A stretch of DNA of 64,000 bases, taken from contig OY101115.1 of assembly GCA_956465555.1 (NCBI GenBank), positions 2,728,001 to 2,792,000 on the forward strand. The letters are read 5' to 3'. Below are positions 1 through 64,000 of this stretch, piece by piece (position 1 is the stretch's first letter; each line of letters begins with the position of its first letter). The translations under genes and the position numbers were made by a program. Below the pieces are notes generated by a model. It searched no databases. It was given only the letters and a program-made list of their open reading frames with translations, and was not told the DNA's origin. The stretch is from Nitzschia sp. pyKryTriq1 (taxonomy: Eukaryota; Bacillariophyta; Bacillariophyceae; Bacillariales; Bacillariaceae).

Positions 1-1413
1 ACCCGGACCACCTGGTTGACCTCCCTGGGATGGGAATTGTCCACCATACGGTGGAGGTCCGCCAGCGTAATGGTTCACAAAACCGCCACCCGCAGGTTGG
101 TCTTCCTCGCTGTAGGGAAACGGAGCAGAAGAATATCTATCGCCAACATTTCGGAATCCACCTTCATGTGCTCCTGGGGTCCCTTGAGAAGTTGCACCGT
201 ATCCTTGGACTTGGCCCATGGGGTATGGAGCAGAACTTGCGCCGTGAACCAACGCCGCCATTTGTTCTTGCGAGATCGGCTGAGGTTGAGGGTGCGAAAG
301 CCCTTGCTGTTGCGGAAAACCCTGCATGATAGGAGGAGGAGACATGACCGGAGATGGACTGGAATAAAAGTAGCCTGGGATGCCATGTTGTCCCATAACT
401 GGTGACCGGCGACCACTGGCTGCAGTCATCTGGCTGGAAGGACGGCCGTCGGCACCAACCTCATGCAGTTCAGCCTTGACACTAGGATCGCTAGTCGTTC
501 CGGACGTTCCGTACGACGAAACACTACTACTGGCCGACTTGTTCGCAGCATGGTAGCCTCCACGGCCATCATCACTACTATCCGAGCTTACCAGGGAGCT
601 GACAGAATGCATGCGCGTAATACGTTGGGGATATAGGTTCATATCCGCAACAGCGCCATTCGGTTGAATCATCGGCGGTATTTGAACACCGTGTTGATGA
701 TGCATCTCCTCATCACTCTCATCTGAAAAGGACAAACTAGCGTCGCTTTCTTTTTCCGCATTGTTCTGGTAAAACCCTGCGGCCGGTGTTCCACCCGCCG
801 AGCCCGTACTCGAGTATGAATAGCTACGTCCACTTTTCGGGGTAGGCAAATTCTTTGCAAAGTACGAATCGTCGTCAGAAGAGGAACCATCGTCGTCGTA
901 CTCATAACGCCGACTTCGGGAGCGTCGTGATTTTGAACTCGAAGCTTTCTTCGCGACATCGTCACCAGTAGCCTTACTTTCCTGTCCCTCCTCAGGCGCT
1001 GAGCCATCGGTTTTTGCGGCTTTCTTTGCTACCGGCGCCTGCTCACTGACCTCACTACTAGTAGGTTCAGGGTCACTCGCCTTTTTCTCATCAGGGATCT
1101 GAGGCACGGAAATGATCGGTGCCGCCGCAGTCAATTCAACCTTCGGACTCTCTGGAGTGACTGGCTGAGGAGCAGCGGGTTGCTTTTCTACAGTTTGCTC
1201 TGTCATGTCCACGTCGGCCTCCAGCTCCGGCCTCTGAGGCTCTACTTCCACGGTCGATTCAGTATCAACGCTAAGACCCTCCGAATCATGCGAAGGGTCG
1301 TCCTTTGACAGGATCTCCATTGCCGCGTCGGGAGCAGCGGTTGGTGCAACCTTCACCATGGGATCGCTAGACGGTAATTCAGTAAAAGCAGTCGAGGGAA
1401 CGTCGTGCATCAT
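1..1413 (-). CDS. 5' part of a large low-complexity protein (runs off left edge)
   Basis: An open frame of 471 codons starts at a tandem ATG-ATG (1413-1408) and runs without a stop to base 1, so the gene continues beyond the window. The visible part has no recognisable domain. It is acidic and rich in Pro, Glu, Ser and Ala for about the first 150 residues. A basic-serine patch (RRSRSRRYEYDDD) follows, then Ser/Asp tracts, then a Gln/Pro/Gly/Tyr-rich stretch (PPPIMQGFPQQQ and similar). This looks intrinsically disordered, as in RNA-binding, nuclear or scaffold proteins, but that is inference. No signal peptide or membrane segment is seen. The even reading through 1.4 kb and the codon use favour a real exon. 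The first of the two ATGs is chosen as start. A catalytic domain could lie further left. Confidence 0.7.
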   Translation of the reverse strand, partial: MMHDVPSTAFTELPSSDPMVKVAPTAAPDAAMEILSKDDPSHDSEGLSVDTESTVEVEPQRPELEADVDMTEQTVEKQPAAPQPVTPESPKVELTAAAPIISVPQIPDEKKASDPEPTSSEVSEQAPVAKKAAKTDGSAPEEGQESKATGDDVAKKASSSKSRRSRSRRYEYDDDGSSSDDDSYFAKNLPTPKSGRSYSYSSTGSAGGTPAAGFYQNNAEKESDASLSFSDESDEEMHHQHGVQIPPMIQPNGAVADMNLYPQRITRMHSVSSLVSSDSSDDGRGGYHAANKSASSSVSSYGTSGTTSDPSVKAELHEVGADGRPSSQMTAASGRRSPVMGQHGIPGYFYSSPSPVMSPPPIMQGFPQQQGLSHPQPQPISQEQMAALVHGASSAPYPMGQVQGYGATSQGTPGAHEGGFRNVGDRYSSAPFPYSEEDQPAGGGFVNHYAGGPPPYGGQFPSQGGQPGGPG

Positions 1414-2593
1414 TCGATCCCAAGAGACTACAATCTGTATGTGCCAACCGATACAAGTGCGCGAATAGCCCCACTTCCGTATGTAATCTCGCGCCGTGGG
1501 AACTCTTTTTTCGGCCACTAAATCTGCCGTGTTCGCAGGCTTCTTTTTCTAACCGGACCGTCCGTGGGCAAAAATAGACAGTTTCCGTTCACAAGAAATC
1601 AACCAACCAAGAAAGGGTGTGACGAACTACTACCACTAATGCTATGGTCCAATGTCAGTGGTGATCACAACAGATGATATGGCTTGACGCTTCAATGGTT
1701 CGAAAATATCGAAACGAAGGATGAAGGATGAGAAGTTGCTTGCTTCCACCTGCCTGCGTTGATGCGCAAGACACACATGATGTCGATGTTGTGACAAGCT
1801 CCGCCAAAGTGTACGTACTATGGGAAATTGACCGCCCATCCGGCGCGCAATAAACATCTACATGGTCGAATAATGTATTGTGGTATGTGATCAGACAAGA
1901 TTCAAAATTTTGGCGAGGGGAAGTGGCTGCTTTTCGTCCGTCGGATGTCCCTTTTGACATTCGCCGGCGTTCAATGCACATCAGAGAACCATGATGGACA
2001 TACAAGTACTGTACCGCAGCGTACTACGCGTATTTGGAGGGCGGCGAACCAGGAATTCTCGTTTCCGCCTGATGGCGGGGCGAACCATTAGTCTTTTCGC
2101 GCGCGCACACGCACAACAGCAGCGTCACATTTTTTGGGGGGGATGGTTGACAGGGGGGCGCGACGGGGGGGGGGCGGGTGCTTCTACTGTACCGTACAAT
2201 ACTGTATGCACCTGTACGGTACACTATGTACCGGAACACCAGGGGTACAGTACCTGGTACGGTACCTGGTACTCGTACCTGCGCGGTACCTATACCAGGG
2301 GGTACCGGTACGCACGGGGGTGTAGATGAAGTCTACCGGTACTCTAGTAGTAGAGGCCGCCTACCGGTATTGTCGGCACTGTACCTGGTATCGATACAAA
2401 AATCTATTGTTGAGCTCTGCTCTTGCTACCTGTTGCATTCTCTCTAGTAGCTAGAGAGTACTCGGGACTCGATTTTACTCGCAGTCTACTCTAGGAGTGT
2501 CCTCGTCGTAGCAAGCAAGTTGGACAACAGCACAGAACTACTGATAGCCTCCATACTTCGTACGTACGAGTAGTCTTATATTCTTAACTCAAT
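1414..2593. other. Intergenic stretch with a palindrome cloud
   Basis: No gene is supported here. It lies upstream of the left-edge gene and downstream of lysA. Bases about 2195-2420 are packed with short self-complementary words such as GGTACC, TACCGGTA and GTAC, preceded by a G-run near 2150-2180. CTAG-cored words (CTCTAGTAGCTAGAGAG) follow at about 2440-2460. The short open frames are low-complexity by-products of the repeats. Confidence 0.6.
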
Positions 2594-4121
2594 TTAAAAT
2601 ACCCCGGAAATATCGATCTCATTTTGGTAGATTTGTTCGAGTAGCTGGCGTTTTCGGACCAAATGAGGCTTGCCCTCCTTGTCCACAAGAACTTCTGGTG
2701 CTTCGGGGAAAGAGTTGTAATTCTTGGTGCTCATTCCGGAGCAGTAGGCGCCACTGCCATCCATGACTACAATGTCACCAATTTCTGCCTTTCGAAGTGT
2801 ACGTTCTGCCAAATCTTCAGGCTCACCAGGCTTTGGAGTCATCAGGTCTCCACTTTCACAGCAGTGACCTACCACAACAACGTCTTCCGTTTCCGATCCG
2901 ACGTCGGCCGCGAGACCCGAACCGGGAAGGACTGTCAAGGGATGAATGGCACCATACAGTGATGGTCGCAAAACGTCTGTCATACCCGCATCCAACTTCA
3001 AGAATGTATGTCCCGATTCTCCAGTCGTAACGACCTTGTCCTGAACAGTCGAAACAAGTGCCCCTGCCATTGCGACAAGATATGTTCCTGGTTCAATTTC
3101 CATTTTCAACTTGCGACCAGTATCTTCTGCAAATTTCTTGAAGGCTTCCTTCACTGGCTTTCCGATTTCTTGCAAATTGGTCGTTGGTTCCCCTGCATTT
3201 CTTCCGACCTTGTAGCCTCCACCCAAGTTGCAGGCCTCCACAGTCGGCCAAATCATGCAAAAGGACAAGGACTTAACAGCGACTTGCTGCCAGATACCTG
3301 GGTCGCTTCCGGATCCAATGTGCGTGTGAATACGTTCTACGGTCAAGCCATACTTTTCAACAATATCTGGGACGGTACCATCGGACACCAGCTCGTGCCA
3401 AATTCCAAACGATGATGAAGGTCCACCAACATTGGTCTTGCTGAAAGCAGTCGTCGACGCCGAGAATCCTCCAGAGCCGACACCTGGGTTGACACGGATA
3501 CCCACTTTCTGCCCAGTACCCTCGAAGGCCTTTCCGAAACGTTCCAGTTGAGAGACCGAGCTAAAAAGTAGAAAAGAGATGTGAGTGGGTTCCGAAACGC
3601 TTGCAACAAAGAATTCGCCCAGTCTAGAAATCAAAAGATTCAACTCACCATGCATTCACTTTAACCCCCATCTTCACAAGCTCTGCGAAATCTTCTGGCA
3701 ATTCTTGGGTACTAAGACTGATGTTTTCAGCCGGAATTCCAGCGGACATGGCTCGTCTGCATTCATATCCCGACGAGGCGTCAATATGAATTCCCTTGGA
3801 ATTGAAATACTTGAGAATGGATGAGTTGGGACTGGCTTTCATAGCATATCGCACAGTGAGTCCGTACTCATTCGGGAATGCTAGGCAGGCGTTAGCGGAC
3901 TCTTCGAGCTTTTGCAATGAATACGCATAAACTGGACTTCCGGCCAGTTCGATGCATGCTTTGGCGGATGCTGGATCCAAAAACAACGACTTTTCTGGGT
4001 TAGCCATGTTCAACGCGGACATTTTCGTCTTGGATTGGAATGTGATAGCATTGAAGGCGACGCATGAAGAGATGGTCGATGCCACAGAAAGAGCCAGAAC
4101 TGCAGTTGGAATTATTCTCAT
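2594..4121 (-). CDS. lysA: Diaminopimelate decarboxylase, plastid-targeted
   Basis: Catalyses the PLP-dependent decarboxylation of meso-diaminopimelate to L-lysine, the last step of lysine synthesis, expected in the plastid. Two exons, 4121-3649 and 3560-2594, flank an 88-base intron (GTGAGT...TAG) and give 479 residues. The N-terminus is a signal peptide ending at SCVAF, a diatom ASAF-like site, so plastid import is inferred. Family motifs are clear: the PLP lysine in RYAMKAS (K95), HIGSGSDPGIW, NLGGGYKVG, EIEPGTYLVAMAG, the CCESGD catalytic cysteine motif, and GAYCSGMSTKNYNSFP near the C-terminus. An in-frame upstream extension exists, but the chosen ATG sits just before the hydrophobic core. 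Ornithine decarboxylases share the fold, but CCESGD points to LysA. Confidence 0.93.
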
Positions 4122-5258
4122 CGCTGATGATCTTCGAGTTGTTTGGTATTCAACTTTCCGGAATTTGTGACCAATCCTCCTTCCGCTCTTGAAAACCAAA
4201 ATAATATTGAAAATGGTCGGCTCTCGTTGAACAAAGGATCGGATGCCCGTCGGAGTCAGATTTTTGATGGCTTCTCTCTCCACCTGACTGTCTGTAATTT
4301 CATTTGGATATTTGGTGTTAAAATGAGTGTTTTGGAAAATAATTGAATGGAATCGTTTATGTTTGTCCTTTTATCTTCTCAACTTTCCTCTGTTATCCGT
4401 TTTCTGCAAGATGTCGATATGAAACGTGGACCAGGAGATGGGTGCATGACAGACACCGACATTCGATTGATTACAGTACATATCGCATATGTACCATCAG
4501 AATCAGACTACATACCGGTACACCTGGTACCATACCGGTACCTGGCACTGTACCGTACAGACTACCGGCACCGGTACAGTACCAGGTACCAGTGCCGTAC
4601 CAGGTACCAGGTACCGGTACTGTACTTATTGACTTCAGTCTTGCGTCTCCCGTCTCCCTCCGTGCTTGCTCGCCCAAACGTGCCATCGATCTTGGAACGA
4701 ACGTCCTACTAGATCGCACCTACCGGTACTCATGCTGAGTACCGGATACTTGAAATCTTGTTGAGGACAACCATTGCTACTAGTAATAGGAAAGCAGATA
4801 AGAGAGCCAGAATGCTGATGGTGTTTCTTTGAGCTTAGTAGTAACTTCCACTATTGGAGTAGTAGTAGTAGTAGTAGAGAAGAAGGGACGGAAAAAGGAA
4901 GAACAACTGCATGAAATTTTGAAAAAAATTGAGAAGAGACAATTTCCAGAGTTTGGCTCTAACGACTTCTACTACTAGCTCGTCTACATTAGGAGTACGT
5001 GTATACCGGTAAGCAATAGCGCCAGTTGAACGCTCTACTACTAGAGGACTGGTACTTTACCAATATGAAAATCCTCTACTAGCCAGAACAACGCAGCACA
5101 GACTAGACCTATCGTACAAGGTAGTATTAGGTGGTGAAGGGGACGTAATAAAATTTCATGCAATCCCTTGCTCTAGAATTACATTATTTCTTATGGTGTA
5201 CACATATTCTTATGATCGATACCCAAGCAGACAACCCCCTTCTTTCTATTTCGGCTTT
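4122..5258. other. Intergenic stretch with GTAC palindromes and an AGT repeat
   Basis: This is the promoter side of lysA and the 3' side of the next gene. Bases about 4500-4740 hold many overlapping GGTACC, TACCGGTA and GTAC words, as at 2195-2420. A (GTA)n microsatellite lies at about 4857-4878. Further CTAG/GTAG words occur to about 5080. No coding or RNA gene is supported. Confidence 0.6.
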
Positions 5259-6350
5259 CTATTTCGGAATGGTGGCAGAAGAAGTGACCAACCAGCGGAC
5301 CGACCACTCGCCTAGCTCAAACGGCCACAACGCAAGGTTCAAAGGGAAGGGAAGTTTGAATCCGATGCCAAGCTGGAAGATGAAACCCATGGCAGCAAAA
5401 ACATATGACAACATTTCGTCAACCATTGTATCTTCATGGTTGTCCTTGATGAGGCCTCCCAAATTGATGTTACGCTCGACAAGCGCTGCATAGGCAGCTC
5501 GGGCCATCATGAGGCCTCCAATCAAGGCGGATGCAAAAGCCGAACGGACAGACTGAATATACCAAGCAATGGACATTCCAATGGACTTGCAAATCCTTGG
5601 AGAGAGAGGGAGAGATGAGTAGTTAGAAGAGTTCTTGCCTTGTACGAGACCCATCAGTTCAGCTGTGTGCGGAATCAATCGTTCAACTTACCAACCTAAA
5701 ATGACAGGGACCCATTTGTCGTAATCATCCGGAACAACCTTCTTGATCGTAGGAGCCACATATCTATCAATAGGCTGCTTCATAAAGTCGGAAATAGCGA
5801 GCGCCAAAGAAATGGCCCGAGCAAATTCAATCGTGAGAACTGCAGCGACCGCCAGCCACACTCTGTACACGCTGTTGATCGCATTGTCGATTTTATGCGG
5901 ATCCATCTTCTTCAAGACCAGCAGAAATTTTCGCTGAACAAATTCCTTAGTGGCAAGTTGGTCGACGTCCGCTTTTCCGTCTCCATCATCATCCACTTTG
6001 TCGTCCTTCTTGGACTCGTCGATGATTTTCAATGCTTCGTCCGAAATATCATGGACGGCGTCCATGACAGCCTTTCTTCCGCCGTATTCTGCCGCTTGAA
6101 TGGCCGCAAAAAGAACGGGATAGAGTCCACCAAAGAAGCAAAAGATAAAGCCAACAAGGAAGTTAAAGGCATTCGCAGGTAGCTTCTCGATATTTGCTCG
6201 GAGCAGGCGCCCATATTTGATCATCAATGGAATCGCGAAGACAATCGCATCCAGGAGAGGTTTAGCCAGTCCCTGCAGTTTCGCAGCAAGCTCAGCAGCC
6301 TTCTTGCTGGCATCATCTGCCTTTTTCTTCTCGTCAGTCTCAGTCGTCAT
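5259..6350 (-). CDS. Multi-pass membrane protein with an EF-hand-like loop, function unknown
   Basis: Two exons, 6350-5692 and 5595-5259, with a 96-base intron (GTAAGT...AAG), encode 331 residues. The N-terminus is charged and Ala/Lys-rich (MTTETDEKKKADDASKKAAE). Hydrophobic segments lie near residues 34-45, 63-88, 162-188, 217-236, 240-260 and 282-298. Between the second and third is an acidic insert (111-131) with DxDxDG spacing (D120, D122, D124, G125), like a calcium-binding loop but with Gln instead of Glu at the last position. I do not recognise a named family. Reticulon or REEP-like ER shaping is only a guess from the paired hydrophobic helices. The frame continues upstream into a transposon LTR without an ATG, so the ATG at 6350 is taken. 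A Copia element sits 153 bases upstream. Confidence 0.8.
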
Positions 6351-6503
6351 CTTTGGATATTGTGATCTGGGTTTTCTCTTTATGCCAGTTGTGACATGTG
6401 CAGTATGCAGTGTGTGACAGATGGATGCTTCTTCGTCCTTGCTTGGTCGTTGTTGCGAGCGAAGAGCGAAGATGATGCGAGCGAGGAAATGGAACAACCC
6501 AAT

Positions 6504-7775
6504 TGTTCGAATATCTACATCGAACGTCCACGGAACGACGGACGGACGCGACCAGCGTTCGCAATTACGCACGATCACGCACGACGCACGTTTCGATCAC
6601 GACCCAGAGATTCATTCTAAGACTCTCTGAGACAGTCTATGATCCCCCAAGAAACTATAAGAAGCCCACAGACTTCTATCGAAATACATGTCAACGATTC
6701 AAGAAAAGTAGAAATGAACAAAAGTTCATTTCATCAGTTAGAGCAAGAGCTCATTAATTTATGTTAGCGCACTTCGTTAACCCACAGTCAAATTAGTCCT
6801 TTAGCCCGAATCCCTGAGCCGCTAGCCACTGCCTAGAACTCACGGATTTTAACACGCTTCCTCTGCGCTAAAGTAAAACAAACAAACATCGACCATGGCT
6901 GACGCCAACAACAACCCTCCTGCTGCCGCTGCAGCAACCCACTTCGCTCTGACGCCAGCCAAGGCGACAGATGACGTCATCGACTACAACACCAAGCAAG
7001 GTACTGCGATCTGGCAAAGCGGATCCAAGAAACTCTCGGAAGAGCTCTTCGATTGTGTCCCCGAAGGGCTCCGCGACTTCCTCGAGCTAACTAAGAAGCG
7101 ATCTAAGCTAATGGGATGGGACACCTCCGTCATGTCCATCCTGGATGACCCGGACGACGTAGCAGGTCCAGCCAAGGACTACTTGGACCACTACGGCAGT
7201 ATCTCGCTAGAACACTTGCAAGCGAACGCACGTATCTACGCGGACACTCCAACTAGAGTGGCCCAAGACTCGATGATGCTGTTCACCGCCCTTCACGACA
7301 GCCTCTCCAAAATCGGGCGAGACAAGGTCACCCTGTACTCCGAGGAGTACACCATCGATGGAATAGAGTAATCGCCGATTCAGAGGGAGGCAACTTGCCT
7401 GACTCGCAAACCGAACGCCCGCCGACGCTTCGGAGCGACCTCGGGAGTACGCCAGGCGAACCCACACGGGCACATCCAATTACGCACGATCACGCACGAC
7501 GCACGTTTCGATCACGACCCAGAGATTCATTCTAAGACTCTCTGAGACAGTCTATGATCCCCCAAGAAACTATAAGAAGCCCACAGACTTCTATCGAAAT
7601 ACATGTCAACGATTCAAGAAAAGTAGAAATGAACAAAAGTTCATTTCATCAGTTAGAGCAAGAGCTCATTAATTTATGTTAGCGCACTTCGTTAACCCAC
7701 AGTCAAATTAGTCCTTTAGCCCGAATCCCTGAGCCGCTAGCCACTGCCTAGAACTCACGGATTTTAACACCCAAT
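6504..7775 (+). mobile_element. Copia-type LTR retrotransposon, internally shortened (fossil copy 1)
   Basis: The element starts with TGTTCG and ends with AACA at 7769. The 6-base direct repeat CCCAAT flanks it (6498-6503 and 7770-7775). The left LTR is 6504-6854 (351 bases); the right LTR is incomplete. An inner stretch just after the left LTR resembles the reverse complement of an initiator-methionine tRNA D-arm, a likely half-tRNA primer site. The inner region keeps only a gag-like start (MADANNNPPAAAA at 6895). The copy is broken and cannot be autonomous. Shared LTR parts look identical between the two ends, so it is young. It lies between the membrane-protein gene and the 3' side of TERT. 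Confidence 0.9.
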
Positions 7776-8055
7776 CAAAATGGTGCCAGCAGAACGAACA
7801 CAAAAAATCGGAACGGAAAGATCCGTATCCGGAGTCTGGCCGCCGGACGACGATGGACGGCGATATCGACTGATACGACTTCAAATTTGCAATCGTGGCA
7901 GTCAATTCAATGTTTTGATCCGACGACGACAAAGCAAAAATACACTTTAGTCGTCGACGTAGCTACAGGACGTACAGGTACTCTTATTGATAATCCTCTA
8001 GTAGTAAGTGGCAATGGGACTTGCAAAGTTTCATAGCAACTCCATGTATCTACTT

Positions 8056-11000
8056 TTAACTGGTCTTGATGATTTTGTCAAGAGCGAAGCGATGATACGC
8101 CATCGCGACAGTTCCGTCCAGATCGCTCGAGGGAGAGTCTTGGGTCTGCAATTTTGTGTGGATGCGGTGGCCAAGTGATGGGAAATCATCAAGCTGGGTA
8201 AATACGACAGAGAAGGCATGCCATGTCAACCAAAGCAGAGTTTCGTCGGTAAGCGATAGCTTTCTTCGATCCGGACTCATTCTTCGAAGGTTGGATCGGA
8301 TTTGCCGGCAAACGTAAGAAGCCAGGGAGTCTATGCAGTCAATCAAGAAACCCTGGTTGTGTGATGTAGTTGGATTGACATCTGTACTTCGCAGGTGCTC
8401 GGCAGTCTTTACCGCCGAAAACAACATCATTTGATAAAAGTTGGTCACGATTGTTTTTCTTGTATTGATCGAGTGATCGTACAGAATTGGCAGACAGCGG
8501 GGTCTCGCAAAACTCTCCATCCTGCCTCCGAGTTTCTTTCCTTCGCTGCCAATGGAATCAACAGTCAGACTGTCCTTCGCCTGGTCACCTTGAAAGCGTT
8601 CATAGTCAATCATGACTTCGCCGGTGCGCGGATCGAAAAGCATACCGCACCAAGGGAATAGTTTGCCGTCAAATACATGCCTCCCTGGGGCGACAGGGGC
8701 CGACACTTCCTTCGGCCCTTCCTCGCCATCGACCTCAAAAATAGTCTCTTCACTGACGAGTGTTTTCTCTTTGTTGACCCTAACGCCTAGTTCCTCTCTC
8801 CCAGACCACATTCGCCCCAGAAAGTTTGAAACAGCAGGTTTGGATGTGCTCACAAAGAGGAAGTCGTCCACTAGACGTGCCAAGAAATCGGAATCCACCC
8901 GTTCCTCAGAAAGACGATCACTGACACGAGGTGACTGAGGGTTCTCTCCGTTCAGTATCAAGTTCTCCACATTTCCATAGTAGAGATTGCAGAATAGCAT
9001 GGATAGAATGCTTCCTTGCGATATCCCACCGGTTTGAATAAGGTATCGTTGCTCATACCGCCCTGACGTAACTAGGAGGTGACTACCAAGGTGCTCCAGT
9101 AGAAGCTCACAGAGCCTACCTCGTTGTACCAGATGCCAGGTGCGCGAATCCAGCACAGCGTTGCTAGATTTGCTTGAGATTTCCCGTCCCGCTGCGTGAA
9201 GAAGGCCATACAATTCCGGTGGTCCCACTATCTTCCTGGTGACTCCCTGAATACCCCCCGTGATGTCGTCTCCGTACAACAAGTTGTACCTTTGAATGAG
9301 GTAATCCTCATTGTTGATGTGGCGACTTGCAATGTCATACATGTATTTTTGGTTGATATTGTCGTAGCACTTCTCGATATCGACACTTGCAAAGATCAAA
9401 TTGAGAGGTTGTCCACGCCTCGTCTCGTTCTTCAGACCAGCGATGTAGCGTTGGTAGCGAGGATAGAATTCGTTCAAGCCTTCCAAACCCGACCCAAAGG
9501 GTAACCCGTGACGATTAGATTCGTAGGTCAACACATCAAAGACTTGAGCAAGGATAGAATTCGTCGAGTCATGAGATCGCCGCACAGGGTTGGATCCTAT
9601 CGATGTGAAAGGAGGAGGTACCGTAGAAGCTGTGAGGTCCAACTTGCGCCTTTTCGACGCCATCGAAAGTTCTTCCACATTGAGGGGATGAGGTTTGGAA
9701 AGATGGGCGATTGGACGTACACCGGTAGTCTTAGGAAGAAGACGAAGACGAGAAAACCCCATTTGATGAGACGAGAGGCATTTGATGACCTCAACATTGG
9801 ATAGCTCTCGAAACTGGCCTTGAAAGAGTAAACGCATGGACAGCGCGCGAAAGGCAGACCAGACAGGCTTTCGATAATAGAAGACTTTCTTGGTATTGAA
9901 TTCCGTTTCTGTGACATAAAAATTGGAGCGCAGCAGTGGTATGATAAAGCTACGGAACAGCCAACGAAAAACCTGGAGCGCCAATCGACTCGTCGCCTCG
10001 TGATCAGTCCGGGCAAGCTTGGCATTCTTCCGTTTGTCACCTTGCAACCATGCCAAATTCGTAATCCTGATACCATGCATGAGGCGCTTGTTTGAAAGGC
10101 ACTCTTTGCGACGAAGAAGGACAAACGCCTTCACAGCTTCAAGGATACAATCAAAATTGTGTTGTGACCCCCAAAAGTCTGGCGGGAAAACATGGCACAA
10201 AACGCTCCGTACAAAGGAAGCCACACTTTCGGGCTGACTGTAGCACTGAACAAGGAGCTTCAGCTTGATTTTATCGTCCATGTGATCAGTCAACCCTTCA
10301 CCCGTAGACCAATCAGGCAGGGGACAGTATCGTTCCATTGAACGGTGGTAGTCGCAATCCTTGCCCGAAGCTAGAATCTTTCGGCACAGGTCCACACCCG
10401 TTCCACGCAGACGTCGCCAACGCTTCCGTCGTCTTCCGCCCCTCGCTGTAAATAGGTTCGTCATGGAAGCCAGAAGCCTTTCGGGTGTCATTGTTGGAGT
10501 ATGAAATGGGTGTTTGTGATGAAAACCAACTTTTGGTGTGAACGAATCGGAATAGAACAAGGTGTGTCTGGAAATACTGTGATTCGCTTGCAAATGTTTT
10601 CCCATTTCGGCATGGTGCCGCCTTCGTTTCTTGGCAGGACGAGTGCTGCATGTTGTTACCATTGTTTGATCTGTCGAATTGGTCTCCACATCGGCCACAC
10701 GAATCTGTGAAATGGGCCCATTCGTCAAGGGTGGTCCACAAATCAGACTATAGTTTCCTCGAGGCACATCTTCCCGATTCTCGGATTCTAGAGGTACAAA
10801 AAGCCGAGTATGTAGAAGTATCATGCGTAACATCTCATCACCCACATAACAATGTAGATGCTGAAATAGCCTTGAGGTCTTGCAGAATGTGACATTGTCG
10901 TTCGCTTGCCATTGCGCCATCCCAGGCCGTGTCGATGGAAATTTCATACCCTGACGATTGCTCGGGTATTCACCTGGTGGCGAGGAAGAGAAGCCCTGAG

Positions 11001-11358
11001 CTAAAACATTCCTTCCATCCTTCTCTGTGCGCTTCCAACGATCACGGCGCTGTACCAGAGCCCACACCACATCATCGACAATAGTCGGAACGGGCTCTCG
11101 ACATTCTGTGGTTTTCAGGTGAAGAGCGGGCTTGATTGTCTCCAACGGTGATACGATCATCCTACAAAGCTCCTCTTCCACACCAAGGCCCACACCAGCG
11201 ACACTTCCTACTTTGAGCGAAGGAGCATAGCGCCCAAGAAAGTCGGCAAGGTGAAACACCTCATTGGGCGGAGGAAGAAGCTTTCGAATAGCGACCAGGG
11301 AATCTGTTTTCTTGGATCGTTCGCTCCTCTGTCTACTTCTGCGCTTTCTGGACGGCAT
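8056..11358 (-). CDS. TERT: Telomerase reverse transcriptase
   Basis: Catalytic subunit of telomerase, which copies an internal RNA template onto chromosome ends in the nucleus. One uninterrupted exon encodes 1100 residues, within the usual TERT size. An N-terminal TEN-like region ends in ICGPPL near residue 205. A QFP/CP-like block (FPPDFWGSQHNF...LAWLQ) lies near 389-430. The T motif is YVTETEF...FYYRKPVW near 479. RT motifs follow: LRLLPKTTGVRPI (1/2), VDIEKCYDNI with the catalytic Asp (A, about 658), GGISQGSILSMLFCNLYYG (B', about 774), LARLVDDFLFVS with the Asp pair (C, about 830), VNKEKTLVSEE (D) and FPWCGMLFD (E, about 900), then a C-terminal extension. Retrotransposon RTs lack the T motif and this motif E. 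Young Copia elements lie on both sides, 163 bases upstream of the ATG and about 280 bases past the stop. Confidence 0.95.
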   Translation of the reverse strand: MPSRKRRSRQRSERSKKTDSLVAIRKLLPPPNEVFHLADFLGRYAPSLKVGSVAGVGLGVEEELCRMIVSPLETIKPALHLKTTECREPVPTIVDDVVWALVQRRDRWKRTEKDGRNVLAQGFSSSPPGEYPSNRQGMKFPSTRPGMAQWQANDNVTFCKTSRLFQHLHCYVGDEMLRMILLHTRLFVPLESENREDVPRGNYSLICGPPLTNGPISQIRVADVETNSTDQTMVTTCSTRPAKKRRRHHAEMGKHLQANHSISRHTLFYSDSFTPKVGFHHKHPFHTPTMTPERLLASMTNLFTARGGRRRKRWRRLRGTGVDLCRKILASGKDCDYHRSMERYCPLPDWSTGEGLTDHMDDKIKLKLLVQCYSQPESVASFVRSVLCHVFPPDFWGSQHNFDCILEAVKAFVLLRRKECLSNKRLMHGIRITNLAWLQGDKRKNAKLARTDHEATSRLALQVFRWLFRSFIIPLLRSNFYVTETEFNTKKVFYYRKPVWSAFRALSMRLLFQGQFRELSNVEVIKCLSSHQMGFSRLRLLPKTTGVRPIAHLSKPHPLNVEELSMASKRRKLDLTASTVPPPFTSIGSNPVRRSHDSTNSILAQVFDVLTYESNRHGLPFGSGLEGLNEFYPRYQRYIAGLKNETRRGQPLNLIFASVDIEKCYDNINQKYMYDIASRHINNEDYLIQRYNLLYGDDITGGIQGVTRKIVGPPELYGLLHAAGREISSKSSNAVLDSRTWHLVQRGRLCELLLEHLGSHLLVTSGRYEQRYLIQTGGISQGSILSMLFCNLYYGNVENLILNGENPQSPRVSDRLSEERVDSDFLARLVDDFLFVSTSKPAVSNFLGRMWSGREELGVRVNKEKTLVSEETIFEVDGEEGPKEVSAPVAPGRHVFDGKLFPWCGMLFDPRTGEVMIDYERFQGDQAKDSLTVDSIGSEGKKLGGRMESFARPRCLPILYDHSINTRKTIVTNFYQMMLFSAVKTAEHLRSTDVNPTTSHNQGFLIDCIDSLASYVCRQIRSNLRRMSPDRRKLSLTDETLLWLTWHAFSVVFTQLDDFPSLGHRIHTKLQTQDSPSSDLDGTVAMAYHRFALDKIIKTS

Positions 11359-11521
11359 GGCACAAACACAAGGAAAGGACTAGCAACAGAACATGCTAGC
11401 GTGAAAGGTAAACAGGGTACTCTAGAGTAGTTTGTCGACATGAATGAAATGAACGAATAATTGCATTTGTAGACGAGTAAAGAAGTTTAGTGTCTGCTTT
11501 TTGATCCCTTGAAGCACGCTG

Positions 11522-12876
11522 TGTTCGAATATCTACATCGAACGTCCACGGAACGACGGACGGACGCGACCAGCGTTCGCAATTACGCACGATCACGCAC
11601 GACGCACGTTTCGATCACGACCCAGAGATTCATTCTAAGACTCTCTGAGACAGTCTATGATCCTCCAAGAAACTATAAGAAGCCCACAGACTTCTATCGA
11701 AATACATGTCAACGATTCAAGAAAAGTAGAAATGAACAAAAGTTCATTTCATCAGTTAGAGCAAGAGCTCATTAATTTATGTTAGCGCACTTCGTTAACC
11801 CACAGTCAAATTAGTCCTTTAGCCCGAATCCCTGAGCCGCTAGCCACTGCCTAGAACTCACGGATTTTAACACGCTTCCTCTGCGCTAAAGTAAAACAAA
11901 CAAACATCGACCATGGCTGATGCCAACAACAACCCTCCTGCTGCCGCTGCAGCAACCCACTTCGCTCTGACGCCAGCCAAGGCGACAGATGACGTCATCG
12001 ACTACAACACCAAGCAAGGTGCTGCGATCTGGCAAAGCGGATCCAAGAAACTCTCGGAAGAGCTCTTCGATTGTGTCCCCGAAGGGCTCCGCGACTTCCT
12101 CGAGCTAACTAAGAAGCAATCTAAGCTAATGGGATGGGACACCTCCGTCATGTCCATCCTGGATGACCCGGACGACGTCGCAGGTCCAGCCAAGGACTAC
12201 TTGGACCACTACGGCAGTATCTCGCTAGAACACCTGCAAGCGAACGCACGCGCACCGATGTGCACTGCAAGGTGTTTGAGGATAATTCCGGGGCTATCGA
12301 GATCGCACGATACCACAAGTTCCGCCCCCGAACCAAATTCCTCAACAACAAACTCTTCCACTTTAGAAGCTACGTCACGAAGGGTTGGATCTCAATCCAT
12401 CCTATTGGTACCTACGACCAACCGGCAGACATACTGACCAAACCGCTGAACGAGCCGGATTTCAAGCGTCACCGAAAGAGCATGAACGGATGGTAATCGA
12501 CTCACTGCCTACTCGCGAGAGGGAGTGTTCGAATATCTACATCGAACGTCCACGGAACGACGGACGGACGCGACCAGCGTTCGCAATTACGCACGATCAC
12601 GCACGACGCACGTTTCGATCACGACCCAGAGATTCATTCTAAGACTCTCTGAGACAGTCTATGATCCTCCAAGAAACTATAAGAAGCCCACAGACTTCTA
12701 TCGAAATACATGTCAACGATTCAAGAAAAGTAGAAATGAACAAAAGTTCATTTCATCAGTTAGAGCAAGAGCTCATTAATTTATGTTAGCGCACTCCGTT
12801 AACCCACAGTCAAATTAGTCCTTTAGCCCGAATCCCTGAGCCGCTAGCCACTGCCTAGAACTCACGGATTTTAACA
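11522..12876 (+). mobile_element. Copia-type LTR retrotransposon, internally shortened (fossil copy 2)
   Basis: Same family and orientation as the copy at 6504. LTRs are 11522-11872 and 12526-12876, both 351 bases, with TG...CA ends. I see one difference between them, so insertion was recent. The 6-base repeat ACGCTG flanks both sides (11516-11521 and 12877-12882). The primer-site-like stretch follows the left LTR, and a purine-rich tract (GCGAGAGGGA) precedes the right LTR. Inside are a gag-like start and a short RNase H-like tail of pol (for example VFEDNSGAIEIARYH). The rest of the coding region is absent, so the element is broken. It sits in the 5' flank of TERT. Confidence 0.92.
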
Positions 12877-13096
12877 ACGCTGCTATTCAAAAGTTTGACT
12901 TACCCGACCGCAAGAGTGTTCCGACAAAAGACTTATTTTTTCCTGGCTCTCACCCACCTCACGCTTAAAAAGGTCGCCTACTGCTTTATGATATAGTAGT
13001 AGTCTAGTACGGTAGAGCAAGGAGGAATGAATAATCATCTAATATGTCTGCGAAATAAGAGTACAGTACCATACTTGTACTGGTACGCTACTACTA

Positions 13097-14362
13097 TTAT
13101 CCTTCTTCTGAAACATAAGGATGTTTCCAGTAGAGTATCCAATCCCAAATATAGGAATCGAAAAGTCCCCCCACAAGTGGGACTCGCCGAGCTACAGCAC
13201 TGCTTCGTTCCAAGGTCGGAGACGTGACACGATTCCAAACCGGGGCTCGAAGAAGATACAGGAGTAATTTCATGCGCCGTCGATTCCACTCTTCTTTTGA
13301 GTATGGATTGCCACTGTGTCTTTCTCCCGACAACAGCCCCAAGGACACTAGCTCCATACCCAGTGTCACAATCCAAGACTGGAACGCAGACGCGCTGCTG
13401 CTGCTGCCGGGCGATGAGGCAGCTTGTCGGGCCTCAGCTGCCGCCCACCAAACAGGACGTAAACTATAGAGAAATTCACCCAAAAGGATTTGTTTCGGGG
13501 TAGATTGTGACTGAGGCGTCATTAGTCGTGCTTGGGAACGGCTGGATACTTCTTTGGAAATTGCAAGTCCTGTTCTTCGGCCTCGATAGTTACGCCTCCG
13601 TTGACTGGACAGAAGTTCCCTCTCTGAAATACCCAACGGATCGTCCATATGAGGCTGATACATTCCACCATCCAACATGATGCCAGGAGATATCATCCGT
13701 TTGATTTTCTTGGAATGCTCGAGTTGTTGGCACTCCAAAGAAGGAGAAGAAGAGGATGATGATGATTCCTCTAGGTATTGATTCCAATAGGAATACAGCA
13801 AGTACAGCCGTAGAACAAACTTGAGTTGCTCCAATCTCAGACGTAGCTGTGCCTGACGTATATTCCGGGTATTGGTGTCGGATCCTTCTTTTTTGGCTAC
13901 GACGAGTTCGAGAAGGGACGGCATGAGGCAGTGCACCACATTCAAGGCGATTCGTAAGGAAGTGGCTGGGATGTTTGGCTCCTTTCGAGTACGAAGACTG
14001 AAGCCATGCGAATTTTCCATATTTTGCTGCTGCGAGCAATGCATCGCGAGTTGGTTCACCGATAGGAGCCCATACAAGACTTCTCTCCACGGCGGACCGT
14101 CACCGGAATTGTCGTGATGAGGCAACCAAAACAGAAGGCGATGGATGGCGCCATCCGCCAATTCTAACTTGATGTGATGCTTGCGAACAAAAGACTTGTA
14201 GGTCGTCCAAAAAGAAGATAACGACAGAGATTTGGACGCATCATTCAAAGGCAGGGAACTCGATACTACTTGTAAAGCACAAGGTCCTCGAGTGGAACTC
14301 ATATTAGAAGTCATCACCGTAGAATCGGACGAAGCAAGCCTGTCCTGCTCCGACAATACCAT
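13097..14362 (-). CDS. PEX16: Peroxisomal membrane protein PEX16 (peroxin-16)
   Basis: PEX16 recruits PEX3 and membrane proteins to the ER and nascent peroxisomes. A single exon encodes 421 residues. The family signature is clearest in the C-terminal part: LRPVWWAAAEAR, then WNRRRMKLLLYLLRAPVWNR, then RRVPLVGGLFDSYIWDWILYWKHPYV. The N-terminal half carries GLLSVNQLAMH and several amphipathic helices. A Ser-rich linker lies in the middle (about residues 210-225). The ATG at 14362 is used. The frame stays open further upstream through a (TTGG/TTGA) microsatellite but without an ATG. Length is close to plant PEX16 with extra linker. Confidence rests on the C-terminal block, which is hard to mistake. 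Confidence 0.87.
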   Translation of the reverse strand: MVLSEQDRLASSDSTVMTSNMSSTRGPCALQVVSSSLPLNDASKSLSLSSFWTTYKSFVRKHHIKLELADGAIHRLLFWLPHHDNSGDGPPWREVLYGLLSVNQLAMHCSQQQNMENSHGFSLRTRKEPNIPATSLRIALNVVHCLMPSLLELVVAKKEGSDTNTRNIRQAQLRLRLEQLKFVLRLYLLYSYWNQYLEESSSSSSSPSLECQQLEHSKKIKRMISPGIMLDGGMYQPHMDDPLGISERELLSSQRRRNYRGRRTGLAISKEVSSRSQARLMTPQSQSTPKQILLGEFLYSLRPVWWAAAEARQAASSPGSSSSASAFQSWIVTLGMELVSLGLLSGERHSGNPYSKEEWNRRRMKLLLYLLRAPVWNRVTSPTLERSSAVARRVPLVGGLFDSYIWDWILYWKHPYVSEEG

Positions 14363-15104
14363 GCTTAGAATCAACCAACCAACCAACCAATCAACCAATC
14401 AATCGAATCACTTTAACGACTTTTGCAAGTTTTGCTCATAAAGCACTCTCACAGCATCATCCTCCTTCTCCTCACTTGAAAGTGATCTCTCTCTCTCTCT
14501 CTCTCTCTTGCGACGCTAACGTTCTGTGAAAATGGGAAGTAACAGTAGTAAAGTCTTCAACCTTCGATACACAACCGCAAACCGCAATAAATCCGCAATA
14601 CTGTAGAACAACGTTGTTGGAATCATTCCTCACTCGGTGGTAGCTTGCTCCCCCCTCTGTTATCGCCAAGAAATTATCAACACGAAAGTTGGTTACTTGC
14701 CACACTTCCTTCTGAGGGGCAGGAATTCCGAATGAATTTTCGACTTTTTCGACTAAAATTCGAGATGGCGGTGCAACGGTTGCCCTGTCACCCGCCGCTG
14801 CGCTGCGCCTGCATTTTCGCAGTAGCAGAGCAGGAGTGACGAGTGAGACCAGGAGTCGTCGTCGTTTGACGATGGACGATGCCAGGAGTACATTCGGGCA
14901 CACAACTTATCTCTCATCATCAAAGCATTGATCCGGAGTACGAGTAGCGCATCTTGTTCATCAAAATACGTGTACTTACTTGCACTGTTCACTGTAGTAG
15001 TATAGCAAACTGGGTCCCCGAGAGAAGGACTGAAGCAGTCGCTCGATCCAGTCAGTCAAAGTTTTGCCCTCCACGTCGTGGAGGAAAAGCTCGTGTACTT
15101 TTTC
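14363..15104. other. Divergent promoter region with TC microsatellite
   Basis: Shared upstream region of PEX16 (left) and the BAH-domain gene (right). It holds a TTGG/TTGA-type simple repeat at about 14375-14402 and a (TC)n run at about 14486-14508. No open frame with recognisable content is seen. Confidence 0.5.
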
Positions 15105-17228
15105 ATGTCGTCCAAGCGGAAACGGAAGCAATCCGAGGGAAATTCCGTCGACGGAAAGCCGGGGCAAGGTTCTACCGAAGTCGAGTACACTCTATTTGGC
15201 GGCTGGCTCGATGACGGTTATGCAGGTGGCGAACCTGGAGTGATTGAGCACGAAGGCTTTTCGCTGACTCTTGGTGGGAAGAATTTTGACATTTCGCTGG
15301 GAGATGCCGTCCTCATGCGAGGCAGCGATGACGGCGACGACGAAGAAGGCACCCCGGAATACCAGGATGACGATATGAAGGATTCTTCCAACGGGTCCAC
15401 CAAAAAAGCAGGGGCTAAAGGAATGATCGCTCGGGTAGAGCGTATCTGGGAAACTACCGGTTCTGCAAATGGTACCGGCAGTGGAGAGTGCCCTTTTATG
15501 TTTCAGGCACGGTGGTTCTTGCGAGTAAGTATGGCCTGAGTGGTGTATCTTTTGCTTTGCGTTGAGTGATGGAAGAGTCGTCGTCTTGCTAACCCCAATG
15601 ATGTCTGTGTGGCCAATATTGACATTGGCGCAACCCTTAGAAAGAAGATCTGGAATCGCTGAGAGGAGAATACGCCATGCCAGCTTGGGATCTAGACTTC
15701 GTGAATAGGTTGACGGACGACGACTTGATACTTTCGAACCAAGCCGATGACAATGCACTCACAACGATTGCTGGGGACATTCAAGTTGTCTATCGGCGAC
15801 CCGATTCCGATCCAGATTTGCCATCTATGCCGGCGGAGATGTATGTCTGCAGGTACAGCGTCTCCTTCGGAGAGAGCAGCAATAGAAAGAACGAGGGACT
15901 GCTAAGAATCGTCCCGTTTGCTGGAAAGGATGACAAATGGGACGATTTCGTTACATCTAGCGGCGAAAAGGCTGTGAAGAGAGCGCGGCACGATGAAGGC
16001 CAACAGGACGATTTGCCAAAAAGCGTCTCCACACCGCCACCGCACGTGAACCCCTCGAACCGCAGACATTATTACTCAGATAGCGACGACAGTTCAAATG
16101 AAGAATTCCAGTTGGGAGGTGCTGTGATAAGCGAGGGCGCCATTGCTGAGCGGAACACACGCGTTGGCCCCGAGCATCAAATAGCTGTACCTCCTTTTGT
16201 TCCCAACCAAAAGATCGTCTCCCGCAATCCAACTCCTGTCTGGAAGCCACAGGAAATCTCACGAGACGAACTACAACAGTATATGTCAAATGCATCACGA
16301 ATACTGGTCCCCTACCTGAAACGTAAGGGTTTGACTCACACAGAACCGTACTCACCTCTTGCTTGGGACCAGATGGAGGAGCTCGCAAAAGAAATGGGAC
16401 CCGACAAGATGCCGACACTATCCACGATCTGCACTGCCTCCGCGCTATCAGAAAATCGAACCGATATGCTGAGAGAGGTAGACACGGATGCGCTTCTTCG
16501 ACTTCTTCACCAACATGCTTATGATGCGAACGAGGCCCTTCGAGCAATCAAGTCCTCGCCAAAAAGCTTTGTTACTACAATGACGCCGACTCAGAAGGAA
16601 ATAGTCAATTCGACCTTTCGCCGCTATGCTGGCTCAATTCGAATGGTGTACAAATCCTTGGCACCTGGCAAAACATTTCAGGACGTTATTGATTACGTCT
16701 ATCGATTCAAAATCCCAGATCAATTCCGCCTTTTCCAAGAGACAAAACGAGAGCAGGCTATTCGGATGTTGGAGTGCATTGAAAGTCGACGGAACACCAA
16801 CACGCCTATAAACGCAAACAGAGAAGAGAACAAAAATAGCCTACAGCTGCCTCCCGAACGAAAGATGAAAACTGGCGACTGGTAAGTCCTCCTTGCGATC
16901 ACGCATATGAGGTCTTGTCTACTGGATGCTCTCTTGCTGCACATATACGTTTTAACACTTAACCTTGTTTACCTTATCGATGAACAGGCAAAAAACCAGC
17001 ATTTCCGAAGTGACTGGGGCTCTTGATGACCGGCGAGCGCTGGCGAAACGCTTGCTTTTGGATATAGAAGATGAGCTAGGAAACGACAAAATGACGGAGG
17101 TGGCACTGCTAGTGAAGACCTTTCATCAGAGACCAGCTATCGAATCGCGGACTAGACTACTCGGAATTCTTCATGGCTCTGACGACTTGAAGCATAGGAT
17201 GTTAGAGTTCTTGCCCAAGAGATTTTGA
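15105..17228 (+). CDS. BAH-domain chromatin protein with ELM2/SANT-like and PAH-like regions
   Basis: Three exons, 15105-15524, 15641-16881 and 16988-17228 (introns of 116 and 106 bases, GTAAGT...AG), give 633 residues. A basic start (MSSKRKRKQ) suggests nuclear location. Residues about 50-230 form a BAH domain: GDAVLMRGSDD, KGMIARVERIWE and ARWFLRKEDLESLRGEYA split by intron 1, ending in MYVCRYSV. After a disordered acidic stretch, residues about 460-580 look like an ELM2 tail plus SANT: VDTDALLRLLHQHAYDANEA, then TPTQKEIVNSTFRRYAGSIR and GKTFQDVIDYVYRFKI. The last exon ends in FLPKRF, recalling Sin3 PAH repeats (weak). The BAH-ELM2-SANT order is that of metazoan MTA corepressors. Histone deacetylase recruitment is therefore plausible but inferred. 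The first ATG in frame is used. Confidence 0.85.
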
Positions 17229-17985
17229 GGGATGTTATCACAAACAATATTAAAGTGAGCTTATCTATTCGGTATTCGTAGTACAAAATAGTTCCTCATT
17301 TGACTCGTAGCCATCCTTGCCCACACTCGATCGTAGAACTCCTTTTCTTTTATGTACAGTAGCTTCTTCTTTGCCCTGCTACCAGTTCACGTACGGTACA
17401 GTACGAGTACTGTACTGGTAGTGTACTCGTACGTAGTCTCCCGGTACTTCTACCTGTACTATTGTGGATGTACCACCTACTTCTCTCTCTACTCTACTCT
17501 ACTAGTAGAGTAGAGTTGAGAGGAATGCTCGTACAACGCTCAGCACAAAAATACTAAACCTTCGTGCCCCCTCACTCCCCTCAATACACTTTTTGCTATC
17601 GGCTCATAGCATAGCAGCTACAGTAGTATCCATTGCGTGCTCTAAACTACTCTAGCACACAATTTGTGAGAATGGCGAATCGAATGAATAATATTATCAT
17701 CTCCCGGCTGTGCCCACTTTACTACCAGAAGTTATTGATTGCAATTTTAGCGTGGTACGATGTCGTTGTCCTCGTCCCTTGTGATTGGTCCCACACGTCA
17801 GCGCATGCACGAGGTCGTTGATTATGCAATTTCCCAGAATGATTCTCTTTGCCTGGTGTTCGCGCTGGAAGTTGTGATGAACACACGATGTCTCCGTAGG
17901 GCCCAGTACACTTTGAACAGCGGCCAATCTTCCGATGCTGAAGAGGTCTCGATTTCATGCATCAGTTTCAGTTTTGGTCTACTGT
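17229..17985. other. Intergenic stretch with GTAC/CTAG palindromes
   Basis: Bases about 17385-17525 carry dense GTAC words (GTACGGTACAGTACGAGTAC and similar) and a CTCTACTAGTAGAG palindrome. The remainder up to the solo LTR shows no supported gene. Confidence 0.5.
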
Positions 17986-18462
17986 TGTTAAAATCCGTGA
18001 GTTCTAGGCAGTGGCTAGCGGCTCAGGGATTCGGGCTAAAGGACTAATTTGACTGTGGGTTAACGAAGTGCGCTAACATAAATTAATGAGCTCTTGCTCT
18101 AACTGATGAAATGAACTTTTGTTCATTTCTACTTTTCTTGAATCGTTGACATGTATTTCGATTAAAGGACTAATTTGACTGTGGGTTAACGAAGTGCGCT
18201 AACATAAATTAATGAGCTCTTGCTCTAACTGATGAAATGAACTTTTGTTCATTTCTACTTTTCTTGAATCGTTGACATGTATTTCGATAGAAGTCTGTGG
18301 GCTTCTTATAGTTTCTTGGAGGATCATAGACTGTCTCAGAGGGTCTTAGAATGAATCTCTGGGTCGTGATCGAAACGTGCGTCGTGCGTGATCGTGCGTA
18401 ATTGCGAACGCTGGTCGTGTCCGTCCGTCGTTCCGTGGACGTTCGATGTAGATATTCGAACA
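17986..18462 (-). mobile_element. Solo LTR of the Copia family, with an internal tandem duplication
   Basis: This LTR belongs to the family flanking TERT, in opposite orientation. Its ends are TGTTAAAATCC at 17986 and CGAACA at 18462, and the 6-base repeat TACTGT flanks both (17980-17985 and 18463-18468). It is 477 bases instead of 351 because an inner block of about 120 bases is present twice in tandem (about 18036-18160 and 18163-18287). No internal coding region remains. It ends 171 bases upstream of the start of an Mpv17-family gene. Confidence 0.88.
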
Positions 18463-18633
18463 TACTGTACCGTACCGGCACCGGTACTATACCGGTATCA
18501 TCATCAAGCAACCCCGAAAAGACGAAGGAGAGAGACGATACTACAGTACGAATACAAGGACAAGCAGCTCATAATTAGAATCATCATCATCAAAACATCG
18601 CTGCTTGTGCGAATAAAACTTCCAATTGCAACC

Positions 18634-19620
18634 ATGAATACAGCTTCAAGTAAACTCTCCCTTTTGCTTCCTCTGAGAAGATCTTTGATCCCCAGGGATT
18701 GTCATCGTAGAGCAAAGTCTTCCATCCCAGAAACAAGCAATGCGACTGCTGGGGGTCACCAGAACAGCTCGTCGTTCTTTTGGTACATGTGGGAGCGGTA
18801 CACGGCCGCTCTCATGGCCCGGCCACTAACGGTCAAGGCCACCACGGCCTCGCTCATCTTTTTTGTGTCTGATAGTGCCACCCAATATTTGATGGACCCG
18901 ACAGCAGACTACCAGTTGGCGCGGGCTGGCTCGGGGGCAGCTTTTGGTGTAGTGGCGACGGGATGGTTGCATTACTGGTGGGGATTCTTGGAAGCTTTCG
19001 TTGGGAAGCGCGTTCCCGTGGCGCAGCATCGATTTGCCAATACTGTAGTGAAAGTCCTCCTCGATCAAGGCATTGGAGCCCCCTGTTATGTATTCACTTA
19101 CTACGTGATTACCAACTTTATCCAAGAGCTAAGCGCGCAGTCCAACAAGGATGAAAAGAAGTCACCGGGAGAACTACTCAAGGAGACCTCTGAAAGGGCA
19201 GCAGAAATGCTGCCCCCTACTATGATGCGCCACTGGACTCTCTGGCCTGCGGTGCACACTTTGAACTTTTACTACAGCCCTCTGCATCATCGCGTCCTGG
19301 TCCAGAACATGGTTCTAGTTGGTTGGAGCGGATGTAAGTACTGTATTGCACTGGCGCAATTCTAGGCCTTCCCATGAATCATTGATAAACTCACTGTTGG
19401 CAATGTTTTTGTTTGCAATCTTCTAGATCTGAGCCATCTTAACAACGGAGGGTTGATGACTCCGAAAGAAGAAGTAGAGGAAACAATTGCCCTCAAGCGT
19501 CGAGAAACTGAGGCAATTCAAAGAATTCAAACCACCAAAAATTTGCATGCGCATACGAGTACGCACACGGAAATCAAGGTGAAAAGCACCATTGCAACAC
19601 CAGCAACAGAAAAGCTATAG
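18634..19620 (+). CDS. Mpv17/PMP22-family membrane protein
   Basis: Small integral proteins of the mitochondrial inner membrane or peroxisomes; some act as channels or affect mtDNA upkeep. Two exons, 18634-19333 and 19427-19620 (93-base intron), give 297 residues. Family signs are RPLTVKATTASLIFFVSDSATQ, a middle segment VLLDQGIGAPCYVFTYYV, and the C-terminal WTLWPAVHTLNFYYSP followed by VGWSG and, across the splice, YLSHLNN. The basic, Ser/Arg-rich first 45 residues fit a mitochondrial presequence (inference). A charged tail of about 50 residues after the domain is unusual. A solo LTR just upstream may supply or disturb promoter elements. The open frame continues into the LTR without an ATG, so the ATG at 18634 is used. 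Confidence 0.9.
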
Positions 19621-20006
19621 GTATTCATAGATAGCTGCAATTTTGACAATTACCATGGACAGACTGTGAAGTAGTTCGACACAGAGGTAGCACACCATGC
19701 GCGGGACGCAACTACTCGACTACGCGAAACTATTTGTGCTGGCATCCAAGGAACGGTGTGTGAAGTGCACCTTTCATCTCCAAACGCATTTATTCTGTGC
19801 TCAGAGAAAGCGCTCCGCTACTTGAAGTAGCGTACCTGTACCTTAGCGATACTGAGTACCCCATAGCCAATTATAAGTTTGAGTACCACACTTTGTGCAA
19901 CATTAACATCGCATCATTGCTACTTTAATAATTAGCCCATGCACCCTCTCAATGTGAATTTTTTTCGTTATGACTTTTTTCGAATGCTCCAAGCTTCACC
20001 CGATGA
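19621..20006. other. Intergenic stretch between convergent genes
   Basis: 3' regions of the Mpv17-family gene and the MDR-like gene. A few GTAC/GTACC words lie near 19830-19860. Nothing else is recognised. Confidence 0.45.
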
Positions 20007-21596
20007 TTACTTCGTGACGACGATCTGTCGCGGACCAGCCAAAGCTTCCGTGGCTCGGTGGACAGCGTAGTCCGCATAAAACGAAAAGTCACCCGCACGG
20101 TAGGCTTGGATGAAAAAATCCAATTTCGTGGTACCATCGTCTTGAATGGCCATTGCCGACAGGGCTTCCTTGACGTCCGCATCTGTAGCTTGAACCGACT
20201 CGAATCCCGGTAATTTGCCTGAAGAAAATAGAGAGTCAGCAGCGATGCTGTGAGAAAAAATCCGTCGGAGACTATACACTGGGAAACGAAACGATTGCTT
20301 GCTCATATTCTCACCTCCAACAGTGACGACGGGTGCACCTGCTTTTGTGGCCTGCGAGACGACAGAACACGCGGCGCTAAAGGCACTTTTTTGCGCGTTG
20401 GTCAAGAACTGAAGAGCCTCGGCCTTTGCGCGAAGAGTCTTGGCTCCATCCACTGCCTTGGCTGCAATCTCCAAGTTGGGGGTCACCGAAATGATTGCTC
20501 CCTTGATAGGACCGCCCGCAGCTGCCTGGGTTCCCTCGGAATAGAATGGACTCAGATGGGTGAAGGTGTATGGCACCTTTGGATGGGTTGTGTCATAGAC
20601 AGTCTTGTCCACAGTTTCAGGCTCCTTCATCAGATCCTTGATAATATGAGGAGGAGAGAAAAAATGGGACTCATCACCCGAGATGACACCTGAAGTCTGT
20701 TCCCAGAACTTGTTTCGGAAGGCCTCGTATTGCTCAACGGTAAAGTACGCTTCCAACTGTTGCTTGTCAACTGGTGGTGCACCTGGATTGAATTGGGCCA
20801 AGTAGGTTTCCATGTTTGCTCGGAACTGGTCCTTATCCTTTTCCATGCCAATGAACTTCATCTTTGAAGGGTCAACGGCGGCTGGCAGCGTCTCGGGGTA
20901 CATTTCCACGTACGCCAGAAAGTTGGTTTTGAATTCTTCCAACTGCTCCTCCGCGCTGTAGCAAGAAAGCCCTTCATCGCCCGTGGAAACACCGTTAACC
21001 AGGTCGGCAAAGTTCTTTTTCGCAATGGCATACTCCTCCGAAACAGCCGTTCCCGGTTCCGGGATCATAGCCTTGACGTATTCTAGCATGTCTTCGCTGC
21101 AGGAGTGATCAGCATCGACAACACCGACTACAGCATGTCCCGAGGCAGCTGCAAGTTGAACTGCGGCCAAACCATTGGCTCGACTGGCACCATAAACCAA
21201 GACAGTTCCAGGGCTTCCCTTGGAGATGGTACGGAGGGCGGCAGCACCCTCGGCCGCCATTCGCAAGAGTGCCAAGTATTCGAGAGGCACTCCATCGGCA
21301 TCGGCGCCCAGTTCGCCGTAGATACCATGAACGACAGATCCAGCTGGGCTGACAGCTACAGAGTCTTGGGTCGAAATCTGGCCCTTGACAGTATCAATAG
21401 CATGAGCCGACGTTACTGGACTACGCTGGTAGGCACTAGGATCCTCAGGAGTTTCAGGGACTGGGTCGACCTTCTTAGTCGGAAGATTGGCAATCAAAGC
21501 CTGGGGAAGCGAGACGGCGTTCTTCACCTTTCTCCTGGTGTGGAGACTACGAACGGCGACTTGTGACAGCCGACGACCAGCGCTGGAAGACATCAT
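20007..21596 (-). CDS. Mitochondrial-type MDR (quinone/enoyl reductase-like) protein
   Basis: Two exons, 21596-20315 and 20218-20007, give 497 residues if the 96-base intron (GTGAGA...TTCAG) is removed. The intron has no stop and a length divisible by three, so retention would add 32 residues. Splicing yields a smooth APVVTVGG-KLPGFESV join and is preferred. The N-terminus (MMSSSAGRRLSQVAVRSLHTRRK) looks like a mitochondrial presequence. SPGTVLVYGASRANGLAAVQLAAASGHAVV (glycine-rich loop about residues 130-150) is a Rossmann nucleotide-binding core like that of trans-2-enoyl-CoA reductases and quinone oxidoreductases. The preceding HAIDTVKGQIS region recalls the MDR N-terminal domain. The large inserts between and after these parts are not familiar, so the exact reaction is unknown. 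The second residue is also Met; the first ATG is used. Confidence 0.75.
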   Translation of the reverse strand: MMSSSAGRRLSQVAVRSLHTRRKVKNAVSLPQALIANLPTKKVDPVPETPEDPSAYQRSPVTSAHAIDTVKGQISTQDSVAVSPAGSVVHGIYGELGADADGVPLEYLALLRMAAEGAAALRTISKGSPGTVLVYGASRANGLAAVQLAAASGHAVVGVVDADHSCSEDMLEYVKAMIPEPGTAVSEEYAIAKKNFADLVNGVSTGDEGLSCYSAEEQLEEFKTNFLAYVEMYPETLPAAVDPSKMKFIGMEKDKDQFRANMETYLAQFNPGAPPVDKQQLEAYFTVEQYEAFRNKFWEQTSGVISGDESHFFSPPHIIKDLMKEPETVDKTVYDTTHPKVPYTFTHLSPFYSEGTQAAAGGPIKGAIISVTPNLEIAAKAVDGAKTLRAKAEALQFLTNAQKSAFSAACSVVSQATKAGAPVVTVGGENMSKQSFRFPVYSLRRIFSHSIAADSLFSSGKLPGFESVQATDADVKEALSAMAIQDDGTTKLDFFIQAYRAGDFSFYADYAVHRATEALAGPRQIVVTK

Positions 21597-22040
21597 CTTG
21601 TACAGTTAATAATACAGCAGCCGGTGACTGCGAGCCTTGACGATGAGGATGGTGATGACCAATACTCGTAGTCTACAGGTACTCGTACCGGTACAGATGA
21701 TGCGATGCGCCCGATGCTCCTGGTAGATGGTGGTGTGATGATGCACTAAAATTGGTGTTTGGTGCTGGCTATCTTGCGCTATTTGCTGCGCTGGTACTTG
21801 TACCAGGTACCGGTACACAAGAAAACACACAAAACACTGCGTGCGCGCGTTGGGGTGTTGGGGTGTGGGTTGTGGGCTTTCTTTGCGCAAGCAGAGCCAG
21901 CAAGGGGCAGAGCCAATGTTGTAACGTAAGATTTTATCCCAGCATGCTTTACCCTGCCGGTCTCGGGACTGCGGCGGCCAGGGTTGATAAGATCGTGCTT
22001 CAGTCGCGCGCTGCGCTCCTTTGCGCCTTCATACCGATGG
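21597..22040. other. Upstream region of the MDR gene with palindromic words
   Basis: Bases about 21665-21825 contain GTACCGGTAC, TACCAGGTACC and similar words close to the MDR-like gene start. The rest up to about 22040 shows no gene. Confidence 0.45.
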
Positions 22041-22059
22041 GGTGGTCATCGTAGTACTG

Positions 22060-22850
22060 AAGAATCGTGTCTGACCGTCCATCAGACACCAAGGTCCTTA
22101 TCAAATCGTCCGTCCGTCCAACGAACGATTTCGAACTATCGTCCCAGGATTGATTGACAAAGTCATTGAAGCCACGGGTCTTGAAGATGCCAACCCTAAC
22201 TGGATGCCCACTACTCAGGTCGCCCTCGGAACTGACTCTGAAGGCGCGCCTTACAAGGAATCGTGGAAGTACTCCTCTGTGGTCGGCATGCTGCTGTATT
22301 TGTCAAGCAACACCCGTTCACCTACGAAATCTCTACCAAGATTGGGCATCCTAAACGCCCTAGCGTTTTACGTCTGCATGATGAAAGATTTCGAGAATGA
22401 ATGGGACAAAAGCTTCAAGAAAAGGAAACAAGAATTCATCACCCAAATACTAGGATGGATAAAGGACATCGGCGAGAACAAACTAACATCCCTCACTCAT
22501 TTACAGATGAACAACCACGTCCGAAGAGCCAACCCAGGCAGATCAGGAAACAAGTACAAAGCAAGGATGGCAAACCGGCAAAGCTAACATTCCGCACATG
22601 AGGACCATACATAGTATTAGAATGAATCGGAGACACCCACGAGTACAAAGTACAAAGACTCCCAGCAATCCAAGGAATGAACACCAAACCAGGAGTCGTC
22701 ACCATTGTGAGCAAGAACAGACCCGCCCCCGAGAATCCCGATTTGAAAGCGAGAGAAGGTACTCTAGCGAATAAGGCCGCCAGTATAGTCTTCCCATTTT
22801 CAGCAACCTGAGCAGCACAACAGAAATATTGTACCTTTGTCAAATAATTT
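22060..22850 (+). mobile_element. Retroelement debris (Copia pol fragment plus unassigned retroelement-like piece)
   Basis: The stretch around 22150-22325 translates to a piece typical of the end of a Copia reverse transcriptase (YKESWKYSSVVGMLLYLSSN, then TRSP). The following about 500 bases read like the tail of another retroelement polyprotein (GPYIVLE, DTHEYKVQRLPA). No LTRs are seen. It is a heavily broken relic with several interruptions and is older than the copies near TERT. It ends about 40 bases before a tRNA gene. The outer limits are approximate. Confidence 0.6.
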
Positions 22851-22891
22851 GGCTAGTATGATAAATTGTAAATTGTGGCAGAGAGGAGTAT

Positions 22892-22963
22892 GGGGGATTA
22901 GCTCAGGGGTAGAGTGTTCGCTTCGCATGCGAAATGTCGGGGGTTCGATTCCTCCATCCTCCA
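22892..22963 (+). tRNA. tRNA-Ala (anticodon CGC)
   Basis: A 72-base cloverleaf folds by eye. The acceptor arm GGGGGAT pairs with ATCCTCC. The D-arm is GCTC/GAGT. The anticodon stem TTCGC/GCGAA carries loop TTCGCAT with anticodon CGC, which reads GCG alanine codons. The T-arm is GGGGG-TTCGATT-CCTCC and the discriminator is A. The internal promoter boxes (TTAGCTCAGGGG and GGTTCGATTCC) look normal. The next three genomic bases are CCA, and a T5 run at 22970-22974 would end Pol III transcription. There is no intron. It is nuclear-type in sequence. Confidence 0.95.
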
Positions 22964-22969
22964 CCAATA

Positions 22970-22974
22970 TTTTT
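22970..22974 (+). terminator. RNA polymerase III T-run terminator
   Basis: Five thymines follow the tRNA-Ala gene after six bases, the usual Pol III stop signal. Confidence 0.6.
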
Positions 22975-23210
22975 ACCTTTTCGATTTTGACGTTAGACTA
23001 GACTACGTGTAGTTTGACATTCAGATCATTTCGCACGAAGCACCCTGTACCGGTACTCGTTACATTGTCATTCTTGGTGCTGGGTGCTGAGTGCTGAATG
23101 ACCCTGTTAGTTGACGACTTTTAGTCTATCTGCATAGCCAACAGTTGCTTCGAGGGATCAAACCAACCGAAGCATGAATCATCGATAAGCCAATCGTATT
23201 ATTTTACTCG

Positions 23211-25143
23211 ATGCAAAGCTGCCAAGTGTGCCAAAAGACGTGCCAACCATTGCGCTGCACCAAGTGTAAAAAGGCCTACTATTGTTCGATCCAATGTCAA
23301 AAGAAGGACTGGAAAGCGGGCCATCGCCAAAGGTGTCGCGCCGAGGGACCGTCGCATGAAACTGCAGAATGGGCGTTGGAACAGCTGGTGGGCGTGACCC
23401 GGGGTATGACAGCCAATGAAACCAAAGAACATTTGGATAAGGCCAGTGATGAAGTCAAACGAATGAAAGAGCAACGAGACCGCGAATTGAAGCGGAATCG
23501 AAAGGAAAGCAAAAGCAAAAGCTCGCAAAAGAAGGAGGACTACGGATCATCCAAGACGGATAAATTGTCTGGTGGAGAACTTCGTTCAACGTCACCGTCA
23601 ATATCCGAAGCAAGAACACCACTGCATCCCAACCAGGATTGTTTTGAAGTCGTGGCTGAGGAAATGAAGCACATCTCGCGATTCCAAATGACGCTTCGGT
23701 GGAAATCGCAGGATGAGGACATCGATTTGGGAAGTACGAGGATTTCCACTTCCCAATGCAATGGCTCCAGCTCACTGGTCGAAATAGTGACTGAAAAGGG
23801 CGACAAAACGATCTTTTCTGCCATTTTTCCGCGACGATTGGAGAATGAGCGACTCCAAATTTTGGACAAGAAAACAGTGTGTTTGAGTTTACCCTATCAA
23901 GAGGATCCAACTGAGAGGGAATTGGGGTCACAACGCTCGTTGACAACAATTGAGGATATCAATTCGATTCAATGTAGTTCCTGTCACCAGTCACTTCTCC
24001 CGTTGAAACCTATCCAACGAACTGCCGAGCTCCCCGTAGGGCACTGGGACGAAATTGCTGACTACTTGATTTGTTATAGCGGGGTGAGTGGGTCTAAGAT
24101 TGAGACATCTGTGCGAAAATATTGTTTTGTACTCGTATGTACTATCTTTCTGACCGATCCTCTTTTAGCAACCGGTTGTGGATTTTTCCATCTCTGCCGC
24201 TTCCTCGGATCCGTCGGTTGCATTACAAAGTCCGAATATGCTATGTTTGAATCATGACGATCTTGCTGGCACTGCGTGTGTTTTAGCAGTACCTGGGTAT
24301 GGAGAGGAGGACGAACAGGAGGGGAAACAAGATGAAAAGACGGTCGATGATGGCTTATTGATGGATGCATCTGCGGCCGTGCGGGGCAATCGAAACTGGA
24401 CGGATGTGACGGGTGGTGCTACCGTGTGTTGCTCTCAATGTCGCGCTCCCATTGGATTTGCAGCCATTGAGTCCCCCGAATCTTTTCGATTGTTGAAACA
24501 CCGATTGACCATCCCGCATGATCATTCTCTGGGCAATGATGGGCAGTCCCGACGATTGAGTTCCTGCGCTTCCTTTTTGGCTCGAGAGATGGTCCGTTAT
24601 GCCGAGGCCAAGGCTATCTTCACCTTTATTGTGACACTGGAGGCACCCAAAATGAGCTTCGCGAGTAATGTCTTTGTGAAATGCATCCTGCTTCGTCTGG
24701 TGAGTTGGGATTGTAACATTGCGACAGGTCTCGAAGAGAGCTCTCGACGATTGGCTTTTGGTCGATATGCCAAGATTGTATTTGAGGAAACCTACGACAA
24801 AAAGGCCAACCAACCGGCTGATGACGGGAAATGGATGTGGGGTGGTGTAGATTTGTGTTGCCCCCCTGGAAACAGCGCAAACGACAAGTTATTTGCTCCT
24901 GCTGACACCGAAGAATCATCGTCGTCGACTTCCGAAGGGACCGAACCGAGTATATCTGCAGCGCGCATTTTACTGCAAGAAGACGAATATAGGGAGACCC
25001 TCCAGTGCCTTCGCCGAGGCCAAAAGCTATTCACCAAAGATGTGGCTGAAGCCACGATTCTGGTCAAGATGGGAGCCACTCCCTCCTCTGCAAGCGGTGA
25101 TAGGGATAAAGGCCTTGGGTTGACTGCCGTACCTTTACAATAA
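23211..25143 (+). CDS. MYND zinc finger fused to a UBE3D-type (HECT_2) E3 ligase
   Basis: Two exons, 23211-24083 and 24169-25143 (85-base intron, GTGAGT...TTTTAG), give 615 residues. Residues 4-42 form a MYND finger (CQVCQKTCQPLRCTKCKKAYYC...C...HRQRC). A Lys/Ser-rich linker follows. Residues about 130-600 resemble UBE3D (UBE2C-binding HECT-like E3): CSSCHQSLLPLKPIQR, then LPVGHWDEIADYLICYSGQP across the splice, LCLNHDD, CCSQCRAPIGF, and a C-terminal half with FTFIVTLEAPKMSF and LLRLVSWDCN. UBE3D proteins bind E2 enzymes and promote ubiquitin transfer. Human UBE3D has no MYND finger, so this is a fusion that may add a partner-binding module. ATG at 23211 starts directly at the finger. Confidence 0.85.
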
Positions 25144-25229
25144 CAATAGGCAACACGACTTTTGTAAAAGGTCGGTCTATATTCGTAGTTGTTTGACTAG
25201 TCAACGAGTAACTCGGACGTTTTATCTTT

Positions 25230-25901
25230 CTATTTTTTGGCTTCCTTCAAGAGCTCCGATAGTTCACCACTTTCATGCATCTGAGTCACAATATCACAGC
25301 CCCCAATGAATTCTCCATTGACATAAAGCTGAGGAATGGTCGGCCACTCGCTATTACGGAAGGAAAACAATGAATGAACATAATAGCAAGAACATTGTGA
25401 GAAAGTTTCAAGAAGGAACTATAACAAAAACAATATCGAAACGCCACCACTCCACTCTCGCGACTTACGAGAACTTCTTGACTCCCTCTCGAATATCTGG
25501 GTAATCGAGAACGTTGACGCTACTAAAGTCAATACCTTCACTTTGAAGAGCTTGGACAACCTTGGCGGAGAAACCGCACATGGGCATCGATGGGTTTCCC
25601 TTCATGTACAGCATCACTGGGTTGCTTTCCACGTGTTCCTGTCGTGGGTGGATACAGCAGCAGCAGCAGCAGCAGCAGTTGTGTCAGCACAATGATTTTT
25701 GATAATGAATTCACCACCACGTACGTATATAGACCATACCTTGATCATTTTGAGAGCCTCGTCTTCTCCCTCCACCACCTTGCGTTTCGGGGCAAAGTCA
25801 TCGTGCGAGCCGGTAGAGAAGAAAGCGGTCGGGAGACTACGGTTCACGACAGTTTTTGCCGATCTAGCAAATGACGCGTTTCGAACCAAGGAAGAAAGCA
25901 T
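25230..25901 (-). CDS. GLRX5: Monothiol glutaredoxin, mitochondrial type (GLRX5-like)
   Basis: CGFS glutaredoxins carry [2Fe-2S] clusters from the ISCU scaffold to target proteins in mitochondria. Three exons, 25901-25740, 25638-25469 and 25350-25230 (introns of 101 and 118 bases), give 150 residues. The first exon encodes a basic, Ser-rich presequence ([16 protein letters not shown]). The domain starts at [14 protein letters not shown] and has the active site MCGFS (C75). [35 protein letters not shown] and [11 protein letters not shown] follow; the TIPQ and GGCD glutathione-binding motifs are intact. Intron 1 contains a CAG repeat. The gene is divergent from XPC, with 327 bases between starts. 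A plastid glutaredoxin is less likely because no signal peptide is seen. Confidence 0.92.
25651..25678. repeat. CAG/CTG trinucleotide repeat in glutaredoxin intron 1
   Basis: About nine CAG units lie on the + strand within the first intron of the glutaredoxin gene, so the transcript would carry CUG units close to the 3' splice site. It is outside the coding sequence. Confidence 0.85.
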
Positions 25902-26228
25902 TGTGAATATGCAGTATGTGTATATGGGATAACGAAAGGATGTGTCTTGGAGAGTAGATGATGTGATGTGTCTCAACTGCGGTACGAGTATCAAAGCCCA
26001 CAACCCTGAAGAATCATGATCTGCGTTCATGGTGAGCGGTCGTTGTTTTTCGTTTTGTTTCTTCCCCGCTTCTTTTGTTTCGCGATCTTTCTCCGCGCAC
26101 CGCCGTTTTCCCGCCAACCGGCTGATGGCCAGACGCGCCGTGGACCGCGAAAAGCGAAAATCTGCATTTCGTAAAAACGCACAGCAAAGTTAGAGAAATA
26201 TTAGCGAAAACTCATCAAATAAATTGAA
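25902..26228. other. Divergent promoter between glutaredoxin and XPC genes
   Basis: A 327-base shared upstream region with no coding signal. No clear TATA box or other site stands out. Confidence 0.45.
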
Positions 26229-28943
26229 ATGAGCTTCCACTGGAACTTGTCCTCCGACGAGGAGAATGGCTTTGATGACTGGGCAAATGTGGATTTAAAT
26301 AATGAGTCCTTGGCATCGACGGCAGCGGTGGCAACCAATAAGTCCAGCACCGTCGTGGCGAGTAGTAGCAGTCGTCGCGCAGGAAACAGCAGCGGTGACG
26401 ATGAGAATGAGGATGATTATTCGTCGTCCAGCGACGACGAAGATCGGAATGTGCCACCTTCCAATTTTGCTGGTGTTGCGTTTTGTAATGATTTTGATGG
26501 CGATCAAGAAGACGATGACGATGACGATGTCAACTGGGAAGATGCTGGCGACAAGACGGGTGGTGCTGCTACGAGTACTGGCGCGAACAGCGAGACTCCT
26601 GAACTTGCCACCGACGTGGATGCCTCATCGAAGAGCACGTTGTCGAACCTACGACCAGTGACATTGGACTGGACCAACAAGAACAGCAAGGAGAAATCAC
26701 CATCATCAGCGTCCAAGACAAAGACAAAGAAATCAGCCAAGCGAGTGGCTCGGAAACGGTACCGGTTTGAACAGTTGACGCCAGACTTGCAGTATCTGCT
26801 CTCTCATCTGGAGAAAACGCACCTTTTGAGTCTGACGGCACATGCCATATACGCCTCCAGGCAATGCTCCGAAGAAGAATCGATTCACATCGCTCATAGC
26901 ATTGTGCCCCTGGCGTGGGTCAGGGCTCCCCCCGCTGCTCCGACCATGGAGGATCTCCGTTCGTTCTGCAACTTTTTCTTTCATCTGGTCCATCCGACTA
27001 GGCATCAAACTGCCGATATGGTGGTCCACATGCCACGATACCGAAGAAAACGAGGCAAAACTAAAACTAAAACCAGAGGAAAAGAGAAAGGTGATCACCA
27101 AGAAGAGAAGGGTGTGAATGTCTCCACTTTTGGCGACACTTCGATTGTGTATCGCACCGCAGACTACTGTTGCTTTCTAGCCAGCAGCAGCAGCACAAGT
27201 TCCGATCCCAATTTGAATTTCAATGAGCATGATCAAGTGCAGTTATTTCTGGCAATGACACGGTCTCTGGGCTGGAGGGTACGGTATGTCATGGCCTTGG
27301 AACCCTGTACAAAAGATTTGGACGTGGAACATCCGGTCTTTGTGGCAATGAGTACACGCAATGTCTTTCAACGACTTTGGAAACAGAGTCGAGGTACCAG
27401 ACAAACGAGTGGTATTACTAGCTCCACAAACAAAGAAGAGGAGAACGGTGACAAAAAACCACCACCAAAACGAGCCAAAATAGAGAAAAATGTAAATGAC
27501 GTCTCCCCCATGCCAAACAAGGCTCTTGCATCCTCGGATGCATTGTTGAATATGCTGGATCCAGCGATGGCAAAGAGACAAACCCCCCTTTGCTGGGTGG
27601 AAATTTTGTGTGCCACCACGCCGACGAGAAAAAGAGCAGGTAATACGGAGCATCATACTTCGAAACTCCACTGGGTTCATCTCGATCCCATCCGGGAGCT
27701 CATTGATACCCCCGAAGCAGTGGAAACGGTGCTCTATGCCAAGCACGAAGGGATTTCGTTTTCCAATGCTAAAAAGAAACACCCAATTCCATATGCGTTG
27801 GCAGCCGAACATCTCATCGTCGAAGACGGAATGCTCAAGCTTCGACTTGCCGATGTGACGCCGCGCTATGCATCTAGTTTTGTGGAGTCGCTCAAGATTC
27901 GAGGAGTCGTCCGCGGTAAGCAGGGTCCCATCCACGAGCAAGCACGGGCCGACAAGTGGTGGGCTGCTACACTCAAGTCAATCAATACCGCCAGTCACGC
28001 TCGTCGTGCGGAACTTCAAGTCCAAGGAAAGACCCAAGAGGAAGCCATTGTACTGGGCCTTGGTGACAGGGATGAAGAAGACCGAAAACCAGGAGCAGTT
28101 GATCATCACATCAAGGAAGTGGACGAACACGAAGAGAAGCTCCTTCATGAGTCTAGACAGAATGAGCCCATTCCTACCAGCAAGACAGCGTTCAAGACAA
28201 ATCCCATCTACACATTGCCTTCTCTCCTTAATTCGAGCGAAGTTCTCAAACCAGACGCCAAGACGCGAATCTGTGGTATTTTTAAAGGGGAATTCGTGGT
28301 TCGGAGGACGGAAGTAGAAACCGCGCTTGCGGCAAACAGATGGCTTTACAAGGGCCGAAAAGTGAAGGAAAGTGAGCTGAACAAACCTATCAAACGCGTC
28401 AAAGCACGTAACAAGGGCCCTTCGAAGTCTTTCAAGGCTCTCAAATCCTATGGAGTGGGACAATCGAATGATGGAAGTGAAGAAGCCCGAGAAAAGATTA
28501 TTGATGTGGCCTCGAAACCATTGGATGATGGCATGGAGAATTTATATGCGTCGTGGCAAACGAATGCATGGTCCCCGGATCCTGTTGGACCGAGCGATCC
28601 TATACCTGCCAACGAGCACAACAATATCGAACTCGCCCTTTTGAATCCTGGCTTGGTGCATATTGACGAGCGCCATGTTGCCAAAGTGGCTAAAAAGATC
28701 GGAATTCCATACGTCCCTTGTCTTCTCGGTTTCGAAGGGCACGGTGGGAATCGAACCCCAACAATCCGGGGAATCGTAGTCCATCAGCACAACGAGGAGC
28801 TATTACGAGAGGCGCACCAAGAAATGGCCAGTATTTTTCTTCAAGAAGAGCACGAGAATCGACAGCGTGCTATCTTGCTACGATGGAAACGCTTGTTGGT
28901 GGGAGTTTTGACAAAAGAGCGGCTAGATCGAGCTTATGGATAG
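26229..28943 (+). CDS. XPC: DNA repair protein XPC/Rad4
   Basis: Recognises helix-distorting DNA lesions and starts global nucleotide excision repair in the nucleus. A single exon encodes 904 residues, close to human XPC (940). The first about 170 residues are acidic and Ser-rich (DDENEDDYSSSSDDEDR) followed by a basic patch. Residues about 300-520 form the transglutaminase-like domain (YCCFLASSSS, FLAMTRSLGWRVRYVMALEP, HWVHLDPIRELID). The beta-hairpin domains follow: IPTSKTAFKTNPIYTLPSLL (BHD1, about 640), GIFKGEFVVRRTEVETAL...WLYKGRKVKE (BHD2, about 685), and LLNPGLVHIDERHVAKVAKK...CLLGFE (BHD3, about 800-840). The C-terminal tail is short. The stop lies 71 bases from the convergent Derlin stop. 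Confidence 0.95.
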   Translation: MSFHWNLSSDEENGFDDWANVDLNNESLASTAAVATNKSSTVVASSSSRRAGNSSGDDENEDDYSSSSDDEDRNVPPSNFAGVAFCNDFDGDQEDDDDDDVNWEDAGDKTGGAATSTGANSETPELATDVDASSKSTLSNLRPVTLDWTNKNSKEKSPSSASKTKTKKSAKRVARKRYRFEQLTPDLQYLLSHLEKTHLLSLTAHAIYASRQCSEEESIHIAHSIVPLAWVRAPPAAPTMEDLRSFCNFFFHLVHPTRHQTADMVVHMPRYRRKRGKTKTKTRGKEKGDHQEEKGVNVSTFGDTSIVYRTADYCCFLASSSSTSSDPNLNFNEHDQVQLFLAMTRSLGWRVRYVMALEPCTKDLDVEHPVFVAMSTRNVFQRLWKQSRGTRQTSGITSSTNKEEENGDKKPPPKRAKIEKNVNDVSPMPNKALASSDALLNMLDPAMAKRQTPLCWVEILCATTPTRKRAGNTEHHTSKLHWVHLDPIRELIDTPEAVETVLYAKHEGISFSNAKKKHPIPYALAAEHLIVEDGMLKLRLADVTPRYASSFVESLKIRGVVRGKQGPIHEQARADKWWAATLKSINTASHARRAELQVQGKTQEEAIVLGLGDRDEEDRKPGAVDHHIKEVDEHEEKLLHESRQNEPIPTSKTAFKTNPIYTLPSLLNSSEVLKPDAKTRICGIFKGEFVVRRTEVETALAANRWLYKGRKVKESELNKPIKRVKARNKGPSKSFKALKSYGVGQSNDGSEEAREKIIDVASKPLDDGMENLYASWQTNAWSPDPVGPSDPIPANEHNNIELALLNPGLVHIDERHVAKVAKKIGIPYVPCLLGFEGHGGNRTPTIRGIVVHQHNEELLREAHQEMASIFLQEEHENRQRAILLRWKRLLVGVLTKERLDRAYG

Positions 28944-29014
28944 TTGAGCTCGTAGAGTTCCCGTCAGTCTTCAAACGCACAATGTTCCAGCTCTGGTCAG
29001 GGCGCCACGTTTCT

Positions 29015-30017
29015 CTAGTTTCGTCCCAACGCTCGCCCTGTACCACCCCAGTGGTGTCCACCACCAGCGGCGCCACCTCCTGCTGCTGGGCCCCCAGCGG
29101 CTTGGGCACCTCCTCCAAAAATTCCACCACGATTAGCAGCAGGAGCTGGATTCGCCGGCGCTGCTTGTGGCCGATACTCACCAACGCCGAAATAATCAAT
29201 CAGAAATTGCGGAGTTCTCATAATATCTTTCCCGTATACCATGGGTACGACATCGACCAAAAAGTAGTAAATGTGACCAACAATGATACCATGAATCATG
29301 TCCATGTATGGGTTTCCCATGAACACTGTCATTGCAAGGTAGGCAAACGGCAGATACATGGCTTGCAGGGGGAAACCCCAAATATTTGCTTGAGCTGTCG
29401 GATTTCGTTTACTCCAGATATAAAGCACGTAATAGATCATATTTCGGCAGAAGATGGGCGGCAAAGGAAAGAATCCAACCAACAGCGGCCAGGTCAACAG
29501 CATCGCCCCTGCACCTAGCAGCAGACAGAACGCATAGTCCGCCGTACCACCTCCAGCCCCCGTATTGAAAGGACCCCCAGCTTCATACTGTTTGCTGAAC
29601 TGAACCAACATATAGCAGCCGATCAGCGTGCTGAAATCAAAGGGACCCGCATAACAAAACGGAGTCATAAGTCTCCACAATTCAAACTTGGACTTGATAG
29701 CGGGCCACGAAAAAACAATTTGATAGGCAGAAATCACTTGAAAGTTGACACTCAAGGTCACAAGCATAGTCGCTCCAAACCAATATCGAGTAATGATGGG
29801 TAGCGATTTAAACCATTGCTGTATCATCGTGATAAGATAAAATAAAACAAAAAAGTCAGAAGTGAACTGTGGAGAAAAATCCACTCCGAAGAAAACCGGT
29901 AACAGTACTTCGTAACGGTGCACTACTTCTGTCCCGTCCTCTTCCACTTTAACTTACGTCTGGCCCAGGAGTGTCACCAACCCCACCTCTATTTTCTGCT
30001 GGTTGAGCGAATGGCAT
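29015..30017 (-). CDS. Derlin, ER-associated degradation channel component
   Basis: Derlins are rhomboid-like ER membrane proteins that retrotranslocate misfolded proteins. Two exons, 30017-29958 and 29818-29015 (139-base intron, GTAAGT...ACAG), give 287 residues. The first exon encodes only 20 residues (MPFAQPAENRGGVGDTPGPD). The second starts QWFKSLPIITRYWFGATML, a typical Derlin N-terminus, and has ELWRLMTPFCY, several membrane helices, and NIWGFPLQAMYLPFAYLAM. The tail is Gly/Ala-rich and ends HHWGGTGRALGRN, matching an SHP box that binds p97/Cdc48. Diatoms also have symbiont-derived Derlins in the periplastid compartment. The lack of a plastid-type leader favours the host ER copy. An ATG inside the intron (29827) could start a shorter form. 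Confidence 0.92.
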
Positions 30018-30189
30018 GATTGTTTGAGTGTTCAGTAGTCTAACTGATTGGAAAGGTGTAGGTTGGGCTTTCAAGCAGTTTTTTGAAGTGCAATGGCATT
30101 GTTGTGATCATAGGCGAGATCTTAGATCGTCTGTCATCTTATTTAGAGCACCCCGTCGATCGTACATCGTCAGCTTTTCGCTTGCTGCT

Positions 30190-30812
30190 GTCGTGAATTG
30201 GATTCTCGATGTACAGAAACAGTCCCAGATGGAAATCCAATCGAATGAGTCTGCGATGCAATCGGGACGCTATCTTGGAAGCTATGTTCCGGCGGAAGCT
30301 ATCGTTTACTATACATTATAAAAAGAACGAAGAAAGAAAAACAATACTGATCGCGGTCACGCACGTCAACGACACCCTGTTGTGTGGAACAAAAAGTGCC
30401 ATCGCCGAATTTAAAACCGGAGTCAAGAAACGATTCGGCTGTACACCGAACACGACGGTTTTGTGAAACACCTTGGGGTATGGCACAAACAATTGAGGGA
30501 CGACAAGATAATGATGTTCCCATAACAGCGCATGCCACAAATTCTTTCCAAACAATGGAATTTGGATAACGATTGACGAGTCATTTTTACCGCGAATTCC
30601 ATCAGAATGAAACTATAAGAAGTCAACAGATTTCTATCGAAATACATGTCAACACATTCAAGAGAATACAAATGAACCAAACTTTATTTCATCAAGAAAG
30701 TATTCATCTCATTAATTTATGTTAGCGCACTTCGTTAACCAACAGTCAAATTAGTCCTTTAGCCCGAATCCCTGAGCCGTTGGCCACAGCCTAGAACTCA
30801 TGGATTTTAACA
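30190..30812 (+). mobile_element. Copia relic with a diverged LTR remnant
   Basis: The part near 30310-30460 reads like a Copia reverse-transcriptase piece around the YVDD region (VTHVNDTLLCGTKSAIAEF). Bases about 30605-30812 align by eye with the inner and right parts of the LTR found near TERT, but with many differences, ending TTTTAACA at 30812. No flanking duplication is clear. The copy is old and broken in several places, unlike the near-identical copies at 6.5 and 11.5 kb. The left limit is approximate. Confidence 0.75.
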
Positions 30813-31131
30813 CTATTTTCCTTCGGACGATTGAACTAGTCCGCGCGTGCCACGCGTGCCATCGAAAGTGCTCCCAGCCTCCAGAGGAGCTCGGACGGAC
30901 CTCGAGCCATTCCCTCTGAAATAATGACGACGAGACACCCACGACTGAGACGCTGATTTTCGATCGACACCTGGCGATATTAGACTATTCATAGTTGCAC
31001 AAAACAAGCAAAAGACCACCACACAATATCGGTAGTCTAATACTCGTACCGGCATGTACATATCCACCATCACTTTCAAACACTACAACAAAAGTAGCAC
31101 ACAATAATAACACCTGCCTCTCTCCAAAAGA
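30813..31131. other. Upstream region of the DUF1350 gene
   Basis: 319 bases between the Copia relic and the next start codon. I see no gene or clear regulatory site. Confidence 0.4.
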
Positions 31132-32496
31132 ATGTTTCGACGATATCCTATCGTATGCCTTGGGCTCTCAAGTCTGCTATCCCTATGGAGTCTTTGCGCC
31201 TTTGTAGCCGCCTTTGCATCACCACCTCCGTCGTTTGGAAGCTCTTCTACGACAAGTAGCGGTCGCAGTAGAAGCTTCACCATCGCCACTTCTTCGCAAC
31301 TACGAGCCGGGGGTGACGACTTTTCGGAATTGACCTCGGCTTTGGCACGCCTAGATCAGCAATGGAATATCCAACAACAGTCCAAGCGCAGCAAATCTCG
31401 CTGGTCCAAATTGATTCTGCCGAAAGATCCAAACGAACAAGTCGTGGAGGAATCCGCAGCCAACCCAACAACCGCAAGCGGAGCCTCTTCGATGATGAGC
31501 TTGCAAGAATTTGTCTGGATCCTGGAACCGCCTTCCAATAGCATTCCTTCGTGTATAATTGTCTTCACGGGTGGGGCCGGGCTAGGGCAATTTCCTCACA
31601 TTGCGTATAATGAGCTGTTGTCCCGAATTTCAGATCGGCTCAATGCCGTCTGCATCGCCGCTCCTTATCAAGTGGGACTGGATCATTTTGGACTCGCAAA
31701 GCAAACGGGAGAAAAGATTCGACGAGCACTGGTCTACTGTGAGGACGATCCTTCCCGGCAGTATCCACCCAACCTTCCGACGTACTGTCTAGCGCACAGC
31801 TTGGGCTGTAAATTACAAACCATTTACATGGGGGCGACCGGACAACAGTTCGAGGGAATTGGATTCATGAGTTTTAATAACTTTTCGTTCGGCCAAACCA
31901 TTAGTATGGCTCGAATGTTTGCGGAACAAATTCGAAAGAACACAAATGCGGGTGATCCCTTTGCGTCATCGCCCTTCGGGAAGAGTCCCATAGACAATGA
32001 AGAGATTCTCAATGGCCTGTTTGCATTTGCAGAGAATATTGTGGGAGTGATTGGAGTGGATTTTACTCCCAACGCTGCTGATACTGAGCGACTGATCCAA
32101 TTACGGTTTGATGATGGTCTGCAGCAGAAGACAAGACTATTTGTCTTCGATGAAGACAACCTGGACAACAGCAAGGAATTCGTTCAGAGTTGTTCGGGAG
32201 GGCGCGGCCCCTCGTCCTCTGGACTTCCGGGAGGTCATTTGGCGCCTGTATTTTTCAAATTGGGCGTAGACGATTTGGACCTAGCCGACCTGCCACCAGA
32301 AGCCAAGGAGATGGCCACAGACGCCATGGGAGGATTCCGAAGTGCATCATTTGGCAATGAGGCAGACCTAGAGGAGCTGGTTGACGAAGTTTGCAACTGG
32401 ATTCTTGGTAGACCACCTAAAAGGGGACCGCGATGGGACGCCAAGGCTCGAAATGAAACACCCAAATTGGCAGGATTTCCTGATGATGAGAAATGA
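31132..32496 (+). CDS. Plastid DUF1350 family protein, alpha/beta-hydrolase-like
   Basis: A single exon encodes 454 residues. The signal peptide (VCLGLSSLLSLWSLCAFVAAF) ends at VAAFAS, an ASAF-type plastid import site. DUF1350 proteins occur in cyanobacteria and plastids and have an alpha/beta-hydrolase fold without a settled function. The family pattern is seen in FVWILEPPSNSIPSCIIVF, TGGAGLGQFPHIAYNELLSR, IAAPYQVGLDHF, a nucleophile-elbow-like AHSLGCK, and FMSFNNFSF. The late LFVFDEDN, and GGHLAP with its histidine, could supply the remaining triad positions (inference). The C-terminal about 60 residues are charged. The next feature downstream is the split-repeat element, which begins 227 bases after the stop. 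Confidence 0.88.
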   Translation: MFRRYPIVCLGLSSLLSLWSLCAFVAAFASPPPSFGSSSTTSSGRSRSFTIATSSQLRAGGDDFSELTSALARLDQQWNIQQQSKRSKSRWSKLILPKDPNEQVVEESAANPTTASGASSMMSLQEFVWILEPPSNSIPSCIIVFTGGAGLGQFPHIAYNELLSRISDRLNAVCIAAPYQVGLDHFGLAKQTGEKIRRALVYCEDDPSRQYPPNLPTYCLAHSLGCKLQTIYMGATGQQFEGIGFMSFNNFSFGQTISMARMFAEQIRKNTNAGDPFASSPFGKSPIDNEEILNGLFAFAENIVGVIGVDFTPNAADTERLIQLRFDDGLQQKTRLFVFDEDNLDNSKEFVQSCSGGRGPSSSGLPGGHLAPVFFKLGVDDLDLADLPPEAKEMATDAMGGFRSASFGNEADLEELVDEVCNWILGRPPKRGPRWDAKARNETPKLAGFPDDEK

Positions 32497-32722
32497 GTAT
32501 GGTCTACCGGTATATTATGTGAGCAGCGATAGACCAGAGTACTTTTAGAGGACTACTAGCTCCTTTTTGCGCACCTTTTTTATGATGTAGGTCAACTTCC
32601 TATAGTTCTGGAAAGAAGGTCGGGGGTCTACTCTAGAGAGTAGAGTATCGGTATCGTCGTAGGAGCGAGACGTCGATGAGAATTTCAATGATACGACTCG
32701 TACGACCAACGATTGGATTGGT

Positions 32723-32917
32723 TGGCGCAGGCGCCAACAAACCCTCAACTCTCTCGGACACTGTAGACCGATGGTATAGTACTGTTAGTGAAATAATTCG
32801 TTGGCCTATGCCCCTGATCGATTCCGATTTGCGTAGCAGGATCGTCCTCTCTCGGGGATACCCTTGGGTACATCTCCTTGCCTCGTCCTTGTCAAGGTGT
32901 GAAGGGATGGCGGGCGG
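32723..32917. repeat. Split direct repeat, block A (outer copy)
   Basis: 195 bases, identical by eye to 33080-33274. It starts TGGCGCAGGCGCCA and ends GGCGGGCGG. Confidence 0.92.
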
Positions 32918-32919
32918 GT

Positions 32920-33079
32920 TTTTAAAGCTAATTAATCTAGAATTCCGAAGTTGGGATTTGCGATACCGAGGTTGACTCGATGATCTTATGAGGTTCATCG
33001 GTCGTCTCTCTTGGTATCGGTTTCGGGTTTGGGTGTTCGTTCGACTTCTTGTCTGTCCTTCGTTCGTTGGGGGTGGCCA
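32920..33079. repeat. Split direct repeat, block B (inner copy)
   Basis: 160 bases, matching 34883-35042. It starts TTTTAAAGCTAATTAATC and ends GGGGGTGGCCA. It abuts A' directly; two bases separate it from A. Confidence 0.92.
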
Positions 33080-33274
33080 TGGCGCAGGCGCCAACAAACC
33101 CTCAACTCTCTCGGACACTGTAGACCGATGGTATAGTACTGTTAGTGAAATAATTCGTTGGCCTATGCCCCTGATCGATTCCGATTTGCGTAGCAGGATC
33201 GTCCTCTCTCGGGGATACCCTTGGGTACATCTCCTTGCCTCGTCCTTGTCAAGGTGTGAAGGGATGGCGGGCGG
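33080..33274. repeat. Split direct repeat, block A' (next to the ORF stop)
   Basis: Second copy of block A. It ends eight bases before the stop codon of the recombinase ORF. Confidence 0.92.
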
Positions 33275-33282
33275 CCATTGAA

Positions 33283-34863
33283 CTAGAAATCCAGCCTCAT
33301 CTCGTCGCCTTGGTTGTTCGCGTCGGTTCCTGAAAGGTCGACCATGTCCTCAGCGAGGTTGCTTGTGAGTTCGATGATCTGGGGTCTGATGTACGCCATG
33401 AATGCGTTGGATCTCCACCGCCCCAAAATCATGATCTTCATTTCTGAGTAGTTCCGTTGGCTAAGTGCTAGGGCCATGGCGGCGCCTGACCGTAGTGACT
33501 TGTTCCCAATTTCTTCAGGGTCAAATCCGAATGTCTTCTTTCCGCCGTATAGTCGGCAGAGATCTCTGATCGATTCCAGTACGATATGGCTCGTGATTCT
33601 CAACCGGTTTGGGACGGTCCCGACTGTGCAGAGGTCGGTCTCCTCGTTCCACCCTTCGACCCTACGTTTGATTCGCAGCACGGCCCACCCGATTCTCAGC
33701 ACCGGGTCCAGTTCGGGTTTTCTGGTTCGTCCTTGTGTTCTTTTGTCGAACTTGTCGCCGTTCTTCTGCTCTCTAAAGCGTAACGTAACGAATCGAGCTC
33801 GGGACAGGTCTTCTTCCGAGTTCACCTCCATTGGTTGTTTCGTCTCGTTTCGGAATGTGATGTCTCCCATCGTGATCCGTTTGGTTTTTCCGGGCTCGGG
33901 GGTTTCGGCGTATTCGCAGCATCGGCCAGCGAAGAAGAACATCCCGATGTAGACGTCCACCAGATGAGCGTTGAGGGTATTCCCAGCGTTCCTTCCACCG
34001 TCGTCGAGGGACTCCAGTAGCTTCTCTTGGATCCTAGTCATAGATTCCATGGCGTTCCGAAACAACGCTTCCGTCGGTGCTGGTGCTCCCGTCGCTTGTT
34101 GGTTTGTGGGTGGCCCGCTGGTTCCTCCTCCCAATTTTCTTTGTATAGCGATACACGCTCTCTCTACTTCTTCTTCGTCGGGAATCTCGTAGGTGATGCT
34201 CGTAATAGTCTTCTGGGATACCATCCACAACCACTGCATGAGGCCGTTGAGCTCCTTCTGCTCTTCGGTTGTATCGAAGACTTGCATCCCGTCGACGTTC
34301 TCCGATGCGCGAGGGTAGGTATTGATGATCTTCATTGCAAGATCTGAGGCCATGACGGTGCGGTTCGGCATAATTTGCCACAAGGTTGGGTGGGTCCAAA
34401 ATATCCCTCCTTTATACCCCGATGCAAGTTCGCCTCCGTCTCCGCTGGCTCGTAGGGCCTTGAAGGTCGCCGATGACGTGGCGCCGAAGAGTTCGTCTAC
34501 ACCTGGAGCTTTTCCTACCCTACGAGTGGTGGGGTTGAAAGTCCCTTCGATCGCGTCGTCGGTGATGGTGAGAAAAGTCCCGAGGTGACCCAACCCAGTA
34601 ACACCTACCAAGACGAAGCCCTCTTGGGTCTTCGCCAAGGTAATGTTGTGGACGAATTTGACTTCTCCTTCGTTCAAGGCTACCAACATTGTGGCGTCTC
34701 CACCTGAGGCTGCTACCTCGAGCTTCATCGTTTCGGTTGTTGTGTTGTTCGTCGGTTCGAGATTGTCGAGTGGCCCTTCCGATTTCGCCTTCGCCCATGA
34801 TCCTTCCTGTTGGATCCGCTCCTGGAGGAAATCCTTCCACTTCGGGTTACTAGGTTGCGCCAT
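33283..34863 (-). CDS. Tyrosine recombinase of the split-repeat element, with an unassigned N-terminal region
   Basis: One ORF of 526 residues. The last about 220 residues are a tyrosine recombinase (integrase fold). The first arginine is in MFFFAGRCCEY (R314), the core continues with ARFVTLRFREQKNGDKFDKR, box II reads NKSLRSGAAMALA (R458), then ILGRWRSNAFMAYIRPQ with the presumed nucleophile Tyr491. This spacing and the LGRW...YIRPQ form resemble DIRS/Ngaro and Crypton recombinases. Residues 1-300 match no domain I can name. They include KGGIFWTHPTLWQIMP and a Pro/Ala/Gly linker near 250-265, and might be gag-like (inference). No reverse transcriptase or RNase H is visible. The gene nearly fills the space between the repeats. 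Confidence 0.85.
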   Translation of the reverse strand: MAQPSNPKWKDFLQERIQQEGSWAKAKSEGPLDNLEPTNNTTTETMKLEVAASGGDATMLVALNEGEVKFVHNITLAKTQEGFVLVGVTGLGHLGTFLTITDDAIEGTFNPTTRRVGKAPGVDELFGATSSATFKALRASGDGGELASGYKGGIFWTHPTLWQIMPNRTVMASDLAMKIINTYPRASENVDGMQVFDTTEEQKELNGLMQWLWMVSQKTITSITYEIPDEEEVERACIAIQRKLGGGTSGPPTNQQATGAPAPTEALFRNAMESMTRIQEKLLESLDDGGRNAGNTLNAHLVDVYIGMFFFAGRCCEYAETPEPGKTKRITMGDITFRNETKQPMEVNSEEDLSRARFVTLRFREQKNGDKFDKRTQGRTRKPELDPVLRIGWAVLRIKRRVEGWNEETDLCTVGTVPNRLRITSHIVLESIRDLCRLYGGKKTFGFDPEEIGNKSLRSGAAMALALSQRNYSEMKIMILGRWRSNAFMAYIRPQIIELTSNLAEDMVDLSGTDANNQGDEMRLDF

Positions 34864-34882
34864 TGAATGGTTTGAAAGTTGC

Positions 34883-35042
34883 TTTTAAAGCTAATTAATC
34901 TAGAATTCCGAAGTTGGGATTTGCGATACCGAGGTTGACTCGATGATCTTATGAGGTTCATCGGTCGTCTCTCTTGGTATCGGTTTCGGGTTTGGGTGTT
35001 CGTTCGACTTCTTGTCTGTCCTTCGTTCGTTGGGGGTGGCCA
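34883..35042. repeat. Split direct repeat, block B' (next to the ORF start)
   Basis: Second copy of block B. It begins 19 bases upstream of the ORF start codon, so it probably holds the element promoter and forms the outer end. Confidence 0.92.
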
Positions 35043-35232
35043 CATTTCGGAGGAGGATTGCTCGTCGTCAAAGGTCATTTTTTCTTTTTGACGATGATGG
35101 GCCAAAGCTAAGCACCAACATAATCTAAGAATTGACGGCTCTTCATCTATCAAAAGGAGATGAACCTTTGGCGGCATTATCGTCGTTTCGCCTAGATTGT
35201 ATACCCTGACACGACAAACGAAAATTGGAATC

Positions 35233-36201
35233 ATGACGCAAACGATATTCCCGCTTGCAGCTGTTCTTTTATGCTTTCTTCATTCCATCCTCTTTGGGGA
35301 TGCTTTGGACCCCAATTTTGGCTCATTGGCCGGTGCCGTGAGATCTCACCGCCGGCTCCAAAGCGCGGATGAGCTATGTCATCAAGCTATGCTACAAACG
35401 CTGGGTGATCCGAACCAGGCGGCCTATGAGTGGGAATGTGCTTGCAAAGAAGTCAAGAATTCTTTGGACGGGAGCAGCGGGGCATTTCACTTGACTTGTA
35501 CCAGCACTTGCGGTCAATTTTGCAATCGGAAAAACGATGTTTGTCTTATCCCAGGATTCATCCAGGGTTTTGATGCCAACGGGGAAAACTATTTATTTTC
35601 CCAGACCTATCAGTACATTCAAGGTCGAATGGAATATGTCGATCGAAGTGTTTATTTCAATCTTGAGGGGGCACCTCTGGCATGCCAATATGGAATTGAT
35701 GAAACTCTCTGCCAGAGCTGTGAGATTACTCCGTGTATATCTGGTGGTGCACCAATCGATTTGCATTGTGAGAATCTGCGAGAAGGCACTACATTTGACT
35801 TTTGCTCCGATCCCACGCCGGCAGTCGAAGATGGCGTCTTTGAATTTCTCAACCCAGAAGATTTCACCGTGTGCACGCCCCTTACACCACCGACACCGAC
35901 TCAGGTAGAAACGACACCAACGACTCAGGTGGAAACGTCGCCGACGCAGGTAGAAACGACACCGACACAGATGGCAACATCGCCGACCCAGGTACAAACG
36001 ACACCGACACAGATGGAATCGACCCCGCCCCCAGTTCCCTCACCGACAATTCGACCGATGATGGGCAAGGTGCTGCCTCAGGAAGGTGGAGATCGAGATC
36101 GTGACACAGCCGTCAGTGGAAAGGGTGGTGCCTCTTATCAAAGCCCGATGCTCCTGATCGTTCATTTGTCATTGATTTCTTTGCTTCCGTTTCTCTCATG
36201 A
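35233..36201 (+). CDS. Secreted, Cys-rich surface protein with PTQ repeats, probably GPI-anchored
   Basis: A single exon encodes 322 residues. Residues 1-25 are a signal peptide (IFPLAAVLLCFLHSILFGDA). Residues about 45-215 hold many cysteines in CxC, CxxxCGQFC and CQSCEITPC spacings, suggesting a disulfide-rich extracellular domain that I do not recognise. Residues about 218-270 are a Thr/Pro/Gln tract with about seven imperfect PTQVETT/PTQMxTS units, likely an O-glycosylated stalk. The end is a hydrophobic tail (MLLIVHLSLISLLPFLS) after a Gly/Ser stretch, as in GPI-anchored proteins. Location at the cell surface or frustule is inferred. The ATG at 35233 opens the signal peptide; the split-repeat element ends 190 bases upstream. 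Confidence 0.8.
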   Translation: MTQTIFPLAAVLLCFLHSILFGDALDPNFGSLAGAVRSHRRLQSADELCHQAMLQTLGDPNQAAYEWECACKEVKNSLDGSSGAFHLTCTSTCGQFCNRKNDVCLIPGFIQGFDANGENYLFSQTYQYIQGRMEYVDRSVYFNLEGAPLACQYGIDETLCQSCEITPCISGGAPIDLHCENLREGTTFDFCSDPTPAVEDGVFEFLNPEDFTVCTPLTPPTPTQVETTPTTQVETSPTQVETTPTQMATSPTQVQTTPTQMESTPPPVPSPTIRPMMGKVLPQEGGDRDRDTAVSGKGGASYQSPMLLIVHLSLISLLPFLS

Positions 36202-36573
36202 GACCACTCGTACATGGGTTTGGTACCTACTAGCTAGTAGAGAAGCCAGCAGGGCAACCCTGGGGCTGCGATTGGGTGCTGTTGTCAAAGGTTCAACTAG
36301 AGGATGCTCACGACTTAATTTTGCGACAGCTTTTAGAGTAATCAACGATATTGCATGCAGCTTTCCTTAACCTAGGAACAAAGGTTCAGAACAGAAGGAC
36401 GCATTCTTCCTTGCTGTTGCGTAGAATTGGTTCTTGTAGATGTCTACTTTAAAATCTCACTACGCCCTATCCTGCCGGACCACCACTGTCTGCGAAACTT
36501 CTATACTTCCATTTAGATATTCCTTATTGTTTTTGATCCAATACGTCGATGTGCCTTCTGCCAGCCGTCGTTT
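36202..36573. other. Intergenic stretch between convergent genes
   Basis: 372 bases between the stops of the surface-protein gene and EndoU. CTAGCTAGTAG words occur near 36225-36240. Nothing else is recognised. Confidence 0.4.
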
Positions 36574-38191
36574 TTAGTCGAAATGGGCAGTGGCCTCGGG
36601 GAAGGATGTACCGATTTTGTCGCGTGACATCTTGTAGCAACGAATTTTCAAGTGGAACTCATCGGTGCCGGTTTTCAAAACCACATCATTCTCTTCCTCT
36701 CCGAGAAGAAAGCAGGTAGTGTAGACAGCAAATTCAAATTCGGGGGAAACTCCAATGAAAGACGTTCCGACAAATTTTTCAATGTCATTCCAGCGGAACT
36801 GCAGTGTCAGTATGTGGTCGTCGGAGTTTGCTTGCGCCTCCGAATTGTTTCGGGGCTTGATATATCCGCGATAGTCCAAGGCTCCCTTTTTCTCTTCAAG
36901 ATAGAATTGAAGCCAATTGTGAAAGCCACTGATTGAATCGTCTTTCACTTCACCGACAAATACATGCTCAAATCCACTTGAATCAGCTCCGCCCCCTTTC
37001 CCACGACTATAGAGTTCAAACCAAATCTTATAGAGAAGTTTCATGAATGCCGATGTGTCCTTTGGCACACCGTCCGCCCCTTTTGATGTCAGGTACTTGT
37101 GACAAAATTGCATAGGGGCGCTTTCCATAATGGCTTTGAGGAAGTCCATGGCTTCCTGGCGCTCTTGGCTAGAAACATTCTCCGCGGCTCCTGTTGATGC
37201 CTTGTAGTTGTCAAGTAGTGCCATGAACAGTTTAAAGGTGGGACGTTTCAACGCGTCCGGGTCGACAAACGTAAAGAGAGGATCTTGTGCATTGTCTTCT
37301 TTCCAGAATGGTTTCTTCCCGTCTTGCACATTCAACGTGTAATCGACGTTGGGTCTGAGCCGATTCACATCAAAATTCCACATTTGTTGAATAGCATCGC
37401 TCAGACTTACATCCAAGTCAAAGTCAGGCTCCAACTTCAACTCGTACTTCTTTGGACTATCGAATCAAGACGAGAACGGTTAGATGGTCTGCGAAAGGTT
37501 TCTCGGCATTTTGTCAACAACAAAAACAGAAGACTGGTTGATTCGTCAAAGTGGAATCAACTTACACTAGACAGGTCGTTTCGAAGGCATGAACTACCAC
37601 ATTGATGCATCGTAGGAGCGAAGTATTGGTTTTCTTGTCGTCTGTGAGAAATTCAGTGGCGGCCTTAAATGCAGTCGCTCTCAAAGAAACCAAACTTCCA
37701 GCAGGTGGAATATTTTCCTTGAAAAAGGCGAGTAATTCCTCATTCTCTTCCCTGTCTACTGACAAGTCCGAAAATATCCCTTTGTAGAACTCTTCTGCTT
37801 TATCGTCATCAAACTCCGAGTTACCATCAGGATCCTTGGGGCTGGATAAGTAGTCATAAGATCCGCAATGTGAGAGAAATCACCCATAAAATACATGTAC
37901 TATTCTTGCTTCGTGGTCGAGCAAGTACGCCGAGTTTGCAACTTACATCATACAAGTCGTCTCCAGCGAATGAACGATTGCATTGATCGTTCGCAGCAGA
38001 GCCACGTTCTGATCGTTGTCATCCGACAAATGCCCACATCCAAGACGGAAAGCCGTCGAACGCAACCAAACCAATTTGTCCGGTGGAGGGTTCAAAGAGT
38101 CAAAGTATTCAACAAGTTCCTGGGCTTCATCTTGATCGACTTTCAAGTCGGTCAAGATGCTGTTGTAAAAATTTTCCACTTTTTCGTCCAT
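36574..38191 (-). CDS. EndoU-family endoribonuclease with duplicated N-terminal domain
   Basis: Three exons, 38191-37947, 37841-37566 and 37456-36574 (introns of 105 and 109 bases), give 467 residues. Exons 1 and 2 each encode one copy of a similar about 80-residue unit: FYNSILTDLKVDQDEAQELV and FYKGIFSDLSVDREENEELL, then LVWLRSTAFRLG/LVSLRATAFKAA, NVALLRTINAIVHSLETTC and NTSLLRCINVVVHAFETTC. Exon 3 encodes the EndoU domain, with FEHVFVGEVKDDSISGFHNW (H338 and H353, presumed catalytic pair), YLEEKKGALDYRGYI, and KIRCYKMS with a candidate catalytic lysine. EndoU enzymes cut RNA at uridines and leave cyclic phosphate ends. No signal peptide is seen, so a cytosolic or nuclear role is likely. Both introns share the same phase, consistent with exon duplication. 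Confidence 0.92.
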
Positions 38192-38562
38192 CTTCAACCT
38201 TTGTGGTATTAATATCTGTGACTCTTGGTGCTTTGGTTCGACTCGTACGGGTACTTCACGACAGTTTGATGTTGTGTTCGTGCCAATACCGGTAATGGGA
38301 AATGAGAAAGAGGCCAAGATCCGAAAACCGCCGAAAACCACGAAGCCAGGAACAGCCGAGAAGCACGATTGTATGACAAGCGAAAGACGCGATGTTATGA
38401 ATATGCGCCCGCGGCGGATCTATCCCTGGATCTTTTTCCAAAAGGGGGATCAGGGGAGGGAACTCACTCTAGCCAAAATTGGAACCCCATTTATTTTCGA
38501 CCCAACGGACTACAACTCCAAAATCCAAAATCCAAAACCAAGCAAGATCCAAACCGAAATGA
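38192..38562. other. Divergent promoter between EndoU and the reductase gene
   Basis: 371 bases upstream of both genes. No clear sites are seen. If the reductase starts at a later ATG, the promoter extends to about 38700 and includes the TATA-like CTATTATAAAAATAG at about 38657. Confidence 0.4.
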
Positions 38563-40191
38563 ATGAGTGAAGATCGGCGTTCCTGTGCGGCTCCATCATC
38601 ATCATCAGCAGCAACAGCAGTATACGAGTATCTACTCACATCTCATCGGAGGCTACACTATTATAAAAATAGAGGGGATCGGCATTTTCATTCATTCCAA
38701 ATGCCGGCCCATACATGTATTGAACCGATGGACGAAAACATCAGTGTCCTCTGTCTCCGGCAGAAAGTGATGTTTCGACGATTGATATGCCGAGAGTACG
38801 CCATCGTTGGTATCCTGGCGATGAATCACCTGCTGGCTTCTTGTCTTGGGTTTGCAGTGATCAAATCCCGTTATTCGCCCCGAAAGGAACTATCAGGCAC
38901 CATAGCCGATGTTCAAGGTACCAAATCTCTTCTTGCCTTGTCATCATCTAGGCCAAACGACGAACCCTACCACTGGGTCGTACCAGAGGGCACCCCTTTT
39001 GGATCCCTAGACAAGCTACAATTTCGCCCCGTACATTTGAACCAAACCAAAACTAACAGCAAGTATGAGAAGGCTGTCAGTATGCTGTGTACAGTATCTA
39101 CAAAAGCCATTGGTTTGAACTTTGCCGATATATTCTGTATTCTTGGCTTGTACTCTGCTGCCAATGAAGTGCGCGGAGACGCTGCCTTTTGTCCTGGTTT
39201 GGAGTATTCAGGAGTCATTGTCGAAGATCCCACCGGTACCTTCTCTCCAGGTCAGCGAGTTTTGGGATTCACACGCTTTGGTGCATACTCCGATATTGTA
39301 CACGTTCCGCCATACTTTCTACATCCCATGCCAGATCATTGGACGTTCGTACAAGGTGCTGGATTTCTGGTTCAGGCGTTGACAGCGTGGCATGGCCTAG
39401 TAGAAATCGGGCGATTGCCTTCATTGACAACACAATTCGAAAAGTGTGTCGTCTTGATTCATTCAGCTGCGGGAGGGGTTGGACTCTGGGCGGCAGAAAT
39501 TGCTGCACGGAGAGGAGCGACTGTTGTTGGACTCGTTGGAACGCGTAACAAAGTCCAAGTGTTTGAGGATCGTATTCTTCCACTATCGCCGCAATCGCGT
39601 GCAATGATACGGGGCGAGGAACGAACTTTTGGAAGACGTTTGGCAGACCTTTTAAGTGAAATGAATGAAGAACGTATTCCCGCTGATGTTTCTTCGAAAG
39701 AGAAACTGGAATATCTTCGCGAGGAAGGAAAGGGCGTAGACTATGTGATGGAATCACTTGGCGGAGAATACTTTACGGCAAGTTTTAATTCTTTGAATCG
39801 GGGAGGGGCTCTGGTTACTTTTGGCTCAACATCATATGTCAGCCCTGGTTTGAGCATCAACAAGATTAGGCTCATATGGCGGTATCTCACGAGACCACGG
39901 ATTGATCCTGGGACGCTGACTTCTCGAAATATTAGGCTGGCCGGGTTCAATCTGATATATCTCACTGACAAGCCCGATGAACTTAGGCAAGAGCTACGAG
40001 ACTGCATAAGTTGCTTGAATGGTGGCGAGAAGGAGGATGACACCGGTGTCTTTGCCTCCTTAGATTCGGTGACTCCACCGATCGTTGGCGAGACATTTGA
40101 CTTTCGGACCGGTACCGTCGAAGCCTTGGAACGGCTGAAAAGTGGTACCACTGTTGGAAAGGTGGTCTTGAAAACGACTCAGGAGGAATAG
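38563..40191 (+). CDS. Zinc-free MDR reductase, VAT-1/quinone oxidoreductase-like
   Basis: A single exon of up to 542 residues. The MDR body is clear: LNFADIFCILGLY, FCPGLEYSGVIVE, GQRVLGFTRFGAYSDIVHVP, GAGFLVQALTAWHGL, then the NADPH-binding VLIHSAAGGVGLWAAEIAARRGATVVG. GVDYVMESLGGEYF, GGALVTFGSTSY and C-terminal GTTVGKVVL are typical of the VAT-1 group. No structural zinc cysteines are seen, as expected. The true start is uncertain. The first ATG is 38563, but a TATA-like word near 38657 and a hydrophobic segment after the ATG at 38770 (MFRRLICREYAIVGILAMNH...ASCLGFA) suggest a later start with a signal or plastid leader. The stop is 60 bases from the convergent TRPC4AP-like stop. Confidence 0.85.
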   Translation: MSEDRRSCAAPSSSSAATAVYEYLLTSHRRLHYYKNRGDRHFHSFQMPAHTCIEPMDENISVLCLRQKVMFRRLICREYAIVGILAMNHLLASCLGFAVIKSRYSPRKELSGTIADVQGTKSLLALSSSRPNDEPYHWVVPEGTPFGSLDKLQFRPVHLNQTKTNSKYEKAVSMLCTVSTKAIGLNFADIFCILGLYSAANEVRGDAAFCPGLEYSGVIVEDPTGTFSPGQRVLGFTRFGAYSDIVHVPPYFLHPMPDHWTFVQGAGFLVQALTAWHGLVEIGRLPSLTTQFEKCVVLIHSAAGGVGLWAAEIAARRGATVVGLVGTRNKVQVFEDRILPLSPQSRAMIRGEERTFGRRLADLLSEMNEERIPADVSSKEKLEYLREEGKGVDYVMESLGGEYFTASFNSLNRGGALVTFGSTSYVSPGLSINKIRLIWRYLTRPRIDPGTLTSRNIRLAGFNLIYLTDKPDELRQELRDCISCLNGGEKEDDTGVFASLDSVTPPIVGETFDFRTGTVEALERLKSGTTVGKVVLKTTQEE

Positions 40192-40251
40192 CGTGGTCAG
40201 ATGATGAGACAAAGAAAGCTCGAACAAAAAAGGCTCTAACATTAACCATTA

Positions 40252-43200
40252 TTACCCTCCTCGCTGCAAATTATCAACCACGCGCGCTGCTCTTTGATAG
40301 GGACTCCGAGGAAGCCTCACCGGGGATCGGACTAGTGATGTTGCTGCACCATCGTCAGCACCTAGCAATGCTACAACTTCGATCCATTCCTGAAATCTCA
40401 GATGGGAAGAAAATTCCAAAGACAATCGATCACGTCCGCGGTGGGTGTAGTATTCGACCCAAAACCAAAGAACCTCGCGAAAGTTCCTCAAGACATCACT
40501 CCTATCTCCAATTTCATTGTTGCTACCATTTGTCATTGACGCTCGGCGTGTCAAGGAAGCTCGCCGAGCATAAGGAGCCGGAGGCGTTTCTCGGTCAATA
40601 TCCATGTACATCATAGCTTGCATGAATGCGCGATCGATCACATTGTCGTTGCGGACCGCATCCATAGCCCTTCGTTTCGTCTCGCGCTCCTCCTCGTTCA
40701 TTCTTCTCAAGTCTTGTAGAAGCGTGTGAAGTTGCTTGCGTCGATAGGAGAAAATAGCAATCACAACAGCTGTATTCAAACAACATATGTTCTCGTGGTT
40801 GATATTTCTTAAGTCCACAACTCCAAGCAAATCTCGCAAAAGCCTTGTTTGATTCGCCGCAAGAAACCAAGACAGCCTTTCCACAGTATTGGGGGCATGT
40901 GCGGCACTTGAAAGCGAATCTCCCACCGGCGTAAAGACCCACCCAAAGTGCCCTACGCCATCATGAAGCCCAACCGATGGTACATCTTCGGTTTCTGGTG
41001 GTTTCATCCCGTACGTGTTGATTGTTCCCATGGCCGGAAACCAATCCGAAGGGCGGCCTGCGTCACTACGACTCTCGGCTGTTGAGTCATTAGGATTAGC
41101 GTCTCCGTCTGCATTAATGTTAATCAAGAAACTGTCCCACCACGAATGAGTCAGGTACGACCTTGAGAACACTCCATTATTGCTTCTCCACTTCCCGGGG
41201 CGACCCACAAAAAGCTCTGGGTCTAGATGTAGGGGCATCAAGTCAGACGAAGAAGATATGCGTTCCAAACTCAGCAAGAGCGATCGAATGAATACGTTCG
41301 AATCAACGAGGTTCGCTGCTGCGACACTCATAAGTTTTCTGAAACTTTCTTCGTCAAGGTCCGCGACAAGAAGTCGAAGCACCTCAGCGTTTCCCTTACA
41401 AAGTTCGCCCAGGAGATCGAATGAAGTCTGGAGACTGCCGGCGCAGTGAAGTCGTTGACTTGTAATATCACCAATCAAGTGCTTGAGCAGGCCTGATCGG
41501 GCCACAAAGATTTGTTCCACCGGTGAAGAGCCGCGGAGGTACGATTCCACACAACTCGCTAACCAAAATCGATAAGGAGACTCATCCGACTCTCCCATGA
41601 ATGCGGCGATTATTTTGGAAAGCAGACCGGGTCGCATGCGCGACGTGTTGAATTCCTCGTCCATACGTGCCCTGAAGACAAACTTCCGCTCCGGTTTGCT
41701 AAGAAGAAGACGTCGGCCTGAGTAATTATCACAGTCCCTGTCGCAGAAATTGTGGAGTAGTCGAAGATATTGCACGCACAGTGCGCTTTCGGGTGTGCAT
41801 TCGCAACCAGGGCCATGGATGCCTGTGGCCTGGGGACCGTTCCCATCACCGGTTGCATGGGGATTACTCGGACTCCTCTGTGGCACATGCTGTCTGGTAG
41901 GAGATAAAGAGTCCCAGGGTAGTCGCTGGAACATATCATCCAAAATTGGTATAACCCCACATTCATTCAACATTTCCTGCGCGTCAATCTTTCTGCGGCC
42001 GCCAAGGAGGGTGCATAAAACGAATAGTACTTCCACCTGGTATGGTCCAAGCAATAGAGCGTTGAACTGCAAAGAGTTTGCGGCGTCTTCGGGTGAGCTT
42101 ACGCGGGGGCGACGTTGGCCTGGGGGATGGTATGCCGAGAACGAGTCTCGAAGACTATTTCCACCATCTAACCCGATCCCAACAACTTGCACCGGTAGAT
42201 TAGTGCTTTCGTCGTCATCAGCTCCTCCATTTGGATTGAGACGCTGCACTAGAACCTGCTCTGTCAATATGCCCGCAGCAGAACCCAACCCATCCAGAGA
42301 TGCTGCCTCAGACGTGGAAGGATCTGAGTCTCTGCCATTTTCGCTCTGCTCTCGTCGACGTGATCGATTTGGCCTGGACCTCCCCACAACAACACCAGCC
42401 TGTTGAGCAGCGCTGATGACATGAATGATGTGCCCAAGTTGGTTTGTGGGCTCGCCTTGGTTTCCCATCAAAACACTGGAGAGGCTTTCGAGCATATCAG
42501 CGACAGATCCAAGTTCACTCAGTTGCGGAGCTTCGGTGCCCCCCAGGCCATACTCGACCAGTAACTTTCTTGCAAGACCTTCAAGCCTGTCGATCTCGTC
42601 CCAGTTGTCCAACTCGTTAAGCCCGAGCATCACTAACGTGTCAGCGATAAACGGGAAATGTGCCATGACATGGTACGGGGAGCTTCGTCGCAAGCTGGGA
42701 GCGAAATTCATTACACGAAGGAGCTTCAGCAATCTTCGAGTCAATTCTTCATCGCCCAGCAAAATGGACTGATTCATGTCGACCGTGGAATCCCTGCCTG
42801 CTCTCGCCGCTCGGTTCCTTCGTAGCTGTAACAATTCGATGGATTTCAAGACGGCGGGACTTTCCAAGAGTTGACGGTCTTCCGGTTCAAACACCAGCAA
42901 CGCCAAGATGCGACAGAAATGTGCCAGCTGTCGGCAATTGAACCCTCCCCATAGCCTGTAGAGATCGGGAACGTTCCCTAGGAAAAATGTAGTTGGAGGT
43001 GCTATTCGAACCGTAGGCTGGAATCCAAGATCAGCTCCGTCTGGCAAAGAGTCGGCTGCATCTGGCGATGGTTGAGGCGGGGAATGGGACTGAAGGCTCA
43101 GAATTTCTTCAATAAGGGCGGCAGCACCGTCGAAGCAAGAATCGTGCGATAAGAGGGTGAATAAAAATGGTACGAATTCTCCATCATCAAAAATGATTTC

Positions 43201-45114
43201 ATTTTCCACCAGCGAAGGAATAGCATAGGCGAGCTCACGTAAGGATGCCAGCGTCTCGTTCCAGCATGGTGCAAGACGATTTGCAACCAACTCTGAACTT
43301 AAATCTCTAGCGTCATACGTCCTTGCCATTTCGGCACCCACAAAACTGGGCTCTCTGAACACTCGTATCAGTACTTCAACACCACCCGACAAAACAAACG
43401 CATCTCGCTCCAGTCCCAAACGGCCACCACCGGCGTAGAATGAGGATGCCGTTGGTGGCAAATTAGGATCGTTCACAGTCGTCGATGACAGTCCCTGGTT
43501 TGCGGCCGATGGATCTCCGATTAACCTGGGAGATATTCTAGAAATAACTGTCTGTGTTTCTGCCCAATCACCGCTATCAATAACCTCAGATAAAAATGCC
43601 ACTTCAGAGCACATCCCACCAGCTGGTCGATCCAGAGCACCAAGCAATGCATGACCCCCCATAGCTTGAAGCCGCCGTGCGGCAGGCTCTAAATGGCGCG
43701 ACTGCATCCTGCCCGTTGTCTCTCTTGCCAGCAACGAAAAAACAACATTCGGGCCTCCATTGGTCGTGGACGGTCGCCCATCCTCCGCGGAATCGTTGCT
43801 GCCACTTCGGGTCATACTCATCCGTCTGCGGTAGGTTGGCCCATGGGAAGCCGATCCTCTACGACTGACTGGGGGAGCATTTCCTCGCACACCACCGCTT
43901 TGATTCGAACTTCGCCGAGAGTTTGTACTTTCGTTGGTGGGTCTTCTTCGACTGTAATAATTGGCGAGTGTACCCCCGTGCATATTGCCACTTCCGACCA
44001 GAGAGCCTCGACGGCCGCCTCCTTGAAAGCTCCCTAAGCTGCTGCGCCTTCCAAATTCACTCCCCAGCGTACTCGCAGTACTCCGTCTTCGACCAGGACC
44101 CCACATGGCGAATCCTTCGCTTCGATCGTCTTCATCTTCTGGCAGACACAAAATAGGTGCCACTGAACTATATCCCAGAATGAGAGTCTCCAGGCTCCTG
44201 CCCATCCATTCGGAATAACGACTCCCTTGAGGGAAGAAATCTGGCGCGGGCATAGCCATAGCAGGACCACAATCATCCTCGCCTGCCACACTACTTCCTT
44301 CGTGCTGTATCAAATATGGCATGTTTGGATCGTGTCCTTGAGTGGACACCATCACGCTGGCGCCAGCAAGAGAAGTAGTGTACTCTCCTTCGCTGGTATC
44401 TACTGCTGGGGTCACCAGAACTGGAGGAGGATGCACCCACTCCTGACGAGGCTGCTCCAATGGTGACATTGGTTGAAGTGGTTGTTCCTGGTCGGATGAC
44501 GTTTCTGTAGCAGAAGATGGGTCAGGCGTTTGAAACTCATGCGCTGCCCCCTCACCAGTCATTGCAACGGAAGAAGCCCCAGAACGTGATCTAGCTCCAT
44601 TGGTCGGACCGGGAGACAAATAGGAGGCGCTGTCGCCCAGAAGGTCTTCTGGGTATTCGTTCGCAAAACTTTCGCATGGTAAATCCACATCCATGTCTTC
44701 AGCCCGCAAACTCCGGCTCGAATCAATAACGGACAAACCCAGAATGCGATCCCGGCGAGACGAGTCCTCTATCTCCTGCGACAGAGGTAAACGAGGGAAG
44801 CTCTTTGGGCCGTCACCGCCATCACTGGTTCCCGAGTTGGGTTGCTTTGATTTTCTCTTTGATGACGATTCTCCGTCTTGTGCTCCTGTTTCTTCCCGTA
44901 ACGCAGGCAATAAGTCATCCTCTCCTGCTGCTCGCGACGGAAAGCTATGTTCTCCATCATGGTTGTTTACTCGGGGTACGCGTGACCTCGGTCGAGCAGT
45001 GGGAGAGATAGCAGATGGAAAGCTACCTGGATTGGTTGGAGTTCCTTCTAACGATTGGCGAGAGCCCCGCCTCCTTTCGGGTGGTCGTCGAGGCGCCGAG
45101 TGTGACGAGCCCAT
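40252..45114 (-). CDS. TRPC4AP/TRUSS homologue (DUF3689), large
   Basis: A single 4.9-kb exon encodes 1620 residues, twice the human protein. The N-terminus MGSSHSAP is a candidate N-myristoylation signal. Residues 1-480 are disordered, Ser/Arg/Gly-rich. The conserved part begins near 500 and shows armadillo-like helices. Diagnostic blocks are LLGPYQVEVLFVLCTLLGGR (about 1020), CECTPESALCVQYLRLLHNF (about 1110), FWLASCVESYLRG, HLIGDITSQRLHCAGSLQTS, and near the end NFREVLWFWVEYYTHRGRDR plus SLEFSSHLRFQEW. Human TRPC4AP is a DDB1-CUL4 substrate receptor and a TRP-channel and TNF-receptor partner. A ubiquitin-ligase role here is inferred from that. The gene is divergent from the ADCK2-like kinase. 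Confidence 0.88.
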   Translation of the reverse strand: MGSSHSAPRRPPERRRGSRQSLEGTPTNPGSFPSAISPTARPRSRVPRVNNHDGEHSFPSRAAGEDDLLPALREETGAQDGESSSKRKSKQPNSGTSDGGDGPKSFPRLPLSQEIEDSSRRDRILGLSVIDSSRSLRAEDMDVDLPCESFANEYPEDLLGDSASYLSPGPTNGARSRSGASSVAMTGEGAAHEFQTPDPSSATETSSDQEQPLQPMSPLEQPRQEWVHPPPVLVTPAVDTSEGEYTTSLAGASVMVSTQGHDPNMPYLIQHEGSSVAGEDDCGPAMAMPAPDFFPQGSRYSEWMGRSLETLILGYSSVAPILCLPEDEDDRSEGFAMWGPGRRRSTASTLGSEFGRRSSLGSFQGGGRRGSLVGSGNMHGGTLANYYSRRRPTNESTNSRRSSNQSGGVRGNAPPVSRRGSASHGPTYRRRMSMTRSGSNDSAEDGRPSTTNGGPNVVFSLLARETTGRMQSRHLEPAARRLQAMGGHALLGALDRPAGGMCSEVAFLSEVIDSGDWAETQTVISRISPRLIGDPSAANQGLSSTTVNDPNLPPTASSFYAGGGRLGLERDAFVLSGGVEVLIRVFREPSFVGAEMARTYDARDLSSELVANRLAPCWNETLASLRELAYAIPSLVENEIIFDDGEFVPFLFTLLSHDSCFDGAAALIEEILSLQSHSPPQPSPDAADSLPDGADLGFQPTVRIAPPTTFFLGNVPDLYRLWGGFNCRQLAHFCRILALLVFEPEDRQLLESPAVLKSIELLQLRRNRAARAGRDSTVDMNQSILLGDEELTRRLLKLLRVMNFAPSLRRSSPYHVMAHFPFIADTLVMLGLNELDNWDEIDRLEGLARKLLVEYGLGGTEAPQLSELGSVADMLESLSSVLMGNQGEPTNQLGHIIHVISAAQQAGVVVGRSRPNRSRRREQSENGRDSDPSTSEAASLDGLGSAAGILTEQVLVQRLNPNGGADDDESTNLPVQVVGIGLDGGNSLRDSFSAYHPPGQRRPRVSSPEDAANSLQFNALLLGPYQVEVLFVLCTLLGGRRKIDAQEMLNECGVIPILDDMFQRLPWDSLSPTRQHVPQRSPSNPHATGDGNGPQATGIHGPGCECTPESALCVQYLRLLHNFCDRDCDNYSGRRLLLSKPERKFVFRARMDEEFNTSRMRPGLLSKIIAAFMGESDESPYRFWLASCVESYLRGSSPVEQIFVARSGLLKHLIGDITSQRLHCAGSLQTSFDLLGELCKGNAEVLRLLVADLDEESFRKLMSVAAANLVDSNVFIRSLLLSLERISSSSDLMPLHLDPELFVGRPGKWRSNNGVFSRSYLTHSWWDSFLININADGDANPNDSTAESRSDAGRPSDWFPAMGTINTYGMKPPETEDVPSVGLHDGVGHFGWVFTPVGDSLSSAAHAPNTVERLSWFLAANQTRLLRDLLGVVDLRNINHENICCLNTAVVIAIFSYRRKQLHTLLQDLRRMNEEERETKRRAMDAVRNDNVIDRAFMQAMMYMDIDRETPPAPYARRASLTRRASMTNGSNNEIGDRSDVLRNFREVLWFWVEYYTHRGRDRLSLEFSSHLRFQEWIEVVALLGADDGAATSLVRSPVRLPRSPYQRAARVVDNLQRGG

Positions 45115-45891
45115 AACTATGAGCCAGAAAGTCCTGAGTCTCCCCTGTATTTACACGACAACGAGAGCAAGAAATCCCTAGAAGATGCCGATAGGATCAA
45201 AAGGTTCAACCTTTTAGCGATACGGTAGGCAAAGGGTTTGGGTTTTAGTTTGCAACACCTCGCAAACCGCAGACTATTATTGCTGCCTTTATGTTTGGGG
45301 TTCAGCGTTCAGCAGGTCATCTTTCATGTAAAACGAAAACAAAAAAGCACGAAAGAAAAGTTTTCAGAAAGCGGTACACGTACGGTACACGGAACCGAAC
45401 TGATACAAACGCGTTGAATAAGTCGAAATCATCCCATAGAGAAGGGCGTGATTTGACTCTTCATTATATTCTTCTTTGATTTTATAAAGAAGAATAACTT
45501 TTAACGCGTAATGTTGGAGTGAAAAAAGAAGCTGTCAAACTGCCAGACTCTGTGGTTCGACTCCTTTGACCTCGAATATTCAGTTTTCGGACAAATATGA
45601 ACAACGGACAGGTGGGAAGGGCTTGATTGAAGTTGGGTTCTACTACCCGTACGTGTACCGTACTGGTACGTAAAATCAAGTACAAACTCTACGTCTCGAA
45701 TAATGGGTACTGTACGACGAGTACGAACGAGGCGAACATCGAATGACGCGAACGCGTCACAAATTTTCAATTTTCAAGATTCAAGATTCAAGATGATGAT
45801 GAGCATGAGACGCAACTTTCCATTTTCAAAAATCGCCATTATCCATCCTATCCGATAATAAGTCTCCACTAACCCTTTGAAGGTTCCTGGT
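45115..45891. other. Divergent promoter region with palindromic words
   Basis: 777 bases between the TRPC4AP-like and ADCK2-like starts. Bases about 45640-45725 contain GTACGTGTACCGTACTGGTACG and similar words; a short direct repeat (TTTTCAAGATTCAAGATTCAAGATG) lies at about 45772-45793. No gene is supported. Confidence 0.45.
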
Positions 45892-47974
45892 ATGCTAGCA
45901 CGAGCTTGTATCCATTCCTCCACACCCAGAGCAGCCAACAGGCTCGCTACTTCTATCGGTTCTGTCCGACCCCCGACAAAATGTGGCACCCATCACACAC
46001 TGATGGGAAAGCGCCTGTTTTCGGCCCCAATCGCCCCTCAAATTAGACCCAATAACAACATCAATTATTATTTGGGTAATTTGCAGTTGCAAGGAGCCTG
46101 GATTGGAACGGTTATGGTTGGATGTGCCTGGACCATGGTAGCCCCGAGCAATATTTTTTGGAATGCCTCCAACACCACCAATTGCGATGTTGCTTTGACA
46201 GTGGAAGAATCCAGCCAAAAAGCAAGCAAAACATTGACCATCAAACTCCAAACGGTGGACCCTACTCGTCCAAAATATTCGAAATCGGCGTGGGACGAAG
46301 TGAAACGGGCGGTGCGTCTTGTACGGCGTGTCATCAAATTGATGTTCGCAATGACACCCGTTGTGGCCCTATACCCCCTCCATTATCTGCTAACTATGAT
46401 ATTTGTGCTTCCCGAGAATGACGAGGAAGACGATGCTCACCAGGTGGCCTTGGCAAGTCTCCTAAATCTTCCCAGTAGCCCAATGGACTGGTATTATCGA
46501 GTATGTTTGCATTGTGTCGAGTGGAGTGGAGCCGCAGCGATCAAGATAATGCAATGGGCTGGATCTCGACCAGACATGTTTGGTGAAGCCTTCTGCGCCG
46601 TCTTTTCGCAGCTCCATGATGATACGACGCCACACGCTTGGAAGCACACGGAACAAACCTTACGTGAAGCATATGGAGATGACTGGCAAGATCACCTTCG
46701 ACTCTATGGGATTTTGGGGAGTGGATGCATTGCGCAGGTCTACAAGGGTGCGATTTTCGACAAGAATGGGAAGGAGCAACCAGTAGCCGTCAAGGTGAAG
46801 CATCCGAACGTCGATGATGACATTGACGCAGATTTGGATATTATGCGGGTATCTATGCACATTCTGGAGCGCATTCCCGTTGATGTCTTTCGAAATCTGA
46901 AATGGTTGAATCTACCCGGTTTCATCGAAGAGGTGGCAACCATGTTGAGTATTCAACTTGATCTTCGACAGGAGGCTGACCACCTCGTACGATTCAATGA
47001 GAACTTCAAGAACGATGACGAAATCATTTTTCCAAAGGTATGTTCATGGTGATTGATGGTCAGTCCTTAAAGGTTCTCTCAATGACGCTCAATCGCATAT
47101 TTCTACAATAACATCTCTCCAACTTTAGCTCGTGGAAGGTTATGAACCGGCCAGAGATGTGCTCGTTGAAACATTTTGTGAAGGTCAGCCCATCATGGAC
47201 TTTGTTCGAAATAATACCGAAAACCAGTCCGTTCTGCATAACATGTGCAAGTCTGCCATTAAAGCGGTCTGTCAAATGATTTTTCTTGATAACTTTGTAA
47301 GTTTTCTTGGTCGCAGTCGACGGATCGAGTGAATAAGGAATCATCATCAATCTCTCTCACTCTCACACCCACACCCACCCCTTCAACAACAGATTCATGG
47401 AGACTTGCATCCTGGAAACGTCCTTGTGAACAAGGACAAAAAGTTTGTCTTGTTGGACGTTGGAATCGTAGTTGAGAATAACAAGGAGGATCATCGTCTA
47501 ATCAGCGACGTTCTGGCCGCTTTTATTCGGAAAGACGGTAGAACTGCTGGGCGCCGCATGATGGAAGATTCCAACATGCGGATGAAAGAGGAGGGTGGAT
47601 ATGCACTGGAAGAGGAGCACTTTTTAGACAAGATTGAGAGCTTGACCATCAAAGCTAGTGAACAAGGCTACCTAATGGAACATCTCGGGACTTATATTGC
47701 AACCATTTGCAATGCAGCCGCGAAACACCATGTCATGCTCAACCAGGCGTTCATCTCTGCAGCGCTCGCAGTTAAGGTCCAAGAGGGCATTGCTCTAGCC
47801 TTGGATCCGTCGATTCAAATCTGGAGAATAGCCATCCCCATCATTCTAGAGGGAGAACGACGACATGGTTACGTTGCCGACCGAGCAAAGGAATTGCTGG
47901 ACTTTAGAGGTTTCTTTGACTGGCTACGAGGGACCAACAAAGATACCAGGAGGAGCGAGGGAACACGCGTATGA
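45892..47974 (+). CDS. ADCK2: ADCK2-like UbiB-family atypical kinase, mitochondrial
   Basis: UbiB/COQ8 relatives are atypical kinase-like ATPases linked to coenzyme Q and lipid metabolism. Three exons, 45892-47037, 47129-47296 and 47393-47974 (introns of 91 and 96 bases), give 631 residues. The start is basic and Ser/Arg-rich, consistent with a mitochondrial presequence. The signature helix is EWSGAAAIKIMQWAGSRPDM, with the KxGQ motif reading KIMQ. MFGEAFCAVFSQLHDDTTPH and WKHTEQTLREAYGDDW follow as in ADCK2. Kinase motifs are ILGSGCIAQVYKG, VAVKVKHP (ATP lysine), HGDLHPGNVLV (catalytic loop) and LLDVGIV in place of DFG. A later segment has LNQAFISAALAVKVQEG. The first ATG in frame is used. 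Confidence 0.92.
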
Positions 47975-48134
47975 ATGCATGGAGAATGGAGGAATCACCA
48001 GCAATACGACTTGACGGCTGTACAAAATACTACAAGTACCAGGTTGTATACTAGCTAATGCCAACCTAGCTACTGCACGTACATTCTGATCGTTGGTGGC
48101 CTTCGTAGTACAGTACTTCGTGTAACAGATAGTT

Positions 48135-48557
48135 CTAGAAGAATCCTTTCGCATGCGCATTGTTTAGAAAGCCGGCCCGTTTGAGCTGATAATTGTGCCG
48201 CTTGACAGACTCGGGATCCAGATTCTTTCCATCCCAGTTGGAGACTACGCGTCCATTGGCATCTCGCAGCGTCCCGCCCTGATTCTCCAACCGCTCCCCA
48301 TCTTTGTACACCCATTTCCCTCCTAGACTACTACTAGTAGTAGGTCCTGCTGCTTCTTTGGGTGTGACCATTCGCAAAAAGGAAAGGCGATCGTCCGCTG
48401 CTTTCAGACGAGCGTCGACAGATTCACCTTCCGAAAGAGGCTGCCGAAAACTTCGCCGTAATTCTTTCCAACTGGAGGCCAATTGTTTCGCAGGAAGGCG
48501 TTGCACGAGCCTCGCGACTTCTCGATATTTGTGAAGGACGACGGAATGGCTCGCCAT
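48135..48557 (-). CDS. Small LYR-motif-like protein
   Basis: A single exon encodes 140 residues. VVLHKYREVARLVQRLP resembles the LYR tripeptide helix (here KYR) of Complex1_LYR proteins. SWKELRRSFRQPL with a conserved-type Phe follows, then a helix with DRLSFLRMVTPK. The C-terminal half (GGKWVYKDGERLENQGGTLR, DGKNLDPESVKRHNYQLKRA) is not part of the family core and may be lineage-specific. LYR proteins are small mitochondrial adaptors for Fe-S cluster delivery or complex assembly. That role here is inferred from the short motif only. The gene is convergent with the ADCK2-like kinase gene and divergent from NUP93. Confidence 0.7.
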   Translation of the reverse strand: MASHSVVLHKYREVARLVQRLPAKQLASSWKELRRSFRQPLSEGESVDARLKAADDRLSFLRMVTPKEAAGPTTSSSLGGKWVYKDGERLENQGGTLRDANGRVVSNWDGKNLDPESVKRHNYQLKRAGFLNNAHAKGFF

Positions 48558-49053
48558 CTTTTAAAATATTGTTCTTCTGAAAAACGAAATGTCCAACCTC
48601 GTCACCCAGAAGTCAATCCTTCCCCAGACGGGTACAGTACCAGTACTTGTATTGCCAAGGCAAGATGATCTCTTGTGAGTGCTTAGTTACTACAACATAT
48701 TGTTGTCTTTCTTCTGTTTTTGCCGCCGTGGTGATGCGCGGTGGTTATTGGTGGTTTCTACGACATTGGATTTTTTTGATGGGTAACTTGGAGTCCATTT
48801 AGTCGACTACCATGGCGTCTGTCTGCCCCCGCGCACTGCTGCGAAGCAAAAAAATGGCAACTGCGGTACTGGTATCGTTACGAATGAATGATGATGATTG
48901 ATGATTCTTCGTACGCCAAAAACCAAGACGACAGCAGATGACAATGATGGCACTGGACTGAAGCAATTATTGCACCCCAAGCAATCATCCATTTGTCTTC
49001 ACCAACAATCAGAACTAGGTACATACCTTCGAGGAGAAGAATAAAAAAGAAGA
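48558..49053. other. Divergent promoter between LYR-like gene and NUP93
   Basis: 496 bases with a GTACAGTACCAGTAC cluster at about 48631-48645. No coding signal is seen. Confidence 0.45.
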
Positions 49054-51812
49054 ATGACGCCAAGTAAGAACGCAGGTGGCTTGCAAGAGCTGGCTTCATC
49101 CGCCCTACCCGCTTTGGGTGGCGATCCGCTACAGCCGTCATGGTCGCGATCCCTGCAAGAGCTCATGGCTGCCAATCAAGCTTTGATCGGGACTTCGGGC
49201 CCTCCTCAGCCCACAGCCGCGGCCCAAGTCTTACTTGGTGGAAGTAGTCGGACAGACTTTGGCTCTCTAGTAGCGTCTTTGGAGACACCCGGTAACAAAA
49301 ATATGTCGACGGGCACCAAGACGGCGACAGTGGTGAGTCTGGAAGAGAGATGCCGCAAGCACCGGGATGGCATCATTGAACGAATTCTCAAGAAAGAGAG
49401 GGAACACTCGCAGCGGGCCTTTGAGAAGGCGATTGAGCGACGACGAGAAGAAGATTGGGCGAAGGAACGTGAGTGGTGGATGAAAGAGATGGTAGGAAAG
49501 CGCAATTTGGTGGACTCCACCAACCACTCGCTGTCGCTTGGGCCTTCGGAGAGTTCGACGTTGCCGATACTTTCAGGTCCTACCTCCTCCAGCAACTTGC
49601 TTCCCGGCTATGCTTCTCATTCTAACCTCACATTGAACAATAGATTGGCTGCGGAGCACGGGAAGCTTGTCAAGTCTTTGCCAGCAGGAACGTCTTCCGA
49701 CCTCGGAGGCGTCGTGGCTCACTTTGAGTCGATCGCGTCTGCTTTGGATGATTCCAATGCGGCTGCTGGTTACACGACTGCCTGGCAGCTCATGGAATCC
49801 ATGATACCTCGTCTGTCGTCGCCTATCGATGGGGCTCTAGGAGCGCTGATTCATTTCTGTAAGCAGTATCAATGTTTCATCAAGAATCGAGTGGCTTCCG
49901 CCAGCTTGGCCGGGCAGGATCTATCCACTCGACAGAATTTCGGCTCGGGTATGGCTGGGACCGTAGCTGCTTATGTCAAGCTGGAAAAGGGAAGCAATGC
50001 GTCCATCTGGTGTATCCTCTATTACTGTAAGTACTGTATTACTACACGCACACACGCACATCATACCATACCATTCCATACCATCACGGAATGCACCTGT
50101 CGCTGCGTCTCCCCTGTGTCTCATGATAAATGATTTTTTTCTTCTTTGTTGGTTTGTTTGTTTGCCAGGCTTGCGCTGTGGAGACGCGGTAGCCGCAAGA
50201 GATGTTTTGAATGTAGGAACCATTCAGGAGAACTTTCCCGAGCAAGCCTTGGTGCAAAGAGTGATTAGTAATCTGGGACAACTTCAGAGAAACGCCTCTT
50301 GCGTCTGGGAAACGGGCAATCCATTGATCTCGCGACAGGACAATGCTGCCATGGAGGATTTGTATGAGAAGACTCGCAACCTAGAACCTGAGAATACCTT
50401 CAAGATTGGTGTCCTCGCGCTTCTGTCAGGAAACGAATTAGCTTCTTTCGAAACTATTGAAGATTACTTATTCGGACGCTTGTGGCTGGCGCTGCAGAGT
50501 GATAATCCCCCTCCACAAATTGAGAATATTGGGGCATCGATTCGCAAGTATGGACCAGAGTACTTTGGTGGGGCAGAGGAAAATGGAGGATGGGGATATG
50601 CGCTTCCGTTGTTGGCAACACAACAATTCAAGACCGCCCTTACATTTTTAGCGGAAGCCGGAGGATCCACCGGTCTCCTGCAAGCGACTCACCTGGGCCT
50701 GGTCCTTTCCATGGGAGGGATCCCTCTGGAAGATTTGGGCCGACCTTCGTCGTCCACTGGGGATCTTGCCACTGCGCTTTTAGTCAAGTACGCCACTACT
50801 CTTGAGCATGATCCTGCGCTCGGTGTTGGGGCCGCTCTGGAGTACCTGCTTCGAATTCCTTCGAAGGAACGGTCACACAAGGAGGTACGTCTTCTTGAAG
50901 TTGTCAGGGTGAAAATCTTTTATAAACAGAACAGTAGCAGGCTCACACTATTGTTTCTTCTATTTCATCAGATTGCGGAACTTTTGTGTCGATCGCCTCA
51001 TCTCGTCGACCAGCTGGCAGGTATTATGAAGGATGACGGAGCTCGTCAACCAGGAGAGTTGGACAAACATTTAGACAGCAGTGAGGTGGACGTTGTCCTT
51101 TTCAAAGCCGCGGAGAACTTCCGACGCCACGCCCAAGACCGTTCAAAGGCAGAATTGGCTGCCAAACTCTTCATGCTTGCTGGAAAATATAGCTCATTGA
51201 TCTCACTTCTCAATGAGCTCATCACGCCTACCGACAAGGACGACGACAACAAGAGGTATGTTGGTGGAACCGGATTACGAAACGATAGAAAAAGGTTCCT
51301 ACTCACCCATTAATCCCTTCATGAACAGATATTGGTGGACACAGTCGCAACAATTTTATGCGCACTATCTATCGCAGAGGAGCCTGGCGCTGGCATCTCT
51401 CGAGCGCGAAAACAACATGAAACTTGTCGATACGAATCGAACGTTGATGGAATTTCGTTATTTTTTCTCGTCGCTGCGAAACGAACAGTACCAGGAAACT
51501 TTTGAAATGATCAAGCGCTTGAATATATTGCCACTTCAACAGGAGGAAGTCAATGAGAAGGAAAGTATCTACAAGGATATGGAACCGATTCTGAAGGAAC
51601 AATTTCCTGCCCTTTTGACTGGAGCTGTCCACTGTTTGCATGGGATGCACCGTCGCATCAAGTCGGAGTCTCGAGGTGTCGACGAAAGCGTGGAATTTCA
51701 ACTCAAAGATCTTCAGAAAAAAGCTCGATTCTTGTACATTTTTTCTGGTCTTACGAATATGCCAAACTCAACGAAACAAGACATCCAGCGCTTGCGAAAC
51801 AACATGATCTAG
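49054..51812 (+). CDS. NUP93: Nucleoporin NUP93/NIC96
   Basis: Scaffold nucleoporin of the inner ring of the nuclear pore. Four exons, 49054-50026, 50169-50884, 50972-51255 and 51329-51812 (introns of 142, 87 and 73 bases), give 818 residues; human NUP93 has 819. The N-terminus is flexible, then a charged helical stretch (ERCRKHRDGIIERILKKE) matches the coiled region. The alpha-solenoid shows IWCILYYCLRCGDAVAARDV across intron 1, ENGGWGYALPLLATQQFKTA, LTFLAEAGGSTGLLQATHLG, and later IAELLCRSPHLVDQLAGIM and LAAKLFMLAGKYSSLISLLN. Exon 4 carries RYWWTQSQQFYAHYLSQ and ends in a helical tail. All splice sites follow GTA/GTAT...AG and keep the frame. Confidence 0.92.
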
Positions 51813-51955
51813 TAGTACGAGTAGAGGACCTCGTAGAGACCCGTATTAAAACACGATATGGTAGCAATTTGATCAATTTCTTATCGTAATGTAGTTTCGC
51901 TTCGTATTGTTGTGTGATGACTGGTCACAAAGTAAAAAGAGAAACCGTGGAAGAG

Positions 51956-53095
51956 TTAGTCAAGGGAGATGCCCGAAGCTGGTTCAAACTTGCTGCCTTG
52001 CTCCGACAACTTTTTATGGGCCTTGGCATAGCTCACGAAAAAGGCTTCTTGACTATCACGGAACTTTTCGGCAAAGGGGCGAAACTTGTCATCAGTGAAA
52101 ACAGCGCGATCACTCGACATCTTCAATAACTCTTCATCGGCATTAGGATCATTTAGAGTGATAAAGTAGGAATTGTCAAAGATGAGGAACTTCTCAGTCC
52201 ATGACTGACCCCCCGGGGTATACGGTGCATCGGTCCCATCAGCCCGAGGTTGTTTCATCGACCCATCAGTAAATTTCGTCTTTTCCTTTCCCAAGCCCGA
52301 ACGATTCGCATAGGCTCGGCCTATCAATGACGCAAACGAAAAAAAGCATTTCTGGTTAGACAACAAACCGAAGCGTGACAAAAGGAACAGACATACGAAG
52401 TACTCGCATTACGCACCGAAAGTGTGGGCCCCTGAAAGGGCAACAATCTCTTCGTCATTAAAACCCATACGGTAAAACACCTTTCGTAGGTGGCCCTCAG
52501 GTTCATTGCTCTCTGTGGACGCAGTTCCACCAGGCCCACCATATTTGCCATCAGGCCCGGCTTCCCCATCGGGAAGATTTCCCTCGGGTGAGCACTGATC
52601 GGGCGACGAGGAGTCGACTCGACCATACTTAACGTTAAGCTTGGGACCACCAGCGGTTTCAATAGCCCGACAGGAAGCCATTTGGAAGATGTCAGCATAG
52701 CTTACATTCGGGTATGCCTTCTTGACTGGTTCCAGCAGTTTGATGGCACCCACCAGCCCTGCATTCGCTCCATGGTTGATTTCTGGTGCAAAACGAATGG
52801 ATGCCACGGCACCTCCTGCCGCTGGCCATTCTCCCTTGACATCTTTGTCAAAGGTACCACTATCATGCCACGCCAGACGGACCATGATGGGTCCACAGGC
52901 CTTATCATAGAGGATTTGGTCGATCATCGTTTGGGCACCAAGAAGATCATCCTTGGTGGCCCCTTTGAGTGAAGTGTTTCTGTCGCCCATACTGGAAGCT
53001 CCGAGAAAGGTGACTCCCTTACGCTGTGATGGAATGAAGGCAACAGCCGACAACAGGCTGGATACCAGAACGAAAGCAGTGAGTCCTTTATTCAT
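51956..53095 (-). CDS. APX: Ascorbate peroxidase, plastid-targeted class I peroxidase
   Basis: Reduces hydrogen peroxide with ascorbate, probably in the plastid. Two exons, 53095-52417 and 52320-51956 (96-base intron, GTGCGT...ATAG), give 347 residues. The signal peptide (GLTAFVLVSSLLSAVAFIPS) has an AVAF cleavage site like other diatom plastid proteins. The distal haem motif is RLAWHDSGTFD (R73, W76, H77) and the proximal motif LSGAHTFG carries the haem-ligand His224 at the splice junction. FAPEINHGANAGL, SYADIFQMASCRAIE and the C-terminal WTEKFLIFDNSYF are typical of the APX/cytochrome c peroxidase class. Substrate choice between ascorbate and cytochrome c cannot be settled by eye, but plastid targeting favours ascorbate. 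Confidence 0.9.
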
Positions 53096-54591
53096 GTTGT
53101 TCAGTTTCTTGCAATGAGAGATGTCTTGTGGATTGTGGATGAATATAATCTACCGCCGGTATCGCCGGCGTCGGCGGTCGGCGGTCGGCGGGGCGATGGT
53201 TCATGGATCTTTTTGTGAGATGTGATGTCTTGGTTCTTCGTGTGCCAGTTTGGGAACAACATGTGGAACCCTTCGAAGCGAATGAAGTCACGGCGGTCAG
53301 ACGCGATGCGATGCGATCATGCGCCGCCATGCTACCAGAATGCATGCATACATGCCGATGCAATACCGGTACGTACATACCGTACCAGGTACAACAAGGG
53401 TACTGGTACCCCAGGAGCATCCGGGGAATTTTCTGAAACAAAAAAAATCGCGCGTTTTACAGCGCTTTTCGTCGCTCTACTACTAGTAGACTACAAGGTC
53501 GAAGATTATTTCTTCGTACGAAGAAATAACATTCAACCGGACAAGGGTTGTAGCCGTTGGTCTTCTCGGTCTCCTCGTTGACGGTACGAGTGACGGAATG
53601 TTTGACCATGTCGAGAGATTTGGGGGAGAAATCCTTTTTGAAGGGGAGGACTCCTTGGGCTCGAGGAACACGGTTTCCTCGACGATTGTTACCTGCACGC
53701 AACATAGCGGCGACTTCTCGTAGGCAAGGTAGTTAGTAGTATTGGTCGTTCGAAAGGGTGTACGATATTGTCGAACTTCTGATCAGAATGCAACGACTCG
53801 TAGTTACGGGATTCAATTCGTGATTTAAAGTAGATGAAATTAAAAGAAGTGAGACTATTTTTCTGGGTTGTTTTGAGAGATGAATCTTTTGTAATCGTAA
53901 GGTAGTCGTGAAGTGTCAGGGGCACGAACGACTTATCATAAATGTAGTGGTGATGGCGATCTTGGATGTCTTGTGAAGTTTGTGAAGGAGGGATCGCCTC
54001 TAGATGAAATGCAGTAGTCATTGACGGAGGTGTCACGACTAGTAGGAACGCTATGACGTCACGCAGTGTCAGGATGACGTCGAGGGAGGGACGGACGGAC
54101 CGATGACGTCGACAGGACACTGCAGTGGTAATGTACTGTACATAGCATGTGGGGTTGTTCTCCCTTCCCCCGACCGGTTCGCTTTTCGGACTTGTGTCGC
54201 GCACTCTTTATTTGTCGGTTGTATGTATTATTTTTTACGCTACGTCGATGACGACTCCTCCTCTCACGACGACTCCTCACCGCTGCGTACCAATTCGAGG
54301 TCTCCTCCGGGTCTCCAAAGAGCTCCTTTCCATCTGGCCGCGTCGCGTACGTGGCAAATTTTTGGCGCCTTGTTTCTCGAGACCACGCACGCACTAAAAA
54401 GTCGTCGTGTCTCGAATGAATGATGCTGCCGTCGTCTGCCGGGCGGTACAGTACTCGTAGTGGGAAGCAGAGATCCAGATGCGTTTGTGTCCCTCCAGCA
54501 TCTACAGCACCAGACAGAGGATTTTCTATCGATATCCTCACAACATCCCGAGGTACTTGTTTGTAAAGCCTCTCTTGTTACTCTACCAAAG
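53096..54591. other. Long intergenic region with palindromes and one doubtful frame
   Basis: About 1.5 kb between the divergent peroxidase and metallophosphatase genes. A CGG-rich patch (53150-53195) and GTAC words (53365-53410) lie near the peroxidase start. A perfect 24-base palindrome centred on CGTACG is at 53506-53529. On the minus strand, 54021-53689 is open for 110 codons from an ATG (MTTAFHLEAIPPSQTSQDIQ...) with no recognised domain; it could be a small gene or chance. Nothing else is supported. Confidence 0.4.
53506..53529. repeat. Perfect 24-base palindrome
   Basis: TTATTTCTTCGT is followed directly by its reverse complement. It lies between two divergent genes, about 410 bases upstream of the peroxidase start, next to a CTACTACTAGTAG palindrome. 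Confidence 0.9.
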
Positions 54592-56385
54592 ATGCGTCTC
54601 TTGATCTTGACAACAGCCGCCACCGGCGTGGCTGCCTTTATGCCTTCTTTCAGGGCAAGCTCGAGCACGGCGTTGAAGGCTGACCTCACTTCGGACAAGT
54701 TCGCCGTGGCCGTCTTGGGTGACTTGCACATCGACCCCAGGAAGATGGAAGATTACTACTCTGGACGCGACCAGTGGATGAAGGTGCTCGAGCAAGAATC
54801 TGCCGAAAAGTCCGGCAATGTTGCCCTCGTTTCCCTCGGTGACTTGGGCGAGTCGAAGTCGGTTCGGCCCGAAGAAACCAACGAGCTCTTCGCGGGTACC
54901 ACGGAATGTCACGAAATGGCAGCCGAGTTCCTTCGATCCTTCGGCGTACCATACGAAGTTGTGGGAGGCAACCACGGTAAGTTTCTTTATGAAAAGTATG
55001 AAGAGGATTGATAGAGGAATTCAGGCTTACCTTTCTCCTCTGTTGCTTCCTCGACGATAGATCTTGAGGGCATTGACGAGTTTGACACCGACCAGGCGAA
55101 TCTTGACATGTTTTTGCGAGTTCACAACAAGCCATCGCCTCAGTTCATCCGTCAAATTGCCGACAAGACCCTGTTGGTGGGCTTATCGTCGACCATCTTC
55201 CGTTCGGCCAAATACACATCGCACGAAGTGACCATCGACAAGGCGCAGTTGGACTGGTTTGAAGAAACCGTAAAGGCTCACCCGGCAGAAGAGGGATGGA
55301 AGATTTTTGTCTTCACTCACGCCCCTCCCAATGGATCAGGACTTCGCGTCTTGCAGGAAAATCACGTCGTAAATGGTTGCTGCTGGCTCAACCATTCGAA
55401 CGAAGCCGAGTGCCGCAAGTTCATTGAACTCTGTCGTGAACACCGTAGTATCAAGGCTTGGTTCTCGGGTCACTTCCATTTGGGACAAGATTATCAAGAT
55501 AGTATTACCTTCCCCACCATTGATCCATCAGAGGGTCCCTACCCTAACCGAGGAAGTTGCGTCTTTGTTCAAACATCGGTCATGCGCTCGGGAACCTCTC
55601 GTGACACTCGCCAACAATCTCGCTTGATTCGCGGCGACAAGGAGAAGTTTGAAATTTGCACCGTCGACCACCAAAAGGGAGGAATTGTGCGTGTAGATGC
55701 CACTATTACTTACCGTGGTGACACCAACGAGGTTGGAATTTACGCACACTCAGACATTGCTAAAAAGGATGATAAGCTCTTCAAGGTCTATCAGCCTTGT
55801 GCCGGCGATGCTTTGCATCCACCTGATGATGGTTTGGTCGAGTACGAAGAGGAAATGATCCTGGACGAGCCTATCACCACAGATACTGTTAAATGGTGGA
55901 AAATGGACTGTGGCCGAGTGCTTGGTCTGTTGAATGGTATGCTTATTGAGTACGACAGATCGACTCTTGCGCCTTTGGGTCTTGTGGTCGGAGCTGACGA
56001 ATTGTTGGGCAAGCGCATTGCCGTCATTTACTCTGGTGAAGATGGATACTGTGAAGTCTCCTACGAAGAAGGCATGGAAGGTGCAGACTGTAGTGATCTT
56101 GAGGTTGATGCTCAAGAACAAGCCGTATTGTTGCTTGATGACACGGACGGTAGCGTTACTGTCGTGCAGCCCAACGAGGATGGATCCTACTGGCGAAAGA
56201 TCGTGCGAAACAAGATGATCCGCATGAAGGAAGTTCGTCGAGAACGCGCTGCCAAAGCCCTTGCTGCTTCGTTGTTGCAGAACGAAGAGGCTTCAGTCGT
56301 TTCGTCTTGGGGACCCTACATCTCCACCAAGGGAACTGCCAAGAATACCGGTGTCGTTGGTTTGACCACTGCTGCCAAGAAGTAA
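54592..56385 (+). CDS. Calcineurin-like metallophosphatase, plastid-targeted
   Basis: Two exons, 54592-54976 and 55061-56385 (84-base intron), give 569 residues. The leader MRLLILTTAATGVAAFMPSF has a VAAF plastid-type cleavage site. Metal-binding motifs of the calcineurin phosphoesterase fold are in order: VAVLGDLHID (D44, H46), VSLGDLGES, VVGGNHD split by the intron, IFVFTHAPP, and WFSGHFHLG. These fit an active dinuclear metal centre. After about residue 270 the protein continues with a long beta-rich region (GGIVRVDATITYRGD, VKWWKMDCGRVLGLLNGM), then a basic helix and tail, which I cannot assign. The substrate is unknown. The ATG at 54592 is chosen because it starts the signal peptide; the frame is open further up. 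Confidence 0.87.
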
Positions 56386-57132
56386 TCTTGATTGCTCTAG
56401 ATATGATGCATACGAGCTTGATGCTGTATGTAGATGGTTCACGAATAATCTAGCAAAACGTTGCAGCAATTTTTGTTTACGCGTTCTCTTCTCTTAAAAC
56501 TGTGTGTACCTCGTACTGTATGCCACACTCTTGTCTCAGGATTAAATTGTTGTCTGTTGTTAGCATCACAGATGATTATTCATTTTAATCTGAAGATTCT
56601 AGTCTCTAGTAGAGTAGAGCTAGAATATCTACAGGTACTACCGGAATGGTACCGGTGCGTAAGGAGGGACGCTAGTAGAGCTTTAGCTACAGTACTCATA
56701 CAGTAGCCTCTATTTTTATTGGTTTGGTGCGACGACCGACGACGACCCTCTCATTATTCCCGCGCCATTGAGCAGGAATGACGAATAACGAACGGCCATT
56801 CGCATTTCGCGCATGCTCGACGACAGACGACGGACGACTCGTAGGACTTGTTTTTGTATTCAGATCCTTCAGTGCTGTAGATGAAGATAAACTTTGCCAA
56901 TGCGTCGCGGCGGTTCAAAAGCCAAGCAATAAAACGAACAGACTATCGGTGGTATGGCGTATCGAGGATCATCGAAACAAAAGCATCATAAATTCATATC
57001 TTGCCTCTCTACCCTAGCTACTCGTAGAGTGAATGTTACAATCCCTTGCATGCCATTAAGAGTATACCACGTACTCTTCTCTTCTATTAAAGGCACCCGT
57101 CTCTTTACATAAATTGTATAGTATCCTGAAAC
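56386..57132. other. Intergenic stretch with CTAG/GTACC words
   Basis: Between the metallophosphatase and the next gene. AGTCTCTAGTAGAGTAGAGCTAG and GGTACCGG words lie at about 56600-56655. No gene is supported. Confidence 0.4.
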
Positions 57133-58423
57133 ATGGGCAAGGCCTCGAAGCAAAAAGCCGGCAGTGCTGTCACAGCGAAATCACCGACGGAGCCTCTGAA
57201 CTCGAAGAATAGTAAGACTGACGATTCACTTTCTCCCGCGGTCAAGAAGGAATTAATCGCAGAACACCTGCCTCCGATCAGTCTGGTTTTTACTGTCATT
57301 GCCTGCTCTGGGTTCCTCCTCATGTTTGCCTTTCGGGATGTTTTCGCAACCGGGCGGAATATCGCCGGAGAAATGGACGAGGCGTATTTGGTAAGCTTTT
57401 GAAGGTTCCAGCATTATTTCTTCTCTCTCTCCCTTGCTTTACTGATATCGGACATTTCATTTTTGCATGGTATGTCTCAAATTCGGTCTATTGCAGCAAT
57501 TCACGAAATCAGTCGTCTTTTTTGACAATTCCAAAGGCTGGAAGTCACAGCAGGGTGGGTTGAGTACGATCCAGCCTATTACGACCGATGCCAACAACAT
57601 GGGTGGTTTGTTTGTTCGCAAACTGGGAGGTGCTGCGAATTTGGCGTTTCAGTTTCAAAAACTTATGCCTGTATTGATACATCCTTGGGACGCGCGATGG
57701 AAACATGGGCACTTTCGTCCGGTCTTTTGGATGGCCGTGACAGCCAACGTTCTAGTGTCGGCCTTTTACGCTTACAGTCTTCCCGATTTGGCTGCTGCAG
57801 GTGCCGATGGCTTACCTAAAGTCTTCATGAGTGTATTGGCCATTGAATCGATGGTAATTCTCTATTATTTATATGCGTCTCGGAAGGTCAAAGTGGGTCC
57901 AGCAGTTGCCATGACGGAGGGAAAGACTCCGTCGTCGGTTCCTTCCCGCATTGTGGCCCGAACCGTGGCAGTCTGCTCGGGTGCCGTTGCAGTAATCGCC
58001 GGGCGGGACTTGTTCTTTCCTGGGGAAATCTTGGACTTTATTCCTCGGGATGATATTTATCTGGAGTGGACGAACGCCTTTTTGCATTCGCCACCGGAAG
58101 GGACCGTAGAAGCGGACGAAAATGGTATCCTGGCGGACCTATATGTGGGGGATAAGTTCCTATCGCAGTTCATGGCCATGAACTTTCTCCTGCTGTGCAT
58201 GTTCAAGCTGGTATCTGGATTTGGTATTCGGTACGGCAGTGATGGCGGCGGTGAAGTCAAGGCTAGAATGATCTGGAAAGCCCAATTCTTGGGCAATGCA
58301 TTGATTTTGTTTCTGTTTCGGCTGTTTACGCAAGCCGCCACTTCGGCCAGTTTGGACCTTCGTTGGCACCTTATGTTCATTGCCTATGAAACGGGGATTT
58401 TCGCCCTTTACGGGTTCCTGTGA
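57133..58423 (+). CDS. Multi-pass membrane protein, function unknown
   Basis: Two exons, 57133-57390 and 57497-58423 (106-base intron, GTAAGC...GCAG), give 394 residues. The first about 45 residues are Lys/Ser-rich (MGKASKQKAGSAVTAKS). Hydrophobic segments lie near residues 48-68 (ISLVFTVIACSGFLLMFAF), 162-182 (VFWMAVTANVLVSAFYAYSL), 193-214, 240-258, 310-328, 346-362 and 375-394. Between them are loops with HPWDARWKHGHFRP and FFPGEILDFIPRDDIYLEW. I do not recognise a family; the pattern suggests an integral membrane protein conserved in diatoms. No signal peptide precedes the first helix. The stop lies 153 bases from the convergent MFS transporter stop. Confidence 0.8.
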
Positions 58424-58576
58424 AAAAACACCCAATAATCATGATATCGAAGCGATGCTATAAAAATAATAGATGACAACGCTGCAACACTCTACTCCAG
58501 GTGCTCTATTCTATTGTAGTTAGTCTACAGGTACAGGATGCGGTTAGCAAAATCGCGTGGCTTCAAATAGCATGGC

Positions 58577-60139
58577 TTATGACAACGGCTCCTCGTCAGT
58601 CTGGGATGCTGCTGGTAGCAACGGCTCTTCAAGATCATTGACGAATCTTCCTGATGATGATGCTTCTTCTGTGGGTGCTGGTGGAACATTCTCTTCCCGA
58701 ATCTTGTCCATTGGAATGAACGACACCACGATGGCTCCCACAAAGTAGAGAAAAGAAGCAAAGATAAACATCGTCCCCGGTCCAATAGAATCCTTGGTTC
58801 GTTCGTAGATGAATTGCATGGAGAGTGGTCCGACTGCGGCGCTCAGAGCATTCACCGCGTACAAGGCTCCTTGCAGTTGGCCTTGTTCATTGACCGTGGC
58901 ATCCTTGGAAGCCAATGACGCCAAAATCGGAGTATTCGTCTTGGTAAGCTGGGACAGGCAGAGAGCCACATAGAGCGTCTGTTTGTTCTTTGCTACTCCA
59001 TACAAAAAATTGTGCAGAGTTCCGCTCATAAACGAGATGACGAGTAATCCCTTTTCACCGAACAACTGCAGCATTGGCTGAAGGAGTAGGGCTTGAATGA
59101 TAACTCCAACGACTCCCATGACCAGAAATTGAAAGGCGATATCCTGCTCCCGTACATTCAGATACTCTTCAATGTAGAATATCACCAAGTTGACATCGGT
59201 CGAATATACCATGCTGCTGAAGAAGCTACCGACGGCAACCAGCCGGATAGCCTCAGAATGGTTCAGAATGGTCATTTCATGAAAGGGGCGTGTCAAAATC
59301 TGCCAGAGCTGATGATGCCACTGCCAGCTCTCCCTCTCCACTACTAGTGCATCGACTTGCTGTTGTTCCGAAAGTTGTTGTAGATTGTTTTCTCTCACCG
59401 AGTCGGGCAGTGTCTCTGGAAATCCTACCAGTGTATACATAAATGCAATCCCGGCCAACACCATGGATAGAATAGATACATGAAGATGATTCAACAGAAG
59501 TGCCAAAAAGGGTGAAAAGGCAAACCCCCCATAAAAGGCAGCCATCACAATTCCAAAGCTCGGAGCTCGATATTCCTCGGGCATGGAATCGGTAAGAATG
59601 GCAAAGGCGATGCTCATATAGCTGATAACTCCAATCATACTGTTCGCAAGATAGTAGAATATGGGATCCATCCCGGGACACACTTGCATCAATACCAGTA
59701 CGATCGGCCCTAACGTGTAGAAAAATGTGCTCAGAATGAATATTCGCCGTCTACCGTGCACGTCGCTCATGCGCCCAATGACCGGGTTGAAAAACAGCGT
59801 CATGAGATTTTGTAGCATCGATGACCATGCAGAGGCATCCTGTGCATCGTCGGCTCCACTTCGACAAGCCACTGGCATGGACTGGTCGTCAAAGGACGAA
59901 CATGGTAATTCCCAGCTGTAGCCATGGTACAATCTGGCGTATCGATCTGATAATATTTCTGGAACACATGCGACCGTGCAGCCCAAGGCGAAGGACACTG
60001 ACACGCTTATCAAGACCGTCGATAACGCCCCTTTTGCTTTCAAGAAAGAAGAGAAGAAGGCTTTGATACGAAGAATTCCGGGTGGTGGTGATGGTGATGG
60101 TGAAGATGATTCTTCTGTCACTCCCGTTGTTGACGCCAT
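58577..60139 (-). CDS. Major facilitator superfamily transporter (TetA/HIAT1-like)
   Basis: A single exon encodes 520 residues with about twelve membrane helices. The motif between helices 2 and 3 is GRMSDVHGRRRIFILS, the MFS motif A. IFYYLANSMIGVISYMSIAF, PEEYRAPSFGIVMAAFYGGF and the second-half equivalent EKGLLVISFMSGTLHNFLYG are typical of the drug/proton antiporter and HIAT1 group. NEQGQLQGALYAVNALSAAV is strongly like HIAT1/TetA. A cytosolic loop around residues 270-300 is Gln/Glu-rich. The tail has DLEEPLLP, an acidic dileucine sorting signal that could send it to the vacuole or endosomes (inference). The substrate is unknown. The ATG at 60139 is the first in frame. Confidence 0.9.
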   Translation of the reverse strand: MASTTGVTEESSSPSPSPPPGILRIKAFFSSFLKAKGALSTVLISVSVSFALGCTVACVPEILSDRYARLYHGYSWELPCSSFDDQSMPVACRSGADDAQDASAWSSMLQNLMTLFFNPVIGRMSDVHGRRRIFILSTFFYTLGPIVLVLMQVCPGMDPIFYYLANSMIGVISYMSIAFAILTDSMPEEYRAPSFGIVMAAFYGGFAFSPFLALLLNHLHVSILSMVLAGIAFMYTLVGFPETLPDSVRENNLQQLSEQQQVDALVVERESWQWHHQLWQILTRPFHEMTILNHSEAIRLVAVGSFFSSMVYSTDVNLVIFYIEEYLNVREQDIAFQFLVMGVVGVIIQALLLQPMLQLFGEKGLLVISFMSGTLHNFLYGVAKNKQTLYVALCLSQLTKTNTPILASLASKDATVNEQGQLQGALYAVNALSAAVGPLSMQFIYERTKDSIGPGTMFIFASFLYFVGAIVVSFIPMDKIREENVPPAPTEEASSSGRFVNDLEEPLLPAASQTDEEPLS

Positions 60140-60841
60140 TTTCGGGATGCAGTATGAGTCGTCGTCAGTGAATAATGGTAAAGAAGGAGGACTCACTCCT
60201 CCAACAACGGATTTGTTCGACTACCAAAACCAACTCTGCTGCACCCTTTTTGCTCTCCGTCACCTGTCAACCCTTTTCTATCAAATGTGAATGCTGTCAA
60301 CCACTGTCAACCGACCATCTTTGAAGAGGAATCATCTTCGGAATAATCCAACAACATCATCCAATAATTAGAGACGACGACGACGTCTGCTGACGAAATT
60401 CTGCAAGGAACGAACCAATAAAGCGATGTTGTCAGAGCGAGCCAGCGTGGTGTCGAGTTGGGCAGGCGCGGTGGAGGGAAAGGGGGATGGATCGCAGGGA
60501 TCGGGCGGGGAGGAAGCCAAAAAAAAGTCCACGAAGATGTTTTTACAGTACTCATAGATTCATTCACAAAAACAACTCTAGCTACTGTAGGTCCCCACAA
60601 TCTAATCGAAAAGACTGATCAACAATAAAAGTAGATTTGCTTTTAATCGTACTTGCGTATGTTTTCATACAGTACTTCTTTATAACATCGACAATGGAAT
60701 GATGAGATCAGAAGGCAAGAAGGCCACATCGTCCAGCAAAAAATTGATGCCAGACAAACTTTAAACTTGCTCCCTTTCTTCTTTCTTGAAAGTCAAATTT
60801 GACTCCTCTAGTAGATTGTGGTGGTGCGACTGGCGACATTT
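60140..60841. other. Intergenic stretch, nothing recognised
   Basis: About 700 bases upstream of the MFS gene and downstream of the type I membrane protein gene. Short open frames are present but none has recognisable content. Confidence 0.4.
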
Positions 60842-62897
60842 TTAGGCTTCCGTCGAGAAACGGACTTCTTTGCCAGACGACCCACGTGATAGCGGGGGAG
60901 GCTCCATTGTGTCATAGAGATAATCTGAATCGTCCGGCTCATAGTCTTCATCCATCCCTCTAGCTCCAAGAATTGGATCCTCGTTTAGCATGGAGTTCAA
61001 GTACGAATGATCACGGCTGGAATCGTCATCGGTATAACCACATTCCGAAACAATGATATCCGAACTTCGTGAGTAGCTCGCAGAATCACTGCCATCTTCC
61101 AGAATGGCTCCCATTCTGTAGGATTGTCGGTAGACACCCGGCAGCATACCCGTGAAGGGAGGAGCGGGGGTATCCGCCGGGGGTTCCTCGAGCGAAGCGC
61201 CGGCAGCTTTGGGGGTGCCAGGACCTCCAGTAAGTGTAGACGGACCAACTGTGGATGGTCCGTCCAATGCTTCGGGTCGATCCTTGCGAAATCGATACGC
61301 TGCCACCAGAGTTAGCACGAAGAACACGGCTCCCACAGCAGACAAAATTGGAATGGCAGGAGACGAACTGATTTCATTGCTCGGCTGTGAGGAATTTGCC
61401 TCTGATGTCTCCGCAGCAGACGGATCCGACAAATCAGGAGCTAGGTATTCCACGCCTTCGACTTTGGAAATCCAGCCTGGTGTGATTCCACGCATCATCT
61501 CTTGTATCGCCTTTCTAGTTTCAAAAACAGCGATATCGACGTTTGCATCTTCTTGCAAATAGAGGAACATTGACCCAATATAAACGTAGCATGGCAGCGA
61601 GGAATTGGTTTGACATTCTTGATGTTGCGAGGAAAGGAGCAAGGAGTTAAGCAGGTGAAAAATGGAACATGACTTGGAGAGCATCTTTTCAAAAAAACGT
61701 GGAAATCCTACCTTCTTCGCGCAAGTCATCAGGAAGATAATCGACGCCCACAATTCCGAAGTCTGAAGCTAGGTTGCGTTCACCGTTCATAGTTGGATTA
61801 TCACATTGTAGCAAGCCAAGAAGATCAGACCGAAGTAAAACTTCCAGGGCTTCAACCGCACCATCGGCGTCTTCAGACGTATACTTTGGATCTTGTAGGG
61901 TAACAGAGTAGGTCCACCAAACGACTTCTTGCAAGTCAGGAGTCATACCAGGACAGACCACTACAGTTACGCGGAAGAAGAAATACAATACGGTCGATCG
62001 GTGTCAGCCATTACCTTCAAGAAACTCAGCAACAGAGGAGCTACAACCACGAAACTTACCTGCAGAATCACCCATCTCATAGGGTCCAGACGAGTCTGTG
62101 AAATCGCCCTCTGAGATTGGCGAAGTGAACGGAGCACTCGGAGTGCTCGTCGGTACAGGCACGGAGGCGCCTGCTGTGGGGCCGGGAGGTGATGACGAAG
62201 GGCTGGATGGTCCTGCAGCAGTCGCAGGAGCACTTGTGCTGGTGGGTGCAAAAGGTGCGAAAGTGCCACTGGTTGGTTCCATGACGGGAGAATTGGTGGA
62301 AAGTGGAGGCGATCCTGAACTGCTGGATGGCTCTGAAGCGGGATCAACAGTAGGAGCGGGTAGCGATCCCGAACTGCTGGATGGTTCTTCAGCGGGATCA
62401 ACGGCGGGAGCGGGTAGCGATCCCGAGCTGCTGGAGGGTTCTGCATTATCCGGAGGAAAGGTTGACACTGGCGACACGACCGGCGATAGCGATGGCCTAT
62501 TGGTAAGATTTACCGTGACGGGTGCAGAAAAATCTTGACTGACGGTAGGAGACGATGTCTTCTTTTTCGAGTCCGGTTTGGCGGATGGCTGCGATGAGGG
62601 CAAAAACGAAGGGGACAGTGTCATTCTTGGCGACAGTCCAGCTGGTCCCTGTGTCAGACTGTAGTCGAAAAAGCCAGGTTCCGTGAAATCGGGAAAGTCG
62701 CCGTCGACTTCACCATCAGGAAACTTCGGTGATCCCCCCAGCAGCCCCGCCTTGCCAGATTTTCCACTAGAAGGAGCCGATGTCACGCCTTCTCCTCGGC
62801 GATGGCGTCGATGACTCTCCGCAGAGACATCAAGAGGCATAAAGACCGCTACCAAGCTGACGATCAAAAAGATCGTCTGAGATTTGCGGTGAACCAT
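60842..62897 (-). CDS. Type I membrane protein with Ser/Pro-rich ectodomain
   Basis: Three exons, 62897-62060, 61960-61712 and 61617-60842 (introns of 99 and 94 bases), give 620 residues. MVHRKSQTIFLIVSLVAVFM and PLDVSAES form a signal peptide. Residues about 80-280 are Ser/Pro/Thr-rich, with three copies of a 17-residue unit (EPSSSSGSLPAPxVDPA) near 180-230, as in many diatom surface proteins. Exons 2 and 3 encode a folded-looking domain with cysteines (VVCPGMTPDLQEVVWWTYSV, LQCDNPTM, ECQTNSSLPCYVYIGSMFLY). One membrane helix (IPILSAVGAVFFVLTLVAAY, about residue 450) is followed by a charged cytosolic tail rich in Asp/Ser/Tyr. The function is unknown; cell-wall contact or adhesion is only a guess. 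ATGs further upstream exist, but this one starts the signal peptide. Confidence 0.8.
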
Positions 62898-63775
62898 CGT
62901 CCTTGGACTTCTGGACGCAGCTTGCAACGGAGTAAAAGCGATGTTGGACATTACCATGGTGTACCGTACAATACACAAAAAGACCGAACAGCAACAACAG
63001 GGGAAAGGTGCGCCGATCGTGGATTTTGTATTCGTATGAATTGTGAGATGATGTCGCATCATTTCAAAATGGCGGGATCTGCCGAAGAGGGTGCGAGTTT
63101 TTTGAAAATTGAATGCAAGCCTTCGTGCATGATGAAAATTGAATAGGAAGACATAACCGCTAAATCCCGGAGTATCCAATGGCGTTAACGAAAGGACTAT
63201 GTTATGTCTACCGGTTTTTTGCGCGCACGCATGCACATTTGGGGGGCGATGAAAATGATGGGCACCGATCCCCGCCCCAAATAATCGAGAAGCATGGCGC
63301 GCCTTTGATCGCTAAAATCTCCGTGAGCATCGTCGAACGTCGTCGTCGTCTCGGTCGGTGTGGCAGCGTACAGTTAGTAGCACGCATTACGCATTAGAAT
63401 GCGCAGCCGAATTTACTGTACTCGTAGCTTCCCCGCCCGGCCGCGCCTCACCTCGCGTCGGAAGCAGAATTTTTAGTCATCGTGCGCCTTCGAATGAAGA
63501 ATAGTAGACTACCTCATTCGTATGTCACACTATCACTAGTAGTGCTCACTCGTTCTTTGTCCACTTGAGACATTACCGAGAAGGAAGAATAATCATCATC
63601 CATCAACCTCGACCTCGACCCAGTCGTTTCCTTACGGTGCCTTATACTCTATAAGGTGTCTCCTTGACGAGCAGTCGCCAGTTGCTTGTTTCGGTGAGCT
63701 TTTGTGTGTACTCAACAAAAGTCGGACTTTGGAAGGTTGCGTTCGCATTCAATTCAATTCATTTCAATTCCTACC
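62898..63775. other. Divergent promoter region, nothing recognised
   Basis: About 880 bases between the type I membrane protein start and the last gene. A CTATCACTAGTAGTG word lies near 63530. No gene or clear site is seen. Confidence 0.4.
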
Positions 63776-64000
63776 ATGGTGGCACCTTCTGGTTCCTTCG
63801 AGGACAATATCAATACCGGTAGCAATATCGATGATAATGATGAAACTGTATCCTTGATTGGGTCCTCGCCGTTCTTTGGGAGTTCCGACCCCACGTCCTA
63901 CGGAACCTCCTCGTCTGACCAGCATCCCAACGAAATTACCCCTTCGAATTCCGAAGAAGGTGAAGAAGAAGGTGCTACGGAATCGAATAACCCAACAAGC
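63776..64000 (+). CDS. Start of a gene running off the right edge
   Basis: ATG at 63776 in a good context (CTACCATGG) opens a frame that stays open for the remaining 75 codons. The visible N-terminus (MVAPSGSFEDNINTGSNIDD, then ETVSLIGSSPFFGSSDPTSY) is acidic and Ser/Asn-rich with no domain or signal peptide. This is the style of a disordered or cytosolic N-terminal tail, for example before a transporter, but nothing more can be said. Confidence 0.6.
   Translation, partial: MVAPSGSFEDNINTGSNIDDNDETVSLIGSSPFFGSSDPTSYGTSSSDQHPNEITPSNSEEGEEEGATESNNPTS

Follow-up and report, generated by a model that had tools for sequence, protein, structure and literature searches.

Organization of the element

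The window that we analysed, by which we mean the whole 64-kb stretch of DNA, contains genes matching the telomerase, Pex16, Nup93/Nic96, Rad4, XendoU and DUF1350 families. These place it in a eukaryotic genome, and DUF1350 together with the overall character of the genes hints at a photosynthetic stramenopile, perhaps a diatom. Within it lies a 2.3-kb element (2320 nt, 32723-35042) that consists of one long open reading frame (ORF) on the minus strand and two direct repeats of 195 nt (A) and 160 nt (B), each present twice. Read along the ORF strand, the order of the element was X1-ORF-Y1-X2-Y2, with the following features.

35042-34883, minus strand: X1, outer 5' copy of the 160-nt repeat (B' in the first-pass annotation), starting TGGCCACC; identical to 32920-33079
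34867-34859, minus strand: 9-mer TTCAATGGC, first copy, overlapping the ORF start codon
34863-33283, minus strand: ORF of 526 aa, ATG to TAG, very probable tyrosine recombinase (YR) with unmatched N-terminus
34863-33994, minus strand: N-terminal region of the ORF, residues 1-290, relative not found
33966-33343, minus strand: predicted YR catalytic domain, residues 300-507 (R314, K367, K455-x-x-R458, W483, Y491), 37% identical over 210 aa to the YR of contig L002 (see below)
33282-33274, minus strand: 9-mer TTCAATGGC, second copy, immediately past the ORF stop codon
33274-33080, minus strand: Y1, inner copy of the 195-nt repeat (A' in the first-pass annotation), starting 8 nt past the stop codon; identical to 32723-32917
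33079-32920, minus strand: X2, inner copy of the 160-nt repeat, abutting Y1 with 0 nt at the junction GCGCCA/TGGCCA; identical to X1
32919-32918, minus strand: linker AC, 2 nt, between X2 and Y2
32917-32723, minus strand: Y2, outer 3' copy of the 195-nt repeat, ending GCGCCA; identical to 33080-33274

The copies of each repeat were identical base for base, with all 355 repeat positions matching and 0 mismatches, and X and Y were unrelated to each other (matches of 7-8 nt only). The ORF took up the gap between X1 and Y1, save for 19 nt before it and 8 nt after it; together with the 2-nt linker, only 29 of the 2320 nt lay outside the repeats and the ORF. The first-pass annotation, made from the letters of the sequence, had described two apparently identical repeat pairs around one uninterrupted ORF in the order A-B-A'-ORF-B'. 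This is the reverse view of X1-ORF-Y1-X2-Y2, and the repeats, their order and the single ORF were all borne out. The structure of the element is certain, and its order corresponds to the A1-ORF-B1-A2-B2 arrangement of split direct repeats (SDRs), with identical pairs, in Ngaro/PAT-type elements. The claim that it had moved very recently stood in part: 0 differences in 355 nt limit divergence to roughly 0.8% or less (rule of three on 0/355), but retro-replication or gene conversion can also preserve identity.

On the plus strand of the window, exact 40-mer direct repeats occurred only in the element and in the blocks 6504-7770, 11521-12876 and 18037-18288. A search of the rest of the 64 kb turned up neither A nor B nor the ORF again, the longest outside match with blastn-short being 17 nt at 94% and the best tblastn match having an E-value of 2.7. 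A single copy in the window would fit a chance local rearrangement or an assembly error that had duplicated parts of the flanks of one recombinase gene. We regard this as the least probable explanation and a very unlikely one, in that two blocks in an order of known type, joints of 0 nt and 2 nt, and repeats lying beside the ORF at both ends are hard to obtain by one rearrangement.

The left host flank ends in ...CTCCGAAATG, and the right host flank begins with ACCAATCC. No target-site duplication was found at the boundary, where only AAT was common to the 8 host bases on either side. The match to the inner junction GCGCCA/TGGCCA broke off exactly at both outer ends; the ends therefore appear well defined, and in the present copy the crossover has left no bases in common. 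Within 10 nt on either side of the outer boundaries of this one copy, only GCCA was common, at differing distances from the ends. It was also all that was seen, 2 nt out of register, of the short (4-6 bp) terminal direct repeats of the Crypton type. The hexamer CAATCC occurred in both 20-nt host flanks (35043-35062 and 32703-32722, minus strand) at unequal distances from the boundary.

For the 9-mer TTCAATGGC at the two ends of the ORF, 62 of 20,000 mononucleotide shuffles had a 9-mer common to the start and stop stretches, a frequency that refers to one pair chosen post hoc. The pair may be due to chance or may be left over from the acquisition of the ORF, and it does not explain the X2-AC-Y2 joint.

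The ORF and its relatives

Across 1000 order-1 Markov versions of the element, the longest ATG ORF had a median length of 117 aa and a maximum of 317 aa, compared with 526 aa in the real one. YRs are defined by the catalytic residues R...K...(H/K)xxR...(H/W)...Y in a C-terminal domain, all of which are present in the ORF, in FFAGRCCEY (R314), QKNGDK (K367), KSLRSG (K455 and R458, with KSLR at 455-458) and LGRWRSNAFMAYIRP (W483 and Y491). We take these six residues to have the catalytic roles that general knowledge of YRs assigns to them.

Relatives were recovered by running a degenerate DNA pattern for the last of these motifs over a genome collection. Three stretches were returned, of which L002 was a clear relative and L001 a weak one; the third, L003, with an open frame of 29 aa, was no relative and was rejected. 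L002 (JAJTHV010000291.1, 6671 nt) comes from a record labelled as a Flammeovirgaceae MAG and carries three long ORFs, Gag-like, reverse transcriptase (RT)/RNase H-like and YR, with the YR ORF after the RT ORF; the Gag-like ORF was named by its position and by a C/H-rich stretch near its end, read by eye. Over its full length (1-6671) L002 reads as a YR retrotransposon and is probably a eukaryotic contaminant in the bacterial MAG. The contig is without element ends, and the repeats in it are all short and imperfect, the longest being 41 nt at 83%; when its last 250 nt were used to search its MAG, the contig itself was the only match. The record of L001 (4206 nt) assigns it to a gammaproteobacterial MAG (AqS3, which we take to be a sponge symbiont). 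Its ORFs are Gag-like (zf-CCCH only at E 0.55), RT (RVT_1, E 1.1e-16) and YR (Phage_integrase, E 1.3e-5, at 25.5 bits under the curated cut-off of 27.1), and this YR retrotransposon (1-4206) is probably host contamination in a bacterial MAG record.

The RT-like and YR ORFs of L002 matched no Pfam family at E ≤ 1 and no PHROG, and the RT-like ORF matched only chance chains in the PDB, none better than E 0.21; the naming of L002 therefore rests on L001 and on motifs. Its RT-like ORF aligned with the L001 RT at 25% over 316 columns, chiefly in the RNase H portion (E 4.6e-10; 49.3 bits, with 27.3 as the top score among 300 shuffles). Patterns written after reading the sequences also located RT and RNase H motifs in it, ordered as expected.

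Between the L002 YR and the window ORF, identity was 37% across 210 aa, with a tblastn E-value of 2e-42 when three loci were searched; the alignment scored 151 bits, against at most 26.6 bits for 300 shuffles. The L001 YR matched that of L002 (E 7e-7; 36.2 bits, best of 300 shuffles 25.0) and, by a thin margin, the window ORF (E 1.5e-4; 29.3 bits, best of 300 shuffles 25.8). A profile of the window ORF and L002 matched the L001 YR with an hhalign probability of 84.8 (E 6.6e-6). R314, K367, R458, W483 and Y491 were invariant across the three proteins, and position 455 was K in the window ORF, R in L002 and H in L001. Judged by these alignments and motifs, the ORF very probably encodes a tyrosine recombinase. 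The enzyme class is well supported through a tie to the YR family in two steps, via L002 and then L001, without a direct profile match.

Searched directly, the ORF matched 0 families in Pfam, NCBIfam and PHROGs, and a sequence search of the PDB returned chance matches only (best E 0.93), as did a search with the profile of the window ORF and L002 (best E 1.1). AlphaFold models of the ORF were poor (mean pLDDT 31.7 and 43.0). Foldseek with the model of pLDDT 43.0 gave 216 matches at E ≤ 10, 0 of them at E ≤ 0.001, and no recombinase was named among the best 50 of the 216. The first-pass annotation had called the ORF a tyrosine recombinase and had suggested profile searches; the searches of the ORF itself gave that class no backing, and the backing came instead from its similarity to the L002 YR and, more weakly, to the L001 YR. 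Its description of the N-terminus as unfamiliar agreed with our results, residues 1-290 having no match in the family libraries, the three L002 proteins or the L001 YR. In this region, 182 of 300 shuffles scored as well as the real alignment with the L002 YR, and 189 of 300 as well as that with the L001 YR; with phmmer, only the gag protein among the three L002 proteins was hit (E 0.094), which we did not accept as a relation.

The statement that the element encodes no RT also held, as the ORF matched no family and all but 29 nt were filled by it and the repeats. Neither an RT/RNase H, as in Ngaro, nor a methyltransferase domain, as in PAT and DIRS, was matched by this sole ORF. A YR as the only protein, with no RT, is a trait of Cryptons; absence of long direct repeats is another, and here the element differs by its repeats of 195 and 160 nt.

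Searches for further relatives added none. Against 50,697 phage records, tblastn with the ORF gave no match at E ≤ 1. Among viral contigs, one stretch matched a pattern for the ORF and was not confirmed, 25 stretches were found with the L002 RT-like ORF and 56 with profile A2 (0 confirmed in each case), and DNA patterns for YR motifs and the Y1/X2 junction each gave 0. The ORF had one match in the MAG containing L002, namely L002 itself; it was found in 1 of 390 genomes of the order of that MAG, and profile A2 in 1 of 395 of its phylum, both being the same contig.

Comparison with known elements

Ngaro, PAT and VIPER elements are bounded by SDRs (PMC4157794, PMC8547959, PMC9210276, PMC12278014). 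In the accessible parts of these sources and of PMC6681497, SDRs belong to RT-encoding retrotransposons, short derivatives such as SIRE aside. Our element shares with Ngaro (DIRS order) the arrangement A1-ORFs-B1-A2-B2 and a tyrosine recombinase. It differs in having neither RT/RNase H nor Gag, in its 290-aa N-terminus without a match, in a K where the HxxR motif has its histidine, and in its length of 2.3 kb, compared with about 6 kb for the Cafeteria Ngaros described in the available text of PMC8547959. SIRE, the short form of VIPER in kinetoplastids, is described in PMC6681497 as A2 and B2 enclosing a stretch of about 30 bp specific to SIRE; VIPER with SIRE has SDRs in common with our element, and X2-AC-Y2 resembles the A2-short own stretch-B2 of SIRE. 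SIRE is the short form alone, whereas our element keeps a recombinase ORF and is missing the RT.

Cryptons are described in PMC3212892 as lacking both terminal inverted repeats and long direct repeats. The CryptonS group, known according to the same paper in stramenopiles including a diatom, likewise has a YR as its sole enzyme. It has terminal direct repeats of 5-6 bp and no long ones, whereas our element has long ones and short ones were not found. L002 resembles the element in its YR domain, including the conserved R314, K367, R458, W483 and Y491, and differs from it by its Gag-like and RT/RNase H-like ORFs, by R instead of K at 455 and by another YR N-terminus.

Mode of movement

The first-pass annotation had offered two readings, a passenger of a larger family or a distinct type moving by circle excision, and the evidence leans to the former. 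For an element that has SDRs and an intact recombinase, related to that of an RT-bearing element, but lacks an RT, the best reading is a passenger copied in trans. We therefore consider it moderately probable that the element is a non-autonomous YR retroelement with SDRs, devoid of RT and Gag, that has kept its own recombinase. On sequence similarity, the window YR appears nearest to the YR of an RT-bearing element (L002), in a comparison with only two YRs (L001 and L002), both RT-associated and neither a Crypton.

The proposed cycle follows the replication scheme of YR retroelements such as DIRS and Ngaro. Transcription would start in X1 and run through the ORF into the 3' repeats, and RT and Gag from an autonomous Ngaro-like element would copy the RNA in trans. 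The internal Y1/X2 joint, which is the presumed circle junction, would serve as the template for rebuilding the ends, yielding a circle joined Y/X. The element's own recombinase would then insert this circle into the genome at GCGCCA/TGGCCA without target duplication, and the element may supply or share this enzyme with its partner. Ngaro families are present in Ectocarpus, a stramenopile alga, according to the portion of PMC12477816 available, which makes an RT-bearing partner plausible if the host is a stramenopile. Weighing against the passenger reading, the window showed no second copy of the element, no RT-bearing element with the same X or Y is known, the repeats of the L002 contig do not mark it as an SDR element, L002 is only 37% identical and differs at the N-terminus, and a DNA element in tandem with a deletion derivative gives an identical map.

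That DNA alternative would be a Crypton-like transposon (X-ORF-Y) in tandem with a deletion derivative of itself that has lost the ORF (X-AC-Y), in which the recombinase excises and reinserts circles and Y1/X2 is the attachment junction of the two units. It predicts the same anatomy, including the 0-nt joint, and a deletion could have left the 2-nt AC as its scar. In the parts of PMC3212892 available, Cryptons are YR-only elements, with CryptonS in a diatom and oomycetes; non-autonomous derivatives retaining both ends are known there, and most CryptonS have TATGG termini, from which the CATGG of the inner junction is not far. The GCCA common to the vicinity of both outer ends fits as well. We nevertheless hold this alternative to be possible but rather unlikely. 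It needs two events at one site plus a deletion removing almost exactly the ORF, the outer ends have no 5-6 bp direct repeat beyond the out-of-register GCCA, and the closest YR recovered belongs to an RT-bearing element.

A self-sufficient recombinase-only element is a more doubtful prospect. It would use its SDRs without reverse transcription, circles excised at Y/X would reinsert, and the internal X2-Y2 would be a working part of the DNA cycle. If true, such an RT-free SDR element would be an intermediate connecting Cryptons with SDR retrotransposons. Also improbable, and more so, is that we see what remains of a complete Ngaro-like element after an internal deletion, confined to this locus, had removed Gag and RT, and not a family. 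The similarity to the L002 YR and the single copy speak for a relic, whereas the intact compact ORF, the N-terminus without a match in the L002 proteins and the identical repeats are unlike decay.

The element bears on the origin of YR retrotransposons and on the formation of split repeats. The idea that YR retrotransposons arose when an LTR element joined a Crypton is cited in the section of PMC4157794 available to us. If an SDR element carries a recombinase of its own but no RT, this would point to separate elements as possible sources of RT and YR, and at 2.3 kb such an element would offer a minimal system for testing SDR function. We found no YR-only SDR element in the accessible parts of the open-access literature, a scope outside which most subscription papers fall, and this is no proof of absence in print.

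Other features of the window

Near the element, at 35873-36201 (plus strand), lies a gene with a run of about 21-nt repeats coding PTQVET-like units; it has a mucin-like look, and its best Pfam matches were under the cut-off. A telomerase reverse transcriptase gene (8056-11358, minus strand; Telomerase_RBD E 6.5e-40) sits between the largely identical direct-repeat blocks 6504-7770 and 11521-12876, which are about 5 kb apart. A 300-nt unit of these telomerase-flanking repeats occurs again, inverted at 17984-18462 and diverged at 30609-30813.
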